A stretch of 64,000 bases of DNA, taken from contig JAJDUJ010000030.1 in assembly GCA_022826705.1 (NCBI GenBank), positions 62,001 to 126,000 of the forward strand. Direction: 5' to 3'. The notes beneath the pieces were generated by a model that did not search any database, was not told where the DNA came from, and saw nothing but the letters and a program-made list of their open reading frames with translations. The stretch comes from Acidimicrobiia bacterium (GTDB taxonomy: Bacteria; Actinomycetota; Acidimicrobiia; Acidimicrobiales; Bin134). The first letter of the stretch is position 1. Every line of letters begins with the position of its first letter. Position numbers and translations under genes: made by a program. Positions 1-64,000 of the stretch are shown in pieces.

Positions 1-1022
1 TCAGCCACGCTCCGGAAGAGGCGAGCGTTTTCGAAGACCCAGTGCCCACTGAGGCAGTGGAGTTCCCCTCCGTAGACCGGGTAGACGAGGTCTTGTCCTT
101 GGATGTTTCTGAGTCTCCGATTGCCTCGGGGATGGTCGAGACCCGGGACTCTCCGTTGCTGCCGCCATCTCCGGCAATGGGTGATGGCCGGACATCTTCT
201 CGAAACGGCAACACCATGACCGCTCTCGTGGTTGGTCTGGTGCTTGGCGGAATCGTCTTGGGCGCCATCGCCCTAGGCGAGGAGGTCACGCTCGCGGTGC
301 TTGTCATTGCGCTCTTGATTGCCGCCGCGGAGTGGTTCACCACCATGCGCCATGCGGGCTATCAACCTCCGGCGCTGGTGGGGTTTGCCGCAGTGGCGGC
401 CATGCCGCTGGCTGCCTACTGGCGAGGTACCGACGGCATCGTGCTGGTGTTGGTATTCGCCCTGTTCGGCTCGGGGCTGTGGTACCTGGGCGGAGTGGGC
501 GGCAACCGGATCCTGGCCAACCTAGGGGTAACCCTGCTGGGGATCACCTACATCGGGGTGACCGGGGCCTTCGGCGGACTCCTGCTGGACATGCCCGACG
601 GCGCCGAACTGGTGCTGAGCGCACTGATTTTGACCGTGGCCCACGATGTGGGCGCATACGCCGTTGGGCGGGCCGCAGGTCGCACACCGCTGTCGAAGGC
701 CAGTCCCAACAAGACGGTGGAGGGTCTGATCGGCGGCACCATCCTCACCATCGCTGCCGCGTTGGTGTTCATCTCCATCCTGGAGATCGGTCCATTCGGA
801 GATGGGACGGGGTCGCGTTCCGACGGGGTGATTCTGGGAATCGTGGTCGCCGTGGTGGCGCCGCTGGCCGATCTCATGGAGTCGGCCATCAAGCGAGATA
901 TCGGCATCAAGGACATGGGCTCGCTGCTGCCGGGCCACGGAGGGATGTTGGACCGGATCGACGCTCTCCTGTTTGTGCTGCCGGCCACCTACTTCACCGC
1001 CCTGATGCTGGATGTGATCTGA
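1..1022 (+). CDS. cdsA: Phosphatidate cytidylyltransferase, 5' end outside window
   Basis: This integral membrane enzyme makes CDP-diacylglycerol from phosphatidic acid and CTP, the precursor used by PgsA further along the window. The reading frame is open to the left edge, so the GTG at 42 is probably internal and the gene is 5'-truncated here. About 60 hydrophilic residues precede at least six hydrophobic segments. Near the C-terminus (about residues 282-308 counted from 42) lies the family signature: SAIKRDIGIKD, then PGHGG and DRID, with the Lys-Arg, Lys-Asp and Asp residues of the CTP/metal site. It ends 30 bp before dxr on the same strand. Confidence 0.95.
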   Translation, partial: SHAPEEASVFEDPVPTEAVEFPSVDRVDEVLSLDVSESPIASGMVETRDSPLLPPSPAMGDGRTSSRNGNTMTALVVGLVLGGIVLGAIALGEEVTLAVLVIALLIAAAEWFTTMRHAGYQPPALVGFAAVAAMPLAAYWRGTDGIVLVLVFALFGSGLWYLGGVGGNRILANLGVTLLGITYIGVTGAFGGLLLDMPDGAELVLSALILTVAHDVGAYAVGRAAGRTPLSKASPNKTVEGLIGGTILTIAAALVFISILEIGPFGDGTGSRSDGVILGIVVAVVAPLADLMESAIKRDIGIKDMGSLLPGHGGMLDRIDALLFVLPATYFTALMLDVI

Positions 1023-1052
1023 GCCACCGGGCGATACCGACGCGATTCGCTC

Positions 1053-2246
1053 ATGACCTCTCTGTCCCTGCTTGGTTCCACCGGCTCGATCGGAGTCCAG
1101 ACACTGGAGGTGGTGCGGGCCGAACCCGGCGCCTGGGACGTAGTGGCATTGGGTGCCGGCCGCTCCGTCGACCAGTTGGTGGCCCAAGCCCAGGAGTTTC
1201 AACCCCGATTGGTGGTGGTGGGCGACTTCGAACGGGTGCCTGAGGTTCAAGAGGCGCTGCCGGGGATTTCCGTGGCGAGCGGTGCTTCTGCCCTGGCCGA
1301 AGCGGCCGCGATGGGAGAGGTGGTGGTGAACGGGGTTGTCGGATTCGCCGGTTTGCCGGTGACCCTGGCCGCCCTCGAGGCGGGCCGGCGCTTGGCTCTG
1401 GCCAACAAGGAGTCGCTGATTGCCGCCGGCCCGGTTGTCCAGAGGGCCCGCCAAACTCCCGGCGCCGAACTGCTTCCGGTGGACAGCGAGCACTGCGCCG
1501 TCCACCAGTGTCTACGGGCCAACGATGTGTTCACCTCCGACACGGGAATGGCCTCTGAAACGGGAATGAAACGCGTGCACCGCATCGTGCTCACCGCCAG
1601 CGGTGGACCTTTCAGGGGTCGCAGTCGCAGTGAGTTGGCCGATGTGACGGTGGAGCACGCATTGGCCCATCCCACATGGAGCATGGGGCCCAAGATCACG
1701 GTGGACTCCTCCACGCTGATGAACAAGGGCTTGGAGGTGATCGAGGCCAACGAGCTGTTCGGATTGGGCTACGATCGCATCGAGGTCGTCGTCCATCCTC
1801 AGTCGGTGGTCCACTCGATGGTGGAGTACACCGATGGCGCCACCATCGCCCAGCTCTCGCTGCCCGATATGCGGTTGTGCATCGGCTATGCCATCGCCTA
1901 CCCCGACCGCATCGCCACCCCGTTTGGCCGCATCGATTGGGCCGAGCTGCGCCGGCTGGACTTCGAGCCCCCTGATACCGAGGCATTTCCCTGCCTGAAT
2001 CTGGCCTACGCCGCCGGGCGCATGGGCGAGACCGCCCCTGCGTTGCTGAATGCGGCCAACGAGGTGGCCGTGCAGGCTTTTCTCGATCAGCGGATACGAT
2101 GGACGGCAATTCCCGAGGTTTTGGAGACGGTCTTAGGCGACCACGACGGCACTGAGGCCGACTCCCTGGAGGCGGTCATGGAGATCGACGGCAAAGCCCG
2201 AGCCGCGGCCGAGCACGTGGTCGTCCGCCAGTTCGACCGCAGCTAG
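1053..2246 (+). CDS. dxr: 1-deoxy-D-xylulose 5-phosphate reductoisomerase
   Basis: It converts DXP to 2-C-methyl-D-erythritol 4-phosphate with NADPH, the committed step of the MEP isoprenoid pathway; ispG, a later step, is two genes downstream. The N-terminal NADPH motif GSTGSIG is at residues 7-13. LANKESLIAAGP follows, then the metal-binding acidic motif PVDSEH (about 143-148), ASGGPF of the flexible loop, and KITVDSSTLMNKGLE (about 214-228). At 397 residues it has the usual family length. It starts at ATG 1053 without a clear Shine-Dalgarno sequence and stops 3 bp before the site-2 protease, so the two are probably cotranscribed. Confidence 0.97.
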   Translation: MTSLSLLGSTGSIGVQTLEVVRAEPGAWDVVALGAGRSVDQLVAQAQEFQPRLVVVGDFERVPEVQEALPGISVASGASALAEAAAMGEVVVNGVVGFAGLPVTLAALEAGRRLALANKESLIAAGPVVQRARQTPGAELLPVDSEHCAVHQCLRANDVFTSDTGMASETGMKRVHRIVLTASGGPFRGRSRSELADVTVEHALAHPTWSMGPKITVDSSTLMNKGLEVIEANELFGLGYDRIEVVVHPQSVVHSMVEYTDGATIAQLSLPDMRLCIGYAIAYPDRIATPFGRIDWAELRRLDFEPPDTEAFPCLNLAYAAGRMGETAPALLNAANEVAVQAFLDQRIRWTAIPEVLETVLGDHDGTEADSLEAVMEIDGKARAAAEHVVVRQFDRS

Positions 2247-2249
2247 GCG

Positions 2250-3572
2250 ATGGGCTTTCACTTACCTGGCTCCTGGCGGGGCGGCCAGTCTGGACCATCT
2301 CCACTCGCCACCTTGAAGGCGTCTCGCGAGAGTTGGCAGGGGTTGGTGCTGGTTGCGGGATTGCTCGCGGTTGTATCGGCGATTTGGGGTGTCCCAATGC
2401 TGGTGGCGCTGCTGCTCATTCTCCTCATGCTGTTCCTTCACGAAATGGGGCACTACCTGACGGCGCGATGGGCGGGCATGAAGGTCACCGAGTTCTTCCT
2501 GGGATTCGGGCCCCGGCTCTGGTCGTTCCGTCGGGGGGAGACAGTCTTCGGCCTTAAGGCGATTCCGTTTGGGGCGTATGTCCGGATTATCGGGATGAAC
2601 AACCTCGAGGAAGTTCCTCCTGCTGAAGAGTCCCGAACATACCGAAGCAAGCCCTATTGGCGACGAATGTCTGTGGCAGTGGCGGGCTCAACCATGCATT
2701 TTCTGCTGGCCCTGGTGCTGCTCTTCACCTTTCTCGTGATTGGCGGGAGGACGGAGAGCGTTCCCTCTTCGGATTGGTCCGTGACCCAGGTAGCCAACGA
2801 TTCACCTGCCGCGGAAGCCGGATTGCAGCCCGGCGATCGGATCGTGTCCGTGAATGGGGATTCGGTGGCCACTATGGACGACTTGGTGGTGGTTCTACCC
2901 GAACCGGGGACGCCGGTCAGCCTGGGCATTCTTCGAGACGGCGATCTCCTCACCCGCTCGCTGACACTCGGTACCCATCCTTTCGATGCAGATCGGGGCT
3001 ACTTGGGGGTCCGTTCTTTGAACGCCCGGGAAAGCCAGCCGATAGAGGTCGGGTTTGTCGAGGCCGTTCCCGAGTCCCTGGAGGAATTCGGCTTCCTGAC
3101 CAAGGAGTCCGCCGTTGCCATCGGGAAGCTCTTCTCACCCGGTGGACTCAGCGGTTTCTTCCAAAGGGTTACCGAGGAGCCTGCAAGCCAAGAAGTCTCC
3201 TCGGTGAGCGGAGGGACGTTCTCCAGTACCGCAGTGGAAGATGAAGAACGAGTGATCTCCATCCTCGGTGTACTCAGGATATTTGCCGACTTCGTTTCCG
3301 ACATCACCGAGAATTACGGCAGCCTGCTGCTGCTTTTCGCCCTAGTGAACATCTTTATAGGGGTCTTCAACATGATCCCGCTCCTTCCCTTTGATGGCGG
3401 CCATGTGGCGATCGCCACCTATGAGCGCCTTCGCTCTCGCCGAGGCCGCCGCTATACCGCCGACGTGTCCAAGATGATCCCCGTCGCCTACGCGGTGGTG
3501 GTGGTCCTGCTCTTCGTAGGCCTCGGGGCGCTCTATCTCGATGCCTCCGATCCGGTGCGGCTTCCGAGTTGA
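2250..3572 (+). CDS. rseP: Site-2 zinc metalloprotease, M50 family (RseP/Rip1-like)
   Basis: This is a membrane-embedded protease. In the family such enzymes cleave anti-sigma factors and other membrane proteins within the bilayer; the substrate here cannot be read from sequence. The zinc motif HEMGH is at residues 64-68 within the first core helix. A PDZ domain spans about 175-230 (from VTQVANDSPAAEAG to NGDSV). The second conserved motif NMIPLLPFDGG (about 374-384) contributes the Asp zinc ligand. A low-complexity stretch lies between the PDZ domain and the last helices. Length (440) is normal. It sits between dxr and ispG, the order common in actinobacteria. The exact start is uncertain because several hydrophilic residues precede the first helix. 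Confidence 0.93.
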   Translation: MGFHLPGSWRGGQSGPSPLATLKASRESWQGLVLVAGLLAVVSAIWGVPMLVALLLILLMLFLHEMGHYLTARWAGMKVTEFFLGFGPRLWSFRRGETVFGLKAIPFGAYVRIIGMNNLEEVPPAEESRTYRSKPYWRRMSVAVAGSTMHFLLALVLLFTFLVIGGRTESVPSSDWSVTQVANDSPAAEAGLQPGDRIVSVNGDSVATMDDLVVVLPEPGTPVSLGILRDGDLLTRSLTLGTHPFDADRGYLGVRSLNARESQPIEVGFVEAVPESLEEFGFLTKESAVAIGKLFSPGGLSGFFQRVTEEPASQEVSSVSGGTFSSTAVEDEERVISILGVLRIFADFVSDITENYGSLLLLFALVNIFIGVFNMIPLLPFDGGHVAIATYERLRSRRGRRYTADVSKMIPVAYAVVVVLLFVGLGALYLDASDPVRLPS

Positions 3573-3632
3573 GGAGTGGGATGATCACGGGCAATTGCGG
3601 ATACCGCGGGCCGGGCGTGTCAAGCTGAGGGC

Positions 3633-4856
3633 ATGGAAGTCGAGGCTGCTTTCGAGCGACGCCCCACCCGTCGGATCCATGTGGGGGATGTAGCCGTCGG
3701 CGGTGGCGCGCCCATCACTGTCCAGTCCATGACCACCACCCGCACCGCCGACGTGGAAGGCACCCTTCAGCAGATATACGCCCTGGCTGCGGCGGGGGCC
3801 GACATCGTGCGCTGCACGTGCAACGAGATCGAGGCCGCCGAGGGGCTGGCCCAGATCGTGCCCCGGTCTCCGGTGCCCATCGTGGCCGACATTCACCACC
3901 AGTACCGCATGGCGCTGGCCGCATTGGACGCCGGCGTCCAATGCCTGAGGCTGAACCCCGGCAACATACGCAAACCCGAACACATTCGAACGGTGGCCTC
4001 AGAGTGCCGGGACCGCGGGGTTCCCATCCGCATCGGAGTGAACGGGGGGTCGCTGCACCCTGATCTCTACCGCAAGTACGGCGACCGGGTGACCCCGGAG
4101 GCCATGGTGGAGTCAGCCCAGATGGAACTCGACTACTTCGCCGATGTGGACTTCGAAGACGTCAAGATCTCGGTCAAGGCCTCCAGCGTGCCCCTCATGA
4201 TTGAGTCCTACCGACAGCTGGCCGAGGTCACCGATCACCCCTTGCATTTGGGGGTGACCGAAGCAGGGCCGCCCCCGGTGGGGTTGATCAAGTCCACCGT
4301 CGGCATTGGCACCCTCTTGGCCGAGGGAATCGGCGACACCATCCGGTACAGCCTCACCGCCGACCCGGTGCAAGAGGCGAAAGCCGGCCGCCAGCTTCTT
4401 GAATCCATGGGACTGCGGGAGCGCAAGAACGTGGACCTCATCGCCTGTCCGAGCTGCGGTCGGGCGGAGATCGACGTGTATGCCGTGGCGGAGCAGGCCA
4501 TGGAGGCGTTCGGCGATCGGGAGATTCCCCTTCAGGTGGCAGTCATGGGCTGCGTGGTCAATGGTCCCGGCGAGGCCCGTGACGCTGATATCGGAATCGC
4601 GGCGGGCAACAAGCGGGGCCACCTGTTCGTCAAGGGCCGCAACGTGGCCGTGGTAGCCGAGGAGGAAATGGTGTCGGCGCTCGTGGAGTGGGCCGAGTTG
4701 ATCCACGAGCACGGGCCTGAGGCCGCGCTGGAAAGGGCCGATACGGTGGCCGCGGCCCGGGAAGCCGAGCGGGACCGGAGTCGCCTGCTGGCCGAGCAGG
4801 GCGACGACGCCAACCAAGCCGGCGAAAAGATCGATCTGATCCGCAGGAGAGCGTGA
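3633..4856 (+). CDS. ispG: 4-hydroxy-3-methylbut-2-en-1-yl diphosphate synthase
   Basis: This iron-sulfur enzyme of the MEP pathway converts MEcPP to HMBPP. The N-terminal TIM-barrel region opens with TRRIHVGDVAVGGGAPITV. The 4Fe-4S ligands are visible: Cys272 and Cys275 in CPSCG, Cys307 in GCVVNGPGE, and Glu314 in the same motif. The last 40 or so residues form a charged, probably helical tail rich in Ala, Arg and Glu, beyond the catalytic core. No Shine-Dalgarno is seen. The hexamer caagct lies six bases before the ATG, a weak match to the leaderless -10 pattern found elsewhere in the window. The stop overlaps the region used for proS initiation. Confidence 0.96.
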   Translation: MEVEAAFERRPTRRIHVGDVAVGGGAPITVQSMTTTRTADVEGTLQQIYALAAAGADIVRCTCNEIEAAEGLAQIVPRSPVPIVADIHHQYRMALAALDAGVQCLRLNPGNIRKPEHIRTVASECRDRGVPIRIGVNGGSLHPDLYRKYGDRVTPEAMVESAQMELDYFADVDFEDVKISVKASSVPLMIESYRQLAEVTDHPLHLGVTEAGPPPVGLIKSTVGIGTLLAEGIGDTIRYSLTADPVQEAKAGRQLLESMGLRERKNVDLIACPSCGRAEIDVYAVAEQAMEAFGDREIPLQVAVMGCVVNGPGEARDADIGIAAGNKRGHLFVKGRNVAVVAEEEMVSALVEWAELIHEHGPEAALERADTVAAAREAERDRSRLLAEQGDDANQAGEKIDLIRRRA

Positions 4857-4858
4857 GG

Positions 4859-6271
4859 ATGGCCAAAAAAGGGGTGCTCACATCCCAGCAGGAAGACTTC
4901 CCCCGCTGGTACCAGGACATTCTCAACAAGGCGGAACTGGCCGACAACGGGCCCGTGCGAGGAACCATGGTGATCCGACCCTATGGCTATGCCCTGTGGG
5001 AGCGGATGCAGGCCGAGGTGGATCAGCGCATCAAGAGCGCCGGGGCCGACAACGCCTACTTCCCGCTGTTCATCCCTGAGAGCTACCTGAACCGGGAGTC
5101 CGACCACGTGGAGGGCTTCAGTCCCGAATTGGCAGTGGTTACCCAGGGCGGAGGCCGAGAGCTGGCCGAGCCGGTGGTGGTGCGACCCACTAGCGAGACC
5201 ATCATCAATGCCTACTTCTCCAAATGGATACAGAGCCATCGCGACCTGCCCCTGCTGATCAACCAGTGGGCCAATGTGGTCCGCTGGGAGATGCGCCCCC
5301 GGATATTCCTGCGAACCACGGAGTTCTTATGGCAGGAAGGCCACACCGCTCACGCCACCCGCCAAGAAGCCCGTGACTACGCGGCCATGATCCTCCACGA
5401 GGTGTATCGAGACTTCATGGAGTCGGTGCTGGCCATCCCGGTGCTCATCGGGTACAAGACCGAGGCGGAGCGGTTCCCCGGGGCCATCAACTCCATGTGC
5501 CTCGAGGGGATGATGCGAGACGGCAAGGCCCTTCAGATGGGAACATCCCATGAACTGGGCCAGAGCTTCGCCACCATGTTCGACATCACCTATCTGGATG
5601 CCGAAGGGAGTCAGGCTCACGTGTGGCAGACCTCCTGGGGGGTGTCGTCTCGGATGGTTGGCGGGCTGATCATGGCCCACGGTGACGACCAAGGGCTCGT
5701 TGTCCCTCCCCGGTTGGCGCCCATTCAAGCCGTTGTCGTTGCAGTTCGCGACGCCGAAGGAGTTGTGGACGCTTGCCACCAATTGGCTGGATCTTTGGCT
5801 GCTGCTGGGATACGGGCGAAGGTTGACGACCGGACGGGTACGGGGTTTGGCCGAAGAGCCACCGACTGGGAGCTGAAAGGGGTACCTGTACGGGTGGAGA
5901 TCGGACCCCGGGACCTGGAAAACGGTCAGGCAACGCTGGTGTCTCGGATTGACGGCGACAAGCAGACAGTCGATCTCTCCGCGGCGCCCAAGCAAGTGGA
6001 ATCGCTGCTTGACGACATCCAACAGCAGATTTTCAACGACGCTATGGCGTGGCGGGACTCTCGGATAGTCGAGGCGGCCACCGTGGCCGAGGTGCAAGAG
6101 GCGGCGGCCACGGGATTCGCCCGGATTCTGTGGGCTGAACTCGGCCCCGAAGGCGAAGCGGCCTTGGCCGAAGATGCGGTTACCGTTAGGTGCTTGCAGC
6201 TCCCTGATGGGTCCCTTCCCCACAGCGGCGACGAGAGTGATCTTGTGGCTGTCTGCGGCCGCAGCTACTGA
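4859..6271 (+). CDS. proS: Prolyl-tRNA synthetase, short eukaryote/archaeal-type form
   Basis: It charges tRNA-Pro. The 470-residue protein is of the compact class II type that lacks the bacterial editing insertion. Motif 2 reads RWEMRPRIFLRTTEF, motif 3 lies around GLIMAHGDDQGL, the anticodon-binding domain follows, and the chain ends in CGRSY; a terminal Tyr is typical of the eukaryote-like form. Of the C-terminal zinc-domain cysteines only some remain (Cys in VRCLQL and VCGRSY). ATG 4859 is preferred because AGGAG lies nine bases upstream; an in-frame GTG at 4853 overlaps the ispG stop. A 33-bp copy of the 3' end of this gene follows the stop codon. Confidence 0.95.
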   Translation: MAKKGVLTSQQEDFPRWYQDILNKAELADNGPVRGTMVIRPYGYALWERMQAEVDQRIKSAGADNAYFPLFIPESYLNRESDHVEGFSPELAVVTQGGGRELAEPVVVRPTSETIINAYFSKWIQSHRDLPLLINQWANVVRWEMRPRIFLRTTEFLWQEGHTAHATRQEARDYAAMILHEVYRDFMESVLAIPVLIGYKTEAERFPGAINSMCLEGMMRDGKALQMGTSHELGQSFATMFDITYLDAEGSQAHVWQTSWGVSSRMVGGLIMAHGDDQGLVVPPRLAPIQAVVVAVRDAEGVVDACHQLAGSLAAAGIRAKVDDRTGTGFGRRATDWELKGVPVRVEIGPRDLENGQATLVSRIDGDKQTVDLSAAPKQVESLLDDIQQQIFNDAMAWRDSRIVEAATVAEVQEAAATGFARILWAELGPEGEAALAEDAVTVRCLQLPDGSLPHSGDESDLVAVCGRSY

Positions 6272-6320
6272 GAGAGACTGATCTGGTGGCCGTCTGCGGC
6301 CGTAGCTGCTGAAAAAGGCC
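6239..6320 (+). repeat. 41-bp tandem duplication covering the proS stop codon
   Basis: Bases 6239-6271 encode the last ten residues and stop of proS. They recur at 6280-6312 with 29 of 33 bases identical, an offset of 41 bp. Three of the four differences are synonymous when the second copy is translated the same way (DLVAVCGRS then Cys instead of Tyr, then stop). The second copy is out of frame with the gene and lies after its stop, so it is not translated as part of ProS. Confidence 0.9.
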
Positions 6321-6402
6321 CAACGACACACCGCTAAGCAGCGACATGGGCGGTTTCACCGGGTAAGATTGCCGGTGAATCGTCGATCTCTTCAGTCGAG
6401 TG

Positions 6403-6426
6403 AGGCGTGGGCTGGGGCCCACGCCT
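6403..6426 (+). promoter_or_regulatory. Perfect hairpin upstream of rimP
   Basis: A 10-bp GC-rich perfect inverted repeat (aggcgtgggc, loop tggg, gcccacgcct) lies 40 bp before the rimP start in the proS-rimP gap. No run of T follows, so a classic intrinsic terminator is unlikely. An attenuator or mRNA-stabilising leader of the rimP-nusA-infB operon is possible. Confidence 0.55.
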
Positions 6427-6465
6427 TCTGACTTTGGGGACCGCACCAGTCAGGAAAGGGGCGAG

Positions 6466-6948
6466 ATGCCAGTAGCCGACAGCGTGCGCGACCTGCTCGC
6501 GCCCCTCTTCCATGGGCGGGGTTTGGAGATCTACGACCTCACCTATGGAGGCGGGGTTCTGCGCATCATCGTGGACAAACCCGGAGGAGTGAGCTTGGAC
6601 GAGGTGGCCGACGCCTCCAAGGTCGCCTCTCGCCTGTTGGATGACAACGATCTTGTTCCCGGTCGGTACACCCTGGAGCTCACCAGCCCCGGTTTGGAGC
6701 GTCCGCTGCGCTGTCCCGAGCACTATGCCCGGGCAGTGGGCGAGACCATAAGCGTGAAACTCGGCCCCCATGTCGAAGGGAATCGTCGGATTCAAGGTTC
6801 GCTGATGGAATACGACGATGACGGAATTACCATTGAAAAGGACGGAGTTCCTCAACGCGTGTCATTCAACGACATCGCCAAGGCCAGGACCGTCTTTGAA
6901 TGGGGTCCGATGCCAAAGAAGCAGATCAAGGAGAAGAGCAGCCGATGA
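6466..6948 (+). CDS. rimP: Ribosome maturation factor RimP
   Basis: It assists 30S subunit assembly. The 160-residue protein has the two-part RimP architecture. The N-terminal alpha/beta domain contains GLEIYDLTY, LRIIVDKPGGVSLDEVA and the strongly conserved LELTSPGLERPL; the C-terminal SH3-like barrel begins near GETISVKL. The ATG at 6466 is chosen because AGGAAAGGGG lies just upstream; the frame extends further 5' to 6400 without another convincing start. The stop overlaps the nusA start as ATGA, so the two are translationally coupled in the usual rimP-nusA-infB operon. Confidence 0.93.
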   Translation: MPVADSVRDLLAPLFHGRGLEIYDLTYGGGVLRIIVDKPGGVSLDEVADASKVASRLLDDNDLVPGRYTLELTSPGLERPLRCPEHYARAVGETISVKLGPHVEGNRRIQGSLMEYDDDGITIEKDGVPQRVSFNDIAKARTVFEWGPMPKKQIKEKSSR

Positions 6949-8186
6949 ATCCTGACATGCTTGAAGCCCTCCAAGCCCTGGCCGCAGACAAGGGGATTTC
7001 GGTGGAGGCCCTGTTGGCGGCCCTGGCCGACGCCCTTGAATCGGCCTACAAGCGGATGCCCGACAGCGAGGAATATGCCTGGGTAACCATCAACCCCGAG
7101 ACGGCCGATATCCAGGTATTCGCGCAAAAGCTGGATGAGGACGGCGAGCCCATTGGGGAGCCATTTGACGTGACTCCCGATGGTTTCGGCCGTATCGCCG
7201 CGCAGACGGCCAAGCAGGTCATGATGCAGCGGATTCGCGAGGTGGAGAGGGAGCTCAAATACGAGGAATACGCTGGTCGGGAAGGCGACATCGTCACCGG
7301 GATCATTCAGCAGAATGATGCCCGCTACACCTTGTTGGACTTGGGCCGAGTAGAGGCCCTCTTGCCCCAGGCCGAGCAGGTGCCTTTTGAGCGCCCCGAC
7401 GCCAACAGCCGCCTCAAGGCCTACATCGTGGAAGTCCGGAAGACGGCCAAGGGCCCGCAAATCGTGGTCAGCCGCACCCATCCTGGGCTGATCAAGCGGC
7501 TGTTCGAGCTGGAAGTGCCCGAGATCGCCGATGGGGTGGTGGAGATCAGGGCGTGTGCTCGGGAGCCGGGTCATCGCACCAAGATCGCGGTGTCGTCCAA
7601 CGACACCAACGTAGATCCGGTAGGGGCCTGTGTGGGGGCCCGGGGGGCCCGGGTTCGCATGGTGGTCAACGAGTTGCGGGGGGAGAAGATCGACATCGTT
7701 CCCTTCGCCGATGATCCGGCCGACTTCGTGGCCAAGGCGCTGTCTCCGGCCAAGATCAAGGAGGTCACCGTCGACGAGGAGTCCGGGGTGGCCGAGGTGG
7801 TGGTGCCCGACTATCAGCTCTCGTTGGCCATCGGCAAAGAAGGCCAGAATGCCCGGCTCTCTGCTCGGCTGACCGGATGGCGGATCGACATCAAAAGCGA
7901 GACTCAGCTCGCCCAAGAAGCTGCCTATGAGGACATGGATTGGGCTGAGGGAGAATGGGTGGTGGACGAGGCAACCGGTGAGCAGGTATGGCGGCCAGCA
8001 GAGGGAGGACCAGCGCTGTCAGCTGAGGATTGGGCCGCAGAGGGCACCGACGACACCCCTTCTGAGGATTGGGCCGCAGAGGGCACCGAGGAAACCCCTT
8101 CTGAGGAAGGGGCTGCCGCAGGAAGTGAGAACGTTCCCGTTGAGGAGGTTGGGGACGCTGCGGAGGGCGGTCCTCCCCCGGGGTAG
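6945..8186 (+). CDS. nusA: Transcription elongation/termination factor NusA
   Basis: It binds RNA polymerase and nascent RNA and modulates pausing, termination and antitermination. Domains in order are the N-terminal polymerase-binding domain (about 1-110), S1 (about 120-190, beginning near EGDIVTGII), KH1 with GACVGARGARVRMVV (about 226 onward) and KH2 with LAIGKEGQNARLSARL. An acidic tail of some 80 residues then contains two copies of a 13-residue unit, EDWAAEGTDDTPS and EDWAAEGTEETPS. The ATG at 6945 overlaps the rimP stop and follows AAGGAG. The ylxR gene that normally follows nusA in actinobacteria is absent; infB comes next. Confidence 0.95.
   Translation: MNPDMLEALQALAADKGISVEALLAALADALESAYKRMPDSEEYAWVTINPETADIQVFAQKLDEDGEPIGEPFDVTPDGFGRIAAQTAKQVMMQRIREVERELKYEEYAGREGDIVTGIIQQNDARYTLLDLGRVEALLPQAEQVPFERPDANSRLKAYIVEVRKTAKGPQIVVSRTHPGLIKRLFELEVPEIADGVVEIRACAREPGHRTKIAVSSNDTNVDPVGACVGARGARVRMVVNELRGEKIDIVPFADDPADFVAKALSPAKIKEVTVDEESGVAEVVVPDYQLSLAIGKEGQNARLSARLTGWRIDIKSETQLAQEAAYEDMDWAEGEWVVDEATGEQVWRPAEGGPALSAEDWAAEGTDDTPSEDWAAEGTEETPSEEGAAAGSENVPVEEVGDAAEGGPPPG
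8023..8100 (+). repeat. 39-bp tandem repeat, two copies, in nusA tail
   Basis: Two consecutive 39-bp units differ at only three positions near their 3' ends, followed by the first bases of a third. The unit length is a multiple of three, so the duplication adds 13 acidic residues in frame to the disordered C-terminus of NusA. Confidence 0.9.
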
Positions 8187-8253
8187 TAGCCGGCGCTTCG
8201 GATTGACTTCGAAATCTGAAGGGCAGGCGTGAGACAATAAATTCCCGACCCAA

Positions 8254-10980
8254 ATGGGTCGGCCGCGCACTGCGGACGGACTAAGAAAGAGCTTTTTGCC
8301 AGCAAAAATTCGGGTCTACGAGCTTGCCCGCGAGCTCGGCCTCACGAACAAGGAAACGCTTGACCTCTGCGTCACGCTGGGGATCGGCGTCAACAGCCAC
8401 TCCTCAAGCATCGTGGATGCCCAAGCGGACCGCGTCCGCCGGCGAGCGCATCGTGATGGCCTGGTTCGGCCCCCTGAGCCCGAACCTGAGCCGGAGCCAG
8501 AACCCGAGCCTGAACCTGAGCCCGAGCCCGCACCAGAACCCGAGCCTGAACCTGAATCTGTCGAGCCTGAGCCGGCCGCGGCCGAAGTAGAGCCGGAGCC
8601 TGTCGAGCCCGAGCCCGAGCCGCCCAAGCCGACGCGGGTGGTTACCTCAAGTGGGGGAGTGCCTCCCCGCTCCCGTCCAGCAGAACCGTCGATTGAGCCT
8701 CCTCCCGATGCTCCGCCGGCACCGCCGCGATCGGTGCCGAGGCCGGCGGCCGAACCGCCAGCTGCTCAGCCAGCCGCCTCTGCTCGGACCAGCCCCCCGC
8801 TCTCGCGTTCGGGCAAGCCGATTCCGCCGCCCCCTGGTCGCCCGCCGACGTCTTCTTCGGGCAAGCCGATTCCGCCGCCCCCCGGCCGGGGTGGGCGGGG
8901 TCCGGCACCGAGCCCCCGAAGAGGTCCTCGAGGCCCAATGCGACCCTCAGTTGGCACCCAGGGGCCAGGGGCCGGTTCACCAGGACGGTCTCCTGCGCCT
9001 CTAGCTGCCCGCGGTCCCGCTGGTGCGCTCGGTGCGCCCCCCAGTGGAACGGGAGCTCCAGGCGGCCGAGGTCGAGGCGGCCCCCAGCGTCCTCAACAGA
9101 GGCGGCGCAAGAGTCGGCGGCGTCGGCGGGTGGCTGAAGACCTCCAGCCCATGAACATCCCCGACTACACCCCAACGGACGCGGCTGCGCCCACTGGGGT
9201 GGTGGTAGTCGAGCGAGCCTCGACGCCGTTGGAGGTGGGTCCGAAGCTGAACCAGACGGCCGCCGATGTGGTGCGCTTTTTGATGCAGCAGGGTGAGATG
9301 GTTACCGCCACCCAGTCTCTGACCGACGACATGATCGAGCTGTTTGCTGCAGAGATCGGTGCCGAAGTCCGGCTGGTGGATCCCGGTGAAGAGCAGGAGA
9401 ACGAACTGCTCAAGCTGCTCGAAGCCGACTTCGAAGAGGAAGAGCCCGAAGATGGCAACCCGGTCCGGCCTCCGGTTATCACCGTTATGGGCCATGTGGA
9501 CCACGGTAAGACCAAGCTGCTCGACCAGATTCGCAGCGCCAACGTGGCCGAGGGCGAGGCCGGTGGCATCACCCAGCACATCGGTGCCTATCAGGTGGAA
9601 AAAGACGGGCGAACGCTGACTTTCATTGACACTCCCGGCCACGCGGCATTCACGGCAATGCGGGCCCGGGGCGCCGATGCCACCGACATCGTGGTGCTGG
9701 TGGTGGCGGCCGACGATGGCGTGATGCCCCAGACCCTGGAGGCCATCAACCACGCTCGGGCCGCCGATGTGCCCATTGTGGTTGCTGTGAACAAGATCGA
9801 CCGCAACAATGCCGACCCCAATCGGACCATGCAGCAGCTTTCCGAGCATGAATTGGTGCCCGAGCAGTGGGGAGGCGAAACCATCGTGGTTGAGGTCTCC
9901 GCCCTTCAGAACCTGGGGATCGACGACTTGCTCGAACAACTGGCCGTGGTGGCCGAGGTGGAGGATCTGCGGGCCAACTCAGACGGTCGGGCTCGCGGCG
10001 TGGTGCTGGAGTCCAACTTGGATATCGGGCGTGGCCCGGTGGCCACTCTGTTGGTTCAGAACGGAACTTTGAGGCGAGGGGACCCAGTAGTTGCCGGAGC
10101 TTCCTGGGGACGGGCCCGGGCCCTGCTCGACGACCGCGGCAACCAGATTCAAGAGGCGCTGCCATCGAAGCCGGTGCAGGTGCTCGGACTCTCCGACGTG
10201 GCCAACGCCGGCGACTCCTTCGTGGTGGCCCCCAACGAGAAGGTGGCGGCCAAGGTCGCCCAGACACGCGAGCACTCTCAGCGCATTGCCAGCTTGGGCC
10301 GGGATGCCGCAGCCACTTCGGGCGGAGCGCGCCTAGAAGACATCTTCAGCCAGATCCAGGCTGGGGAGACTGCGACGCTGAACCTCATCGTCAAAGCCGA
10401 TGTGAACGGATCGCTGGAAGCAGTGGTGGACAGTCTCCAACGCCTAGGCCGCGACGAGGTGAAACTGGCTTTTGTCCATCGGGGTGTGGGTGGAGTAACC
10501 GCCAACGACATCCAACTGGCGGCCGCGTCCAACGCCACCATCATCGGCTTCAACGTCAGACCCGATCGCAAGGCGAGGGAGCTGGCCGAGCTCGAGAAGG
10601 TGGAGATCCGCACCTACGAGATCATCTACAACCTGATCGAGGATGTGGAGAACGCCATGGTGGGAATGCTGGCGCCGGAGTTCGAAGAGGTCGTCACCGG
10701 CGATGCCGAAGTACGGGAAGTGTTCCGGATTCCCCGGGTGGGCGCGGTGGCCGGCTGCTACGTGCTCAACGGGGCCATCACTCGAGGCTCCAAAGTCCGG
10801 TTCCTGCGAGACGGTGCGGTCATCTGGCGGGGCACAGTGTCCTCTCTCAAGCGCTTCAAAGATGATGTGCGCGAAGTGCAGTCGGGATACGAGTGCGGTA
10901 TCGGCCTGTCCGACTTCCAAGACCTCAAGCAGGGTGACGTCATCGAGACGTTCGAGGAGCGAGAAGTCGCCCGAGTCTGA
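8254..10980 (+). CDS. infB: Translation initiation factor IF-2
   Basis: This GTPase delivers initiator tRNA to the 30S subunit. An N-terminal IF2-N motif ([13 protein letters not shown]) is followed by a roughly 270-residue disordered linker. The linker starts with an alternating Pro-Glu tract and becomes Pro/Gly/Arg-rich with two [11 protein letters not shown] repeats. The GTPase domain has G1 GHVDHGKT (about 413), G3 DTPGHAAF and G4 NKID (about 513), and the beta-barrel and C1/C2 domains follow. Annotated from ATG 8254; an in-frame TTG at 8296, with AAGAAAGAG just upstream and directly before the conserved motif, may be the true start. At 908 residues the length is normal for actinobacteria. 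Confidence 0.96.
8473..8622 (+). repeat. Pro-Glu coding low-complexity tract in infB
   Basis: About 150 bp of degenerate six-base units alternate proline and glutamate codons with varying synonymous codons. The codon variation argues that the repeat is kept for its protein product, an extended acidic linker, rather than being a recent slippage expansion. Confidence 0.85.
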
Positions 10981-10982
10981 CG

Positions 10983-11276
10983 ATGCATGTGCTTGCCGTG
11001 GTCTACGACTTGCACATACCGGGCTGTCGTTCGCTGAAAGAGCGGCGATCAGTGCTGCGCCCTGTCCTGTCGGGCGTAACCCGAAAATTCGGCGTCTCGG
11101 TGGCAGAAACCGGCCATACCGACCTCTGGCAGCGGGCTGAGGTGGGCGTGGCGGTGGTATCGGGGCAACCCAGCCAATGCCGAACGCTCGCCGATGAGTT
11201 GGATCGCTATATGTGGTCGATTCCCGATATCGAAGTAGTGAGCTCCTCCTCCCACTGGCTGAACACAGACGAATAG
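10983..11276 (+). CDS. DUF503 family protein (YlxP-like)
   Basis: This small conserved protein of 97 residues has the DUF503 pattern: an N-terminal LAVVYDLHIPGCRSLKERR, a central SVAETGHTDLWQRAEVGVAVV and a C-terminal SSSHW. Family members are encoded between infB and rbfA in many bacteria, as here, and a link with ribosome or translation function is usually assumed; the molecular role is not established. It starts 2 bp after infB stops and ends 2 bp before the rbfA start, consistent with one transcript. Confidence 0.85.
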   Translation: MHVLAVVYDLHIPGCRSLKERRSVLRPVLSGVTRKFGVSVAETGHTDLWQRAEVGVAVVSGQPSQCRTLADELDRYMWSIPDIEVVSSSSHWLNTDE

Positions 11277-11278
11277 CC

Positions 11279-11653
11279 GTGGCTCGCAATCGGCCATCGC
11301 GCCCCTCCCGCTACTCACGGTCAGCCCGGCTCGGCGAGCTGCTGCGAGAGATCGTGGCTTCTGAACTGGCCCGCTTGGACGACGACCGCTTGGAGCTGGC
11401 CAGCATCACCGGGGTGGAAACCAGCGTCGAGTTGAGCCGGGCAACCGTGTTCATCAGCGCTCTGGACGAAGAGGCGGCCTCTGCCGCCCTCGAGGCCCTA
11501 GAGGAGCACCGTCTCCAACTCAAACAGGCGGTGGCCCGCTCAGCAGCGATGCGGAGAGTTCCCGACCTGGCTTTCGCCCTTGATCCGTCGATCTCGGCCG
11601 GCGAGCGAGTCGACCGAATTCTCCGCGATCTGGCTGATGAGGACGAAAGGTGA
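11279..11653 (+). CDS. rbfA: Ribosome-binding factor A
   Basis: It binds the 30S precursor and helps 16S rRNA 5'-end maturation. The KH-like fold is recognisable from RSARLGELLREIVASELARL, then SITGVETSVELSRATVFIS and the C-terminal RRVPDLAFALDPSI with ERVDRILRDL. The GTG at 11279, two bases after the DUF503 stop, gives a 124-residue protein of normal length; the frame is open further upstream but that part overlaps DUF503. The stop codon forms a GTGA overlap with a vestigial truB start (see the repeat at 11650). Confidence 0.9.
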   Translation: MARNRPSRPSRYSRSARLGELLREIVASELARLDDDRLELASITGVETSVELSRATVFISALDEEAASAALEALEEHRLQLKQAVARSAAMRRVPDLAFALDPSISAGERVDRILRDLADEDER

Positions 11654-11731
11654 GCGCTTCCGACGGACTGGCGGTCTTCGACAAATGAGTGGGAGTGCCG
11701 TCGACGGATTGGCGGTCATCGACAAAGAGGC
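11650..11731 (+). repeat. 41-bp tandem duplication of the truB 5' end
   Basis: Bases 11650-11690 and 11691-11731 form a direct tandem repeat. In the best conserved part, 11662-11685 against 11703-11726, 22 of 24 bases match. The first copy begins with a GTG overlapping the rbfA stop and encodes MSASDGLAVFDK then a stop. The second encodes the same SxxDGLAVIDK start in the functional truB frame. The first copy looks like the ancestral, translationally coupled truB start, now reduced to a 12-codon leader. Confidence 0.85.
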
Positions 11732-12557
11732 TGGGTGGACGTCCCACGACGTGGTGGCCAAGGCCCGGGGTGTCTTCAGCACCCGCAAAGTGGGGCACGC
11801 GGGCACCCTGGACCCCGATGCCACCGGGGTGCTGCTGTTGGGAGTGGGCCGTGCCACCAGGCTGTTGCGGTTTCTCACCCCGCTGCCCAAACAGTATGTG
11901 GGCGAATTGGTGCTTGGTGCCGAGACCACCACGCTGGACGCCGCCGGTGAGGTCACCGCGGTCCACGACATGACTGGTGTGACCCCGGAGCAGGTGGCCC
12001 AAGCCGCATCAGGCTTCGTCGGCGACATATTGCAGATTCCACCAATGGTCTCCGCGGTGAGAGTCGGGGGCCGTCGGCTGCACGAGTTGGCCCGCGAAGG
12101 AGTCGAAGTCGAGCGGGAAGCCCGGCCGGTGACCGTCCATGAACTGACGGTTGCCCCGTTGGATGCTGACACCGGGGTTTATCGGATGGAGGTCACCTGC
12201 TCCTCGGGAACGTATATCCGCTCGTTGGCCGCCGACATCGGCACTGCTTTGGGGGGCGGCGGACATCTTCGGGCGTTGCGGCGAATAGCCATCGGCTCGT
12301 TCGCAGTCGACGATGCCCGGCCGGTGGACGCGCCGGTGCTCTTGACCATGGCGGAGGCCTTGCGGGACTACCCCGCGGTGTCGATCGACGAGGCTTTGGG
12401 CCAGAGAGTGGGGAGCGGACAGGTGTTGGCAGCCGATGAGCTGTCGGCGGAGGGAGAAGGTCCGTGGGCTGTGCTCGGACCACGAGGCCACCTCCTGGCC
12501 GTGTACGAGGCCCATCTCCCTGGCTTGGTCAAACCGGCAGTGGTAATCCCCCAGTGA
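11685..12557 (+). CDS. truB: tRNA pseudouridine-55 synthase TruB
   Basis: It isomerises U55 to pseudouridine in the T-loop of tRNAs. The catalytic motif GHAGTLDPDATGVL, with the nucleophilic Asp, lies about 36-49 residues in. KQYVGELVLG and the conserved RSLAADIG and HLRALRR elements follow, then a C-terminal domain of roughly 60 residues. ATG 11685 overlaps the stop of the vestigial 12-codon leader peptide as ATGA, so reinitiation after the leader could supply ribosomes. The product of 290 residues is of normal length. It lies between rbfA and ribF, a common arrangement. Confidence 0.93.
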   Translation: MSGSAVDGLAVIDKEAGWTSHDVVAKARGVFSTRKVGHAGTLDPDATGVLLLGVGRATRLLRFLTPLPKQYVGELVLGAETTTLDAAGEVTAVHDMTGVTPEQVAQAASGFVGDILQIPPMVSAVRVGGRRLHELAREGVEVEREARPVTVHELTVAPLDADTGVYRMEVTCSSGTYIRSLAADIGTALGGGGHLRALRRIAIGSFAVDDARPVDAPVLLTMAEALRDYPAVSIDEALGQRVGSGQVLAADELSAEGEGPWAVLGPRGHLLAVYEAHLPGLVKPAVVIPQ

Positions 12558-12628
12558 GAGCCGTGAGCTCGTCGTTGGCGTGACCGGGATTGTCCACTCT
12601 GAGGCTTCGCCCGCTACCGTGCAGAGCG

Positions 12629-13582
12629 GTGCAGGTCATCGAGGACTTTGGCCGCTTCGAAGGCATTGAGGAAACCGCGGCCAGTATCGGGGTGTACGAC
12701 GGTGTCCATGTCGGACATCAGGCGGTGATCAATCAGCTTCTCTCCGAAGCGAATCGACTGGGTGTGGCCCCCGCAGTGGTCACGTTCGACCGCCATCCAG
12801 CGCTGGTGTTGCGGCCGGAGAACGCCCCCAAGCTCCTGAATTCCCTCGATCAAAAGCTGGAGCTGCTTGATGCGGCCGGCATCGAATACGTGTACCTGAT
12901 TGAGTTCTCTCCCGACCGAGCCCACACGATGCCGGAAGACTTTGTGCGCGAGGTGTTTGTGAAGAGGCTTCAGGTTCGGAGCGTGGTGGTGGGCGAAGAC
13001 TTCCACTTCGGCCGGGCGCGTCTGGGAAACATCGACACATTGCGGAAATTCGGCATGGAGATGGGCTTCGAGGTTCACGCAGTGAAGCTCCTTCATCATG
13101 ATGACAAATGGCCCGAGCCGGTGTCCTCAACTGCCGTGCGCCGGGCGCTGGCTGGCGGGGATGTCCGCACGGCGGCGGCGATGCTGGGGCGGTACCACGA
13201 GATCAGGGGCAAGGTGGTGCTGGGGGATCGGCGGGGGATGACCATCGGATTTCCCACCGCCAACATCCCGGTGTCCATGGCCATGGCCTGGCCCGCCGAC
13301 GCGGTCTACGCCGGCTGGTACACCCGCCCCGACGGGTCCCGGTACATGGCGGCCATAAACATCGGCCGGCGGCCCACGTTCTACGAGCACGCCCAGCAAT
13401 CGCTGTTGGAGGCGCATCTCCTGGATTTCGAGGGAGACCTCTACGGCGAGGAGGCCAGAGTCGAGTTTGTGGAGTTGCTGAGAAGCGAGCACCGTTTTGA
13501 CGGCATCGAACCCCTGGTGAAACAGCTCCGCATCGACGTCGCCCTTTCCCGGGAAATCTTGATGGCGGAACCTTCCCGCTGA
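12629..13582 (+). CDS. ribF: Bifunctional riboflavin kinase / FAD synthetase
   Basis: It phosphorylates riboflavin to FMN and adenylylates FMN to FAD. The N-terminal FAD synthetase domain carries IGVYDGVHVGHQAVI (GxxxGxxxGH-type nucleotidyltransferase motif) and, later, SSTAVRRALAGGDV. The C-terminal riboflavin kinase domain begins near IRGKVVLGDRRGMTIGFPTANI and contains the AINIGRRPTF motif. GTG 12629 is preferred because the conserved fold starts right after it and TACCGT, a possible leaderless -10, ends nine bases upstream; a TTG at 12590 is the longer alternative. FAD and FMN would serve the flavin oxidoreductase encoded next. Confidence 0.92.
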   Translation: MQVIEDFGRFEGIEETAASIGVYDGVHVGHQAVINQLLSEANRLGVAPAVVTFDRHPALVLRPENAPKLLNSLDQKLELLDAAGIEYVYLIEFSPDRAHTMPEDFVREVFVKRLQVRSVVVGEDFHFGRARLGNIDTLRKFGMEMGFEVHAVKLLHHDDKWPEPVSSTAVRRALAGGDVRTAAAMLGRYHEIRGKVVLGDRRGMTIGFPTANIPVSMAMAWPADAVYAGWYTRPDGSRYMAAINIGRRPTFYEHAQQSLLEAHLLDFEGDLYGEEARVEFVELLRSEHRFDGIEPLVKQLRIDVALSREILMAEPSR

Positions 13583-13587
13583 CTCGT

Positions 13588-14697
13588 ATGGAGTTAGCTC
13601 TTTTCTCGGAAATTCCCGTACCTCGGCCGTGGCACCACGACAGCGAGCAGCTTCGGTATAAGGAGCTCATCCAGCAGGCAGTGCTGGCCGATCAACTCGG
13701 GTATCACAGCTTTTGGACGGTAGAGCACCACTTTCTGGAGGAGATGTCCCACAGCTCCAATCCCGAGGTGCTCTATGGGGCGGTGGCTGCACTCACCGAG
13801 CGGATTCGATTGGGCTATGGCGTGCGCTTGACGCCCAAGCCCTACAACCACCCGGTTCGCAGCGCCGAGTCGGCCGCCACGCTGGATGTGATCAGCGGGG
13901 GGCGGGTGGAGTTCGGCACCGGCCGCTCCACTACCCGAGCTGAGCTCGAGGGATTCGGGATCGACCCCCGGGAGACCAGGGCCATGTGGGCCGAGGCGGT
14001 CGAGCACATCGCCGGCTGCTGGCTGAACGACGAGCATGAGTTCCAGGGTCAGCATTGGTCGATGCCCCGCCGCCGGGTTCTGCCCAAGCCGGTGCAGAAA
14101 CCCCATCCTCCCCTGTGGGCCGCCACCGGCAGCCGCGAGACCCACCAACTGGTGGGGGAGATGGGTATGGGCTTGCTGTCATTCAGTGCGGGGGTATCGC
14201 TGGAGGAGTTGGCCCTGCGGGTTGACCTGTACCGCGAGGCGGTGGAGGCCTGCCAGAATCCGGTGGGCGGCTTTGTGAACGACCGGGTGGCCACCTTCGC
14301 CATGTTTCACTGCGCACCCACCACGGCCGAGGCCTACGAGAACGCCCGAGAATCGTTCTGGTGGTATCCCACGGTGGCATTCAAGCTGGTGGGCAGCGTG
14401 GCCGAGATGCTCCAGGAAGAGGGCGCCGATCTCGGCGACTGGAACTACTTGCGGTATCTCCCCGGAATGACCGCGGAAGCCGACTGGGACACCACATTCA
14501 GCATCGAGGACCTAGTGGAACAGGGCGTGGCCATAGCGGGTGACCCCGATCAGTGCATCGAGCTATGCCAGGGCTTTGCCGATCTCGGCGTCGACCTGCT
14601 GCTGTGCATGATGAACCCTTACGCCATTCCCCACGACAAGGTCATGGAGAGCCTTCGTCTTACCGCCACCCACGTGATGCCCGCCCTCAGTCGCTGA
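13588..14697 (+). CDS. Luciferase-like monooxygenase family flavin oxidoreductase
   Basis: This 369-residue TIM-barrel protein of the bacterial luciferase superfamily uses FMN or F420; the substrate cannot be told from sequence. Family features are the opening MELALFSEIPVPRPW, FWTVEHHF near residue 45, YGVRLTPKPYNHPVR, SAATLDVISGGRVEFGTGRS (the conserved phosphate-binding loop region) and KPHPPLWAATGS in the middle. It begins 6 bp after ribF stops on the same strand and may be read through from it. Confidence 0.82.
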   Translation: MELALFSEIPVPRPWHHDSEQLRYKELIQQAVLADQLGYHSFWTVEHHFLEEMSHSSNPEVLYGAVAALTERIRLGYGVRLTPKPYNHPVRSAESAATLDVISGGRVEFGTGRSTTRAELEGFGIDPRETRAMWAEAVEHIAGCWLNDEHEFQGQHWSMPRRRVLPKPVQKPHPPLWAATGSRETHQLVGEMGMGLLSFSAGVSLEELALRVDLYREAVEACQNPVGGFVNDRVATFAMFHCAPTTAEAYENARESFWWYPTVAFKLVGSVAEMLQEEGADLGDWNYLRYLPGMTAEADWDTTFSIEDLVEQGVAIAGDPDQCIELCQGFADLGVDLLLCMMNPYAIPHDKVMESLRLTATHVMPALSR

Positions 14698-14745
14698 CTC
14701 TCATCAATGTGTTAGCGTCAAGTTGCTCTCTAGAAAGGGAGGGAA

Positions 14746-15240
14746 ATGAACGGGTCATTGCAAAATAGAAAATTGCTGGTCTCATCTTTGGTTTTTGCCT
14801 TGCTGTCCTTTGCGGCCAGTTTTCTTGTATGGCCAATGCAAGTAATGCTGACAGCAGACAGGTATGGACCTCCTGGAACTGAGCCATTCGCTGCACTTCT
14901 TGCCATAATTTGTCTACTAGTCTTTGCGTCTTGGATTTCATTATTTGTCGCGTTCACCGGACGTAATTCCGAATCAGATAGTGTCAGCTTTTCTGGCTGG
15001 TCGGGATCAATTTTAGCCATCAACGGATTAACCTGTGCGTTTCTTATTCTCTTGGTTGCGGCTGTTTGGAGAGATTTAGATAGCATCGGCGCGGCTAGAG
15101 TATCCAGGGTTCTGATCGTTATTGCCTCGGTGCAGTTTTTTGTGGCACTAGTTGCGGTTGTAAATCAGTTGAGCATCCGAACTCAGCCAGTTGCTCCCGG
15201 TGCGTTCGAAGACCCTGGAGATCAAGTAGAACCCGAATAG
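14746..15240 (+). CDS. Orphan four-helix membrane protein, AT-richer than its surroundings
   Basis: No family is recognised. The 164-residue product has four hydrophobic segments at about residues 10-35, 47-70, 86-107 and 118-139, with short polar loops and a charged tail. The start is well supported: AAAGGGAGGG lies a few bases before the ATG, one of the strongest Shine-Dalgarno sequences in the window, and a TAGCGT hexamer at 14713-14718 could be its -10. Codon choice is clearly richer in A and T than in the flanking genes, which suggests recent acquisition or relaxed selection. It converges with the leftward ribokinase gene. Confidence 0.7.
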   Translation: MNGSLQNRKLLVSSLVFALLSFAASFLVWPMQVMLTADRYGPPGTEPFAALLAIICLLVFASWISLFVAFTGRNSESDSVSFSGWSGSILAINGLTCAFLILLVAAVWRDLDSIGAARVSRVLIVIASVQFFVALVAVVNQLSIRTQPVAPGAFEDPGDQVEPE

Positions 15241-15282
15241 CCACAATGCTGATACCCAAGTGAGGATGGGCAGTTCCCGTGG

Positions 15283-16143
15283 TTAGTGTTGGCCACCGAG
15301 CAGGGCGTTGACTGCGGCCCTCGTAGGCATGGAGGGTTGAGCGCCGGGGGTGGCCACGGCGAGGGCGCCAGCGGCATTGGCGAAGCGGACGGCTTCGATA
15401 AGGGGGCGCTCTTCAGCCAGGGCAACGCCCAAGGCTCCGCAGAAGGCATCTCCTGCGCCGGTGGGATCCACCACGTCTGCGGGGTAGGGGGGAACCACAA
15501 CCTCGCCCACTTGGGCTCCTCGGCTGCCCAAGGTGATGACCGTGTCGCATTGGTCTGTTTCCGGGCCGATCGCTTCGATCTGGACCTGCTCTGCTCGGTT
15601 CATCACCAAGACATCGGTAAGCGGCATGACGGCCTCGACGAGAAATGGGTCTACTGGAGCAGGGTTGAACACCACCGCGGTTCCCCCCGACCGGGCGGCC
15701 TGGGCGGCCCGCCGAGCCCCAGCCGCTCCCACTTCGCCTTGCAGCAACAGCACATCGGCGGCGGCGATGACCTCCGCAGCAGCATCAGCATCGGCGGCCC
15801 CGGTGCTGGCGTTGGCCCCGGCGACAATGACGATGGAGACATCGGCCGGGGTGATGAGCGGCACCGCCGTGCCGGTGGGTTCCTCGGAGACGCGGACAAG
15901 ACTGGTGTCCACACCGCTGCTATTGAGCACCGACAGCAGCCAGCGGCCCCGGTCGTCGTCGCCTACACAACCCACCATGTGCGCCTCGGCCCCAAGGCGG
16001 GCCGCTGCCGTTGCCTGATTGGCCCCCTTGCCCCCGGAGAACGCTTCCATTCGCTGGGCCCTCAACGTCTCGTCTGGGCCCGGAAGCCGGTCCAACCAAA
16101 TGGACAGGTCGTAGTTGAGGCTTCCGAAGGACACCACCTTCAT
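15283..16143 (-). CDS. rbsK: Ribokinase-like PfkB family sugar kinase
   Basis: This enzyme probably phosphorylates ribose or a related sugar with ATP. PfkB signatures are present: GGKGANQATAAARLG near residue 38, the NPAPVD motif typical of ribokinases in the middle, and DPTGAGDAFCGALG with the catalytic Asp near residue 236. The second Met (16143) is chosen because its upstream bases contain GGAG at the right distance and it begins directly with MKVVSFGSLNYD; a GTG at 16161 is an alternative. No sugar transporter or repressor is next to it, so the physiological substrate is open. Confidence 0.87.
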   Translation of the reverse strand: MKVVSFGSLNYDLSIWLDRLPGPDETLRAQRMEAFSGGKGANQATAAARLGAEAHMVGCVGDDDRGRWLLSVLNSSGVDTSLVRVSEEPTGTAVPLITPADVSIVIVAGANASTGAADADAAAEVIAAADVLLLQGEVGAAGARRAAQAARSGGTAVVFNPAPVDPFLVEAVMPLTDVLVMNRAEQVQIEAIGPETDQCDTVITLGSRGAQVGEVVVPPYPADVVDPTGAGDAFCGALGVALAEERPLIEAVRFANAAGALAVATPGAQPSMPTRAAVNALLGGQH

Positions 16144-16290
16144 GGCTCCAGTATCCCTCACAACGCTCAGGTAGGTGTTTTGGTCCTTGGGGTGGTAGCT
16201 TGAACGGGTCCCCCGGGCATAGGCACAGCCTCAAATGACATGGAGCAGTGCAATCGCCCTCTTTCCGACCGACGGACACACTGAGTAGGG

Positions 16291-16560
16291 ATGGCCGAGA
16301 AGCTACCGTCAAAGACCGCGACAATCGAGAAGCGTCGCCTGCACGACACCGATACAGGCTCGCCTGAGGTTCAGATCGCATTGCTCACTGAGCGGATCGA
16401 CCACCTCACCGAACACCTGAAGGTTCACGTCAAGGACCACCACAGCAGGCGGGGCTTGCTGATGATGGTGGGCCGACGGCGCCGGCTGCTCGACTACGTC
16501 AAGGACAACGATGTTGAGCGGTACCGAGGCATCATCGCCGATCTCGGACTTCGCCGCTGA
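16291..16560 (+). CDS. rpsO: 30S ribosomal protein S15 (uS15)
   Basis: It is a primary 16S rRNA-binding protein of the small subunit platform. All 89 residues align with the family pattern: [22 protein letters not shown] in the rRNA-binding helices, then [24 protein letters not shown] and [12 protein letters not shown]. It is followed by the large pnp leader hairpin, the classic rpsO-pnp pair. Confidence 0.98.
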
Positions 16561-16569
16561 GAAGTGGGT

Positions 16570-16583
16570 GTCGCCCGGGCGAC
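16570..16583 (+). promoter_or_regulatory. Perfect palindrome just after rpsO
   Basis: The 14-base perfect palindrome gtcgcccgggcgac begins 10 bp after the rpsO stop codon. No T-run follows. It may act as a 3' stabiliser of the rpsO message or as part of the folded intergenic region ahead of pnp. Confidence 0.4.
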
Positions 16584-16600
16584 CGACAGAAAACAGATAA

Positions 16601-16687
16601 GCGGGCCTAGAGAGAGGCCAGCTGCCAGTTGAAGGGGCCGAGTCAGGCTGGGCCTCTCCAACTGGGAACTGGCTCCGTCCGGCCCGC
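16601..16687 (+). promoter_or_regulatory. Long leader hairpin upstream of pnp
   Basis: A near-continuous stem joins 16617-16639 with 16650-16673. An outer 7-bp helix pairs gcgggcc at 16601-16607 with ggcccgc at 16681-16687. The inner arms pair over about 20 positions with small internal mismatches around a 10-base loop. In E. coli and Streptomyces the rpsO-pnp intergenic hairpin is cut by RNase III and PNPase then represses its own message. The position and shape fit that model; its operation here is inference. Confidence 0.75.
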
Positions 16688-16689
16688 TC

Positions 16690-16705
16690 GGACCACGCGT
16701 GGTCC
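16690..16705 (+). promoter_or_regulatory. 16-bp perfect palindrome before the pnp Shine-Dalgarno
   Basis: ggaccacgcgtggtcc is a perfect palindrome immediately upstream of ggagaggag, the pnp ribosome-binding site. As RNA it could form a small hairpin stacked on the larger leader stem; as DNA it could be an operator. The sequence alone does not decide. Confidence 0.5.
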
Positions 16706-16719
16706 GGAGAGGAGCAAAA

Positions 16720-19314
16720 ATGGCGGAAGCCATCACCGTCTCGGCCGTAGTCAGCGGTGCCGAGAACAAAACCCTGTCTTTTGAGGCAGGTCGTCTGGCC
16801 GGACAGGCCGACGGTGCCGTAGTCGCTCGCATGGGCGACACCACCATCCTGGTGACCGCGACGGCTGCCCGTCGTGTTCGCGAGGGGGTCGACTTCTTCC
16901 CCCTCACCGTCGACATCGAAGAGCGGATGTATGCCGCGGGCAAGATCCCGGGCTCGTTCTTCCGCCGGGAGGGTCGGGCCCCCGAGTCGGCCATCCTGAC
17001 GTGTCGCCTCATCGATCGACCGCTGCGGCCCTCGTTTCCCGACGGGTTCCGCAACGAGATCCACATCGTCGGAACCGTTCTCGGTGCCGACCAGGAGAAC
17101 CCCTATGACGTGATCGCCATCAACGGGGCATCGGCTGCGCTGAGCATTTCGGGCATCCCGTTCGCCGGCCCGATCGGAGCCGTGCGAGTGGCCCACAGTG
17201 CCGATGGGGAGTGGATTCCCCACCCCACCTACGCCGAGGGCGCCGAATCCACGTTCGAGATGGTGGTTGCCGGACGGGTCCTGGACGACGGCGACGTGGC
17301 CATCATGATGGTGGAGGCCAACGGCACCGAGGCCGGCTGGGAGCACTACAGCAATGGCGCCCCCAAGGTGGATGAGGCCGCGTTGGCCGAGGGCTTGGAG
17401 CGATCCAAGGAGTGGATCAAAGAGGCAGTGGGTCTCCAGCGCCGTCTCATTGCCACTGCCGGGGTGAAGCCCCCCATGGAATACGACCTCCAGGTGGACT
17501 ACGCCCCCGAGGTGGAAGCGGCGGTGGCCGAGATCGGCGCCGAGAAGTTGGCCGCGGCCATGTCGATTGCCGACAAGTCTGAGCGCCAAGAGGCCGAGTC
17601 ACAGGCCAAAGAGGAGATCGCTTCCGCACTGGCCGACCGGTTCGCCGAGTTGGAGGGCGCCGACAAGCAGATCTCGGCCGCAGTCCGCTCGCTCACCAAG
17701 AGCATCGTGCGCAACCGCATCGTGCACGACGGGGTGCGAATCGATGGTCGGGCCGCGGCCGATCTCCGGCCGCTGGGCTCCGATGTCGGGGTGGTGGAGA
17801 CCGCCCACGGCTCAGGGCTGTTTGAGCGGGGCGAGACCCAGGTGTTGAACATCACCACGCTGGGCACGGCCCGGATGGACCAGATGATCGACGGGATCGA
17901 TCCCATCGACAAGAAGCGCTACATACACCACTACAACTTCCCGCCCTACTCCACGGGAGAGACCGGCTTCATGCGGGGCCCCAAGCGCCGGGAGATCGGT
18001 CACGGTGCCCTGGCGGAGAAGGCGTTGGTGCCGGTGATCCCCAGCATGGACGAGTTCCCCTACACCCTGCGCTTGGTGTCGGAGGTGCTCTCGTCCAACG
18101 GCTCAACCTCGATGGGCTCGGTGTGCTCGTCCACGCTGTCGCTCATGGACGCGGGCGTGCCCATAAAGGCCCCGGTGGCGGGCATCGCCATGGGTTTGGT
18201 CTTCCATGAGGGTCGGTACACCACGCTCACCGACATTCTGGGCGCCGAAGACGCCTTCGGCGACATGGACTTCAAGGTGGCGGGCACCGCCGACTTTGTA
18301 ACCGCCTTGCAGCTCGATACCAAGATCGATGGGCTGCCCGCCGATGTGCTGGCCGGAGCGCTCAATCAGGCTCGAGACGCCCGGCTCAAGATTCTGGAGG
18401 TCATGGCCGGGGCCATCGACGCTCCCCGCGATGACGTTCGGCCCACTGCTCCCAAGATCATCAAGTTCGAGATCCCGCTGGACAAGATCGGCGAGGTGAT
18501 CGGGCCCAAGGGCAAGGTCATCAACACGATCCAGGCCGAGACCGGGGCTGAGGTGAATGTGGATGACGCCCAAGACGCCGGCATTGTCACCATCTCCTCA
18601 CCCGATCGGGACAAGGTCGACGAGGCCGAGCGCCAAATCCGCTTGATCTTGGACCCGCCGACCGCCGACGTGGGCGAGGTCTACAACGGAAAGGTGGTGA
18701 ACATCACCGCTTTCGGGGCGTTTGTGAACATCCTTCCCGGCCGCGATGGCTTGGTCCATATATCCAAGCTCGGTCGAGGTCGCCGCGTGGAGCGGGTTGA
18801 GGACGTGGTGGCCTTGGGCGACGACCTCGAGGTTGTCGTTGAGGACATCGATCCCAACGGCAAGATCAGCCTCAAGTTGACCGGCGACGACAGCAGCGAC
18901 GACCGCGATTCTGGGGGTCGTTCGGATGACCGGGGTGGCCGGGATCGCGATGATCGCCGGGGCCGCCGGGATGACCGTCGCGACGACCGCCGGGACGACC
19001 GTCGGGATCGTGGTGACCGCCGCGACAACCGCCGTTCCGATGATCGGGGTGGCCGGGATCGCGATGATCGCCGGGGCCGTCGGGATGATCGTCGGGATGA
19101 CCGCCGTGACGATCGTCGTGACCGCGGTGACCGCCGTTCGAGCGACCGGGGTGGCCGAGACCGAGGCGACTGGGAAGGCCCGTCCCAAGCGGCCTCCTTC
19201 GAAGACGACTTCGAGTCTCAGCTACGCGACGAGTTCGGTGACCTCGGGCCCAGCGGAGGCTCGCATCGCCGAGGTGGCGGTCGGGGCCGCGACCGGGACC
19301 GCGCTCCTCGATAA
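16720..19314 (+). CDS. pnp: Polyribonucleotide nucleotidyltransferase (PNPase)
   Basis: It performs phosphorolytic 3'-5' RNA decay and, in actinobacteria, 3' tailing. Two RNase PH domains are separated by a helical region; the second holds RKSIGHG-type residues around KRREIGHGALAEKAL and SNGSTSMGSVCSSTL. KH (VIGPKGKVINTIQAETGA) and S1 (YNGKVVNITAFGAFVNI) domains follow. After S1 comes an unusual tail of about 140 residues made almost entirely of Asp, Arg and Gly, including a 38-residue unit repeated nearly twice. The ATG at 16720 follows GGAGAGGAG. The product has 864 residues, longer than typical PNPase because of the tail. Confidence 0.97.
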   Translation: MAEAITVSAVVSGAENKTLSFEAGRLAGQADGAVVARMGDTTILVTATAARRVREGVDFFPLTVDIEERMYAAGKIPGSFFRREGRAPESAILTCRLIDRPLRPSFPDGFRNEIHIVGTVLGADQENPYDVIAINGASAALSISGIPFAGPIGAVRVAHSADGEWIPHPTYAEGAESTFEMVVAGRVLDDGDVAIMMVEANGTEAGWEHYSNGAPKVDEAALAEGLERSKEWIKEAVGLQRRLIATAGVKPPMEYDLQVDYAPEVEAAVAEIGAEKLAAAMSIADKSERQEAESQAKEEIASALADRFAELEGADKQISAAVRSLTKSIVRNRIVHDGVRIDGRAAADLRPLGSDVGVVETAHGSGLFERGETQVLNITTLGTARMDQMIDGIDPIDKKRYIHHYNFPPYSTGETGFMRGPKRREIGHGALAEKALVPVIPSMDEFPYTLRLVSEVLSSNGSTSMGSVCSSTLSLMDAGVPIKAPVAGIAMGLVFHEGRYTTLTDILGAEDAFGDMDFKVAGTADFVTALQLDTKIDGLPADVLAGALNQARDARLKILEVMAGAIDAPRDDVRPTAPKIIKFEIPLDKIGEVIGPKGKVINTIQAETGAEVNVDDAQDAGIVTISSPDRDKVDEAERQIRLILDPPTADVGEVYNGKVVNITAFGAFVNILPGRDGLVHISKLGRGRRVERVEDVVALGDDLEVVVEDIDPNGKISLKLTGDDSSDDRDSGGRSDDRGGRDRDDRRGRRDDRRDDRRDDRRDRGDRRDNRRSDDRGGRDRDDRRGRRDDRRDDRRDDRRDRGDRRSSDRGGRDRGDWEGPSQAASFEDDFESQLRDEFGDLGPSGGSHRRGGGRGRDRDRAPR
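18925..19148 (+). repeat. 114-bp imperfect repeat coding the Asp/Arg-rich PNPase tail
   Basis: A unit beginning gatgaccggggtgg at 18925 recurs as gatgatcggggtgg at 19039, an offset of 114 bp (38 codons), and a third partial unit starts near 19139. Within each unit there are shorter runs encoding RRDDRRDD. The lengths keep frame, and many differences between units are third-position changes. Confidence 0.85.
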
Positions 19315-19336
19315 GCCAGCCCAAGGCTTCATTTTT
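19313..19336 (+). terminator. Weak intrinsic terminator after pnp
   Basis: A 5-bp stem (aagcc/ggctt, seven-base loop) is followed by catttttcc right at the pnp stop. The stem is short, so termination would be partial. It separates pnp from dapB, which has its own -10-like element. Confidence 0.35.
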
Positions 19337-19364
19337 CCAGCCGGTTTGCCACCGCTCTGCCCTA

Positions 19365-19370
19365 TAACGT
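19365..19370 (+). promoter_or_regulatory. Leaderless-type -10 box of dapB
   Basis: TAACGT, a TANNNT hexamer, ends seven bases before the dapB ATG. Transcription would start at or next to the start codon, and no Shine-Dalgarno is present. Confidence 0.5.
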
Positions 19371-19377
19371 CTCATCC

Positions 19378-20148
19378 ATGCTTCGGGTAGGGGTGTTCGG
19401 CGCGGGGGGCAGAATGGGCGCCACCGTCTGTGAGGCGGTGGCAGCTGACCCGGATTTGGAATTGGTGGCCGCCGTGGACCCCATCCAGTCGGGTGGTTCC
19501 GCAGGCGGTGTGGTCGCGGTTCCCCACCGGGAGGCAATGGCGGAAGCCGATGTCGACGTGGTGGTGGACTTCACCATTGCCGAGGCAGCCCGCGACAACC
19601 TGATCTGGCTGGCCGATCAGCAGATCCACGCCGTGGTGGGCACGACGGGATTCACCGACGGCGACCTTGAGCGGCTCCAAGCCGCGTTCACCGCAGCAGA
19701 GCGGGCATGCATCATTGCACCCAATTTCGCCATCAGCGCCGTGCTGATGATGCGCTTTGCCGAACTCGCTGCGCCCTACTTCGATACCGCCGAAGTGATC
19801 GAACTGCACCACGACGCCAAGATCGACGCTCCATCGGGAACCGCGCGGCTCACGGTGGAAAAGATGGCGGCGGCGTCGGGCGACTGGGCCCCCGATCCCA
19901 CTGAACACGAGATGCTGTCCGGCGTGCGGGGGGCTGAAGGCCCTACCGGCATCCGGGTCCACGCCGTGCGAATGAGGGGGATGGTGGCCCACCACGAGGT
20001 GATCCTGGGTGCTGAAGGCCAGACTCTCACCATCCGCCAGGACTCCACCGATCGGTCCTCGTTCATGCCCGGCGTGTTGGCCGCGGTGAAAGCGGCCCCG
20101 AACCGCTCTGGGCTCATCGTGGGCCTCGATACCCTGCTGGACATCTAG
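19378..20148 (+). CDS. dapB: 4-hydroxy-tetrahydrodipicolinate reductase
   Basis: It reduces the product of DapA with NAD(P)H to tetrahydrodipicolinate in the lysine/diaminopimelate pathway. The N-terminal Rossmann motif is GVFGAGGRMG at residues 5-14, VVGTTGF follows, and the catalytic and substrate loop is ELHHDAKIDAPSGTA with the His-His and Lys residues. Length (256) is normal. It lies downstream of pnp, as in other actinobacteria. The closeness of dapA (21.6 kb) and of dapF, C, D, E (35.8-41 kb) puts most of the pathway in this window. Confidence 0.96.
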   Translation: MLRVGVFGAGGRMGATVCEAVAADPDLELVAAVDPIQSGGSAGGVVAVPHREAMAEADVDVVVDFTIAEAARDNLIWLADQQIHAVVGTTGFTDGDLERLQAAFTAAERACIIAPNFAISAVLMMRFAELAAPYFDTAEVIELHHDAKIDAPSGTARLTVEKMAAASGDWAPDPTEHEMLSGVRGAEGPTGIRVHAVRMRGMVAHHEVILGAEGQTLTIRQDSTDRSSFMPGVLAAVKAAPNRSGLIVGLDTLLDI

Positions 20149-20161
20149 CGACGACCCCGTC

Positions 20162-20917
20162 GTGTCATTCCGGCGCCTGTTGCTGAACATCGCGGTGCTC
20201 CTGGCAGTGATGGCCATGATCACCGCTGGGTTCTGGCAGCTCCACCGTCTGTCTGAGCGCCGGGATCACAACAGCACCATTGCCAGCCGCAGCGAACTCC
20301 CAGTTGTGCAGATTCAAGACCTGGCCGGCATCGACGATGACTACGACATAGGGGACAACATCGAGTTTCGCTCGGTCCGGGCTGTCGGTGTCTACCAGGT
20401 GGAAGATCAGGTTTTGATCCGCAACCGGACCTTCCAGGGTTCTGCCGGGCTTTGGGTTCTCACCCCGCTGCGGCTCCCAACCGGCGAGGCCGTCGCGGTC
20501 AACCGGGGCTGGATCCCTCACGGGGCTGGCACCGGCACTTCCCTCGCCGATTTCGCCCCTGCCGGTGGTGAGGTGGAGGTGATCGGGCTTGTTCGGGCTA
20601 CGGTCACCGCCGCTGGGCTTCAGCAGTCAGACCCGTCTGGCGGGGTGCTCACAGAGATGGCCCGCCCCGATTTGGCCCGCCTGTCCCAACAGCTCGATAC
20701 CGCCCTGTTGCCGGTCTACCTGCAACTCCAAACTCAAGCACCGCCTGCTGGCGACTGGCCCGTCCCCGTTCCCCCTCCCGACCTCGGGGAGGGATCCCAC
20801 CTGGCCTACGCCGTCCAATGGTTCGTCTTCGCCACCATCGCCCTGGTGGGCTACCCCCTCATCCTGAGACGCCTAGGCCGCCCCGGAGACCGGGATCGAG
20901 AAGCGGAAGTAGTCTGA
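20162..20917 (+). CDS. SURF1 family cytochrome oxidase assembly protein
   Basis: SURF1-like proteins help build heme-copper oxidases in the membrane. The 251-residue product has a transmembrane helix at each end (about 8-24 and 222-240). The family motifs are visible: GFWQLHRLSERR just after the first helix, VLIRNRTFQGSAGLWVLTPL, and AVNRGWIP in the middle, with YAVQWFVFA in the last helix. It starts with GTG 13 bp after dapB and has no obvious Shine-Dalgarno. No cytochrome oxidase gene is nearby. Confidence 0.88.
   Translation: MSFRRLLLNIAVLLAVMAMITAGFWQLHRLSERRDHNSTIASRSELPVVQIQDLAGIDDDYDIGDNIEFRSVRAVGVYQVEDQVLIRNRTFQGSAGLWVLTPLRLPTGEAVAVNRGWIPHGAGTGTSLADFAPAGGEVEVIGLVRATVTAAGLQQSDPSGGVLTEMARPDLARLSQQLDTALLPVYLQLQTQAPPAGDWPVPVPPPDLGEGSHLAYAVQWFVFATIALVGYPLILRRLGRPGDRDREAEVV
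20910..20915 (+). promoter_or_regulatory. Leaderless-type -10 box (TAGTCT) before 20922
   Basis: TAGTCT lies exactly six bases before the GTG of the winged-helix gene, inside the last codons of the SURF1 gene. The same hexamer and spacing precede the exchanger gene at 26672. Confidence 0.6.
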
Positions 20918-20921
20918 TCTG

Positions 20922-21566
20922 GTGCCGTATTCGTCTGGGATGGAGGGGCGCGTCCTCTATGCGCTGCGCACCAAGGGCATGGCTGACGCTGAATCTGTGG
21001 CCCTGGCCACCGGCTTGTCGGCGACACAGGCCGCGGGCGTCCTGAGCGAATTGGGGGAGAGGGGCTGGGTGCGCTACCGGGACGGGAAGCGAGCCCAGGG
21101 GTGGATGCTGCTCGGGGAGGGCAGGGCCGAGGCCGAGCGGCTAGTGGCCGCCGAAATCGAGAGTTCCGGCACCAGACCCCTCATCCAGGAGCAATATCAG
21201 TCGTTTCGGGTGCTGGACCCTCAGTTGAAGGAGGTCTGCACCGATTTCCAAGTACGCGGCGACCAGACGCTCAACGACCACACCGATCCCGACTACGACG
21301 CCGCGGTCATAGCCCGTCTGGCCGAGATCAACCAGCGGGTCCAGCCGATCATCGCTCGCTTAGCCGATGCCCTTGACCGATTCGGCCACTATGGAGGGCG
21401 GCTCGACAACGCGCTGCTTCGTGTGCAGGGCGGCGAACTTAACTGGTTTACGAAACCCTCCATGGATTCCTACCATGAGGTGTGGTTCGAGTTGCACGAG
21501 GATCTCCTGGTGACCCTGGGGATCGATCGGGCAACCGAGATGGCCGACGACGCCGCTGAAGCGTAA
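20922..21566 (+). CDS. Winged-helix (MarR-like) DNA-binding protein, function unknown
   Basis: The first 65 residues look like a winged helix: RVLYALRTKGMADAESVAL, then a helix-turn-helix-like stretch with ATGLSATQAAGVLSELGERG and a basic wing (YRDGKRAQGWML). The remaining 145 residues are mostly helical with conserved-looking EQYQSFRVLDPQLKEVC and YHEVWFELHEDLLVTLGI and no recognised ligand-binding family. A regulatory role is likely from the fold; the target is unknown. It starts 4 bp after SURF1 and ends 9 bp before dapA, so it may be cotranscribed with dapA. Confidence 0.65.
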   Translation: MPYSSGMEGRVLYALRTKGMADAESVALATGLSATQAAGVLSELGERGWVRYRDGKRAQGWMLLGEGRAEAERLVAAEIESSGTRPLIQEQYQSFRVLDPQLKEVCTDFQVRGDQTLNDHTDPDYDAAVIARLAEINQRVQPIIARLADALDRFGHYGGRLDNALLRVQGGELNWFTKPSMDSYHEVWFELHEDLLVTLGIDRATEMADDAAEA

Positions 21567-21575
21567 GGAGAACCC

Positions 21576-22469
21576 ATGGCTCGATTTGGAAAGGTGCTCA
21601 CCGCCATGGTCACACCGTTTGCCGACGACGGCTCGCTCGACCTGGAGACCGCAGCGTCGCTGGCCCAATGGCTGGTTGACAACGGGAGCGACGGGCTGGT
21701 GGTGGCGGGCACCACGGGAGAGGCGCCGACGCTGACCCACGACGAGCAAATCGACCTCATCGGCACGGTCGTCTCTGCGGTGGATGCGCCGGTGGTGGCC
21801 GGAGCGGGCAGCAATGACACTGCCGCGGCCGTTGAGCTCACCGAGCGGGCTCAAGAGGCGGGGGCTGATGGCATCTTGTCGGTGACCCCGTACTACAACC
21901 GGCCTTCGCAAGCCAGCCTGGCCAAGCACTTTGCCACGGTGGCCGGGGCCACCGATCTACCGGTGCTCATCTACGACATCCCTGTGCGCACCGGGCGAAA
22001 GGTGGACACTGCCACGCTGCTGGAGTTGGCCCATGGTGTCGCCAACATCGTCGGCATCAAGGACGCGGCCGGCGACCCTGCCGAGACCGCCGCGCTCATC
22101 GCCCAGGCTCCCGAGGGCTTTGAGGTGTACAGCGGCGACGACAGCCTCACCCTGCCGCTGCTCGCGGTGGGGGCGGTGGGGGTTATCGGGGTGGCCACCC
22201 ACTGGGCCGGTACCGAGCACGCCGACATGATCGCCGCTTTCGAGGGGGGCGACGTTGGGACCGCGGCCAAGATCAACGCCAGCCTCATGCCGTCGTTTGA
22301 CTATGAGACGGGGTTGACAGCGCCCAACCCCATTCCGGCCAAGGCGATGATGCGCCTTATCGGCATCCCGGTCGGCCGCTGCCGCCCGCCCCTGGACGTC
22401 GAGCCTGAGGGTTTGGCCGAGGCCGCTGCTGAGGTGCTGGCCGGCACAAGACTCGGTGCCGATGGCTGA
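21576..22469 (+). CDS. dapA: 4-hydroxy-tetrahydrodipicolinate synthase
   Basis: This class I aldolase condenses pyruvate and aspartate semialdehyde. Visible features are MVTPF near the N-terminus, the GTTGEAPTL loop, SVTPYYNRPS with the catalytic Tyr, and IVGIKDAAGD with the Schiff-base Lys near residue 162. Length (297) is normal. AAGGAG lies just before the ATG, one of the few clear Shine-Dalgarno sequences here. It overlaps the RNase J gene by 8 bp, the usual dapA-rnj coupling in actinobacteria. Confidence 0.97.
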   Translation: MARFGKVLTAMVTPFADDGSLDLETAASLAQWLVDNGSDGLVVAGTTGEAPTLTHDEQIDLIGTVVSAVDAPVVAGAGSNDTAAAVELTERAQEAGADGILSVTPYYNRPSQASLAKHFATVAGATDLPVLIYDIPVRTGRKVDTATLLELAHGVANIVGIKDAAGDPAETAALIAQAPEGFEVYSGDDSLTLPLLAVGAVGVIGVATHWAGTEHADMIAAFEGGDVGTAAKINASLMPSFDYETGLTAPNPIPAKAMMRLIGIPVGRCRPPLDVEPEGLAEAAAEVLAGTRLGADG

Positions 22470-24120
22470 TCCGGTTCAGATCACCTTTCTGGGCGGGTTG
22501 GGCGATATCGGGAGGAACTGCGCGGCCATCGAATCCAGGGGCGAGGTTCTCCTGCTGGACTGCGGGATCCTGTTTCCCGACGAGGACATGCCCGGCGCTG
22601 AATTCGTGCTCCCTGATTTGGAGTACCTGCGCGATCGCGCCGATCGCATCGTTGGCTGCATATGCACCCACGGCCATGAGGATCACATCGGCTCGCTTCC
22701 CCATGCCCTGGAATGGCTGTCGTTTCCGATCTATGCCTCGCCCTTCACCCTGGGATTGATCCGCAACCGCCTGGAGGAGCGGGGTGTTATCGACCGCACA
22801 ACCCTCAACTCCATCGGCGACCACGACCGGCTCCGCATCGGCTCGTTCGACTGCGAGTTCATCCCCGTCACCCACTCGGTTCCCTCGGGGTTGATCTCGG
22901 CCATCCGCACTTCCCAAGGGGTCGTCTTGCACTCCAGCGACTTCAAACTGGATCTGAACCCAGTGGACGGTCGGCGCACGGACCTCGCCCGGATCGGGGC
23001 CATCTCTCGAACCGACGGAGTGCGGCTGCTGCTGTGCGATTCCACCAACTCGGAGATTCCCGGCAGCTCCCGGTCGGAAACCGAGGTTGGAGAGGTGCTT
23101 CGAGGGGTGTTTGCCGCCCATCCCGGCCGACGCCTGGTAGTGGCCGCCTTCTCCAGCCATGTTCACCGGGTTCAGCAGGTGGTGGATGCCGCGGTGGAGT
23201 CGGGGCGCAAAGTGGCCACGCTGGGGCTGTCTATGAAGCGCAACTTCGCCCTGGCCCGGGAGCTGGGCTTGCTCACGATGCCCGACCATGCGGTGATCGA
23301 CGTGGCCGATGTCGATCGGTATTCCCCCGGGCAGGTGTGCGTGGTGTCCACGGGCTCGCAGGGGGAGACCCGCTCCGCCCTGGCCATGGCCGCCACCGGG
23401 GACAGTCGCTGGATCGATATCGGACCCGACGACACCGTGGTGTTGAGCTCGACCCCCATCCCCGGCAACGAGGCCCGGGTGGCCCGGATGATCAACAACC
23501 TGGTGGATCGGGGGGCCGAAGTGGTCCACAGCGGGCAACTAGACGTCCATACCACCGGCCACGGCAAGCAGGATGAGCTCCGCACCCTGCACACGGTGGC
23601 CGACCCTGAGTTCTTTGTGCCGGTTCACGGCGAGGTTCGCCACCTCGTTGCCCACGCCGATCTGGCGATGAAGATGGGCATGGCCGCGGACCGAGTGGTC
23701 CTTGCTCGCGACGGCGAGCAGATCGAGTTGAGCGACAGCGGTTTGGCCAACCGGGGGAAGGTCACTTCGGGGGACTACTTCTTTGTGAACGGGCAGTTGA
23801 TCGAGAACGACCGGGACCTCTTCGGCGAGCGGTCCATTCTCGGCAGCCACGGAGTGGTCAACGTGGTGGTGGTGGTGAACCGCGCTGAAGGCCGTTTGCT
23901 GGCCCGACCCCGGTTCGAGAGCAAGGGCTGGGTGGGGGGCGATGCGGCGAAGGATCTGGAATCGCTCGGCGCCGACGAGGTGGCGGCTGCCGTGGAGGAG
24001 GGCCTGGCTTCAGGGGAGGATGGCGACCTGGAGCGGCTGGTGCGCCGGGCCGCCGGACAGTTTGTCAACCACAACACCGGACGCCGTCCGATGATCGTCC
24101 CTATCATCATCGAGTTCTGA
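22462..24120 (+). CDS. rnj: Ribonuclease J
   Basis: This metallo-beta-lactamase/beta-CASP nuclease has 5'-3' exo- and endonucleolytic activity in RNA maturation and decay. The zinc motif is THGHEDHIG at about residues 72-80, with GLGDIGRNC near the N-terminus; later come the beta-CASP motifs HSSDFKLD, VVAAFSSHVHR and VSTGSQGE, and PVHGEVRHL near residue 390. The C-terminal domain ends in MIVPIIIEF. ATG 22462 overlaps the end of dapA; an in-frame GTG lies six bases upstream. The 552-residue length is normal. Confidence 0.95.
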   Translation: MADPVQITFLGGLGDIGRNCAAIESRGEVLLLDCGILFPDEDMPGAEFVLPDLEYLRDRADRIVGCICTHGHEDHIGSLPHALEWLSFPIYASPFTLGLIRNRLEERGVIDRTTLNSIGDHDRLRIGSFDCEFIPVTHSVPSGLISAIRTSQGVVLHSSDFKLDLNPVDGRRTDLARIGAISRTDGVRLLLCDSTNSEIPGSSRSETEVGEVLRGVFAAHPGRRLVVAAFSSHVHRVQQVVDAAVESGRKVATLGLSMKRNFALARELGLLTMPDHAVIDVADVDRYSPGQVCVVSTGSQGETRSALAMAATGDSRWIDIGPDDTVVLSSTPIPGNEARVARMINNLVDRGAEVVHSGQLDVHTTGHGKQDELRTLHTVADPEFFVPVHGEVRHLVAHADLAMKMGMAADRVVLARDGEQIELSDSGLANRGKVTSGDYFFVNGQLIENDRDLFGERSILGSHGVVNVVVVVNRAEGRLLARPRFESKGWVGGDAAKDLESLGADEVAAAVEEGLASGEDGDLERLVRRAAGQFVNHNTGRRPMIVPIIIEF

Positions 24121-24148
24121 ACAAACCGGCCGCGATCTGGCCAAACCA

Positions 24149-24177
24149 TTGGTTACTGGTGTTGTCAATGGTACGTT
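24149..24177 (+). promoter_or_regulatory. Candidate sigma-70-type promoter of ftsK
   Basis: TTGGTT and TACGTT are separated by 17 bases, and the -10 hexamer ends ten bases before the GTG chosen for ftsK. The match to TTGACA/TATAAT is partial, and no Shine-Dalgarno follows. Confidence 0.45.
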
Positions 24178-24187
24178 TGTTGTTGTT

Positions 24188-26641
24188 GTGGCTACGAAAA
24201 CCGCTCGAAAGCCCCCTACAAAGCCCAGCGCAAAGTCCAAATCCAATACCGGAGCCTCTCCCGATAGTCGGCTGAAGCAGGCTGCGGCCGCGGTTTGGGC
24301 TCGACACCGCGCCGACATCATCGCCGTGGGGTTCATCCTCGCCGGCTTGGTGGCGGCCTGCAGCCTATGGGCCGATGTGGCCGGACCGTTCGGCTCGGGG
24401 CTCAGGACCGTCCTCGGTGCCTTGATCGGCACCGCCAGGGCCGCCATACCGATCGCCCTATTGGTCATCGGGGTCGTGCTGTTGCGGGGTCCTCGTCTCG
24501 ATGAGGAGTTCCAGGAGAGCACACCAGGCGATTTCGACAAGAACCCCTACACCGACCCGGCTCGGGCCGATCTGGTGCTGGCTGTTCGCCTCGGCATCGG
24601 CACCGCGTTGACGCTCCTCTCGGTAACCGGCCTGCTCCACATCGGCATCGACCGGCCGGGCATCGAAGACCTCGACGGGCTGATGGGGGCGGGTGGAGCG
24701 CTGGGCCTGGCCTTCGGGGGCACGCTGGCCGCGATTATGGGCGTCTGGGGGGCGAGTCTGGTGGTGGGCGCGTTCGGGCTCTTGGGGTCGGTGATACTCA
24801 CTCGGGTGTCGTTGCGAGCGTGGGCCCGCAAGGTGAACGGAGCCAAACTCAAGACCGCTTTTGCCCAGTTCCTCGATCTCCTGACCGGTACCGCACCGCG
24901 GCCACAAGATCCCGAACCATCCGCCGATGATGGCCAACTGGACGAACCGGAAGCGGCCTCCGCTGAACCCGAGGTCGTTCTCATTCCCTCTCCACCCCCT
25001 GAGCCTGAACCCGCTCTGGCCATGCCCGAAGCCGAGCCGAGGAGTGAGCCTGAGCCCGCCCCGGCGCCCGAGCCTTCCAACGAGCCGCAGTGGGAGGCGC
25101 CGACCATCATCGGCGACAAGAAGTCCAAGTCTTCGAAGTCCAAGTCTTCGAAATGGAAGCTCCCCTCACTCAAGCTGCTGAGCGGGTCTGATCCCCAGAA
25201 GGGCAGCCAGGAAGAAGCCACCCGGAAGGGCGCAGCCCTGGAGCAGGCCTTGGCCGCCCATGACGTGGAAACCAAGCTGGTTGGAATGGTGGTCGGTCCC
25301 ACCGTGACCCGCTACGAGCTGGAACTGGCGCCGGGGGTCAAGGTCAGCCGAGTTACCAGCTTGAGCAAGGACATCGCCTATGCCTTGGCTTCGCCCGACG
25401 TCCGCATCTTGGCCCCGATCCCCGGGCGCCAAGCCATCGGCGTGGAGGTGCCCAACCGCGACCGCCAGGTGGTGTCGCTGGGCGGGATCTTGGCATCGGC
25501 CGAGGCCCGCAAGGCCAGCCACCCCCTCGAGGTGGCCATCGGCCGGGACATCAACGCCAAGCCGGTCATGATGGACCTGTCCCGGATGCCCCACATCCTT
25601 ATTGCGGGGGCCACCGGAGCGGGCAAGTCGTCGTGCATCAACTCCATGATCACCTCGGTGCTCATGCGCTCCACCCCCGATCAGGTGCGCATGATCCTGG
25701 TCGATCCCAAGATGGTGGAGATGGCCCAGTATGAGCATGTTCCCCACCTGCTCACCCAGCCGGTGACCGATCCAAAGAAGGCGGCCAACGCCCTGGCCTG
25801 GGCGTGCCGGGAGATGGACCGCCGCTATGAGATCTTGGCTTCGGTGGGCGTCCGCGATATCGACGGATACAACGAAGCCTGCGATCGGGGAGTTTTCGAC
25901 AACGAACGCAAATTGGGGATCAAGGACACCGAGCCCAAGGAGCGGATGCCGCTCATCCTGGTGGTGGTAGACGAGCTGTCGGATCTGATGATGGTGGCCC
26001 CCCGCGACGTGGAGGACTCCATCTGCCGCATTGCCCAGAAGGCCCGGGCGGTGGGAATCCATCTGGTGATCGCCACCCAGCGGCCGTCTATCAACGTGAT
26101 CACCGGCGTCATCAAAGCCAACATCCCGGCCCGGCTGGCCTTCGCCGTGTCCAGTCAAACCGACAGCCGGGTGATCCTCGACCAACAGGGAGCCGAGCGC
26201 CTGGTGGGCCGGGGCGACATGCTGCTGCTGAGTCCCACCTCCACATCTGCCCAGCGCATCCAAGGGGCGTGGGTGACCGAGTCGGAGGTTCGCAGCGTGG
26301 TGGGCGCATGGCGCCGTCAGGCCGCGGCGATGGAGCCTCCCAGCCTGGCCAATTCGGTGACAACCGACGGTGGCGACGGCGACGACGATCCGCTGGCTCC
26401 AGCGCCTTCGAACGCCGCGAACGGGGCTGGCGACGATGACGATGAACTCTTGGTTCAGGCCATGAGGCTGGTGGTGGAGAGTCAGCTTGGCTCCACATCG
26501 ATGCTCCAGCGCAAGCTCCGGGTGGGATTCGCCCGGGCTGGCCGGCTTATGGACCTGCTGGAGCAGCGGGGCGTGGTCGGACCCTCGGAGGGGTCGAAGG
26601 CTCGCGAGGTGCTGATGACCCCCGACGAGCTCCCTTCATGA
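24188..26641 (+). CDS. ftsK: DNA translocase FtsK/SpoIIIE
   Basis: This membrane-anchored, ATP-driven DNA pump acts in chromosome segregation at the septum. Four hydrophobic segments occupy about residues 40-220. A disordered Pro/Glu/Ser/Lys-rich linker (about 230-335) contains a short SKSSK duplication. The motor domain has Walker A GATGAGKSS, Walker B LILVVVDELSDLM and the conserved ATQRPSINVITG. A C-terminal gamma winged helix (from LLVQAMRLVVES) is the sequence-reading module. Start GTG 24188 is preferred to upstream starts because basic residues typical of the cytoplasmic N-terminus follow. At 817 residues the length is normal for actinobacteria. Confidence 0.95.
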   Translation: MATKTARKPPTKPSAKSKSNTGASPDSRLKQAAAAVWARHRADIIAVGFILAGLVAACSLWADVAGPFGSGLRTVLGALIGTARAAIPIALLVIGVVLLRGPRLDEEFQESTPGDFDKNPYTDPARADLVLAVRLGIGTALTLLSVTGLLHIGIDRPGIEDLDGLMGAGGALGLAFGGTLAAIMGVWGASLVVGAFGLLGSVILTRVSLRAWARKVNGAKLKTAFAQFLDLLTGTAPRPQDPEPSADDGQLDEPEAASAEPEVVLIPSPPPEPEPALAMPEAEPRSEPEPAPAPEPSNEPQWEAPTIIGDKKSKSSKSKSSKWKLPSLKLLSGSDPQKGSQEEATRKGAALEQALAAHDVETKLVGMVVGPTVTRYELELAPGVKVSRVTSLSKDIAYALASPDVRILAPIPGRQAIGVEVPNRDRQVVSLGGILASAEARKASHPLEVAIGRDINAKPVMMDLSRMPHILIAGATGAGKSSCINSMITSVLMRSTPDQVRMILVDPKMVEMAQYEHVPHLLTQPVTDPKKAANALAWACREMDRRYEILASVGVRDIDGYNEACDRGVFDNERKLGIKDTEPKERMPLILVVVDELSDLMMVAPRDVEDSICRIAQKARAVGIHLVIATQRPSINVITGVIKANIPARLAFAVSSQTDSRVILDQQGAERLVGRGDMLLLSPTSTSAQRIQGAWVTESEVRSVVGAWRRQAAAMEPPSLANSVTTDGGDGDDDPLAPAPSNAANGAGDDDDELLVQAMRLVVESQLGSTSMLQRKLRVGFARAGRLMDLLEQRGVVGPSEGSKAREVLMTPDELPS
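25121..25150 (+). repeat. 15-bp tandem repeat in the ftsK linker
   Basis: Two identical copies of aagtccaagtcttcg encode KSKSS twice in the disordered linker between the membrane and motor domains. This is an in-frame slippage-type duplication. Confidence 0.85.
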
Positions 26642-26659
26642 ATGCTGACTGAGCGTCGG

Positions 26660-26665
26660 TAGTCT
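26660..26665 (+). promoter_or_regulatory. Leaderless-type -10 box (TAGTCT) before 26672
   Basis: TAGTCT is followed by six bases and then the GTG start. There is no Shine-Dalgarno between them, so the transcript would begin at the start codon. Confidence 0.65.
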
Positions 26666-26671
26666 CCTCCT

Positions 26672-27718
26672 GTGGCTTTAGCAGCGGTGCTTCTGGCGGG
26701 GGGTCTCCTCGTGCTGGCCTTGGGCGCCGACCAATTGGTGATCGGCGCGTCGCGGCTGGCCTTCGCCCGGGGCATCTCACCCATCGTGATCGGGGCGTTG
26801 GTTATCGGCTTTGGCACCAGCGCCCCCGAGATGCTGGTGTCGGGCCTGGCTGCCGCCGACGGCAACGTCGATTTGGGGGTGGGCAACATCGTCGGCTCCA
26901 ACGTGGCCAACTTGAGCCTGGTGCTGGGTTTTTCCGCCCTGGTGGCGGCGGTGGCCGTGGGGGGCCGCTACATCCGGGTGGCCAACAGCACGCTGTGGCG
27001 GGAGGGCGTGGTGTCGGTGGCCGCCGCAGGGTTGTTCTGGTTGCTGGTGCAAGACGGCTTGGAGCGCTGGGAGGGCGTCGTCTTGCTGCTGGCCTTCGTG
27101 GTGGCCATGACCGCCATCTTGTGGCGGCCGGCCTATGACGTCAGCGCAGCCGATGTGGTCCCCACCGACAAGCCGATCAACCAGCCTGCCGAGCTGGTCC
27201 GCACCGTGCTGGGGCTGGCCGCCACCGTGGTCGGCGCCCAGCTGGCGGTGACCGGTGCGGTGGACATCGCCCAAGAAGTCGGTTTGGGCTCGGGATTCGT
27301 GGGGCTGTCGCTGGTGGCGTTCGGAACCTCGCTGCCCGAGCTGATCACCGGGGTGCAGGCGGCCCGCCGGGGAGAGGCCGATCTGCTGGTGGGCAATATC
27401 TTGGGTTCCAACACGTTCAACAGCCTGCTGGTGAGCGCGGTGGTGGCGCTGGTGGGACCTGGGCCGCTGGTCGACGGGAACCTCTCGGGTTTGGCGGTGT
27501 GGATCATGATGGGCATCTCCGTTGCCGCCTGGCTGTTCATGTTCCGGGGAGACGGCTTGGAGTGCTGGTGGGAGGGCGCCTTCCTCTTGGCCGTGTACCT
27601 GGTGTCGCTGCCGTTTTTGATCTCCGACCATGAGGAAGAGGCTTTGGGTCCTGCGCCGGCGGTGGAGTTGGCGGAGCAGACGGCCGGCGCTGGTGGTTCT
27701 GGTCTCGATGCCACCTAG
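26672..27718 (+). CDS. Calcium/sodium antiporter, CaCA family (YrbG-like)
   Basis: This inner-membrane exchanger has about ten hydrophobic helices and two inverted halves. Each half contains the alpha-repeat ion-binding motif: FGTSAPEMLVS with GSNVANL in the first and FGTSLPELITG with GSNTFNSL in the second. Ion specificity (Ca, Na or another cation) cannot be assigned from the sequence. Length 348. The C-terminus, rich in Ala and Glu, overlaps the start of rimO. Confidence 0.88.
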   Translation: MALAAVLLAGGLLVLALGADQLVIGASRLAFARGISPIVIGALVIGFGTSAPEMLVSGLAAADGNVDLGVGNIVGSNVANLSLVLGFSALVAAVAVGGRYIRVANSTLWREGVVSVAAAGLFWLLVQDGLERWEGVVLLLAFVVAMTAILWRPAYDVSAADVVPTDKPINQPAELVRTVLGLAATVVGAQLAVTGAVDIAQEVGLGSGFVGLSLVAFGTSLPELITGVQAARRGEADLLVGNILGSNTFNSLLVSAVVALVGPGPLVDGNLSGLAVWIMMGISVAAWLFMFRGDGLECWWEGAFLLAVYLVSLPFLISDHEEEALGPAPAVELAEQTAGAGGSGLDAT

Positions 27719-28985
27719 TGTCGATACGGTGCGCCGGTTTTGGGTTGAGACGCTGGGGTGTCCCAAGAACCAGGTGGACTCCGACAAGATCACGGGGTTG
27801 CTGGTCCGAGACGGGATGGCCGCGGCCCCCGCGCCAGAAGAAGCCGATCTGGTGGTGGTGAACACCTGCGCCTTCATCGAGGAGGCCCGCCAGGAGTCGG
27901 TGGACACGGTGCTGGCGCTGCGCTCCTCGGCGGCCGAGGCCGAACTGGTAGTTACTGGGTGTATGGCCGAGCGCTACGGCGCTGAGCTGGCCGAGGCCCT
28001 GCCCGAGGTCGACCGGGTAGCCGGGTTCGGGGTGTCGGTGAGCATCGGGGCGAAGCCCTCTTCGGCGCCTGTGACCGAGCTGCCCTCATTCGACCTGCTG
28101 AACCTGCCCCGGCCGCTCGCTGAGGCGCCGTGGGCCTACGTGAAGATCGCCGAGGGATGCGACCGGCGCTGCGGGTACTGCGCCATTCCCAGCTTCCGGG
28201 GTCCGCAGCGCTCTCGGTCGTCCGAGGCCATCGTGGCCGAGGTGGAGGCGCTTGGGGTGCGAGAGGCGGTGCTGGTGGCTCAAGACTTGGCCTCCTACGG
28301 CCGCGACCAGGGCCAAGGGGAGCGCAGCATCATCCCGCTGGTGGAGTCGCTTCGCCACCGGGTCCGCTGGGTACGGCTGTTGTATCTATATCCGTCCGAC
28401 CTCACCGACTCGCTCATCGACGCCATCTGCGCCACCGAGGTGCCCTACTTCGATCTGTCGCTGCAGCACGTGTCCCGGCCGCTCCTGGCCCGGATGCGGC
28501 GGTGGGGGGACGGCGACCGCTTTGCCGCCCGCATCGCCGATATCCGCGATCGCCAGCCCGAGGCGGTATTCAGGTCCAACTTCATCGTGGGCTACCCCGG
28601 TGAGACCGAGGCCGACCACGACGCCCTGCTGGACTTTGTGGCCGACGTGGGCTTGGACTGGTGCGGGTTCTTCACCTACTCCGCCGAGGCGGGTACCTAT
28701 GCCACCACCCTTGACGGGCAGGTGCCGGCCGAATTGGCCGCCGAGCGTCGCCGGGAGCTGGCCGAGATCCAAGACAGGATCACCGCAACCAAGCGTGACC
28801 AACTCATCGGCCGCGAAGTCGAAGTTCTGGTGGACACGACTGGAATTGCCCGCAGCTATCGAGAGGCCCCGGAGATCGACGGGGTCGTTTCGGTGCCCGA
28901 CCATCTGGCCGTCGGGCAGTTCCACACTGTGCGGGTGGTTGATGCCCTGGGTCCCGACCTGGTGGCCGAGGCGGTGTCGCCATGA
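27708..28985 (+). CDS. rimO: Ribosomal protein S12 methylthiotransferase RimO
   Basis: This radical-SAM enzyme adds a methylthio group to the conserved Asp of ribosomal protein S12. The N-terminal UPF0004 domain has WVETLGCPKNQVDSDK, VVNTCAFIEEARQES and TGCMAERY, carrying three Cys for one cluster. The radical-SAM triad is in EGCDRRCGYCAIP, and a TRAM domain lies at the C-terminus. ATG 27708 overlaps the exchanger gene by 11 bp. A GTG at 27729, closer to the conserved start and preceded at seven bases by TAGTGT, is a credible leaderless alternative. Confidence 0.93.
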   Translation: MPPSVDTVRRFWVETLGCPKNQVDSDKITGLLVRDGMAAAPAPEEADLVVVNTCAFIEEARQESVDTVLALRSSAAEAELVVTGCMAERYGAELAEALPEVDRVAGFGVSVSIGAKPSSAPVTELPSFDLLNLPRPLAEAPWAYVKIAEGCDRRCGYCAIPSFRGPQRSRSSEAIVAEVEALGVREAVLVAQDLASYGRDQGQGERSIIPLVESLRHRVRWVRLLYLYPSDLTDSLIDAICATEVPYFDLSLQHVSRPLLARMRRWGDGDRFAARIADIRDRQPEAVFRSNFIVGYPGETEADHDALLDFVADVGLDWCGFFTYSAEAGTYATTLDGQVPAELAAERRRELAEIQDRITATKRDQLIGREVEVLVDTTGIARSYREAPEIDGVVSVPDHLAVGQFHTVRVVDALGPDLVAEAVSP

Positions 28986-29563
28986 GCCAGGTAGAGGCCT
29001 ATTCCTGGGCCGATCTGCGGTTGACCGCCAACCTGATCACGTTGGGGCGCATTCTGCTGTCGCCCGTGCTCTTCGTGTTGATCTTGGCTGCCTCCGACAG
29101 CGCAGGGACGTCGTGGGCGGTGGTGGCGATGGGCTGGGTGCTGGGCGCCAGCGACTACTACGACGGCTGGGTGGCCCGGTCTTCCGGCAGCGAGAGCCGC
29201 TGGGGGGCCTTCTTGGACCCGCTGGCCGACAAGGTGATGATCCTGGGGGCGGCCTGGTGCTTTGTGGCTGTAGACCGGCTGTTCTGGGTGCCGGTTTTGA
29301 TCATCACGGCGCGGGAGCTCCTGATGAGTGCGGTGCGCACCCGATGGGCTCGAGACGGCCTCTCGCTGCCCGCCCGCCATTCGGCCAAGCTAAAGACGCT
29401 GATGCAGGGCGGGGCGCTGACCGTGGCCGCACTGCCTCCGCTGGAGAACGTCGACTGGTCGGTGTCGCTGGCCATCTGGCTAGCCGTGGCCATCACCCTG
29501 TACTCCGGCTGGCGCTACTGGGCCGACGGCCGGGCCGGGGCCATTGCCGCCTCGGGCCAATAG
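28982..29563 (+). CDS. pgsA: CDP-diacylglycerol-glycerol-3-phosphate 3-phosphatidyltransferase
   Basis: It makes phosphatidylglycerol phosphate from CDP-diacylglycerol, using the product of CdsA at the left edge of the window. The CDP-alcohol phosphotransferase signature is complete: D, two residues, DG, two, AR, eight, G, three, D, three, D (from DYYDGWVAR to GAFLDPLAD). About six hydrophobic segments are present. The ATG overlaps the rimO stop as ATGA. The last codons and stop are part of a tandem duplication. An alternative is another CDP-alcohol transferase such as a PI-phosphate synthase, but the LITLGR start favours PgsA. Confidence 0.9.
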   Translation: MSQVEAYSWADLRLTANLITLGRILLSPVLFVLILAASDSAGTSWAVVAMGWVLGASDYYDGWVARSSGSESRWGAFLDPLADKVMILGAAWCFVAVDRLFWVPVLIITARELLMSAVRTRWARDGLSLPARHSAKLKTLMQGGALTVAALPPLENVDWSVSLAIWLAVAITLYSGWRYWADGRAGAIAASGQ

Positions 29564-29596
29564 CCGAGGCCATTGCAGCCTCGGGCCAATAGCCGA
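29539..29596 (+). repeat. 29-bp tandem duplication covering the pgsA stop codon
   Basis: 29539-29567 and 29568-29596 are adjacent direct copies with a single mismatch. The first encodes AIAASGQ and the stop of pgsA. The second repeats the same codons after the stop but out of frame by one base (29 is not a multiple of three). It lies in the 60-bp gap before cinA. Confidence 0.95.
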
Positions 29597-29611
29597 GGGC
29601 GGGCGGCGGTA

Positions 29612-29617
29612 TAGCCT
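29612..29617 (+). promoter_or_regulatory. Leaderless-type -10 box (TAGCCT) of cinA
   Basis: TAGCCT lies exactly six bases before the GTG of cinA, the same hexamer and spacing as at miaB. No Shine-Dalgarno is present. Confidence 0.65.
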
Positions 29618-29623
29618 CCCTGC

Positions 29624-30862
29624 GTGAATTGTGAAGTAATCGCAGTTGGGACCGAGCTGCTGCTCGGCCAGATTGTCGACACCAACTCGTCGTGGATTGG
29701 CGAGCAACTGGCCATGGCCGGCATCGACTCGCACCACCAGGTGAAGGTGGGCGACAACTTCGGACGCATGCAAGCGGTACTGAACCAGGCTTTAGAGCGC
29801 AGCGACTCGGTCATCATGTGCGGCGGGCTCGGCCCCACCCAAGACGACATCACCCGGGATGTGATCGCCGCCGCCCTCGGGGTGGAGCTGGTGCGGCGGG
29901 ATGACATTGTGGAGCGCATCTCTCGGGTGTTCGGAGGCCGGGGCCGGGCCATGCCCGAGAACAACCTGCGCCAAGCCGACGTGCCCGATGGGGCTGAGGT
30001 GTTGCCGGTGATGCCGGGCACCGCTCCCGGCTTCAAGGTGGAGACCGGCGGCAAGGCGGTGTACGCCGTGCCCGGCGTGCCCTGGGAGATGCAGCAGATG
30101 GTGGGGGAGTGCGTGCTGCCCGACCTCAAGCAGCGGGCGGGAATAACCGCAGTGATCAAGAGCCGTACCTTGCGCACTTGGGGCGACTCCGAGTCGGGCT
30201 TGGCCGAGAAGCTGCACGAGGAGATCGAGCGCTTGGACGAAACCGGCGAGTGCACCATCGCCTTTTTGGCCTCCGGTATGGAGGGTCTCAAGGTCCGCCT
30301 CACCGCTAAAGCCCCCAGCGAGGCCGAAGTGGACGAGATCTTGGCCAACGAGGAGCAGCTCGTGCGGGGCATCATCGGCGACATCGTGTTCGGGGTGGAC
30401 GACGAGACCATGGAATCGGCCGTTCTCGACGCCCTGCGGAGCCGGGGCTGGACCCTGGCGCTGGCCGAGTCGCTCACCGGCGGGCTGATCGGCTCCCGCC
30501 TCACCGCTGTGCCCGGCGCCAGCGACGTGTTCCGCGGCGGGCTGGTGTCCTACGCCAGCGACGTGAAGTTCGACCTGCTAGACGTGCCCGAGGGCCCAGT
30601 AGTGAGCGAGGAGGCCGTAACCGCCATGGCCCACGGCGCCGCCAAGCTATTGAACGCCGACTGCGCCATCGCTGTCACCGGCGTCGCCGGCCCCGACCCT
30701 CTCGACGGCGAAGACCCCGGCACCGTCTGGATGGCCACCCTGGTAAACGGGCAGGTAGAGGCCACCAAGGTCAAGTTCCCCTTCGACCGCGAGCGCACTC
30801 GCCAATTCACCACCGTCTCCATCCTCAACAACCTCCGCATGCGAGTTATCGCCGGACAGTAA
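29624..30862 (+). CDS. cinA: CinA family protein: nicotinamide-nucleotide amidase / ADP-ribose hydrolase domains
   Basis: CinA-type proteins take part in NAD salvage, with N-terminal COG1058 and C-terminal PncC-like deamidase domains. The N-terminal part begins CEVIAVGTELLLGQIVDTNS, and MCGGLGPTQDDITRDV and VPGVPWEMQQM follow. The C-terminal domain carries LALAESLTGGLIGSRLTAVPGAS with the catalytic Ser and Thr, and CAIAVTGVAGPDP. At 412 residues it is a full two-domain member. It lies downstream of pgsA as in many actinobacteria and mycobacteria, and converges with the leftward SDR gene. Confidence 0.92.
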   Translation: MNCEVIAVGTELLLGQIVDTNSSWIGEQLAMAGIDSHHQVKVGDNFGRMQAVLNQALERSDSVIMCGGLGPTQDDITRDVIAAALGVELVRRDDIVERISRVFGGRGRAMPENNLRQADVPDGAEVLPVMPGTAPGFKVETGGKAVYAVPGVPWEMQQMVGECVLPDLKQRAGITAVIKSRTLRTWGDSESGLAEKLHEEIERLDETGECTIAFLASGMEGLKVRLTAKAPSEAEVDEILANEEQLVRGIIGDIVFGVDDETMESAVLDALRSRGWTLALAESLTGGLIGSRLTAVPGASDVFRGGLVSYASDVKFDLLDVPEGPVVSEEAVTAMAHGAAKLLNADCAIAVTGVAGPDPLDGEDPGTVWMATLVNGQVEATKVKFPFDRERTRQFTTVSILNNLRMRVIAGQ

Positions 30863-30898
30863 ACGCCTTCTTGGAGCGGGAGAAGCGGGTCGGTTGGT

Positions 30899-31675
30899 CT
30901 AGATCTCGGGGTTGACGACGCCGGCGAGCATGCCGCCGTCGGCGATGAACTCGGCGCCGGTGCTGTAGGAAGACTCGTCGGAGGCTAGGTAGACGGCGAG
31001 GCGGGCGATCTCTTCGGGCTGGCCCACCCGGCCTAGGGGGAGCATGGCGTAGGTCGCCTCGCGGTCCTCATCGGAGATGGCGTCTCCCAGGGTGTCGGGA
31101 GCGGTCATGGCGGTGTCCACGCCGCCGGGGTGGATGGAGTTGGCCCGGATGCCGAATTGGCCCAGTTCAAGGGCGGCGTTCTTGGTCATGCCCCGCACTG
31201 CGAACTTGGAGGCGGTGTAGGCCACGGTGCCGCCGTAGCCGGCCATGCCGTTGGTAGAGCTGATGTTCACGATCGACCCGCCGCCGGCCTCGATCATGGC
31301 GGGCACGGTGTACTTCATGCCCAAGAAAACGCCCACCTGGTTGACGTTGATCACCCGCATGTAGTCATCCAGAGAGGTGTCCACCATGGACACCCCGAAC
31401 AGGAGGATTCCGGCGTTGTTCACCAGCACGTTGGGCGGTCCGTAGCGGTTGATGGTTTCATCCACCGCCTTCTGCCATGCCCCCTCGTCGGTCACGTCCA
31501 AGGGGATGTAGTGGACATTGGGGCCTACATCGGCGGCCACCGCCTCGCCTTCATCGTGGAGCACGTCGCCAAACACCACCTTGGCGCCCTCGGCCGCGAA
31601 CAGCCGCACCTCGGCTTCGCCCTGGCCCCGGGCGCCCCCGGAAATGAGGGCCACTTTGCCGTCCAGTCTTCCCAT
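30899..31675 (-). CDS. Short-chain dehydrogenase/reductase (classical SDR)
   Basis: This NAD(P)-dependent oxidoreductase of 258 residues has ISGGARGQGEAEVR (glycine-rich cofactor loop, with GQG in place of GIG), VLVNNAGIL, the catalytic Ser in VNISSTNG, the YTASK catalytic Tyr-Lys pair near residue 153, and the C-terminal GAEFIADGGM. The cofactor loop and the MTA segment after the catalytic residues resemble 3-alpha/20-beta-hydroxysteroid dehydrogenases, but the substrate is not determined. Its ATG is one base after the msrB stop, so the two form a leftward operon. Confidence 0.85.
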   Translation of the reverse strand: MGRLDGKVALISGGARGQGEAEVRLFAAEGAKVVFGDVLHDEGEAVAADVGPNVHYIPLDVTDEGAWQKAVDETINRYGPPNVLVNNAGILLFGVSMVDTSLDDYMRVINVNQVGVFLGMKYTVPAMIEAGGGSIVNISSTNGMAGYGGTVAYTASKFAVRGMTKNAALELGQFGIRANSIHPGGVDTAMTAPDTLGDAISDEDREATYAMLPLGRVGQPEEIARLAVYLASDESSYSTGAEFIADGGMLAGVVNPEI

Positions 31676-31676
31676 T

Positions 31677-32087
31677 TCAGTTCTCCTCTTCGGTGAGATC
31701 GCGGTCGAGCCTAAGCGAAGCCGAGTTCATGCAGTAGCGCTCGCCGGTGGGATGGGGGCCGTCGGGAAAGATGTGGCCCAAGTGGGCGCCGCATTGTGCG
31801 CACACCGCCTCGGTGCGAATCATGCCGTGGCTCTTGTCGACGTGGCGGATTACCTTGCCCTCGCCGGCCTCCTCGTAGAACGACGGCCATCCGGTTCCCG
31901 AGTCGTATTTGGCCTCCGAGGAGAAGAGCACCGCGTCGCACACCCGGCAGCGGTACACGCCCTCGTCTTTGCAGTCCCAGTACATACCGGTGAAGGCCCG
32001 CTCGGTGCCGGCTTGCTGGGTGATGTGGTACTGCTCGGCGGTCAGCCGCTGGCGCAGTTCCTCGTCGGTGAACGTTAGTTCTGACAT
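31677..32087 (-). CDS. msrB: Peptide-methionine (R)-S-oxide reductase MsrB
   Basis: It repairs oxidised methionine (R form) in proteins. Zinc-binding CxxC pairs are present (CRVCDAVLF and [10 protein letters not shown]), with GWPSFYE and the catalytic Cys in [10 protein letters not shown] near the C-terminus. The ATG at 32087 gives 136 residues; the frame extends 47 codons upstream but those overlap the recA promoter region and do not resemble the family. It is divergent from recA and followed one base later by the SDR gene. Confidence 0.95.
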
Positions 32088-32093
32088 GTGCTC

Positions 32094-32099
32094 ACCGTA
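32094..32099 (-). promoter_or_regulatory. Leaderless-type -10 box (TACGGT) of msrB
   Basis: On the minus strand TACGGT is followed by six bases and then the msrB ATG. This spacing is identical to that seen at yrbG, cinA and miaB, and it supports both the promoter and the chosen start. Confidence 0.6.
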
Positions 32100-32142
32100 T
32101 CGGATTTTTGCGGGAAACAGGCAGGTTGGGAGGGCAGGGTGC

Positions 32143-32171
32143 TTGTCAAATTCAGCACCTGTAACTACGCT
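32143..32171 (+). promoter_or_regulatory. Sigma-70-type promoter of recA
   Basis: TTGTCA, a 17-base spacer and TACGCT make the best -35/-10 pair found in the window. The expected start of transcription is near 32178, giving a leader of about 100 bases before the recA start codon. Confidence 0.7.
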
Positions 32172-32187
32172 CATGTCAGTAACTGGG

Positions 32188-32198
32188 GACAAACTGTC
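32188..32198 (+). promoter_or_regulatory. Inverted repeat GACA-N3-TGTC downstream of the recA transcription start
   Basis: gacaaactgtc begins about ten bases after the expected recA start site, a typical operator position. The common actinobacterial LexA box (GAAC-N4-GTTC) is not seen upstream of recA, so this palindrome is a candidate for a different damage-response operator. This is inference from position and symmetry only. Confidence 0.3.
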
Positions 32199-32276
32199 AC
32201 TGGTCGTCTTTAGAGTGTGCCTCGACATTCCCCCGATTAACTCGCAGCCGCGATACCACGACCTGAAGGAGGAGAT

Positions 32277-33317
32277 GTGGAGCGAGACAAGGCACTAGAG
32301 ATGGCCCTCGGCCAAATCGAGAAGCAATTCGGCCAAGGCGCCGTTATGAAGATGGGCGAGAAGGGCACAATGGCCATCGAGACCATCCCCACCGGGGCGC
32401 TGGCCCTTGATCTGGCGCTGGGCGTCGGGGGGCTCCCCCGGGGCCGGGTGGTGGAGATCTACGGCCCGGAGTCCTCGGGCAAGACCACCTTGGCGCTGCA
32501 TGCCGTGGCCGAGGCCCAGCGGAACGGGGGGATCTGCGCGTTCGTCGACGCCGAGCACGCCCTCGACCCGATCTACGCCAAGGCCATTGGCGTAGACGTG
32601 GACGAGCTGTTGATCTCGCAGCCCGACACCGGCGAGCAGGCTCTGGAGATCGCCGACATGTTGATCCGCTCGAGTGCGCTCGACGTGATCGTCATCGACT
32701 CGGTGGCCGCCCTCACCCCCCGGGCCGAGATCGAGGGGGATATGGGCGACACCCACGTGGGCCTGCAAGCCCGCCTCATGTCGCAGGCGCTGCGCAAGCT
32801 CACCGCCAATTTGAACAAGTCCAAGACGGTGTGCATCTTCATCAATCAGCTGCGGGAGAAGATCGGCGTGATGTTCGGCTCTCCCGAGACCACGCCGGGT
32901 GGCCGGGCGCTGAAGTTCTACTCGTCGGTACGCCTCGACATCCGCCGCATCGAGTCCCTCAAGCAGGGGGTTGATGTGGTGGGCAACCGCACCCGGGTGA
33001 AGGTGGTCAAGAACAAGGTGGCCCCGCCGTTCCGGCAGGCCGAGTTCGACATCATGTACTCCAAGGGCATCAGCCGGGAAGGCTCGCTGCTCGATGTGGG
33101 CGTGGACTTGGACATCATCGACAAGTCCGGGGCCTGGTTCACCTACGAGGGCGAACACCTCGGCCAGGGCCGGGACAAGGCCAAGGCGTTTCTGGGCGAG
33201 CACCCCGAGATCATGGTGGAGATCACCGAGCGGGTGTGGAAGGCGGTGAACCCCCCAGCCGAGGAAGACGCCGAGGTTGCCGAGGCCACCGAGGACGCCG
33301 CGGCCCAAACCGGCTAG
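32277..33317 (+). CDS. recA: Recombinase RecA
   Basis: This ATP-dependent strand-exchange protein also acts as SOS coprotease. Walker A is GPESSGKTT near residue 67, followed by [10 protein letters not shown], the Walker B region [17 protein letters not shown], loop L2 around [28 protein letters not shown], and an acidic C-terminal tail. No intein interrupts it. GTG 32277 follows AAGGAGG closely; an ATG at 32301 would give a shorter N-terminus. recX, which usually follows recA in actinobacteria, is absent: miaB comes next. Length 346. Confidence 0.97.
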
Positions 33318-33360
33318 GGCACAGGCGAATCCGGCAGGGATGCTGGCAAAACCGGCTAGG
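33307..33360 (+). repeat. Duplicated recA stop-codon segment, 42-bp offset
   Basis: The 12 bases aaaccggctagg, which end recA (QTG, stop), recur exactly at 33349-33360, 42 bp later, with looser similarity in the bases just before them. The copy sits between recA and the miaB -10 box. Confidence 0.6.
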
Positions 33361-33381
33361 AGACTGCCGGCAGCCGACAGG

Positions 33382-33387
33382 TAGCCT
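33382..33387 (+). promoter_or_regulatory. Leaderless-type -10 box (TAGCCT) of miaB
   Basis: TAGCCT is followed by gacggg and then the GTG of miaB, a six-base gap as at cinA. Confidence 0.65.
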
Positions 33388-33393
33388 GACGGG

Positions 33394-34806
33394 GTGAGCC
33401 GCAGCTATTTCATCCGCACCTACGGGTGCCAGATGAACGAGCACGACACCGAACGCATCTCTGGGCTGCTGGAAGCCGACGGGATGACATCGGCTGACGC
33501 CATGGAGTCGGCCGACGTCATCGTGCTCAACACCTGCTGCATCCGCGAGAACGCCGACAACAAGCTCTACGGCCAGCTCGGTCACCTCAAGCGGCTCAAG
33601 CAGGCCCGCCCCGACATTCAGATTGCGGTGGCCGGCTGCTTGGCGCAAAAGGACCGGGAGCTGATCCAGGAGAGAGCCGATCACGTGGACGTGGTGTTCG
33701 GCACCCACAACGTGCACCGGGCCGCCGAGCTGATCGGGGCCGCGGCCGATGGGCCAATCATCGAGATCCTGGAGGAGGCGGTCGAGGACGACCGCGACAG
33801 CTTCCCCTCCGCCCTGCCGGTGCGCCGGGATGCCCCCTATGCGGCGTGGATGACCATTCAGATCGGCTGCGACAACTCGTGCGCCTTTTGCATCGTGCCC
33901 TCGGTGCGGGGCGCGGAGATCAGCCGCCCGCTGGAGTTGCTGGTGGCCGAGGCTGCCGAGCTGGTCGACGGCGGGGTCACCGAGATCACGCTGTTGGGCC
34001 AGAACGTCAACTCCTATGGCCGCGATCTTCAGCGGGACCGCCGCCAGGCCGGCGAGCGGGTGTCGCTGCGGCCGCTGTTCGCCGACCTGCTCCGGGCCGT
34101 GGGCGCGGTGGACGGCATCGAGCGGGTCCGGTTCACCAGCCCCCATCCCAAGGACCTGCGGCCTGAGACCATCGAGGCCATGGCCGAGGTGCCCGCAGTG
34201 TGCGAGCACCTGCACCTGCCCTTGCAATCGGGCAGCGACCGGGTACTGGCCGCCATGCACCGGGGCTATACCGCAGAGCGGTACCTGGACCGGCTGCGGG
34301 CCACTCGAGATGCAGTGGACGACCTGGCGGTATCCACCGACATCATCGTGGGCTTCCCCGGCGAGACCGAGGACGACTTCGAGCAGACGCTGCTGGTGGC
34401 CGCCGAGGCGGAGTACGACTCGGCGTTCACCTTTGTGTTCTCGCCCCGCCCGGGTACCGAGGCCGCCGAGATGGCCGACCAGTTCTGCGATCCCGACGAG
34501 GTGCGGGACCGCTTCGAGCGGCTTCGGGCGGTGGTGGACCGCTCCAGCCGCCGAGGCAACCAGGCCCGCATCGGCCGTCGAGAAGAGGTAGTGGTGGAGG
34601 GGCCGTCGAAGAAAGACCCCAGTGTTCTCACTGGCCGGACCCGCCAGAACCGCCTAGTCCACTTCCCCTCACCCCAGAAGCTGAAGCCGGGCACCTTCGC
34701 CACCGTGAACGTGACCGAGGCCGGAGCGCACCACCTGCGAGGAGAGCTGGCCGACGTGACCGCTCCGCCCCGGTGGCGCACCCGAATTCCGGTGGCCGCG
34801 CTCTGA
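33394..34806 (+). CDS. miaB: tRNA-2-methylthio-N6-dimethylallyladenosine synthase MiaB
   Basis: This radical-SAM methylthiotransferase acts on A37 of tRNAs already isopentenylated by MiaA. The N-terminal domain opens with SYFIRTYGCQMNEHDTERI and has VLNTCCIRENAD and VAGCLAQ. The radical-SAM triad is in GCDNSCAFCIVPSVRG. PLQSGSDRVLAAMHRGY follows and a TRAM domain lies at the C-terminus. Length 470. The end overlaps or abuts the miaA frame, so MiaB and MiaA, which act in sequence on the same nucleotide, are made together. Confidence 0.95.
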   Translation: MSRSYFIRTYGCQMNEHDTERISGLLEADGMTSADAMESADVIVLNTCCIRENADNKLYGQLGHLKRLKQARPDIQIAVAGCLAQKDRELIQERADHVDVVFGTHNVHRAAELIGAAADGPIIEILEEAVEDDRDSFPSALPVRRDAPYAAWMTIQIGCDNSCAFCIVPSVRGAEISRPLELLVAEAAELVDGGVTEITLLGQNVNSYGRDLQRDRRQAGERVSLRPLFADLLRAVGAVDGIERVRFTSPHPKDLRPETIEAMAEVPAVCEHLHLPLQSGSDRVLAAMHRGYTAERYLDRLRATRDAVDDLAVSTDIIVGFPGETEDDFEQTLLVAAEAEYDSAFTFVFSPRPGTEAAEMADQFCDPDEVRDRFERLRAVVDRSSRRGNQARIGRREEVVVEGPSKKDPSVLTGRTRQNRLVHFPSPQKLKPGTFATVNVTEAGAHHLRGELADVTAPPRWRTRIPVAAL

Positions 34807-35756
34807 GCTGCTCGCCGCCCGCCGATGCCGTTGGCGCGCCAGGTGCGCTGGCCATCGTCGGAGTCACCGCCACCGGCAAGTCGGCCGTGGCACTGGCCAT
34901 TGCCCGGCAACTGGCAAGTGCCGAGATCATCTCGGTGGACTCCATGCAGGTGTACCGGGGGATGGACATCGGCACCGACAAACCCCCCGCCGAGGTGCGA
35001 GCCGAGGTGCCCCACCACCTCATCGATGTGGCGGACCCGTCGGAGAACTACTCCCTCACCATGTTTCAAGCCGCAGCCCGCCAGGCTCGGGCCGACATCG
35101 CCAGTCGGAGTAGGGTAGCGGTGCTGGTGGGCGGCACCGGGCTCTACCACCGGGCCGTGATTGACGACTTGGGCATACCCGGCCGCTATCCCGAGACCGC
35201 CGCCACACTGGAAGAGGAGTCCGACACCGAAGCGCTGCACCGCCGCTTGGAGGAACTCGACCCAATGGCCGCATCCCGCATGGAGCCCACCAACCGAAGG
35301 CGGATCGTGCGGGCCCTGGAGGTGACGCTGGGAAGCGGCCGCCCGTTCTCCTCCTATGGGCCGGGCCTGGGCCAGTATCCGCCCTGTGACATTGCCCAGA
35401 TCGGCCTGTCACTATCGAGGGCTGAGATCGACCGCCGCATCGAGCAGCGCTACCACCAGCAGATGGAGGCCGGGTTTTTGGCCGAAGTCGAGGCGCTGGC
35501 GAACCGACGGCCACCGCTGTCGCGCACCGCGTCGCAGGCCCTGGGCTATAGGGAGCTCATAGGGCATGTCAACGGCGAGATGTCGTTGGACGAGGCAGTG
35601 GCCCTCGCCGTTGCCCGCACCCGGAAATTCGCCCGCCGCCAAGAGCGCTGGTTTCGACGCGACCCGCGCATCGTTTGGCTAGACGCCGACGAAGACGCCG
35701 AGGCGCTGGCCGACGAGGCGCTCTCGGTTCTGACAGAGCACAGATCCCCGAGCTGA
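34773..35756 (+). CDS. miaA: tRNA dimethylallyltransferase MiaA, start uncertain
   Basis: It transfers dimethylallyl from DMAPP (a product of the MEP pathway) to A37 of tRNA. Walker-like GVTATGKSAVAL, ISVDSMQVYRGMDIGTDKP and PHHLID are near the N-terminus, VLVGGTGLYHRAVID is in the middle, and RRRIVRALEV and the C-terminal RQERWFRRD follow. The conserved domain begins at about 34840, but the only conventional in-frame start nearby is GTG 34773, 34 bp inside miaB. A CTG at 34803 that overlaps the miaB stop is the alternative. The frame stays open to 34200, but that part is an out-of-frame shadow of miaB. Confidence 0.9.
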   Translation: MAHPNSGGRALSCSPPADAVGAPGALAIVGVTATGKSAVALAIARQLASAEIISVDSMQVYRGMDIGTDKPPAEVRAEVPHHLIDVADPSENYSLTMFQAAARQARADIASRSRVAVLVGGTGLYHRAVIDDLGIPGRYPETAATLEEESDTEALHRRLEELDPMAASRMEPTNRRRIVRALEVTLGSGRPFSSYGPGLGQYPPCDIAQIGLSLSRAEIDRRIEQRYHQQMEAGFLAEVEALANRRPPLSRTASQALGYRELIGHVNGEMSLDEAVALAVARTRKFARRQERWFRRDPRIVWLDADEDAEALADEALSVLTEHRSPS

Positions 35757-35805
35757 GGTCGAAATGGTGCGCGGTGCAGGGCCCAGAACTTGCCAGACTG
35801 GAACG

Positions 35806-36609
35806 ATGCAGCTGGCCAAGCACCACGGCTTGGGAAACGACTTTCTGATCGCGTTGGCCGACGCGCTGCCCGCCGACGCCCCCGCGACGGCCGAGGCCGC
35901 ATGCCACCGCACCCGCGGCGTTGGGGCAGACGGGCTCATCTTCGGCCTGCCCGGCGATGCCGGTGCGGGCACCGATGCAACCATGGTGCTGTTCAACGCC
36001 GATGGGACCCGGGCCGAGATGAGCGGCAACGGCATCCGCTGCTTGGCCCAGGCGGTTGTCAGGCGAGACGCCCGCGGCTCCAACCGTGAGCTGTCCATAG
36101 GCACCGATGCCGGGATTCGAGCCGTGAGCGTTGAACCCACTGAAGATCCCACCGTGGTCCAGGTTCGAGTCGACATGGGGCTGATCGGCCCCGGCCCCGA
36201 TCTGGAAGAAGGCGAGGTCGTCCAATACCTCCGCAACCACGGCTTTGCTGATCACTTCTCCTCCGCAGACGTGGGCAATCCCCATCTGGTGGTGGCGGTC
36301 CACGACGTGCACCAGATCGATGTGGCCAGGAACGGGTCTGAGCTCTCCCGCCTGGCGGGGGGGATCAATGTGGAGTTCATCGGTGCCGCCGCCGGGGGAA
36401 TCGAGATGCGAGTGTGGGAACGAGGGGTCGGGGTGACCGAGGCCTGCGGGACCGGAGCATGCGCTGCCGCCCATGCGGCTCACCGCTGGGGTTTGACCGG
36501 TACGGTTGTCCAGGTGTCTATGCCCGGTGGCGACGTGACGGTGGAGCTGGGCGAAACCGCGGTTCTGATCGGGCCCGCGGCTTTCATCGCGGCGGTTGAA
36601 TATGGCTGA
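35806..36609 (+). CDS. dapF: Diaminopimelate epimerase
   Basis: It interconverts LL- and meso-diaminopimelate without a cofactor. The two catalytic cysteines are in their family motifs: SGNGIRCLAQ near residue 74 and EACGTGACAAA near residue 215. HGLGNDFLI opens the protein. ATG 35806 is chosen because this motif starts the fold; cagact lies six bases before it, a weak match to the -10 pattern. Length 267. The stop overlaps the hflX start by 8 bp. Confidence 0.95.
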   Translation: MQLAKHHGLGNDFLIALADALPADAPATAEAACHRTRGVGADGLIFGLPGDAGAGTDATMVLFNADGTRAEMSGNGIRCLAQAVVRRDARGSNRELSIGTDAGIRAVSVEPTEDPTVVQVRVDMGLIGPGPDLEEGEVVQYLRNHGFADHFSSADVGNPHLVVAVHDVHQIDVARNGSELSRLAGGINVEFIGAAAGGIEMRVWERGVGVTEACGTGACAAAHAAHRWGLTGTVVQVSMPGGDVTVELGETAVLIGPAAFIAAVEYG

Positions 36610-37912
36610 CAGCGAGACCCACCGGGGCGGATTCGGCACCCACGGTGGGGAGTCGGGGGCGTTCATCGAGCGGACTTTCCGAGAGAAGATCGTGCTGGTG
36701 GGCGTCACTCTCGACGGCGCCGACCCGGCCCGCACCGATGCAGCACTCGACGAATTGGCCCAGCTCATCGACACCGCCGGGGCCGACGAGATGGGTCGCC
36801 TGGTCCAGCGCCGCCGAGCCCCCGATCCCTCCACCTACATCGGCAAAGGCAAGGTTGACGAGATCCTCGAATTGTGCGAAGAGGTGGACGCCGACACCGT
36901 GGTGTTCGACGACGAGCTGAGCCCGGCCCAGCAGTTCAACCTGGAGAAGATCCTCGGCCGCACCGCCATCGACCGCACCGCGGTGATCCTCGACATCTTC
37001 GCCCAGAACGCCAGCAGCCAAGAGGGAAAGGCCCAAGTGGAGCTGGCTCAGCTCCGCTACCGGCTGCCCCGCCTGCGCCGGGGCCGGGCATTCAGCCAGC
37101 AAGCCGGTGGGATCGGCACCAGGGGACCGGGCGAAACCCAGCTGGAGGTGGACCGACGGCGCATCCAGCGGCGCATCCACAAGCTGGAGGCCCAACTCCG
37201 CGACATCGCCAAGAACCGCAGCGTGCAGAGCCGGAGCCGCCGCCGCTCGGCCCAGAGCACGGTGGCCATTGTGGGCTACACCAACGCGGGCAAGTCCCGG
37301 CTGCTCAACTTGCTCACCGACTCCGAGGTGCTGGTGCAAAACCGGCTGTTCGCCACCCTCGACGCCGCCACCCGCCGACTCGAGCTACCGGGCGGGGAGC
37401 GGGTGCTGCTCACCGACACCGTCGGATTCATCCAAAAGCTGCCCCACCAACTGGTGGAGGCGTTCCGCTCCACGCTCAATGTCGTTGCTGAGGCCGATCT
37501 GCTGCTGCACGTAGTGGACGCCTCCGGCCCCGACCCCGATGTCCACATTGCCGCCGTGCGCCAAGTGCTGCGGGAGATCGGCGCGGGTGCGGTTCCCGAG
37601 CTGCTGGTGTACAACAAGTGCGACCTGCTGGCCGGACGGGACATTCCGCTGGGCGCCGACAAGGACGCCATCGTGGTCTCGGCTGCCACCGGCGAGGGGA
37701 CCGACAAGCTGTTGGCCGCCATGGCCGATGAGCTGCGCTCCAGTGGGCTCATCGTGGAGCTGGTGGTGCCCTACGCCCGAGGCGAGGTGCTGGCTGCGGT
37801 TCAGCGGGCCGGTCATGTGCTGACCACTGAGAACGAGGACGACGGCTACCGGATCCAGGCCCGCCTCGATGAGGCATCGGCGGCCCGGCTCTCGGAGTGG
37901 GTGGTGGGGTAG
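36602..37912 (+). CDS. hflX: Ribosome-associated GTPase HflX
   Basis: HflX proteins bind the 50S subunit and split stalled ribosomes under stress. The N-terminal HflX domain has YIGKGKVDEI and VVFDDELSPAQQFNLE; a coiled-coil linker with GPGETQLEVDRRRI follows. The G domain carries G1 GYTNAGKS, G3 DTVGFI with HQLVEAFRSTL, and G4 NKCD. Length 436. It overlaps dapF and its TAG shares a base with the GTG of the aminotransferase gene, so dapF-hflX-dapC form a tightly packed unit. Confidence 0.95.
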   Translation: MADSETHRGGFGTHGGESGAFIERTFREKIVLVGVTLDGADPARTDAALDELAQLIDTAGADEMGRLVQRRRAPDPSTYIGKGKVDEILELCEEVDADTVVFDDELSPAQQFNLEKILGRTAIDRTAVILDIFAQNASSQEGKAQVELAQLRYRLPRLRRGRAFSQQAGGIGTRGPGETQLEVDRRRIQRRIHKLEAQLRDIAKNRSVQSRSRRRSAQSTVAIVGYTNAGKSRLLNLLTDSEVLVQNRLFATLDAATRRLELPGGERVLLTDTVGFIQKLPHQLVEAFRSTLNVVAEADLLLHVVDASGPDPDVHIAAVRQVLREIGAGAVPELLVYNKCDLLAGRDIPLGADKDAIVVSAATGEGTDKLLAAMADELRSSGLIVELVVPYARGEVLAAVQRAGHVLTTENEDDGYRIQARLDEASAARLSEWVVG

Positions 37913-39054
37913 TGGACGGTTTCGTTCCCCCGCCATACCCCTACGACCGTCTCGACGAGTTGCGAGCGGTGGCCGACGGCTTCGACGGCGGCTGCGTGAA
38001 CTTGTCGGTGGGCGCACCTTCCGATCCGCCCCCGGCGGAAGTAGTGGCTGCGCTCTCGGCCTCAGACAGCGAGCGGGGCTATCCGGCGTCGGTAGGTTCG
38101 CCTGCCTTCCGGGAGGCCGCGCTTCGCTGGCTGGCCCGACGGTTCGGCATCGACGCCGCCGGTGCTGCGGTGGCGGCCTGCGTGGGCACCAAGGAGCTGG
38201 TGGCCTCGGTGCCCCACTACCTGCGGTTGCGCGATCCCAGTCGCGACACCGTCCTGTATCCGGCGGTGTCCTACCCCACTTACGCCATGGGGGCTGCGCT
38301 GGCCGGCTGCCGGGCGGTTCCCGTGCCGCTCGACCACCAGTGGCGTATCGATCTCCACGCGGTGGCGCCCGATGACATCGCCCGCTCGCTGTGTTTGTGG
38401 GTGAACTCGCCGGGCAACCCCACCGGCGCCATCGACGATCTGGTCGCCGCGGTGGAGTGGGGCCGCCATCACGGCGTACCGGTGCTCAGCGACGAGTGCT
38501 ACATCGAATTCATCTGGGACGAGGCGGCCCGAACCGCCGAGGCCAGCGTCCTCAGCACGGGATCCGACGGGGTGGTGGCGGTGCACTCGCTGTCCAAGCG
38601 GTCGAACCTGGCCGGAATGCGGGCCGGCTTCTACGCCGGCGATGCCGATCTGGTGGGCTACCTGTCGGAGGTCCGCAAGCACGCTGGGATGATGGTCCCC
38701 GGCCCGGTGCAGGCCGCCGCAGTGGCGGCATTCAACGACGACCGCCACGTAGACGCCCAGCGGGACATCTACCGCTCCCGGCTGGCCCGCCTCCGCGAGC
38801 TGCTGGTGCCCTACGCCCCCGATGTGAGCCTGCCCGGCGGCGGTCTGTACTTATGGGCGGCGTCGCCCGACGGCGACGGCTGGTCGCTGTCCCGCCGGGT
38901 GGCCGAGGAGCTGGGCGCGCTGATCAGCCCCGGCGAGTTCTACGGGCCTCAGGGGGCTGCCTACGCCCGAGTGGCCGCGGTGGCCCCTGATGCCCAAATC
39001 GACCTGCTTGAACAGCGAGTGGCCGCCCGGTGCGGCGATACCGTGAGGAAGTGA
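37912..39054 (+). CDS. dapC: Succinyldiaminopimelate aminotransferase (PLP class I)
   Basis: This pyridoxal-phosphate aminotransferase is placed by context as the N-succinyl-L,L-diaminopimelate transaminase, since dapD and dapE follow directly. Family marks are WVNSPGNPTGAI, the VLSDECYIEF Asp that binds the PLP nitrogen, SLSKRSNLAGMRAGFYAG with the Schiff-base Lys, and a C-terminal Arg region. GTG 37912 overlaps the hflX stop as TAGTG. Length 380. Function rests on synteny plus family; the fold alone would allow other amino acids. Confidence 0.85.
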   Translation: MDGFVPPPYPYDRLDELRAVADGFDGGCVNLSVGAPSDPPPAEVVAALSASDSERGYPASVGSPAFREAALRWLARRFGIDAAGAAVAACVGTKELVASVPHYLRLRDPSRDTVLYPAVSYPTYAMGAALAGCRAVPVPLDHQWRIDLHAVAPDDIARSLCLWVNSPGNPTGAIDDLVAAVEWGRHHGVPVLSDECYIEFIWDEAARTAEASVLSTGSDGVVAVHSLSKRSNLAGMRAGFYAGDADLVGYLSEVRKHAGMMVPGPVQAAAVAAFNDDRHVDAQRDIYRSRLARLRELLVPYAPDVSLPGGGLYLWAASPDGDGWSLSRRVAEELGALISPGEFYGPQGAAYARVAAVAPDAQIDLLEQRVAARCGDTVRK

Positions 39055-39062
39055 GCACTGAG

Positions 39063-39887
39063 ATGACCGATCTGCAAGCCCGTATCGAGGCGCTGTGGGC
39101 CGACCGGACACCGATCACCGACGGCGATCCCGAGGCCCGGGCTGCGGTGGAAGAGGCCATTCACCTGCTGGACACTGGCGCGGCCCGGGTGGCCGAGGTG
39201 AACGGCCAGGGCGAGGTGGTCGTGAATCAATGGCTCAAGCAGGCCATCCTGCTGCTGTTCTCCATGGCCGAAATGGAAACCATGGAGCTGGGGCCGTTCG
39301 AATACGCCGACAAGATCCCCCTCAAGACCGACTATCAAGCTGCCGGCGTTCGGGTGGTGCCGGGAGCGTCGGCCCGCTGGGGCTCGTTCTTGGACCGGGG
39401 CGTGATCATGATGCCCAGCTACGTGAACATCGGCGCCCGGGTGGGGGCCAACACCATGGTCGACACGTGGGCAACCGTCGGCTCCTGCGCCCAGATCGGT
39501 GCCAACGTGCATCTCTCGGGCGGGGTGGGCATCGGCGGGGTGTTGGAGCCTCCTCAGGCCGCCCCGGTCGTCGTCGGCGACGACTGCCTGGTGGGCAGCC
39601 GCTGCATCGTGGCCGAGGGCGCCCAGCTGGGCGACGGGGTGGTGCTGGGGGCAGGATGCGTGCTCACTGGCTCGATCCCGGTGATCGATGCAGCCACCGG
39701 CGAGGAGTTGGGCCGCGGCTCGGTTCCTGCTTGGTCGGTGGCGGTCTCGGCCACCCGGCCTCGGGAGTTCGGCGGGGGCACCTTCGGCATGCCCTGCGTG
39801 CTGGTGATCAAGCATCTTGAGCCCGGCGAGCGCCACGACAAGGCCCAGCTGAACGATGTACTGCGCGAGCACGGCGCGGCCACTTAG
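39063..39887 (+). CDS. dapD: Tetrahydrodipicolinate N-succinyltransferase
   Basis: It transfers succinyl from succinyl-CoA to tetrahydrodipicolinate. The N-terminal helical domain (about 1-100) is followed by a left-handed beta-helix with hexapeptide repeats (from VNIGARVGANTMVD through GGVGIGGVLEPP and VVGDDCLVGSRCIV). The actinobacterial-type C-terminus has SVAVSATRPREFGGGTFGMPC. ATG 39063 is used; a GTG at 39051 overlapping the dapC stop is a possible longer start. Length 274. Confidence 0.92.
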   Translation: MTDLQARIEALWADRTPITDGDPEARAAVEEAIHLLDTGAARVAEVNGQGEVVVNQWLKQAILLLFSMAEMETMELGPFEYADKIPLKTDYQAAGVRVVPGASARWGSFLDRGVIMMPSYVNIGARVGANTMVDTWATVGSCAQIGANVHLSGGVGIGGVLEPPQAAPVVVGDDCLVGSRCIVAEGAQLGDGVVLGAGCVLTGSIPVIDAATGEELGRGSVPAWSVAVSATRPREFGGGTFGMPCVLVIKHLEPGERHDKAQLNDVLREHGAAT

Positions 39888-39965
39888 GCATGGGTTATCC
39901 ACAGGCAGGCCTCCTCATCGGGTCCGCGGCTTCCGACACGGCGAAAATCGTTGACGGGGCAGGCC

Positions 39966-41030
39966 ATGAGCGCTGATCTGCTGGCCAAAACAGCCGAGCT
40001 GATCGATGTCGCCTCGGTGTCCTACAACGAGGGTGCCATCGCCAGTCTCATCGAGGAGGAGCTGCGGGCGGTGCCCGGCCTCACCGTGGATCGCGTGGGC
40101 GACAATGTGGTGGCCCGGACCGATCTGGGCCGACCCCAGCGGGTGCTGATCGGTGGCCACAGCGACACCGTGCCCCCCAACGACAACGCGGTGGCCCGCA
40201 TCGAGGACGACGTGGTGTGGGGCCTCGGAGCCGCGGACATGAAGTCGGCGTTGGCGGTGATGCTGGAGTTGGCCGCTACGGTGGTCGAGCCTGAGGTGGA
40301 TGTGACGTGGCTGTTCTACGCCCGCGAGGAAGTGAGGGTGGCCGACAGCGGACTGCGGGAGCTGTTCGACGTCCGCCCCGACCTGCTGGCCACCGACGTG
40401 GCTCTGCTGGGCGAGCCCACCGGGGGAGCGGTGGAGGCCGGATGCCAGGGATCGATGCGGGCGGTGGTGACGCTGGCCGGCGCTCGAGCCCACACCGCCC
40501 GACCCTGGATGGGAGTCAACGCCATCCATCGGCTTGGATCGGTGCTCCAACTGGCCGAGGCATACGAACCCCGCACGCCGGTGATCGACGGCTGCCAATT
40601 CCGGGAGTCGCTTCAGGCGGTGGCGGTGGAGGGCGGCGTGGCCGGAAACGTCGTGCCCGACCGGGCCGAGGTGACGCTGGGCTATCGCTACGCTCCCGAT
40701 CGAAGCCCCGCCGAAGCCGAGGACATTCTGCGAGAGATGTTGGCCCCTGTATTGGGCGATGACGATGGCTTAGAGGTGACCGAGCACGCACCGGCCGCCC
40801 CACCGGGGTTGGGCCACCCGGTGCTGCAACGGCTGATCGCCGACCACGACCTGGAGATCAAGTCCAAGCTGGGATGGACCGACGTGGCCTTCTTCGCTGA
40901 GCGGGGCATCCCCGCGGCCAACTTCGGGCCCGGAGAATCCACCTTGGCCCACACTGCCGAGGAGCGGGTGGACAGAGCCGCGGTGGAGACCTACCGAAGC
41001 GTTCTCGAATCGTTGCTCACCACCGCTTGA
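39966..41030 (+). CDS. dapE: Succinyl-diaminopimelate desuccinylase
   Basis: This M20 zinc hydrolase releases LL-diaminopimelate from its succinyl derivative, the step before DapF. Metal ligands are in IGGHSDTVPP (His, Asp), WGLGAADMKSALAVM (Asp) and FYAREEV (catalytic Glu pair), with a Glu and His near the end (PGESTLAHTAEERVD). A dimerisation domain occupies about residues 175-285. ATG 39966 is preferred; a TTG lies 15 bp upstream. The 78-bp gap after dapD holds a sequence identical to the DnaA-box consensus, judged coincidental. Confidence 0.92.
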   Translation: MSADLLAKTAELIDVASVSYNEGAIASLIEEELRAVPGLTVDRVGDNVVARTDLGRPQRVLIGGHSDTVPPNDNAVARIEDDVVWGLGAADMKSALAVMLELAATVVEPEVDVTWLFYAREEVRVADSGLRELFDVRPDLLATDVALLGEPTGGAVEAGCQGSMRAVVTLAGARAHTARPWMGVNAIHRLGSVLQLAEAYEPRTPVIDGCQFRESLQAVAVEGGVAGNVVPDRAEVTLGYRYAPDRSPAEAEDILREMLAPVLGDDDGLEVTEHAPAAPPGLGHPVLQRLIADHDLEIKSKLGWTDVAFFAERGIPAANFGPGESTLAHTAEERVDRAAVETYRSVLESLLTTA

Positions 41031-41111
41031 AATACGCGGCTGAAATTTGCGAAACCGCAGATAGACACCTGTTTTCGAGGTAACTGTCACCGCGGTCTGG
41101 ACAATGGTCAC

Positions 41112-41414
41112 ATGGCTTTACCCATGTTTGATCAACCTATGGCCCAGCCGGCTTTGAAGCCCGCGCTGGTGTTGGTGTCCGACCACTGCCCTGAGCCGCC
41201 GGTATCCCGGCGATTGCCGGCCAAGGTGTACTGGTTCCGAAGGGCGCTGGCCGTGTCCGCCTTGTTTCTCGTGCTGTGGGCCAGTTCGTTCCTCGCTGGC
41301 AAGCTCCACTGGTCGCTGTCGCCGGAGGCGCCGGCCGCGGGGTTGTCCCAGTCAGAACCGGCCTACGTGATCATGGGCGACACCGCTCTGCCGGTCAGCT
41401 CCGACGGCCGATAA
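41112..41414 (+). CDS. Small single-helix membrane protein, unknown
   Basis: No family is recognised. The 100-residue product has a proline-rich cytoplasmic-looking N-terminus, basic residues (RRLPAKVYWFRRA) followed by one hydrophobic helix at about 44-60, and a short Ala/Pro-rich outer tail. In actinobacteria such as Mycobacterium a small SOS-induced membrane protein and lexA lie between this region and nrdR-nrdJ. This gene occupies the equivalent place, but resemblance beyond that is not visible. gacaat lies six bases before the ATG. Confidence 0.6.
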   Translation: MALPMFDQPMAQPALKPALVLVSDHCPEPPVSRRLPAKVYWFRRALAVSALFLVLWASSFLAGKLHWSLSPEAPAAGLSQSEPAYVIMGDTALPVSSDGR

Positions 41415-41445
41415 GCGGTTCGGGCGCGTCAGAACAGAGTCCGGG

Positions 41446-42180
41446 TCAGTGGGTGAGGTAGCGCAGGAAGAGAGTGTGGTCTTGAGCCGATACCCGATCC
41501 AGCCGCAGACGGTCGAGCCGGGGCGGGGCGCCCCGCGTCATCCGGGATGTGTCACCGCCAGCCAGCGTCGGCGAGATCGTCCAGCACAGCTCGTCCAGGA
41601 GCCCGGCGGCCAGAAGCTGCCCGTTGAGGCTGGGACCTCCCTCGGCCAGCACAACATCGGCGCCCGTTTGGCCTATCAATCGCAGCACCTCTGCCAAGTC
41701 CACTCGGTGGTCGCCCACGCGGTGGACTTCCGCGGCCGCCTCGGCTTGGGCCAAACGGTGGGCAGGCGGATCGGCCACGGTGAACAGCATCGGCGGTGGA
41801 TGGTCGGCGAACAGCGGCGCGGTGAAGTCCAGATCCAGCGAACCGCTCACCACGGCCAGTCGAGGCCGCGGCGACTGATTCCGATCCATTCGGCTGGCGG
41901 CGACCTCCGGGCTGGTCTTGGGCGGCCCGTAGCCCTCGCGCCGCACGGTCTCGGCTGCCACCAAAATCACGTCGGCCACCGCCCGGAGGGCCGAGAACAC
42001 CCGCCGGTCCTCGGGGCTCGACAACCCCTCCGACACTCCGTCGGCCGACGTGGCGCCGTCGGCGGAGGTGACCATGTTCAGCATCAGCCAAGGCCGGTTG
42101 GGGTGGGGGATGCGGCTGTCGGACGCGTAGACCGAAACCGGGTCAATGTCGGAGACGAACCGAGGAAACAGCTGATGCAC
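41446..42180 (-). CDS. RibD C-terminal (dihydrofolate-reductase-like) reductase
   Basis: The 244-residue protein matches the stand-alone RibD_C fold: RPWLMLNMVTSADGATSADG near the N-terminus, VFSALRAVADVILVAAETVR in the middle, ADVVLAEGGPSLNGQLLAAGLLDELCWTISP near the C-terminus. RibD_C enzymes reduce the ribosylaminopyrimidine intermediate of riboflavin synthesis with NADPH, but many stand-alone actinobacterial copies lack a proven substrate. It starts with GTG; TACCGT lies nine bases upstream on its strand. No riboflavin gene other than ribF is in the window. Confidence 0.82.
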   Translation of the reverse strand: MHQLFPRFVSDIDPVSVYASDSRIPHPNRPWLMLNMVTSADGATSADGVSEGLSSPEDRRVFSALRAVADVILVAAETVRREGYGPPKTSPEVAASRMDRNQSPRPRLAVVSGSLDLDFTAPLFADHPPPMLFTVADPPAHRLAQAEAAAEVHRVGDHRVDLAEVLRLIGQTGADVVLAEGGPSLNGQLLAAGLLDELCWTISPTLAGGDTSRMTRGAPPRLDRLRLDRVSAQDHTLFLRYLTH

Positions 42181-42302
42181 CTGCCGCCGACGGTAGCAGG
42201 CGGGTCAGTCGGGCATGTTTCCAGATATTCACCTGAAATCCACAGGGAATCCCCCTTATCCTCCTTACCGTCCACAGGCTCCATGCTCTACCGTGACTTA
42301 CT

Positions 42303-42465
42303 GCTGCGGTGTGAGTGGCCGGAATGGTGGCTGACGCCGACGACCATAGTGGGGTTCAGGCGACTCCTTGAGGGGTTCAGCCCGTTGTTTGGGCGGGCTG
42401 GCGTGTCCGGTGCAGGCACGCCTCATCACGAGGCCCCTTTGACCTGGCCGCTCACGCCGCAGCCT
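42303..42465 (+). ncRNA. Structured leader RNA upstream of nrdJ, riboswitch-like
   Basis: The 350-bp gap before nrdJ contains a 17-bp closing helix between 42304-42320 and 42446-42462, with only two G-U positions among Watson-Crick pairs. Inside are an atggt/accat hairpin (42324-42347), two copies of ggggttcag (42351 and 42372), a gcccg/gggc hairpin near 42380-42397, a ggcgtg/cacgcc hairpin around 42400-42422, and cctc/gagg at 42421-42433. The conserved adenosylcobalamin-riboswitch elements were not found. A conserved nrdJ RNA motif upstream of such genes is known from published comparative work; whether this is an instance needs a covariance-model search. The rest of the gap (42181-42300 and 42466-42530) shows no gene. 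Confidence 0.55.
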
Positions 42466-42530
42466 CATTCGAGTAAGGATAAAATAGATGCGGTATGCGC
42501 CATAAGAGCTGCATCCGTTGAGGAGTGCTG

Positions 42531-45263
42531 ATGGCTCTGGCATCTGACCGCACCAGAATCGGCCTGAGCCGCCATTTCAGCCGCGCCGATTTCCACCCCT
42601 ACGACGAGGTGGATTGGCGTCGCCGCGACGCCCGAATCACCAGCGCAGACGGCGAAGTGGCCTTCGAGCAGACCGATGTGGAGTTCCCGGCCAACTGGTC
42701 GGTCAATGCCGGAAATATCGTGGCCCAGAAGTACTTCCGGGGTGGTTTGGGCACTTCGGAGTGGGAAACATCGCTGCGCCAGGTGATCGACCGGGTGGTC
42801 AACACGCTGGTGGCGTGGGGAACCGAGTCGGGGCATCTGGCCGAGCCGGAGGAGGCCGAGGCGTTTGCCGGTGAGCTTCGCTGGCTGCTGGTCCGCCAGC
42901 GCGCCGCGTTCAACTCGCCGGTGTGGTTCAACCTCGGGGTTCCCGGTGCGGTGCCCCAGTCGTCGGCCTGCTTCATCCTGGCGGTGGACGACACCATGGA
43001 GTCGATCCTCGACTGGTACGGGGAGGAGGGGCGGATCTTCAAAGGGGGATCGGGGGCGGGCGTGAACTTGAGCCTCATCCGGTCTCGCCAGGAGAAGATG
43101 AGCGGCGGGGGCGCTCCCAGCGGCCCGGTGAGCTTCATGCGAGGCGCGGACGCCTCGGCCGGCACCATCAAGTCGGGGGGAAAGACCCGGCGGGCGGCCA
43201 AGATGGTGGTTCTGGATGCCGACCACCCCGATGTAGAGGAATTTATTTGGTGCAAGGCCATCGAGGAGCGCAAGGCCCGGGCGCTGCGGGATGCCGGCTT
43301 CGACATGGACCTCGACGGCGCTGACGTCCACTCCATCCAGTACCAGAACGCCAACAACTCGGTGCGGCTCAGCGACGAGTTCATGGCCGCGGTGACCGAA
43401 GACGGGGAGTGGCATCTCACTGCCCGCACCACCGGCGAAGTGCTGGAGACGGTGTCAGCCCGGTCGCTTCTCTCCCAGATAGCCGAGGCCGCCTGGGAGT
43501 GCGCCGACCCCGGGGTGCAGTTCGAGACCACCATCAACCGGTGGAACACTGCGGCCGAAACCGGCCGCATCACCGCCAGCAACCCCTGCTCGGAATACCT
43601 CCACCTCGACAATTCAGCCTGCAACCTGTCCAGCTTGAACCTGCTGTCGTTCGTCGACGAAGACGGCACATTCGATGTGGAGGGTTTCAGCTCCGCAGTC
43701 CGGGTGATGACCGTCGCCCAGGAGATACTGGTCGGCCCTTCGCACTATCCCACTGAGCAGATCGGGGCCACCACCCGGCGGTTCCGCCAACTGGGCTTGG
43801 GCTACGCCAACCTGGGGGCCATGCTCATGGCCTTGGGCGTGGCCTACGACTCCGACGAGGGCCGGGGTCTGGCCGCGTCGGTCACCGCGCTGATGACCGG
43901 GGTGGCCTACGAGACCTCAGGGCGAATGGCCGCCCGTCTGGGACCGTTCGAGGGGTTCGCCGAGAACCAGGAGCCCACCCGGCGAGTGTTGCGGATGCAC
44001 CGGGACGCGCTGAGCCGCCTGGAAGCGGAGCCGGTGCCCCAAGAGGTGCTCGACGCCGCCCGGGCCGCGTGGGACGCCGCGGTGGAGTGGGGGGACACCG
44101 CAGGGGTTCGCAACTCGCAGGCCACGGTGCTGGCCCCCACCGGAACCATCTCGTTCATGATGGACTGCGACACCACTGGCATCGAGCCCGATTTGGGCCT
44201 GGTCAAGACCAAGAAGCTGGTGGGCGGCGGCACCATGCCCATCGTCAACCAGACCGTGGATCGCGCGCTGCACCATCTGGGCTACAGCCCGGAGCAGGTG
44301 GCCGACATCGAGGCCCACGTCCACGAGCGGGGCACGGTGGTGGGCGCCCCCCATCTCGACCCGGCCCATCTGCCGGTATTCGCCTGCTCCATGGGCGACA
44401 ACGTGATCTCCCCCAGCGGCCACGTGAAGATGATGGCCGCGGTGCAGCCCTGGCTTTCGGGGGGAATCAGCAAAACCGTCAACGTTCCCGAGGAGACCAC
44501 CGCCGCCGAGATCGAGCAGCTCTTCGTGGACGCTTGGCAGATGGGGGTCAAGGCGCTGGCCGTCTATCGGGACAACTGCAAGCTGGGCCAACCCCTGTCG
44601 GTTGCCGATGCCTCGACCACCCAACCCGATCCGGTCCGGGACTCAGCGGCGACGCCGGCGTCGCCGCAGCCTGAGCGCCGTCGGCTGCCCCGGTCCCGCA
44701 CCAGCCGCACCTTCGAGTTCCGGGTGGCCGACTGCAAGGGATTCGCCACCGTGGGGGAGTACGAAGACGGCAGCCCCGGCGAGATCTTCCTCCGGGTGTC
44801 CAAGCAGGGCTCCACGCTGTCCGGCGTCATGGACTCGTTCGCCATGGCAGTGAGCCACGGACTGCAATACGGGGTGCCCCTGCGGGCCTATGTGGACGCT
44901 TTCACCGGCATGCGCTTCGAGCCGAACGGGATGACCGACGACCCCGACATCCGCATTGCCACCAGCCTCATCGACTATCTGTTCCGCCGGCTGGCGGTGG
45001 AGTACCTCGACCCCGAGGAGCGGCTCGAACTGGGGATCTACACCACCCACGAGCGCCTCCAGCCCACCCTGCCCGGGGTGGAGGAGCAGGTGCCGGTCAC
45101 CATTCCCGGCGACGTCGTGGAACCCGACCCCCCGTCTCCCTTCACTCGCCAGTTCCCCCTGGACTCCCATGCCCCGTTCTGCGCCGATTGCGGCGTCCTC
45201 ATGGTGCGGGCCGGAAGCTGCCACGCCTGCCCCGACTGCGGCTCCACCTCCGGCTGCTCCTGA
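42531..45263 (+). CDS. nrdJ: Adenosylcobalamin-dependent (class II) ribonucleotide reductase
   Basis: It reduces ribonucleotides to deoxyribonucleotides with a B12-derived thiyl radical and needs no oxygen. Visible family features are FNSPVWFNLG, KGGSGAGVNLSL, the NPCSEYLHLDNSACNLSSLN active-site region, and TGTISFMMDCDTTGIEPD with KTKKLVGGG. A C-terminal extension holds a Cys-rich zinc/redox tail (CADCGVLMV and CPDCGS with the final Cys pair). At 910 residues it is a full-length NrdJ. ATG 42531 follows GAGGAG. The repressor gene nrdR, normally next to it in actinobacteria, is not here. Confidence 0.95.
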   Translation: MALASDRTRIGLSRHFSRADFHPYDEVDWRRRDARITSADGEVAFEQTDVEFPANWSVNAGNIVAQKYFRGGLGTSEWETSLRQVIDRVVNTLVAWGTESGHLAEPEEAEAFAGELRWLLVRQRAAFNSPVWFNLGVPGAVPQSSACFILAVDDTMESILDWYGEEGRIFKGGSGAGVNLSLIRSRQEKMSGGGAPSGPVSFMRGADASAGTIKSGGKTRRAAKMVVLDADHPDVEEFIWCKAIEERKARALRDAGFDMDLDGADVHSIQYQNANNSVRLSDEFMAAVTEDGEWHLTARTTGEVLETVSARSLLSQIAEAAWECADPGVQFETTINRWNTAAETGRITASNPCSEYLHLDNSACNLSSLNLLSFVDEDGTFDVEGFSSAVRVMTVAQEILVGPSHYPTEQIGATTRRFRQLGLGYANLGAMLMALGVAYDSDEGRGLAASVTALMTGVAYETSGRMAARLGPFEGFAENQEPTRRVLRMHRDALSRLEAEPVPQEVLDAARAAWDAAVEWGDTAGVRNSQATVLAPTGTISFMMDCDTTGIEPDLGLVKTKKLVGGGTMPIVNQTVDRALHHLGYSPEQVADIEAHVHERGTVVGAPHLDPAHLPVFACSMGDNVISPSGHVKMMAAVQPWLSGGISKTVNVPEETTAAEIEQLFVDAWQMGVKALAVYRDNCKLGQPLSVADASTTQPDPVRDSAATPASPQPERRRLPRSRTSRTFEFRVADCKGFATVGEYEDGSPGEIFLRVSKQGSTLSGVMDSFAMAVSHGLQYGVPLRAYVDAFTGMRFEPNGMTDDPDIRIATSLIDYLFRRLAVEYLDPEERLELGIYTTHERLQPTLPGVEEQVPVTIPGDVVEPDPPSPFTRQFPLDSHAPFCADCGVLMVRAGSCHACPDCGSTSGCS

Positions 45264-45351
45264 GCGAGCCTCGCCCCCAGCTTCGGCACAGAAGCATCTC
45301 GCGTTGGTAGTTTGACCACGCCTGCCATCGGGTCAGGCGGAGGAGGATCTC

Positions 45352-46446
45352 ATGAGAGCGGCGCTGTTCTTGGACGGTCGGGAAGATCTGGTGGTGGACG
45401 AAGTAGACGTGGCCGCCCCGATCGGCAGCGAGGTGCTGATTCAGACCGCGGCGTCGGGGCTGTGCCACAGCGACTTGCACTTCATGGAGACCGAGGGCTG
45501 GGTGGTTCCCCGCCCCATCGTGCTCGGCCATGAGGCCGCCGGAGTGGTGGAGGCGGTGGGCCCCGATGTGCGCGAGGTGCAGCCCGGCGACCACGTCATC
45601 TGCTGCCTGTCGGTGTTCTGCGGGCGCTGCGACTCATGCCTGAGCGGCCAGCCCTACCTGTGCGTCCAGAGCCGGGTTGATTGTGTCCGCTCTGAGAACG
45701 AGCCCGCCCGGCTCAGTCGTGATGGCCAGGAGGTGTTCCAATTCGCCAACCTCTCGTCGTTCGCCGAGCAGATGCTGGTCCACGAGAATGCAGTTGTGAA
45801 GGTCCGCGACGACATGCCGCTGGACCGGGCCGCGCTCATCGGCTGCGGGGTCACTACCGGCACCGGCGCGGTGTTCCGCACCGCAGGGGTGGAACCCGGC
45901 GCCTCGGTGGCGGTGATCGGCTGCGGCGGAGTTGGCATGTCGTCGATCCAAGCCGCCCGCATCTCCGGCGCCACCAAGATCATCGCAGTGGACCTCGAGC
46001 CCCGGAAGCTGGACACCGCCCTGCGCCTGGGAGCCACCCACGCGGTCAACCCTGCCGACGGCGACCCGGTAGAGCAGGTATTGGAGTTGACCGGCGGCGG
46101 GGTGGACTACTCCTTTGAGGCCATTGGCTTGGCGCTCACCGCGCAGCAGGCGTTCGGGATGATCCGACGGGGCGGAACGGCCACGGTGATGGGCATGATT
46201 CCCCCCGGAACCAAGGTGGAGATCGAGGGCCAGGAGCTGTTCATGTCCGACAAGCGGCTCCAGGGGTCGCTCATGGGGTCGAACGTGTTCCGGGTGGACA
46301 TGCCCCGCCTCGTCGACCTCTATCTCGATGGCCGCCTCATGCTCGACGAGATGGTGTCGGCCACCATTGGACTCGATGACGTGAACGACGGCTTCGAAGC
46401 CATGAAGGCCGGCGACGTGGTGCGCAGCGTCATCGCCTTCAACTGA
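45352..46446 (+). CDS. Zinc-dependent alcohol dehydrogenase (MDR family)
   Basis: This NAD-linked oxidoreductase of 364 residues has the catalytic zinc ligands in SGLCHSDLH, LGHEAAGVV and GCGVTTG. The structural zinc has four cysteines in FCGRCDSCLSGQPYLC, and the Rossmann motif is VIGCGGVGMSSIQ. The pattern is closest to class III-like and mycothiol/aryl alcohol dehydrogenases; the substrate is not known. A good Shine-Dalgarno (GGAGGAGG) precedes the ATG. It lies 88 bp after nrdJ and 33 bp before the glucosidase, with no evident pathway link to either. Confidence 0.88.
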   Translation: MRAALFLDGREDLVVDEVDVAAPIGSEVLIQTAASGLCHSDLHFMETEGWVVPRPIVLGHEAAGVVEAVGPDVREVQPGDHVICCLSVFCGRCDSCLSGQPYLCVQSRVDCVRSENEPARLSRDGQEVFQFANLSSFAEQMLVHENAVVKVRDDMPLDRAALIGCGVTTGTGAVFRTAGVEPGASVAVIGCGGVGMSSIQAARISGATKIIAVDLEPRKLDTALRLGATHAVNPADGDPVEQVLELTGGGVDYSFEAIGLALTAQQAFGMIRRGGTATVMGMIPPGTKVEIEGQELFMSDKRLQGSLMGSNVFRVDMPRLVDLYLDGRLMLDEMVSATIGLDDVNDGFEAMKAGDVVRSVIAFN

Positions 46447-46479
46447 GCAAGAGCTGCGGTTAGAGAGGCATCTCCGGTC

Positions 46480-48093
46480 ATGGCTCAGAACAACCTGCGC
46501 TGGTGGGACCATGAAGTGGGCTACGAGGTGTATATCCGCTCGTTCGCCGATGGCAACGGCGACGGGGTGGGGGACTTTCCCGGCCTCACCGAGAAGCTGG
46601 ACTATCTGTCCTGGCTGGGGGTGGGCATCGTGTGGATCACCCCCTTCTACCCGTCGCCCATGTGCGATTTCGGCTACGACGTGGCCGACTACACCGGCGT
46701 CGACCCCCTGTTCGGCACGCTAGAAGACTTCGACGCCTGCGTCGCCGAGGCCCATCGGCTGGGACTGCGAGTGCTCATCGACCTGGTTCCCAATCACTCC
46801 TCCGACCAGCACCCCTGGTTCCAGGCTTCGAAGTCCGATCCTGATGACCCCAAGCGGGGCTACTACCACTGGCGGGATCCCGCGCTGGGCGGCGGGCCCC
46901 CCAACAACTGGATATCGCACTTCGGGGGGCCGGCCTGGACTTTCGACGAGGCCTCCGAGCAGTACTACTTGCATCTGTTCTTGCCCGAGCAGCCCGACTT
47001 GAACTGGGCCAACCCCAACCTGGTGCGGGAGTTCGACGATGTGCTCACGTTCTGGCTGGACCGCGACGCGGACGGCTTCCGGGTGGACGTGGCCCATGGC
47101 CTGGTCAAGAACATGCTCATGCCCGACAACCCGCAGCGGTTCCCGGTGACCCCGGACATGAGCCCTCGCCAAGCGTTCGGCTGCTACGACCATCGCTACG
47201 ACCTCGATCAAGCGGGCAACACTGCCATCTACCGCCGCTGGAGGGCCATCGCGGAGCGCTATGACGCCCTGCTTCTGGGGGAGGTCTACCTGAGGGACAA
47301 CAATCCCAATCAAGTGAGCCGGTATGTGGCCAACCAAGACGGCCTGCACCGGGCCTTCTACTTCGCCCCCATGCACACTCCCTGGGAACCGTCGGCCATG
47401 TGGTCCACGTTCCGAGATGCGCTCGACGCTGCCCCCCGAGACTTGTCCTGGGCCATCAGCAGCCACGACGACCCCCGGGCGCCCACCCGATTGGGTGGCG
47501 GTGAGCTGGGCCAATCGCGGTCGCTGGCCTACTGCGTGCTGCTGTTTTCCCTGCCCGGCCTGCCATTCCTCTACCAGGGCGATGAGCTGGGCCTCGAAGA
47601 GGTGGACGTGCCTCTCGACCAGCGCCAAGACCCAGTGGCCGTCCGGAATCAGAACCCCGCCGACGGCCGGGACGGATGCCGCACTCCGATGCCGTGGTCG
47701 CCGGGGCCGACGGGCGGGTTCACCGACGGGCCCGAGCCGTGGCTTCCCGTCGACAGAGACGATGCCGACACCGTCTCAGCCCAGCGCGACGACCCCAGCT
47801 CGGTGCTTTACAAGTACCAGGAGCTTCTCGCGGTGCGTCGTGAGCTCGGCGACCTCCACGCCAGCGAGCTGGAGTGGCTCACCGACCGGTCGGCGCCGGT
47901 GATCGGCTTCCGGCGAGGCGACACCGTGTGCGCCCTCAACGTGGGCGACATCCCCACCGATTTCCGACTCCCGCCGGGGCAGTGGCGACTTGCGTTCTCG
48001 TCTGAGCAGGCCGCTGGCGCGGTGATCGAGTCGGCCATCGGCCTCGATGCCCCCGAAGGCGTGCTGCTGGTCCGGGTGTTGGACGCGGCCTGA
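46480..48093 (+). CDS. GH13 alpha-glucosidase family protein
   Basis: This retaining glycosidase has a TIM barrel. The family motifs are WWDHEVGYEVYIRSFAD near the N-terminus, DLVPNHSS (region I), GFRVDVAHG with the nucleophile Asp (region II), LLLGEVY with the acid/base Glu (region III) and SSHDDPRAPTR (region IV, His-Asp retained, Ser where Asn is commonest). It is most like oligo-1,6-/alpha-1,4-glucosidases acting on short oligosaccharides such as trehalose, maltose or isomaltose. No signal peptide is present, so it acts in the cytoplasm. Length 537. No sugar transporter is adjacent. Confidence 0.88.
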   Translation: MAQNNLRWWDHEVGYEVYIRSFADGNGDGVGDFPGLTEKLDYLSWLGVGIVWITPFYPSPMCDFGYDVADYTGVDPLFGTLEDFDACVAEAHRLGLRVLIDLVPNHSSDQHPWFQASKSDPDDPKRGYYHWRDPALGGGPPNNWISHFGGPAWTFDEASEQYYLHLFLPEQPDLNWANPNLVREFDDVLTFWLDRDADGFRVDVAHGLVKNMLMPDNPQRFPVTPDMSPRQAFGCYDHRYDLDQAGNTAIYRRWRAIAERYDALLLGEVYLRDNNPNQVSRYVANQDGLHRAFYFAPMHTPWEPSAMWSTFRDALDAAPRDLSWAISSHDDPRAPTRLGGGELGQSRSLAYCVLLFSLPGLPFLYQGDELGLEEVDVPLDQRQDPVAVRNQNPADGRDGCRTPMPWSPGPTGGFTDGPEPWLPVDRDDADTVSAQRDDPSSVLYKYQELLAVRRELGDLHASELEWLTDRSAPVIGFRRGDTVCALNVGDIPTDFRLPPGQWRLAFSSEQAAGAVIESAIGLDAPEGVLLVRVLDAA

Positions 48094-48105
48094 CTGGATC
48101 CCGGC

Positions 48106-48990
48106 CTAGGAAACTGGTTCCAGGCCCAGAAGCGCCCGAGTCTGCGGCACGGTGGCCAACTCGGCTCCCGCGTCAGCGATGCAGCCGACCAGCGCGGCCA
48201 CAATGTCGGCATTCGACGGGGTGCCCAACTCCAAGTAGGGGTAGTCGCCCAGTCCGGCGATGAGGTGCCCGCCTCGGCCGATCACCTCCGCCGCCAAGGG
48301 CCGCAGGTCGGCACCGTAGGCCAGGCACCCCCACACCACCCGGCCGTCGTCGGGCAAGAAGCGGGTCATGGCGTCTAGCCCGTCCACCGTGGCCGGATGT
48401 CCCGACAGCCACGAGTCCGACAAGGTCACCTCCCCGTAAGCCGGTGCGGCCATGTCCCCGGTGTCCAAGAAGGCCGACATCAGCCGGGCCGATCCCACCG
48501 TCCACAGCGCGCCCATCGGCTTCATCCCGGCCTCCGCCACATCGGCCACCATCTCCCGCAGCGCCCGCAGCGGGGTCACGTACACGATGTCGGGATTGCC
48601 GAATGCGCCGGTGGCCGGGTCGAAGGGGTCGATATTGAAGCTGCCCAGGTCTATGGGGGCCAGTTCGGGCCGGGTGTCCGGATCGGCGGCCAGATCCAGC
48701 ACGGGGGCCAGCCGGGCATGGGGATCGGGAACGGTGGAGGCGCCGAGCGTGGGCATCAGGATCAAGTCGCAGGCGTCGCGCACTCCGGCGATCACCGACC
48801 CCAGCGTGTCGGCGTCCCACACCGGCGCCCCGGTGGCCGCATCCCGGCCGTGGAAGTGGTAGACCGACGCCCCGGCCTCGGCACAGGCCACCGCATCGGC
48901 GATCAGCTCGTCAATCGACCAGGGGACGTTGGGGTTGGCCTCTCGGCCGGTGTACTCGTTGGCCCGGACCTCGATGAACACAGGAGACAT
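48106..48990 (-). CDS. BKACE family protein (beta-keto acid cleavage enzyme, DUF849)
   Basis: Family members condense a beta-keto acid with acetyl-CoA and cleave it, using zinc held by a His-x-His pair and a Glu; 3-keto-5-aminohexanoate cleavage enzyme is the founder. Here the pair is in VYHFHGRD (about residues 45-52) and FIEVRANE is at the N-terminus. The keto-acid substrate cannot be predicted. ATG 48990 is chosen over a TTG two codons upstream. The gene ends 13 bp from the convergent glucosidase gene, and an SDR gene lies just upstream on the same strand. Confidence 0.85.
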   Translation of the reverse strand: MSPVFIEVRANEYTGREANPNVPWSIDELIADAVACAEAGASVYHFHGRDAATGAPVWDADTLGSVIAGVRDACDLILMPTLGASTVPDPHARLAPVLDLAADPDTRPELAPIDLGSFNIDPFDPATGAFGNPDIVYVTPLRALREMVADVAEAGMKPMGALWTVGSARLMSAFLDTGDMAAPAYGEVTLSDSWLSGHPATVDGLDAMTRFLPDDGRVVWGCLAYGADLRPLAAEVIGRGGHLIAGLGDYPYLELGTPSNADIVAALVGCIADAGAELATVPQTRALLGLEPVS

Positions 48991-49005
48991 GGGCAACCAC
49001 TCTGC

Positions 49006-49791
49006 CTAAAGGGTGGTGGCGTAGCCGCCGTCCACCGGGATGACCGCGCCGGTGAGATACGCCCCGCCCCGCCCCGAGAGGAAAATCGCCGCTCCGGCCA
49101 TGTCCTCAGGCTGACCCAGCCGTCCCAAGGCGGTGGCTGCCGCGATCTCATCGCCGAAATTGTCCAGGGTTTGGGCCATCATCTTGGTGTAGAACGCCCC
49201 TGGGGCGATGGCGTTGACTGTGATGTGGCTGGGCCCCAGCTTCTTGGCCAGCACCCGGGTCATGTGGTGGACCGCGGCCTTGCTGGCCGAGTACGAGTAG
49301 TTCTCGATATCGGGGGCCTGGAGCCCCTGAATCGAGCCCAGATTGATCACCCGGGCGGGGTCTTCAGGAGTGGCCGCCGCCTCCAGAAGGGGGAGCAGAG
49401 CCACGGTGAGTTGGAATACCCCCTTCACGTTGAGGTTCATCACCTTGTCCCAAGCCGAGTCGGGGAACTCCCGCATTGGCGCCCCCCAGGTGGCCCCGGC
49501 GTTGTTGATGAGGATGTCCAGCCGGTCAGTGCGCTCGCTGACCGCTTCGGCCAATCCCTCGCACCCCTGCTCGGTGGACAGATCGGCGGCGATGGCCTGC
49601 ACGGGGCCGATGCTCGACAGCTCCTCAACCGCCTCATCGAGCTGGTCTTGTCGACGGGAGGAGATGATCACCCGGGCGCCCGCGCCCAGGAGGCCTTCGG
49701 CAATCATGGCCCCGATCCCTCGGCCACCCCCGGTAACCAGGGCGATCTTGCCATCGAGGCCGAACAGGTTGGCGGGCGTGAGATCGGTCAC
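49006..49791 (-). CDS. Short-chain dehydrogenase/reductase
   Basis: This is a classical SDR of 261 residues: VTGGGRGIGAMIAEGLL cofactor loop near residue 19, ILINNAGATW, INLGSIQG with the catalytic Ser, YSASKAAVHH catalytic Tyr-Lys and the C-terminal VIPVDGGYATTL. It starts with GTG preceded by GGGAGA. It is 15 bp upstream of the BKACE gene and downstream of the SnoaL-like gene, all leftward, which suggests a small degradative operon. Its substrate is unknown. Confidence 0.87.
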   Translation of the reverse strand: MTDLTPANLFGLDGKIALVTGGGRGIGAMIAEGLLGAGARVIISSRRQDQLDEAVEELSSIGPVQAIAADLSTEQGCEGLAEAVSERTDRLDILINNAGATWGAPMREFPDSAWDKVMNLNVKGVFQLTVALLPLLEAAATPEDPARVINLGSIQGLQAPDIENYSYSASKAAVHHMTRVLAKKLGPSHITVNAIAPGAFYTKMMAQTLDNFGDEIAAATALGRLGQPEDMAGAAIFLSGRGGAYLTGAVIPVDGGYATTL

Positions 49792-49831
49792 GGGTTGTCT
49801 CCCTCGGGGCGAAGTGAGCCGGAAACCGGCC

Positions 49832-50287
49832 TCACAGCTTCAGCTCGAACAGCAGGTGGCGGCTGAGGTCGCCCAATTGGTCCACCAGCATGGTCCGCTG
49901 GTCAAACCACCACTGGCCGTCGATGCGGTGGAAGGTGTCGTGGTAGCGGCCGGTGATGATGGGTTGCAGCGGGAAGTCGTCGAGCTGCTGGAAAACGGTG
50001 TAGTAGGAGCGGGCCGCCGCGGTCCCCGCGTCGTCGTCAACGTCGATGATGGCGTTGGTGGTGACGTGCTTGGTCCGAGGGGTGCCGCAGGGGTAGAGGC
50101 GGGTGGAGCCCTGGTACATCCCCAGCACTTCGTCGCGTCCGGTCACCGCTGTTTCCACCGGCGCTTCGGGAGAGGCCACGATCCGGCCGTGGGCGAACAG
50201 GTCGGCCACTCCCTCCAGATTCCCGGCGTCGATCCGCTCGGCGTAGGTGTACATGAGGTTTTCAATCTGTCGCGCACTGTCGATCAT
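49832..50287 (-). CDS. SnoaL/NTF2-like protein
   Basis: This 151-residue cone-shaped alpha+beta-barrel protein fits the nuclear-transport-factor-2-like family: IENLMYTYAERIDAGNLEGVADLF at the start, then TKHVTTNAIIDVDDD, SYYTVFQ and GRYHDTFHRIDGQWWFDQR. Relatives are small hydrolases, isomerases or dehydratases, often beside SDR genes in steroid and aromatic breakdown clusters; catalytic assignment is not possible here. ATG 50287 is preferred over a TTG three codons upstream, and TAGATT lies seven bases before it. Confidence 0.78.
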   Translation of the reverse strand: MIDSARQIENLMYTYAERIDAGNLEGVADLFAHGRIVASPEAPVETAVTGRDEVLGMYQGSTRLYPCGTPRTKHVTTNAIIDVDDDAGTAAARSYYTVFQQLDDFPLQPIITGRYHDTFHRIDGQWWFDQRTMLVDQLGDLSRHLLFELKL

Positions 50288-50294
50288 GGGCTGC

Positions 50295-50300
50295 AATCTA
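50295..50300 (-). promoter_or_regulatory. Leaderless-type -10 box (TAGATT) of the SnoaL-like gene
   Basis: On the minus strand TAGATT ends seven bases before the ATG at 50287. No Shine-Dalgarno is present. This would be the promoter of the leftward three-gene operon. Confidence 0.5.
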
Positions 50301-50359
50301 ATCAGATCACCGGCAGCCTGAGATAAGTGACCGGGCCCGTCGCGTGGCAGAGTGGATGG

Positions 50360-51268
50360 GTGATGCCAGCAGCGATTCCCAGTCCGGGCTCAAGCAGCCT
50401 GGATATCGGCTCTTTGGAACTGCGGGCCTACGGCCTGATGATCGCCCTCGGCGTCTTGGCCGCGGCCTGGCTGTTCCACCGGCGGTTCACCCAGCGGGGC
50501 CATTCCCAGGAGCTGGCCAGTTCGATCACCGTATGGGCGGTGATCGCCGGGCTGATCGGATCACGGATCTACCACGTAATCACCGATTGGAAGACCTACC
50601 AGGGCAATTGGGGCGAAGTCTGGCAGATATGGGAGGGCGGCTTGGGAATACCCGGCGCGGTCGCCGTGGCCGCCGCCGTCATCTGGGTATACGCCCGCCA
50701 AAAAGGTATCCCGTTGTCCGAAATTGCCGACTCGGCGGCCCCCGCCCTTCCCCTGGGCCAAGCCATCGGTCGATGGGGCAACTGGTTCAATCAGGAGTTA
50801 TTTGGGCGGCCTAGCGACTTGCCTTGGGCGCTGGAGATAGATCCTGTGCCAGCCGCGCGAGCTGGTTATCCGAATGACGACACTTTTCACCCCACCTTCC
50901 TGTACGAATGCATCTGGAATCTGGCGCTGGTCGGGACCTTGCTGTGGGCGGGCAAGCGCTTCAACCTTAAGCCGGGCCGGCTGTTCGGGTTGTACGTGCT
51001 GGGGTACTCGCTGGGCCGGTTGTGGATCGAGACCATCAGGGTGGACTTCGCCAGCGAATTGGCTGGTGTGCGGGTCAACATCTGGGTGATGCTGGCCCTG
51101 ATCATCGGATCGGTGGCCTATCTGTTCTGGGGTCGAGGCGACGATGGTGAGCCCGAGTCTGATAGTTCGGTTCCCGAAGAGCCCGAGGCCGGCGAAACGG
51201 TCTCCGAAGAGCCTGAGTCCGATGAAGCGGTTCCCGAAGAGCCGGAAAACATCTCTTTGGAGACCTAA
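50360..51268 (+). CDS. lgt: Prolipoprotein diacylglyceryl transferase
   Basis: It transfers diacylglyceryl from phosphatidylglycerol (made through PgsA) to the lipobox Cys of prelipoproteins. Seven or so hydrophobic helices are present. The signature lies around GQAIGRWGNWFNQELFG, and the conserved YECIWNL and WIETIRVD follow. The C-terminal 50 residues are an acidic tail with repeated SEEPES/PEEPE units. Start candidates are GTG 50360, with cagagt exactly six bases upstream, ATG 50363, and a GTG/ATG further 5' at 50327; the first is used. Length 302. Confidence 0.9.
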   Translation: MMPAAIPSPGSSSLDIGSLELRAYGLMIALGVLAAAWLFHRRFTQRGHSQELASSITVWAVIAGLIGSRIYHVITDWKTYQGNWGEVWQIWEGGLGIPGAVAVAAAVIWVYARQKGIPLSEIADSAAPALPLGQAIGRWGNWFNQELFGRPSDLPWALEIDPVPAARAGYPNDDTFHPTFLYECIWNLALVGTLLWAGKRFNLKPGRLFGLYVLGYSLGRLWIETIRVDFASELAGVRVNIWVMLALIIGSVAYLFWGRGDDGEPESDSSVPEEPEAGETVSEEPESDEAVPEEPENISLET

Positions 51269-51331
51269 ACCCGGTATCCTTATAGGGCGGGCTGGCGATC
51301 ATTCCGCTTCCTTTCGCCGCCCGAATCACAG

Positions 51332-52498
51332 ATGACAGAAGAATTCCGCGTTTTGGGCGTGGCCGCAGACTTGGTGGCCTCGCTCAAGGAGCGGGGCATT
51401 GAGACCCCGTTTCCCATCCAAACTCTCACCATCCCCGACGCGCTCGCCGGTCGAGATGTGTGCGGTAAAGCCAAAACCGGCTCGGGCAAGACCCTGGCCT
51501 TCGGCCTGCCCCTGGTGGAGAACCTGTCCCGGGCCGACTCCCACTGGGTGCGCGGCCTGATCCTGGTTCCCACCCGGGAGCTCGCCGTGCAGGTGGCCAA
51601 GGAGCTGCGTCCGCTGGCCCGGTGCCGCAACCTCGATCTGGCCCCGGTCTACGGCGGGGCCCCCATCGAGGCCCAGATCAAGAAGATCAACTCCGGCCTG
51701 GACATCATCGTGGCCACCCCGGGACGGCTCATCGACCTGATCGACCGCAAAGCAGTGTCGGTGGCCAAGTTGGAGATCGTGGTGGTGGACGAGGCCGATC
51801 GCATGGCCGACATGGGGTTCTTGCCCCAGGTGGAGTGGATTCTGCGCCACGTGGATTCCCGCCACCAGACCATGCTGTTCTCCGCCACCTTGGACGGGGC
51901 GGTAGACGCTCTGGTCCGCCGCTACCAGCACAACCCGGTTCGCCACGAGGTCCAGTCCCGGCAGGTGACGGTTGACGAGATGCAGCATCGTTTCGTGGCC
52001 GTCCATGAGATGGACAAGGTCAAGGTGGCCGCGGCCATCATCCGAGCCTCCAAGCGCACGCTGGTGTTCTCCGCCACCCGTCATGGGTGCGATCGCCTCA
52101 GCCGCAAGCTCAAGGCCGAGAACGTGCGGGCCGAGCCCATCCACGGCGATCTCCGCCAAAAGGCCCGGGAGCACTCGCTGGCCCGGTTCATGTCCGGTGA
52201 GATCCAGGCGCTGGTGGCCACCGACGTGGCCGCCCGGGGTTTGCACATCGACGATGTGGACGTGGTGATCCACTACGACCCGCCGCCCGACCACAAGACC
52301 TATCTGCACCGCTCGGGGCGCACTGCCCGGGCCGGAGAGTCGGGGATGGCCGTCACGTTGTCGCTGTGGAACGAGGAGTTGGAGGTCAAGCGGCTCCAGC
52401 GCCGCCTGTCGCTGGACGTGCCCATCGTGGAGATGTTCTCCAACGACGACAGGCTCGATGCGCTCGACCGGTGGGATCCGGTGGTCGAGCCCGTCTGA
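51332..52498 (+). CDS. DEAD-box RNA helicase (RhlE-like)
   Basis: This ATP-dependent RNA helicase consists of the core alone (388 residues). Motifs in order: the Q-motif region PFPIQ, I AKTGSGKT, Ia PTRELAVQ, Ib TPGRL, II DEAD in VVVDEADRM, III SAT, IV-V around LVFSATRHG and ATDVAARGLHIDDV, and VI HRSGRTARAG. The short C-terminal extension has no added RNA-binding domain. It probably acts in ribosome assembly or RNA decay. The 63-bp gap after lgt contains TTGGAG and TATAGG 18 bp apart, a weak promoter candidate. Confidence 0.92.
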   Translation: MTEEFRVLGVAADLVASLKERGIETPFPIQTLTIPDALAGRDVCGKAKTGSGKTLAFGLPLVENLSRADSHWVRGLILVPTRELAVQVAKELRPLARCRNLDLAPVYGGAPIEAQIKKINSGLDIIVATPGRLIDLIDRKAVSVAKLEIVVVDEADRMADMGFLPQVEWILRHVDSRHQTMLFSATLDGAVDALVRRYQHNPVRHEVQSRQVTVDEMQHRFVAVHEMDKVKVAAAIIRASKRTLVFSATRHGCDRLSRKLKAENVRAEPIHGDLRQKAREHSLARFMSGEIQALVATDVAARGLHIDDVDVVIHYDPPPDHKTYLHRSGRTARAGESGMAVTLSLWNEELEVKRLQRRLSLDVPIVEMFSNDDRLDALDRWDPVVEPV

Positions 52499-52549
52499 GG
52501 CCTCGAACCGAAAAAGGTTGAGCCTGGGAACCGAGCCCCACTACCCTTG

Positions 52550-52742
52550 TGGGGTACATCGAGAGCGGCTCGCCGCCCGAGTCAGTGTGCTCGGACGGAG
52601 GGTCCAGCAACCTGGGAGGGACACCCAAGGTGCTCGCCCGCTTCGGCGGGGGATGTGGCCTCTGGCTCGAACAGAGGCAACCAAGTGTCCGTGCCATGCC
52701 GCTGTGCCAGCGGTGGCCCTCCCCTAGACAGACGAAGGGAGG
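52550..52742 (+). promoter_or_regulatory. SAM riboswitch (SAM-I/SAM-IV type) controlling metX
   Basis: The core of the S-box fold can be read: atcgagag at 52558-52565, ccagcaacct near 52604-52613 and cccaaggtgct near 52624-52634, with P3 (acctggg/cccaaggt) and a P4 hairpin (cccgc, ttcg, gcggg). P1 can close ggtacat with the atgtg region at 52652. Two more hairpins follow: cctctg/cagagg (52659-52677) and ccgctg/cagcgg inside a gcca/tggc stem (52693-52717). The next bases, cctccc at 52719-52724, can pair with the Shine-Dalgarno gggagg at 52737-52742. That implies translational shut-off when SAM is high. The variant class is not certain. Confidence 0.8.
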
Positions 52743-52745
52743 ACC

Positions 52746-54002
52746 ATGCGAACAGGTAAGAACCGCAATCGCGAGCAGGGACCTCCCACCGCGCCGGTCG
52801 ATGACCAGCGCCCGCCGGTCCACCCTCGGGGCTACAGCGCCGATTTGCCGGTGACCGGCGCGTGGCGGCCCGGCGACCCCCCCGGCAAACGCCAGTTTTT
52901 CACCCTCGACCGTCCCCACTCCTTCGAACTGGAGGGCGGCGGAGCGCTGCGAGAAGTGACCCTGGCCTACGAGACGTGGGGGCAGTTGGCCCCCGACGGC
53001 TCCAACGCGGTGCTGATCTGCCACGCCCTCACCGGCGACTCCCATGTGGCCGGCGAAGCCGGTTACGGCCACCCCACCCCCGGCTGGTGGGGAGAGATGG
53101 TCGGCCCCGGCAAGGTTTTGGACACCGATGAGCTGTACGTGGTGTGCGCCAACGTGCTGGGCGGCTGTCAGGGCACCACCGGCCCGGCCTCACCCAACCC
53201 CGACACCGGCACCGCCTACGGCTCGTCGTTCCCCACGGTGACGGTGCGCGACATCGTGCGCACCCAGCGCCGGTTGGCCGACCACCTCGGCGTTCGGCGG
53301 TGGCTCACCGTGGTGGGAGGCTCGATGGGGGCGATGCAGGCCCTGGAGTGGGGGGTGATGTTCCCCGATCGGGTGAGCTCGGTGTGCTCGCTGGCCGGCT
53401 GCATGGCGGCCAGCGCCCAGCAGATCGGCTGGTCGGCGGTGGGGCGCACCGCCCTGGCGCTGGATCCCAACTGGCAAGGGGGCGACTACTACGACAACCC
53501 GCCTGGACAAGGCCCCCATGCCGGGCTGGCCATCGCCCGGTCGCTGGCCCAGATCACCTACCGGTCCGACGAGGTGTTCGAAGACCGCTTCGGGCGGGAG
53601 CTGTTCGACATCCACTCGGTGTACGGCCTCTGGGACCGGTTCCAGGTGGAGTCGTACCTCGACTACCACGGGGAGAAGCTGGTCAAGCGGTTCGACGCCA
53701 ACACCTACCTGGTGCTCAACCGGGTGATGGACTTGCACGACATCGGCCGGGACCGGGGCGGCATCGCTGCCGCGGTCTCCCGAATCAACTCGCCGGTGCT
53801 GTCGCTGAGCATCACCAGCGACACCCTGTACCCGCCCCGCCAGCAGGTGGAGCTCCACGACGCAGTGGTGGCGGCCGGCGGCCGATGCGTGTACACCGTG
53901 GTGGACAGCCCGCATGGCCACGACGGATTCCTGCTCGAAGTGGAGGCGGTGGGGCAGGCCATCAAGGACTTCTTGGAGAAGGTGGGCAGCGGTGTCAGCT
54001 GA
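52746..54002 (+). CDS. metX: Homoserine O-acyltransferase MetX
   Basis: This alpha/beta-hydrolase-fold enzyme activates homoserine by acylation in methionine synthesis. The first 50 or so residues are a hydrophilic extension. LAYETWG, LICHALTGDSHV and DELYVVCANVLGGCQGTTGP follow, then the nucleophile Ser in VVGGSMGAMQALEW and the C-terminal catalytic His in DSPHGHDGFL. Acetyl versus succinyl specificity cannot be told safely by eye. It is controlled by the upstream SAM-binding leader and overlaps metZ by 11 bp. Length 418. Confidence 0.93.
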   Translation: MRTGKNRNREQGPPTAPVDDQRPPVHPRGYSADLPVTGAWRPGDPPGKRQFFTLDRPHSFELEGGGALREVTLAYETWGQLAPDGSNAVLICHALTGDSHVAGEAGYGHPTPGWWGEMVGPGKVLDTDELYVVCANVLGGCQGTTGPASPNPDTGTAYGSSFPTVTVRDIVRTQRRLADHLGVRRWLTVVGGSMGAMQALEWGVMFPDRVSSVCSLAGCMAASAQQIGWSAVGRTALALDPNWQGGDYYDNPPGQGPHAGLAIARSLAQITYRSDEVFEDRFGRELFDIHSVYGLWDRFQVESYLDYHGEKLVKRFDANTYLVLNRVMDLHDIGRDRGGIAAAVSRINSPVLSLSITSDTLYPPRQQVELHDAVVAAGGRCVYTVVDSPHGHDGFLLEVEAVGQAIKDFLEKVGSGVS

Positions 54003-55236
54003 GGCCGGCTGGGACGAGGCTGCCAGCAGCCAGAGAGCAGTGGCTGCACCCGATCCTGCGGGGTTCTCCCACCCCGACACCCTGGCTGTACTGGCCGGTC
54101 GGCGCTCTGGCGGGGCCGAGTTGGCCCCTTCACTCCACCCCACCACCACGTTCCGCATTCCCTCGCTCGACGAGGGCCGGCGCATGGCCCTCGATCCAGC
54201 CGAGAGCCACTACTACACCCGCAACGGCAATCCCACCGTGGCCGCCTTCGAAGAGGCCATGGCCGAGCTGGAGGGGGCGGAGGCCTCCCGGGCGTTCGCG
54301 TCGGGCATGGGCGCGGTGAGCTGCGTGATCTTGGGCCTGTGCTCGTCGGGCGACCACATCGTGGCCCAGCGCCAGCTCTACTCCGGCACCCAGTTTCTGC
54401 TCCAGGCGGTGTGTCCCCGCTTCGGGATCGAGGTCACCTTTGTGGACGGCACCGAACCGGGGGCCTTCCAAGCCGCCGTGCGACCGGGCCAGACCATGCT
54501 GGTGTTCGCCGAGACCCCGGCCAATCCCCGCTTGGACTTGGTGGATTTGGCAGAGCTGGGCGCCATCCAAGGCCCGTTCACCGCGGTGGACGCCACCTTC
54601 GCCCCGCCGAGCATCACTCGACCGCTGGACTACGGCGTGGACCTGAGCCTGCACTCGGCCACCAAAGGCCTCGGCGGCCACAACGACGCCACCCTGGGGG
54701 TGGTGTCGGGCAGCGCCGATCTGATCGCCTCGTTGTGGGGGTTCGCCATCTTGCAGGGGGCCAACGCCGCCCCCTTCGACGCCATGAACGGCTTGCGGGG
54801 CCTGCGCACCCTGGGGGTTCGCCTGGAGCGCCAGAGCGCCACCGCCCAGCAGATGGCCGAGGCGCTGTCGGGCCATCCCGGGGTGGAATCGGTGCGCTAT
54901 CCCGGCCTGGCCTCCCACCCCCAACACGATCTGGCCCGGCGCCAGATGCGGATGTTCGGCGGGCTGCTGGCCTTTGATCTCGCTGGAGGACACGAGGCGG
55001 GGGAGCGGTTCGTGGAAGCGGTGAAGCTGGCCCAGATTGCCACGTCGCTGGGCGGCCCCGAGACGCTGGTCACCCATTCGGCGTCCACCACCCACGCCGG
55101 GCTGGCGCCTGAGGAGCTGGAGGCCGCCGGCATCGGGCCCGGCACCATCCGGGTGTCGGTCGGTTTGGAGCACAGCGACGACGTGGTGGCCGACCTGCTG
55201 CACGCGGCCGACAAGGCCACCGCCGAGTCGGTCTGA
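53992..55236 (+). CDS. metZ: PLP-dependent O-acylhomoserine sulfhydrylase / cystathionine synthase family
   Basis: This Cys/Met-metabolism PLP enzyme probably converts the MetX product to homocysteine (direct sulfhydrylation) or cystathionine. The marks are YYTRNGNPTVAAFEEAMAELEG, ASGMGAVS near residue 100, VDATFAPPSITRPLDYG, the Schiff-base Lys in SLHSATKGLGGHNDATLG and the C-terminal GGPETLVTHSASTTHAGL and RVSVGLEHSDD. GTG 53992 lies inside the end of metX, giving 414 residues. Pairing with metX under one riboswitch supports a methionine role; metZ, metB and a methionine lyase are not separable by eye. Confidence 0.88.
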   Translation: MSAEAGWDEAASSQRAVAAPDPAGFSHPDTLAVLAGRRSGGAELAPSLHPTTTFRIPSLDEGRRMALDPAESHYYTRNGNPTVAAFEEAMAELEGAEASRAFASGMGAVSCVILGLCSSGDHIVAQRQLYSGTQFLLQAVCPRFGIEVTFVDGTEPGAFQAAVRPGQTMLVFAETPANPRLDLVDLAELGAIQGPFTAVDATFAPPSITRPLDYGVDLSLHSATKGLGGHNDATLGVVSGSADLIASLWGFAILQGANAAPFDAMNGLRGLRTLGVRLERQSATAQQMAEALSGHPGVESVRYPGLASHPQHDLARRQMRMFGGLLAFDLAGGHEAGERFVEAVKLAQIATSLGGPETLVTHSASTTHAGLAPEELEAAGIGPGTIRVSVGLEHSDDVVADLLHAADKATAESV

Positions 55237-55257
55237 AGCTACGAGAGGCCGGGTTCG

Positions 55258-56055
55258 CTGCCTGAGATCATCGAGGTCGAGTATTACCGCCGGGCTGCCG
55301 CCAACACGGTGGGCCGCTCGGTTGCCACAGTGCACGCTCCCGACGACTGGTTCATCAAAGGAGGCGCGGACGCCGCCGCGCTGAGCTTGGCGTTGGGGGG
55401 CCAAACGGTGGTGGCGGTACGCCGGACGGGAAAGCTCCTGATGATGGACTTCGAAGATTCCGATGGTTCGGCCCGCGCCGTGCTGGGCCTGCGGTTCGGA
55501 ATGACCGGGAGGCTGGTGGTGGACGACCACGCGGTGATCGAGAAACTGGAGTACTCCACCGCCCGGGTTCTTCCCGAGTGGCGCCGATTCGAACTGGGCT
55601 TCCACGACCAGGGCACCCTGGTCATTGTCGATCCCCGGCGCTTGGGTGGCGTAGAGCTCAATCCCGATGACTCCCGCCTCGGCCCCGATGCCTTCAATCT
55701 CGCCACCGAGCAACTGGCTGCCGCCCTGGAGGGGAGCCGCACCGCGCTGAAGGCCCGACTGCTCGACCAGCACCGGGTGGCTGGCTTGGGCAATCTGCTG
55801 GTAGACGAGATCCTGTGGCGAACGGGGCTCAATCCGGCCCGGGAGGCGGGATCGCTGGGCGAGTCCGAAATGAAGCGGCTGGCTGAGAGCATCAGGTTCA
55901 CGGTGGCCGAGTTGGCCGAGCGGGGAGGGTCGCACACCGGTGATCTCCACCATGCCAGGGTCCGGGGCGGCTCATGCCCCCGCGACGGGGGATTCTTGGA
56001 TCGGCAGACCATCGGCGGGCGCACCACCTATTCCTGTCCCCAACACCAGAAGTGA
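55258..56055 (+). CDS. Fpg/Nei family DNA glycosylase, apparent CTG start
   Basis: This base-excision repair glycosylase/AP lyase acts on oxidised bases. The catalytic N-terminal Pro-Glu pair is encoded only if translation starts at CTG 55258: the frame then reads start-PEIIEVEYYRR, matching the family opening PELPEVE. No ATG, GTG or TTG lies between this CTG and the in-frame metZ stop, and GAGAGG sits about ten bases upstream. The next GTG (55309) would delete the nucleophile. Also present are the beta-hairpin Lys in RRTGKLL, the H2TH segment DQHRVAGLGNLLVDEILWRTG and a zinc finger in which CPRD and CPQH replace two CxxC pairs. Length 265. Confidence 0.85.
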   Translation: MPEIIEVEYYRRAAANTVGRSVATVHAPDDWFIKGGADAAALSLALGGQTVVAVRRTGKLLMMDFEDSDGSARAVLGLRFGMTGRLVVDDHAVIEKLEYSTARVLPEWRRFELGFHDQGTLVIVDPRRLGGVELNPDDSRLGPDAFNLATEQLAAALEGSRTALKARLLDQHRVAGLGNLLVDEILWRTGLNPAREAGSLGESEMKRLAESIRFTVAELAERGGSHTGDLHHARVRGGSCPRDGGFLDRQTIGGRTTYSCPQHQK

Positions 56056-56408
56056 ACGATCTCGCTGAGCCGAGATGCCGCGCGAGACTGGGTACCGTGC
56101 GTGCGAAGTGGCTGCTGGTCGGGGCGCTGTTCCTGCTCACTCTGTGGGGAATGGTCGCGCTGGGCTCGACTGTCGGAGCCACGACGTCGTCGGAACCGAT
56201 CGCCCAGGCCGAACAGCCCGACACCGGGTCGATTCCGTCGCCATCCGATTCCGACGACGAAATCCGGCTGGTGATGGCCCTGCTGATCGCGGTGGCGGTG
56301 ATCGCCCTGTTGGGCACCTTCGTCTACTGGGTGCGCGCCGGCGACAGTCCGCGGCGGGGTCGTGCCGATTCGTCGGACAGCTCCGAGGCAGACGATACGC
56401 TCAGGTGA
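56052..56408 (+). CDS. Small two-helix membrane protein, unknown
   Basis: No family is recognised. A hydrophobic helix near the N-terminus (about residues 19-36) could be a signal-anchor. A polar Ser/Asp/Pro-rich outside loop of about 40 residues follows, then a second helix (about 75-96) and an Arg- and Ser-rich cytoplasmic tail. GTG 56052 overlaps the fpg stop as GTGA; GTG 56097, next to the first helix, is the shorter alternative. The stop overlaps the next small gene by one base, so this is a packed run from metX onward. Confidence 0.55.
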   Translation: MNDLAEPRCRARLGTVRAKWLLVGALFLLTLWGMVALGSTVGATTSSEPIAQAEQPDTGSIPSPSDSDDEIRLVMALLIAVAVIALLGTFVYWVRAGDSPRRGRADSSDSSEADDTLR

Positions 56409-56635
56409 TGGCCGACGAACTGGACGTAGAGGCGATGATCACTCGGTTCCGGGAGCGGGCTGAAGCAGTGAGGAATCGCACGCTGCCGCCGGTTGGTGGC
56501 GAAGAACGAACCCTGTTCATCCGACGGGCCCAGGAAGACTTCCAGGACTTCGCCATCATCGGCGACGCCACCGGTGCCATCGAAGACGGCTTTCTGGTTC
56601 TGCGGGTGGATTTGCGCCCGCCCGCCGATTCCTGA
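56408..56635 (+). CDS. Small acidic soluble protein, unknown
   Basis: A 75-residue product with no recognised family. It starts MADELDVEAMITRFRERAEAV, an amphipathic helix, and has a central FIRRAQEDFQDFAIIGDA and a C-terminal strand DGFLVLRVDLRP. The ATG shares a base with the stop of the upstream gene, which favours real coupled translation over chance. Codon use is like that of its neighbours. Confidence 0.55.
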   Translation: MADELDVEAMITRFRERAEAVRNRTLPPVGGEERTLFIRRAQEDFQDFAIIGDATGAIEDGFLVLRVDLRPPADS

Positions 56636-56644
56636 ACGGCAACC

Positions 56645-57247
56645 GTGGGCACTGAGGCCACAACTCCGAACTCGCGGCTCAGCGCCGCGTTGGCGGCTGT
56701 GGATGCAGCCAACGCCGACGATCCCCACACCATCGTGGTGGACGGCACAATCCGGCCCAAAGAGCAGGCCCACGCCGAGATGATGACTGAGTGGGTGCAG
56801 CGCCTCGATCCCGATGCCGACGATGCCCAGCAAGTGGCAGCCCGGGCCCATCACCTGCGGCGCTGGGCGCTTCCCCGCACCGACTATCCCGAAGGGCGGG
56901 CCGGCTACCTGCGATGGCGGGCCGCGCAGGGCAAGCGCCATGCCGCCGAAGTGGCCGAAATCGTCACTGCGGCTGGCTACGACGCCGACTTTGCTGCCGA
57001 TGTGTCGGCCATCGTGACCAAGAAGGGGCTGGGCACCGACCCCCGGGTGCAGACCCACGAGGACGCCCTCTGCCTCGTCTTTCTGGAAACCCAGTTCGAT
57101 GAGTTGGCCGACAAGCTGGGCGACGACCACATGACCGAAGTGCTGGCCAAGACCCTGGCAAAGATGAGCCCCGTCGCTCGCCGCGTCGCCCAAGACTTGG
57201 AGTTGGGTCCGCGTGCCGCAGCCCTTCTGGAGGCGGCTGGCAGCTGA
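56645..57247 (+). CDS. DUF4202 family protein
   Basis: The 200-residue, mostly helical protein matches the DUF4202 pattern: LAAVDAANADDPHTIVVDGTIRPKEQAHAEMMTEW without its join, RAHHLRRWALPRTDYPEGRAGYL, then a C-terminal half with LGTDPRVQTHEDALCLVFLE and KTLAKMSPVARRVA. The conserved His and Asp residues in RAHHL and HEDAL suggest an HD-like metal site; the function is not established. It starts with GTG 9 bp after the preceding small gene. Confidence 0.75.
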   Translation: MGTEATTPNSRLSAALAAVDAANADDPHTIVVDGTIRPKEQAHAEMMTEWVQRLDPDADDAQQVAARAHHLRRWALPRTDYPEGRAGYLRWRAAQGKRHAAEVAEIVTAAGYDADFAADVSAIVTKKGLGTDPRVQTHEDALCLVFLETQFDELADKLGDDHMTEVLAKTLAKMSPVARRVAQDLELGPRAAALLEAAGS

Positions 57248-57296
57248 CCTATTGCTGCGAGCATGCCAACGGCGGCTTGCTATGCTGGACCGTCCT

Positions 57297-57369
57297 GCGG
57301 ATGTAGCTCAGTTGGTAGAGCGACACCTTGCCAAGGTGTAGGTCGCCGGTTCGAGCCCGGTCATCCGCT
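57297..57369 (+). tRNA. tRNA-Gly (GCC)
   Basis: A full cloverleaf is visible: acceptor gcggatg with catccgc, D-arm gctcagttggtagagc, anticodon stem acacc/ggtgt around ttGCCaa, and T-arm with ggttcgagcc. The CCA end is not encoded beyond tcc. The gene lies between two convergent protein genes. Confidence 0.97.
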
Positions 57370-57405
57370 CCCAGGTTGTTGATCGCCCCCATGCCTTTGC
57401 GCTGG

Positions 57406-58335
57406 TCAGCGCGTCGCGAACTCGTAGGCCTCCGGCGGTGTGGCTGCTGGGTCTTTGTACAGCGTTATCCGGCAGGGACCCGCGTCCATTCCCGCCGGGC
57501 ATTGGATCACCGGCCACGGCACACCGGTGCGCTCCATCGGCACCCAGAAGTGCATTACCGACACGTGAGTGCGGTAGATGGGAGCGGGGCCCTTGCCGAA
57601 GGTGAGGGGGTGGTCCTCGGCCACCACCGCCAAATCCAACGTGTCGCCATAGCAGCCGTCGGACACCTGGCGGCCGCAGGTGCCGCACAGATGGACGGTG
57701 ATCACGAAGGCGTCGTCGGTCTCTTCCACCGTGATGTCGGCGAAGTTGCCCTTCTGCATGCCCGCCCACTGCCGTACTCGCACCTCGGCCGGCCGGGCCA
57801 CATCGTGGGGCATCCATCCCAGCAGCGTCTGCTCGCCGGCGAAGCGGATGCTCTCCTCCAGCACGTCGGGCCCCCAGGCCCGGTACACCTGCGACAGCAC
57901 CGACGCCACCCGGTCGCGCTCCACATCGTGGATACGGCGGTAGCTGGCCTCTAGGGCGTCAAAGTCAGCCAGTGCGGCTTCGTGATCGGCTGATTCGATG
58001 AGACCGGCGATGCGGTCGGGCCGGTCGGGCCGGTGGCGGCCGGTGACATCTTCGTCAGTCAGCCCGTGCAACAGTGCCGAGCGGTAGGCGTCGTCGGATG
58101 AGCCAATCATTGCCAATCCGTCTGCTCCATAGCGGTCGGCCACAAAGCGCTGGGTTTGGGCTATCCATGCCCCGAACCCCTCGATGAAGTTCCGATAGGC
58201 CCGGTCTATGCGCCGGAACACCTCGACCGCGGCCTCAGGGTTCTCTGCCAGCGCTTCAACTAGCTCAGCCCGGGGCGGCTGGCCGAGCTTGGCCAGTTCC
58301 TCTTGGCTCAGCAGCCGCTCGCCAGACTCAGCCAT
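57406..58335 (-). CDS. Conserved-looking hypothetical protein with Cys/His cluster
   Basis: No family is recognised with confidence. The 309-residue product has a helical N-terminal two thirds (EELAKLGQ start, DRAYRNFIEGFGAWIAQTQRF). Its C-terminal region has beta strands and the cluster HLCGTCGRQVSDGCYG, HVSVMHFW and a Cys in VIQCPAGM with CRITLY, which could bind metal. It is the last gene of a leftward operon and its start overlaps the stop of the flavin oxidoreductase gene by 8 bp. A role in the same pathway is inferred from this coupling only. Confidence 0.7.
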   Translation of the reverse strand: MAESGERLLSQEELAKLGQPPRAELVEALAENPEAAVEVFRRIDRAYRNFIEGFGAWIAQTQRFVADRYGADGLAMIGSSDDAYRSALLHGLTDEDVTGRHRPDRPDRIAGLIESADHEAALADFDALEASYRRIHDVERDRVASVLSQVYRAWGPDVLEESIRFAGEQTLLGWMPHDVARPAEVRVRQWAGMQKGNFADITVEETDDAFVITVHLCGTCGRQVSDGCYGDTLDLAVVAEDHPLTFGKGPAPIYRTHVSVMHFWVPMERTGVPWPVIQCPAGMDAGPCRITLYKDPAATPPEAYEFATR

Positions 58336-59305
58336 CGGCAGCCAGCAGCGGCATGACCCGGTTCTTGGTCAGCTCCAGGCTCTCCCAGCCGATGGCCGGG
58401 TCGATCCCGCCCACCAGCGGGTGCAGCATGGCGCTGCCCTTGTCTCGCACCAACTGAGCGCACTGCTCGGGGGTGAGCACATCCCACTGCCCGCTGGCCG
58501 CCAGACCGGCCACATCGTCGGCGTCGACTGCGGTGAGGTTGTGGTGGTCGTCGTACTGCCAACTGTTGTACAGCCCAGCGTCGTACAGGGCGTGGCGCTC
58601 GATGGCCGCCCAGGTGCGCTCGGGATCCTCGGTGACCATCACCATCGACGGACCGTCGGGCACGATCGCGAACGGGGTCTCGTAGCCCAGGCGGGCCGCT
58701 TCTTCGTAGTAGAGGTCGGCCAGCGACTGGTCGGGGGTGGACGGGGAGAAGGGCAACCCCAGTCGGGCCGCTCGCAGAGCCGATGCCTTTACCGACCCGC
58801 CCACCATCAACACCGGATGGGGCTCGGTGACCGGCTTGGGGGTTACCCAGATGGTGCGGCCCTCGTGCTCGAACGGCTCGCCCGACCAGCATCGCAGGAT
58901 CAGCTTGATGGCCTCCTCGGTATCGCGGCCCCGGCGGGTGCGGTCTTTGCCGAACATGTCGAACTCGAACTCCCGGTAGGCCACCCCCATGGTCACCGAC
59001 AATCGGCCTGGTGCCATCAGGTCGATGGCCGCGATGTCCTCGGCGATGCGGATGGGGTCGTGGAACGGCAGCAACAGCGCCGAGATGGCCACCATGATGT
59101 TGTCGGTGCGGGCCAAAGCGGCGCTGGCCAGCACTAGAGGCGAGGCCATGAACCCGTCGTCAGCCCCGTGGTGCTCCGACACGATGACGGTGGCGATTCC
59201 GTTGTCGTCGCACCACGACACCATGTCTAAGTACTCGCGGTGCAACTGGGCATGGGTCACGTCGGCGAACGGGGGGACTCGCAGCTCGAATCGGCAGGTG
59301 AACAT
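58328..59305 (-). CDS. Luciferase-like monooxygenase family flavin/F420 oxidoreductase
   Basis: The 325-residue TIM-barrel protein of the luciferase superfamily has VSEHHGADDGFMASPLVLASAALARTD near the N-terminus, the LPFHDPIRIAEDIAAIDLMAPGRLSVTMG segment of the cofactor loop, and VGGSVKASALRAARLGLP later. Such enzymes use reduced FMN or F420; the pattern resembles alkanal- and F420-linked members, without certainty. TAGTCT lies seven bases before the ATG on its own strand, so the gene has an apparent internal promoter inside the operon. Confidence 0.82.
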   Translation of the reverse strand: MFTCRFELRVPPFADVTHAQLHREYLDMVSWCDDNGIATVIVSEHHGADDGFMASPLVLASAALARTDNIMVAISALLLPFHDPIRIAEDIAAIDLMAPGRLSVTMGVAYREFEFDMFGKDRTRRGRDTEEAIKLILRCWSGEPFEHEGRTIWVTPKPVTEPHPVLMVGGSVKASALRAARLGLPFSPSTPDQSLADLYYEEAARLGYETPFAIVPDGPSMVMVTEDPERTWAAIERHALYDAGLYNSWQYDDHHNLTAVDADDVAGLAASGQWDVLTPEQCAQLVRDKGSAMLHPLVGGIDPAIGWESLELTKNRVMPLLAADG

Positions 59306-59312
59306 GGCGCAG

Positions 59313-59318
59313 AGACTA
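59313..59318 (-). promoter_or_regulatory. Leaderless-type -10 box (TAGTCT) before 59305
   Basis: On the minus strand TAGTCT ends seven bases before the ATG of the flavin oxidoreductase gene, in the 24-bp gap after the preceding gene's stop. It is the same hexamer as at 20910 and 26660. Confidence 0.55.
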
Positions 59319-59329
59319 CTGGTGTCGGG

Positions 59330-60280
59330 CTATTGGCGAAGGCTGCGGCGGTAGGCGGACCACTGGTCGGGGCGCCAGCAGTCTTGGTCTTCTCCCCAGC
59401 CGGTGCCGCCATCGAAGTCCCAGGCTGTGGTGCTCACCCAGGTGAGCATCTTGGGATAGGGGTTGAAGATGATGCGGCTCACCGGGGTGCCGGTGGCCCG
59501 CAGCTCCCGGCCCAGCTCATCGACCGCCTCGATCTCGAAGGCGGTGGCGTAGCCGTGCTGGGGGTCACGCTCTACCCGGCGCTCGCCGCTCACTATGTCG
59601 GCCCGCACGCCGTCGCGCAGGTAGTAGCCGGCGTTGATTGGATCGCTGTCGGGCTTGGGCAGCGAGTAGCACAGAAAGGCGCTCTGCGATGACGTGGTGG
59701 CAAAGGCGTATCCGATGCGAAAGCCCTGGAGATCGGAGCGGGCCCCCCACGAGCGGTCCCGCATGGCGCAGCAGTCAACGTCGATGTCCTCACCGTGGAG
59801 GCGGATGCGCCCGGTGACCCTTCCGGGCTGGTCGATATGGCTGGCGATGGTGAACGGGGGCTCGCCCCGGGTGAACACGTGGGGCGGGGTGAGGGCGTCG
59901 AAGCGAAGCTCGGCCTCGAACATGTCGCCGTAGGGGTAGCGGTAGCCAAGCTCGTAGCTGGTGAGCGGCTCGATCACCTTCACCCGCATCCCGGTGGGCA
60001 GGGTGGCATCGCGCAGGTCGAGGCCCTCGGGCAGCGGGATGCTGTGGTTGTAGTCGAAGAACGGCACTTCCCACGGCAGATAGGCGGTGTCATCCCACAC
60101 CAGCGTGCCGCCCCCGGCGATGCCCAGGTTGGGGCGGATCCAGGTGTAGAGGTAGCCCATCAGGTTGCGCTCGGGCACGCAGAAGGCGTACCAGCACGTC
60201 TCGGTCTCCCACGGGTGGTTCGACGGCGGGTGGAAGTTGTCGTCCTCCGGCCCGATCAGGGCATCTTCAGCTGCTCCCAC
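59330..60280 (-). CDS. Conserved hypothetical, CrtC/AttH lipocalin-like fold suspected
   Basis: The 316-residue protein is rich in beta strands and aromatic residues (WYAFCVPERNLMGYLYTWIRP, PWEVPFFDYNHSIPLP, CCAMRDRSWGARSD). Its paired-strand pattern and the DRSWG motif resemble the two-domain calycin-like proteins of the CrtC/AttH and tocopherol-cyclase type, which bind lipids or terpenoids. This assignment is by eye and uncertain. It starts with GTG four bases after the hydrolase stop, with GGGAGC upstream, and is followed by the flavin oxidoreductase gene. Confidence 0.65.
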   Translation of the reverse strand: MGAAEDALIGPEDDNFHPPSNHPWETETCWYAFCVPERNLMGYLYTWIRPNLGIAGGGTLVWDDTAYLPWEVPFFDYNHSIPLPEGLDLRDATLPTGMRVKVIEPLTSYELGYRYPYGDMFEAELRFDALTPPHVFTRGEPPFTIASHIDQPGRVTGRIRLHGEDIDVDCCAMRDRSWGARSDLQGFRIGYAFATTSSQSAFLCYSLPKPDSDPINAGYYLRDGVRADIVSGERRVERDPQHGYATAFEIEAVDELGRELRATGTPVSRIIFNPYPKMLTWVSTTAWDFDGGTGWGEDQDCWRPDQWSAYRRSLRQ

Positions 60281-60283
60281 GAA

Positions 60284-60979
60284 TTAGCTCCCTTGTCTGT
60301 CGGCATGCTCGGCGAACCGGGCCGGAATCCACTCGGCGAGCGTAGTGGCGATCTCATCGGCCACCGAGGCCAGCCCATGATCGGCCTCGGGATACACCAC
60401 GAGCTCGCCGCCCCCGGCCAGCGCCCGCACCGCCTCGCTGGCCTGCACCGGCAAGATCTGATCCTGCCCGCCGTGCAACAGCAGCAGGGGAGTGCCCCCC
60501 AGCGCCGCCGCGTTCTCACACCCCGCTGACTGGGTGGCCAGTCCCACCACCCCCGCAGTGTGTTCCCCCAAGGCGACCCCCGCCTGCACCGCCACCGCAC
60601 CCCCGAATGAGTGCCCCATGAAGATGAACCGCCGCCCCTGCTCCCGAGCCGCCAAATCAGCCGCCGCAGCCGCATCCAGCAAGCAGCGCTCGATGATCCC
60701 CGGCCGCCGGTAGTGAACCCGCATCACCGCGATGCCCTCGTCGGCCAAGTTCTCGCCCAGCCGCAAGTACAGCGCCCGAGCCGGCCCCAGCAACCCCCCA
60801 ATGGCCCCGCCCAGCGTCACCACCACATCAGTTGCCTCCCGAGGCCCGTGCCACAGCAGGGTCAAGAGCCCGTCTGGGCAGTACACCTCCAGATGGCGCA
60901 GCCCCTCACTGGTCTCCGCCTCCACAATCCCCATCACGTCGAGCAACTCCAACGGAGACCGGACGCCGCCATCACTCAT
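60284..60979 (-). CDS. Alpha/beta hydrolase
   Basis: The 231-residue protein has the core fold: VVTLGGAIGG as the oxyanion strand-loop, the nucleophile elbow GHSFGGAV near residue 125, an Asp in LLLLHGGQDQILP, and the His in ADHGLAS. It resembles dienelactone-hydrolase-like or BAAT-type small hydrolases; the substrate is not known. ATG 60979 is chosen because TAGGGT lies seven bases upstream; seven more codons are open 5'. It is the first gene of the leftward operon ending at 57406. Confidence 0.78.
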   Translation of the reverse strand: MSDGGVRSPLELLDVMGIVEAETSEGLRHLEVYCPDGLLTLLWHGPREATDVVVTLGGAIGGLLGPARALYLRLGENLADEGIAVMRVHYRRPGIIERCLLDAAAAADLAAREQGRRFIFMGHSFGGAVAVQAGVALGEHTAGVVGLATQSAGCENAAALGGTPLLLLHGGQDQILPVQASEAVRALAGGGELVVYPEADHGLASVADEIATTLAEWIPARFAEHADRQGS

Positions 60980-60986
60980 GGCCGAC

Positions 60987-60992
60987 ACCCTA
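60987..60992 (-). promoter_or_regulatory. Leaderless-type -10 box (TAGGGT) of the hydrolase operon
   Basis: On the minus strand TAGGGT is followed by seven bases and the ATG at 60979. It would drive the four-gene leftward operon. Confidence 0.5.
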
Positions 60993-61060
60993 AACGCCAT
61001 GTGGAATGATCAGCCCGATCCCATACACTGTCAGCGCTGGCCGCTCCGGCGGCCGCACCT

Positions 61061-61134
61061 GCGTCGGTGCCCGAGCGGACTAAGGGAGTGGCCTGCAAAG
61101 CCATGATTCACGGGTTCAAATCCCGTCCGGCGCT
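61061..61134 (+). tRNA. tRNA-Cys (GCA)
   Basis: Acceptor gcgtcgg pairs with ccggcgc (one G-U). The D-stem is ccc/ggg, the anticodon stem gtggc/gccat surrounds ctGCAaa, and the T-arm is acggg-ttcaaat-cccgt. No CCA is encoded. The gene borders a change in base composition: everything to its right in the window looks unlike the left side. Confidence 0.95.
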
Positions 61135-61265
61135 CTAGGGGGGTTATAGCCAGTTAGCTGGAATCGGTTGCCCGGCTAGACCTGACTGGGGGTCTTTGGG
61201 CGGTTGCGCAGGACTTTGGGGGTGGTTTGTGAGGTTGCTTTCGGCAAACTGCCTCGTGGTCAAAG

Positions 61266-62636
61266 TCAACCCGGGAAAGATTCTTGTCTGACGCTGAGAG
61301 CTCCAACCGGTTCATTCTGGCCGCTTGTGCTGCTCGTCCTCATATCTGTCTTGTTGTGGCGCTCCAGTGACGGGGCGCGCGGGACGAATGCCTGAAGGTC
61401 TTGGAACACGTTGGCGTAGAACTCGACTACAGCGTCAACGACTGAGTCGATGAAACCCTTCTTGCGAGTGGAGCGGCGGCCTGTGCCCATTTTTGTTTGC
61501 TGGCGGACGAGGAACTTGTTAGGTGGTTGCTTCGACTCGGGCAGGCCGTTCTTGGGGTCTTCTCGCAATAGCTCCAGGGACGAGGTGACGGGGATGCGCC
61601 CAGATTTCTGGAAGACGTCAACAAGGACGGTGCCAGGCGCGTCCTTCATTTGTTTGACTAGCCAGACTACGGCAGCCCTCGGTGTCCGGTCGTCGGGGGC
61701 CGCTAGCTGGGTGCTAACCGTGATTTTGCGGGCCTTGAGGTCGACCGAAACAGACAGGTCGGCGGCTCCATCTGGGACACGCAGAACACCGGACAGTGAG
61801 CCCTCTGAGCACAGCGAAGCTACGAATTCCCTATTGCGTGCCTGTGGGTTCTGGCGGTGGGCCCGTGGGATGACCTCGGTGACGTCGGCGCCGATCTCAG
61901 CTCCCAACTTCAATGTGGCGAATCTCAGCAGCTGGTCCCAGCGTTGGCAGATCTCGGCGGCTTCGGGGCTTCGGCGCGACAGGCTGCCGTCGGTCGCTGC
62001 TTCGAGGACGGCATTCCAGTTATCGCCCATGTCCGAAAAGTCCACCACCCCTGATTTCTCATGGGTCAGATAGCGAATGAGCTCATCGACGATCCAAGCC
62101 TGTTCGGGGTCGTCAACCCCGCGGTGCGAGTGCTCTTTGACGGCCTCAGCCAAAATCAGCGACCACGACAGATGATGGACTTGAGTCCTTGAATTGGACC
62201 TCACCCTCAGCCCGTCTGTGGGGTGTACCCCAGGAGATGGCGCGATCTCATTCGATATGGTGATGACGCAGTCAATGCCCTCTCCTCGGGCTACTTCCAG
62301 GTATTCGTTCAACTGGTCTGCGCTGAGCTTATTCATCCCAGTCTTAACCTCTACAAGGGCCTCAAACCCGGTTCTTTGGCCTACCACCACCCGGATGAGC
62401 CCGTCAGGAATGACGAGGCGACCGTCGCCTGTCCGGTAGCCGGGCTTGACGAACGTGGAAATCTTCGCCTTCTTCGCAGACGTGCACCCCAGGGGGACCA
62501 GCAGCGCTCGGCTGAGTGACGGGACCACGCTCATCACTGACAACAACGCGGAAGTCGCACGGTCTTCCGCCTCTTTGGCACCCTTGATCCCAGCAACTGG
62601 GATCAATCGCGCCCGTTCGAATTCGGCTTCAGCCAT
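61266..62636 (-). CDS. PD-(D/E)XK-like nuclease domain protein in a putative island
   Basis: The family is not recognised, but a nuclease core is readable. Asp78 is in LVIPDGLIRV, Glu96-Val-Lys98 in ALVEVKTG, and Gln108 with Tyr112 in ADQLNEYLEVA, the spacing of the PD-(D/E)XK fold with the RecB-type Q-motif. VITISNEI follows. The middle is helical (DDPEQAWIVDELIRYL), and the C-terminal 150 residues contain strands and a basic linker. ATG 62636 follows AGGTGGG; an upstream frame extension is discounted. It is the last gene of a leftward cassette next to tRNA-Cys. No partner methylase or helicase is visible before the window ends. The 131 bp between tRNA-Cys and its stop hold nothing recognisable. 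Confidence 0.7.
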   Translation of the reverse strand: MAEAEFERARLIPVAGIKGAKEAEDRATSALLSVMSVVPSLSRALLVPLGCTSAKKAKISTFVKPGYRTGDGRLVIPDGLIRVVVGQRTGFEALVEVKTGMNKLSADQLNEYLEVARGEGIDCVITISNEIAPSPGVHPTDGLRVRSNSRTQVHHLSWSLILAEAVKEHSHRGVDDPEQAWIVDELIRYLTHEKSGVVDFSDMGDNWNAVLEAATDGSLSRRSPEAAEICQRWDQLLRFATLKLGAEIGADVTEVIPRAHRQNPQARNREFVASLCSEGSLSGVLRVPDGAADLSVSVDLKARKITVSTQLAAPDDRTPRAAVVWLVKQMKDAPGTVLVDVFQKSGRIPVTSSLELLREDPKNGLPESKQPPNKFLVRQQTKMGTGRRSTRKKGFIDSVVDAVVEFYANVFQDLQAFVPRAPSLERHNKTDMRTSSTSGQNEPVGALSVRQESFPG

Positions 62637-62643
62637 AGCCCAC

Positions 62644-62826
62644 CTAGCTTTCGATCCAGCCTGCGCTTTGGCGCAAACCCCGGCCACGATACACATCTAA
62701 CACTGACTGCAGTCCAAACAGCCCTGAACTGCCGGGTCGTAGTCCTGTCCAAACAGCAGTCTGGATGCTGTAGTCGTCAAGACGGACTAGTTGGTTCAGC
62801 GCGGGATGGTTGGCGAACGACGGCAT
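62644..62826 (-). CDS. Possible small protein between ASCH and nuclease genes
   Basis: A 60-codon frame with no recognised family and no clear Shine-Dalgarno. In its favour, its stop lies eight bases before the nuclease ATG and forms part of that gene's ribosome-binding region. The frame also continues upstream to the end of the ASCH gene, which would leave no non-coding gap in the cassette. It could also be a decayed remnant or chance frame. Confidence 0.3.
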   Translation of the reverse strand: MPSFANHPALNQLVRLDDYSIQTAVWTGLRPGSSGLFGLQSVLDVYRGRGLRQSAGWIES

Positions 62827-62858
62827 CCATTCAATGACGATCCGTAGCTCACCGTCAG

Positions 62859-63311
62859 CTAGGCGGCCATCTGCAAGAGTCGGTCGCCGGTCTTGGTGTC
62901 GACGTAGGCGAAGCTCTGGGGTGGACGGAAGCGGCTTGGCTTCGTCCGCATGTCTTGAAGAGGCACCATCCTGCTGAAGGGACGCTGATGGGCCAGCTCA
63001 AGTGCTGTGCCCACTTCCACACCTTCGAAGTAGCGCTTGAATTCGTGGTAGGACAGATCGGCTCTGGATCCGAACTCGTGCCACAAGGCTTTGAGGTTGG
63101 CCGAGGTGACACTGGTGATGATGCATGTGCCGAGCAATGCTCGTACCGGTGTCGTTGCATACAACAGCGCCCGTGTCGGAACCTGGATCTTGGGTGTAGT
63201 CCGACGCAGCTCGACAGTCTTTGTGCCGGTAAGGATGGCTTCTGCGAATCTTGGCTTGAGAGACAGGACAATCATCCGGTCTTGATCTAGTTCTGCTATT
63301 TCCTCAGTCAT
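62859..63311 (-). CDS. ASCH domain protein
   Basis: ASCH domains are PUA-related and are thought to bind RNA or modified nucleic acid; some have amidohydrolase or RNase activity. The 150-residue protein is essentially one domain: VLSLKPRFAEAILTGTKTVELRR holds the defining G-x-K-x-x-E-x-R motif, followed by ALLYATTPVRALLGTCII and a C-terminal PPQSFAYVD strand. The ATG follows AGGGGTGAG and overlaps the upstream gene's stop by 8 bp, so the two proteins are made together. Codon use is less GC-rich than in the core genes. Confidence 0.8.
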   Translation of the reverse strand: MTEEIAELDQDRMIVLSLKPRFAEAILTGTKTVELRRTTPKIQVPTRALLYATTPVRALLGTCIITSVTSANLKALWHEFGSRADLSYHEFKRYFEGVEVGTALELAHQRPFSRMVPLQDMRTKPSRFRPPQSFAYVDTKTGDRLLQMAA

Positions 63312-64000
63312 CTCGTCTCACCCCTTCCTCGTAGAATGCCTGGACACTAGCTTCATCGATTTGCCGGGTCGTTATGAAGTAACCGTCTGTGTTCATGGCG
63401 GGGCACAACTCTCGTGCCCTGTCCATCGCGATTGGCTCGTGGAAGATCTCCGTCTGGCTGAACAGCAACGCTGTCGCTGCGGGGTGGCCGCCATTTCCGG
63501 AAGGCTTGGCGCTGTCTAGAACCTGACTCTCGTCGAGCACCCCGCGATCGCGATACTTGCGGTAGAGGCGACGGGGATCGCCGGTGTCGAAGGCGTCCAG
63601 CCACGAAATAGCTCTCACGCCCCCGAATGCCCCTCCCCCTGAAACCCACCAGATGATCCTTGCGGGAGCCTCTAGGGATTGACGAGGCGTCATGTAGTAG
63701 GTGTTTTCGCGGGCAGCGGCCGCTCGAAGATGTATCTCGAACAGCCGCGCCTGGGGTTCCTCATATCCGAGGAGGACGCGGGCGTACTCCGGCTTGATCG
63801 GGACAAGATAGGAAGTGACGGCTCCGCTGAAAACCTTCGAGGGCCATGCGTATCGCTCATATTCTCGGATCAGGTTCGCATTCAGTCTGTCCCAACCGAT
63901 TTGGCTCAACTCCTGGGGAAGCGCATCACCAGGTCCGAACATGCCGGTCTGAACAAACGCTTTCCAGGTTGCCCCCTCGGACCTGAACCCTTCGTCGCGG
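63304..64000 (-). CDS. PUA/EVE-like domain protein, N-terminus outside window
   Basis: The frame is open to the right edge, so the true start lies beyond 64000; the ATG at 63942 is probably internal. The visible 232 residues include ARIIWWVSGGGAFGGVRAIS and LYRKYRDRGVLDESQV, then ALLFSQTEIFHEPIAMDRARE and YFITTRQIDEASVQAFYEEG. The order of strand, glycine turn and helix resembles the ASCH/PUA-like modules often fused to acetyltransferase-type domains. Whether an N-terminal GNAT domain is present cannot be seen. It is the upstream partner of the ASCH gene. Confidence 0.6.
   Translation of the reverse strand, partial: RDEGFRSEGATWKAFVQTGMFGPGDALPQELSQIGWDRLNANLIREYERYAWPSKVFSGAVTSYLVPIKPEYARVLLGYEEPQARLFEIHLRAAAARENTYYMTPRQSLEAPARIIWWVSGGGAFGGVRAISWLDAFDTGDPRRLYRKYRDRGVLDESQVLDSAKPSGNGGHPAATALLFSQTEIFHEPIAMDRARELCPAMNTDGYFITTRQIDEASVQAFYEEGVRRDD

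Follow-up and report, generated by a model that had tools for sequence, protein, structure and literature searches.

The stretch of DNA analysed here, 64,000 bp in length and referred to as the window, corresponds to positions 62001-126000 of contig C7 in a 3.45-Mb genome (G000), and the host genus belongs to the Acidimicrobiia-type marine actinobacteria (Sva0996 group/Poriferisocius relatives). A tRNA-Cys(GCA) gene, identified with ARAGORN and by alignment of 18 copies, is located at 61061..61135 on the forward strand, and three leftward frames lie between it and the right end of the window, at the places given in the preliminary description. From left to right, these encode a 456-aa protein with a PD-(D/E)XK nuclease fold (61266..62636, reverse strand), a 150-aa ASCH protein assigned to the PADLOC candidate PDC-M11B (62859..63311, reverse strand), and the C-terminal 231 residues of a PDC-M11A-like protein with the architecture GNAT-PIN-(GNAT-like)-PUA/EVE-like (63304..64000, reverse strand). 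The locus was read past the right edge of the window as L004, where the position is equal to the window position minus 57999. As predicted before, the genes continue there: the frame at the edge is complete at 701 aa, and the region of variable gene content to which the three genes belong runs for a further ~5 kb beyond the right end of the window.

Variable cargo downstream of tRNA-Cys

The GC content to the right of the tRNA-Cys is 0.588 (58.8%), as compared with 0.659 ± 0.020 to the left (n = 234 equal-sized windows, minimum 0.602). It is lower than in every one of the 234 windows to the left, in agreement with the fall in GC reported previously. The low GC extends to ~69100, where a TrkA-C/Na-H exchanger pair with normal GC starts. 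At the other side, the tRNA-Cys forms the left border of the region. The left flank and the tRNA-Cys were recovered in most of the 22 genomes of the genus, and the sequence directly beyond the 3' end of the tRNA differs among all genus genomes, as judged by the alignment of 18 copies.

Between the tRNA-Cys and the exchanger pair, the cargo varies across the genus. Type IIG restriction enzymes are found in G013 and G016, a GmrSD-type restriction system and a kinase/TPR candidate pair in G021, PDC-S06 in G002, and HipA in G011. This variable cargo with its restriction systems supports the earlier suggestion of an accessory island of a defence or toxin-like type at the tRNA-Cys, and the stretch is part of a genus-wide defence hotspot downstream of tRNA-Cys that holds swappable foreign genes. 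Vertical inheritance of the three window genes in core positions in all relatives, which would have spoken against an island, is contradicted by their distribution in G014, G013 and G016 (see below). The tRNA-Cys site is a ready source for harvesting more defence genes from a poorly cultured marine lineage.

A second, degenerate copy of the tRNA-Cys gene, 87% identical to the first and apparently decaying, was found outside the window at ~65412-65488 (L004:7413-7489). A second copy, forming a direct repeat at the distal border, is present in G000, G006, G013, G016 and G021, and the tRNA-Cys copies in G016 and G006 are nearly identical, including ~25 bp of leader. A single copy is present in G007 and G015, both of which are single-contig genomes. 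Extension of the sequence to the right, as had been proposed, thus revealed a repeat of the tRNA-Cys and, in relatives, further defence genes, but not an integrase: no match to the tyrosine integrase family PF00589 was detected across the hotspot in 13 genomes. Entry of the cargo may have occurred via homologous recombination between tRNA copies or between flanks.

The large protein and the adjoining ASCH protein

The full frame of the large protein (L004:5305-7410, 701 aa) starts with a GTG at window position 65409, outside the window. An ATG at residue 38, at ~65298, agrees better with the relatives and would give a protein of 664 aa. What had been described from the window as a PUA-like protein does include a PUA-superfamily domain, but the window holds only the C-terminal 231-aa fragment of the 701-aa frame, and the catalytic GNAT and PIN domains are encoded outside it.

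The N-terminal GNAT domain (residues 65-162; PF13673, 5e-10) includes an intact acetyl-CoA motif, R116-x-x-G-x-A. The PIN domain, at ~198-310, matches PF13470 weakly (0.048, below the Pfam cut-off) and PDC-M11A at 9.1e-9, and the acidic residues of a PIN active site are present as D201, E240, D288 and D307. The central GNAT-like region aligns with the canonical GNAT in a profile comparison, but has no Pfam GNAT match and no R/Q-x-x-G-x-G/A motif, and the glycine motif is absent from this domain in the aligned members. When seven proteins of this architecture were scanned, the N-terminal GNAT scored well in 7/7, and the GNAT-like middle was without a Pfam match in 7/7. A profile of the last 200 residues of the large protein and its relatives matches the structure of the Zymomonas mobilis ASCH protein (ZmASCH) at 3.5e-4, in accord with the PUA-like module noted at the window edge; this profile similarity supports the placement of the C-terminal domain in the PUA/ASCH superfamily. 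As the domain has no match to the EVE family (PF01878) in Pfam, it is named PUA/EVE-like on the basis of its position and its profile relation to ASCH. The AlphaFold2 model of the large protein, obtained with two sequences only, had a pLDDT of 35.6, and the family alignment is too divergent for residue patterns. Viral contigs scanned with the large protein gave no matches, and phage records gave only a short GNAT match.

The gene for the ASCH protein overlaps the next upstream gene, which encodes the large protein, by 8 bp. The earlier identification of this product as an ASCH protein is confirmed by matches to PDC-M11B (PDLC04425, 7e-30), to PF04266 (7.9e-7) and, over nearly the full length, to the ribonuclease ZmASCH (PDB 5guq, 1.2e-23; also PDB 5y6b). 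Three cleft residues of ZmASCH, Tyr47, Lys53 and Ser128, have been probed by mutation (PMC5615036). In the window protein, a putative RNase, Y51 and S133 correspond to Tyr47 and Ser128, the GxKxxxxR motif is retained, and R57 stands in place of Lys53.

The preliminary description could match the combination of genes to no named system. However, the ASCH gene and the gene at the edge represent an operon type that has already been described and predicted. The (PIN)-GNAT-EVE proteins are nearly always encoded with an ASCH gene and often with restriction systems, the latter association being frequent for the PIN-containing form, and were predicted to form toxin-antitoxin/defence operons (Bell et al. 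2020, PMC7641849). These operons trace to Iyer et al. 2013, as cited in Bell et al. (PMC7641849). No member of the class had been tested as of Bell et al. 2020 (PMC7641849), and neither experiments on any (PIN)-GNAT-EVE + ASCH operon nor the name PDC-M11 were found in the literature searched.

By profile comparison, the window type resembles the described class in the order of its PIN, GNAT-like and PUA/EVE-like domains within one protein; an overlapping ASCH gene lies downstream, and restriction systems are found nearby in relatives. Comparison with the canonical PIN-GNAT-EVE proteins using hhalign gave a co-linear match that starts at the PIN domain, covers 450 columns and extends to the C-terminus (probability 98.1%, E 1.1e-13). 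The window type differs in having ~160-200 extra N-terminal residues, which constitute the GNAT with the intact acetyl-CoA motif, and in having lost this motif and the Pfam match from the central GNAT-like domain; in addition, no AAA_17 ATPase gene was seen at the window locus. By sequence comparison, the pair is a rare variant of the predicted (PIN)-GNAT-EVE + ASCH (PDC-M11) operon. Since this variant separates two GNAT domains, one that keeps the acetyl-CoA motif and one that has lost it, it bears on the question of which GNAT matters.

Two genomes of the class carry canonical 500-aa PIN-GNAT-EVE members together with ASCH. The architecture with the extra N-terminal GNAT, followed by an ASCH gene downstream, was found in G279 of the same class, in Kineosporia, and on a Nostoc plasmid. 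It also occurs in one genome of the same order, with no ASCH gene within the stretch read, and on a Calothrix plasmid, where a small downstream gene is unnamed in the record and a restriction-modification pair and McrBC-like genes lie beside it. A search of a further 295 genomes sampled across the phylum did not detect it, and the architecture is thus rare in the phylum at this search sensitivity.

In the genus, an intact M11A gene is always accompanied by ASCH (4/4). In addition, G006, G011 and G019 keep an intact ASCH gene in the absence of M11A, and its dN/dS equals that of the paired copies. The last 23 codons of M11A are left beside it in G011, which fits a toxin that was lost and an immunity gene that was retained. 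These findings would fit an alternative in which the pair serves purely for addiction, as a toxin-antitoxin cassette that maintains the island with ASCH as the antitoxin, and has no part in defence. However, the ASCH gene carries a frameshift in G021:C64 and is disrupted in G010. The company of restriction systems that is reported as frequent for the PIN-containing form (PMC7641849) is repeated in G013 and G016, where the pair lies beside such systems, and a protein with four domains is out of the ordinary in a simple addiction module. An addiction cassette is considered unlikely. The retention of ASCH alone in three relatives provides a handle on whether it is an antitoxin.

The PD-(D/E)XK nuclease

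For the nuclease gene, the ATG at 62636 is preferred over the start of the 476-aa frame at 62696. The product gave no convincing family match, and its family is without a name in Pfam, NCBIfam and PADLOC as searched. In an alignment of 43 relatives, E96 and K98 are invariant (43/43) and D78 is conserved in all but one (42/43), these residues belonging to PDG at 77-79 and EVK at 96-98, as in a core fold with D...E-x-K. The AlphaFold2 model had a mean pLDDT of 89.8, and a Foldseek search against the PDB matched it to EcoT38I (prob 0.98), McrC (0.89) and BamHI (0.87). Restriction nucleases make up most of the top PDB hits, whose E values are 3e-3 and above and whose TM-scores are low. The assignment to PD-(D/E)XK-like nucleases made from the window is upheld, and the catalytic D, E and K, whose loss would have spoken against the earlier proposal, are conserved, with D78 lacking in one of the 43 relatives.

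The N-terminal domain shares the fold, the D-E-K pattern and a downstream conserved Q with these Type II/IV PD-(D/E)XK enzymes. In contrast, there is no sequence match between them and the nuclease, no methyltransferase partner accompanies it, and its large C-terminal half weakly resembles only 2a8e and a type III secretion chaperone.

One scan identified 156 nuclease-encoding loci, and the 80 that were kept are mostly from Actinomycetota, over which the family is spread. Its occurrence is patchy, with 15 of 296 genomes positive in a search spread over the phylum, and no match was found in phage records. No conserved neighbour was present across the 80 loci, and PADLOC and Pfam scans revealed no dominant defence partner in 96 nuclease neighbours. 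With M11A and ASCH lying alongside the nuclease gene at the distant locus L126 in Kineosporia, a functional link between the nuclease and the pair keeps some plausibility. Copies in near relatives are found near tRNA-Cys, tmRNA and tRNA-Ser. A role as a mobility gene of tRNA sites was considered and dropped; 6/80 loci are ≤500 bp from a tRNA or tmRNA gene, a modest excess by a rough estimate.

Plasmids of Rhodococcus and Streptomyces encode proteins with an N-terminal TerD domain (PF02342, 2e-43), whose last ~430 residues belong to the same nuclease family (33-38% identity). This relationship would be compatible with a Ter-type stress nuclease that serves under DNA damage or metal stress and not in defence. 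However, TerD is absent from the window protein and from the loci of its length class, and the patchy distribution and the hotspot position fit a mobile accessory gene. A Ter-type function is judged possible but rather doubtful, and the nuclease is probably a single-gene, stand-alone restriction-like or stress nuclease.

Two modules and their proposed function

The nuclease, a small ORF and two PUA-like proteins had been proposed to constitute one coupled system. However, G014 carries the nuclease (93%) at the same tRNA-Cys without M11A or ASCH, and the pair of M11A and ASCH is present without the nuclease in G013 and G016, as well as in G021. The genes were also said to overlap tightly, which is the case for the edge protein and ASCH but not for ASCH and the nuclease, which are separated by 222 bp. 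There is no support for the small ORF (62644..62826, reverse strand) being a gene: it has no family match and spans the junction of the two modules and the upstream leader of the nuclease. DNA homology to G014 covers the nuclease gene and ~140 bp before its start and ends inside the ORF, so that this leader, common to G014, is the nuclease's own. The region of the ORF shared with G014 contains an indel, and the frame has 46% protein identity despite a good DNA match.

The divergence histories differ as well. For the nuclease, dS between G000 and G014 is 0.31, as compared with 0.50 for the flanking core, and for M11A, dS between G000 and G013 is 0.37, as compared with 0.20, the flanking core being represented by one core gene in each case. 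Given the separability in G014, G013 and G016, the end of the homology and the differing synonymous divergence, the genes are assigned to two unrelated modules and not to one three-gene system.

The alternative is a single three-gene defence system, in which the ASCH and PUA/EVE-like proteins would sense modified nucleic acid and license cutting by the PD-(D/E)XK nuclease. It is consistent with the location of all three genes on the same strand in G000, and with the distant Kineosporia contig, in which the nuclease, M11A-like and ASCH genes are adjacent on one strand in a different order. However, co-occurrence, which had been suggested as a check, was found only there, in 1/80 nuclease loci, and some copies of the nuclease gene elsewhere lie near tmRNA or tRNA-Ser. 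Together with the gap, the separate leader and the presence of either module without the other, these findings make a three-gene system very unlikely.

The presence in the defence hotspot of two unrelated modules, an M11-type toxin/defence pair that would target RNA and a solo nuclease, is the reading considered reasonably probable. That PUA-like modules can read modified nucleic acid, as stated in the preliminary description, has been proposed in the literature, and the notion that such readers may steer PIN and GNAT effectors follows Bell et al. (PMC7641849). In the mechanism considered most likely, ASCH and the PUA/EVE-like C-terminus of the large protein would recognise RNA or DNA with particular bases, whereupon tRNA or another RNA would become the substrate of the PIN ribonuclease and of the N-terminal acetyltransferase. 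Growth would stop once a phage or mobile element disturbs the balance, with ASCH as a partner or antitoxin of the large protein.

A more elaborate possibility is a new three-component immunity system, in which the extra GNAT would make the PIN-GNAT-EVE protein a dual-enzyme RNA effector, the old GNAT would have taken on a structural or a reading role, and the nuclease would serve as a DNA-cutting third arm, the last part being suggested by the independent arrangement in Kineosporia. This is regarded as very improbable. The nuclease, the large protein and ASCH are all under purifying selection, with dN/dS values of 0.06-0.10, 0.18-0.20 and 0.14-0.28, respectively.

Second tRNA-Cys copies and further cargo of the hotspot

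A second copy of tRNA-Cys was observed at the distal end of the island in the loci L048, L049, L050 and L051 and in the locus L004 of the host genome (L004:7413-7489). These copies in the hotspot islands are often whole, with a leader of ~25 bp, and the copy in the host genome has mismatches in the acceptor stem. No tyrosine integrase was found in the five islands bearing a second copy.

MmeI-like type IIG restriction-modification proteins (L048:12329-15175 and L049:9165-12017) share the hotspot with the M11 pair, which consists of the GNAT-PIN-EVE-like M11A and an ASCH protein. The hotspot of genome G021 includes a kinase and TPR pair (PDC-M71) and a GmrSD-type restriction protein (HEC-05), at L051:6139-9107 and 10541-13153. 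A DUF6226 protein (L004:9047-9919) recurs in the hotspot throughout the genus at 46-79% identity.

ASCH genes and nuclease copies in other contexts

An intact ASCH gene lacking M11A is present in L050 (G006), L063 (G011) and L064 (G019), and in G011 the final 23 codons of M11A remain, adjoining ASCH.

The nuclease neighbours a NERD-domain nuclease-related protein (L047:6366-7541) within the hotspot of G014, and its copies in L058, L059 and L060 (G012, G001 and G039) lie near tmRNA and tRNA-Ser. The G001 copy is truncated at the N-terminus, right behind the tmRNA.

Relatives outside the genus

In the distant actinobacterium Kineosporia sp. R_H_3, the nuclease, GNAT-PIN-EVE-like and ASCH genes are neighbours on one strand (L126:6001-10414), in an order that differs from that in the window. 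Fusions of the nuclease family to a TerD domain were seen in L172:3203-5299, L173:3212-5266 and further Rhodococcus and Streptomyces plasmids. Ter stress systems may be connected with nucleases of the restriction-like type.
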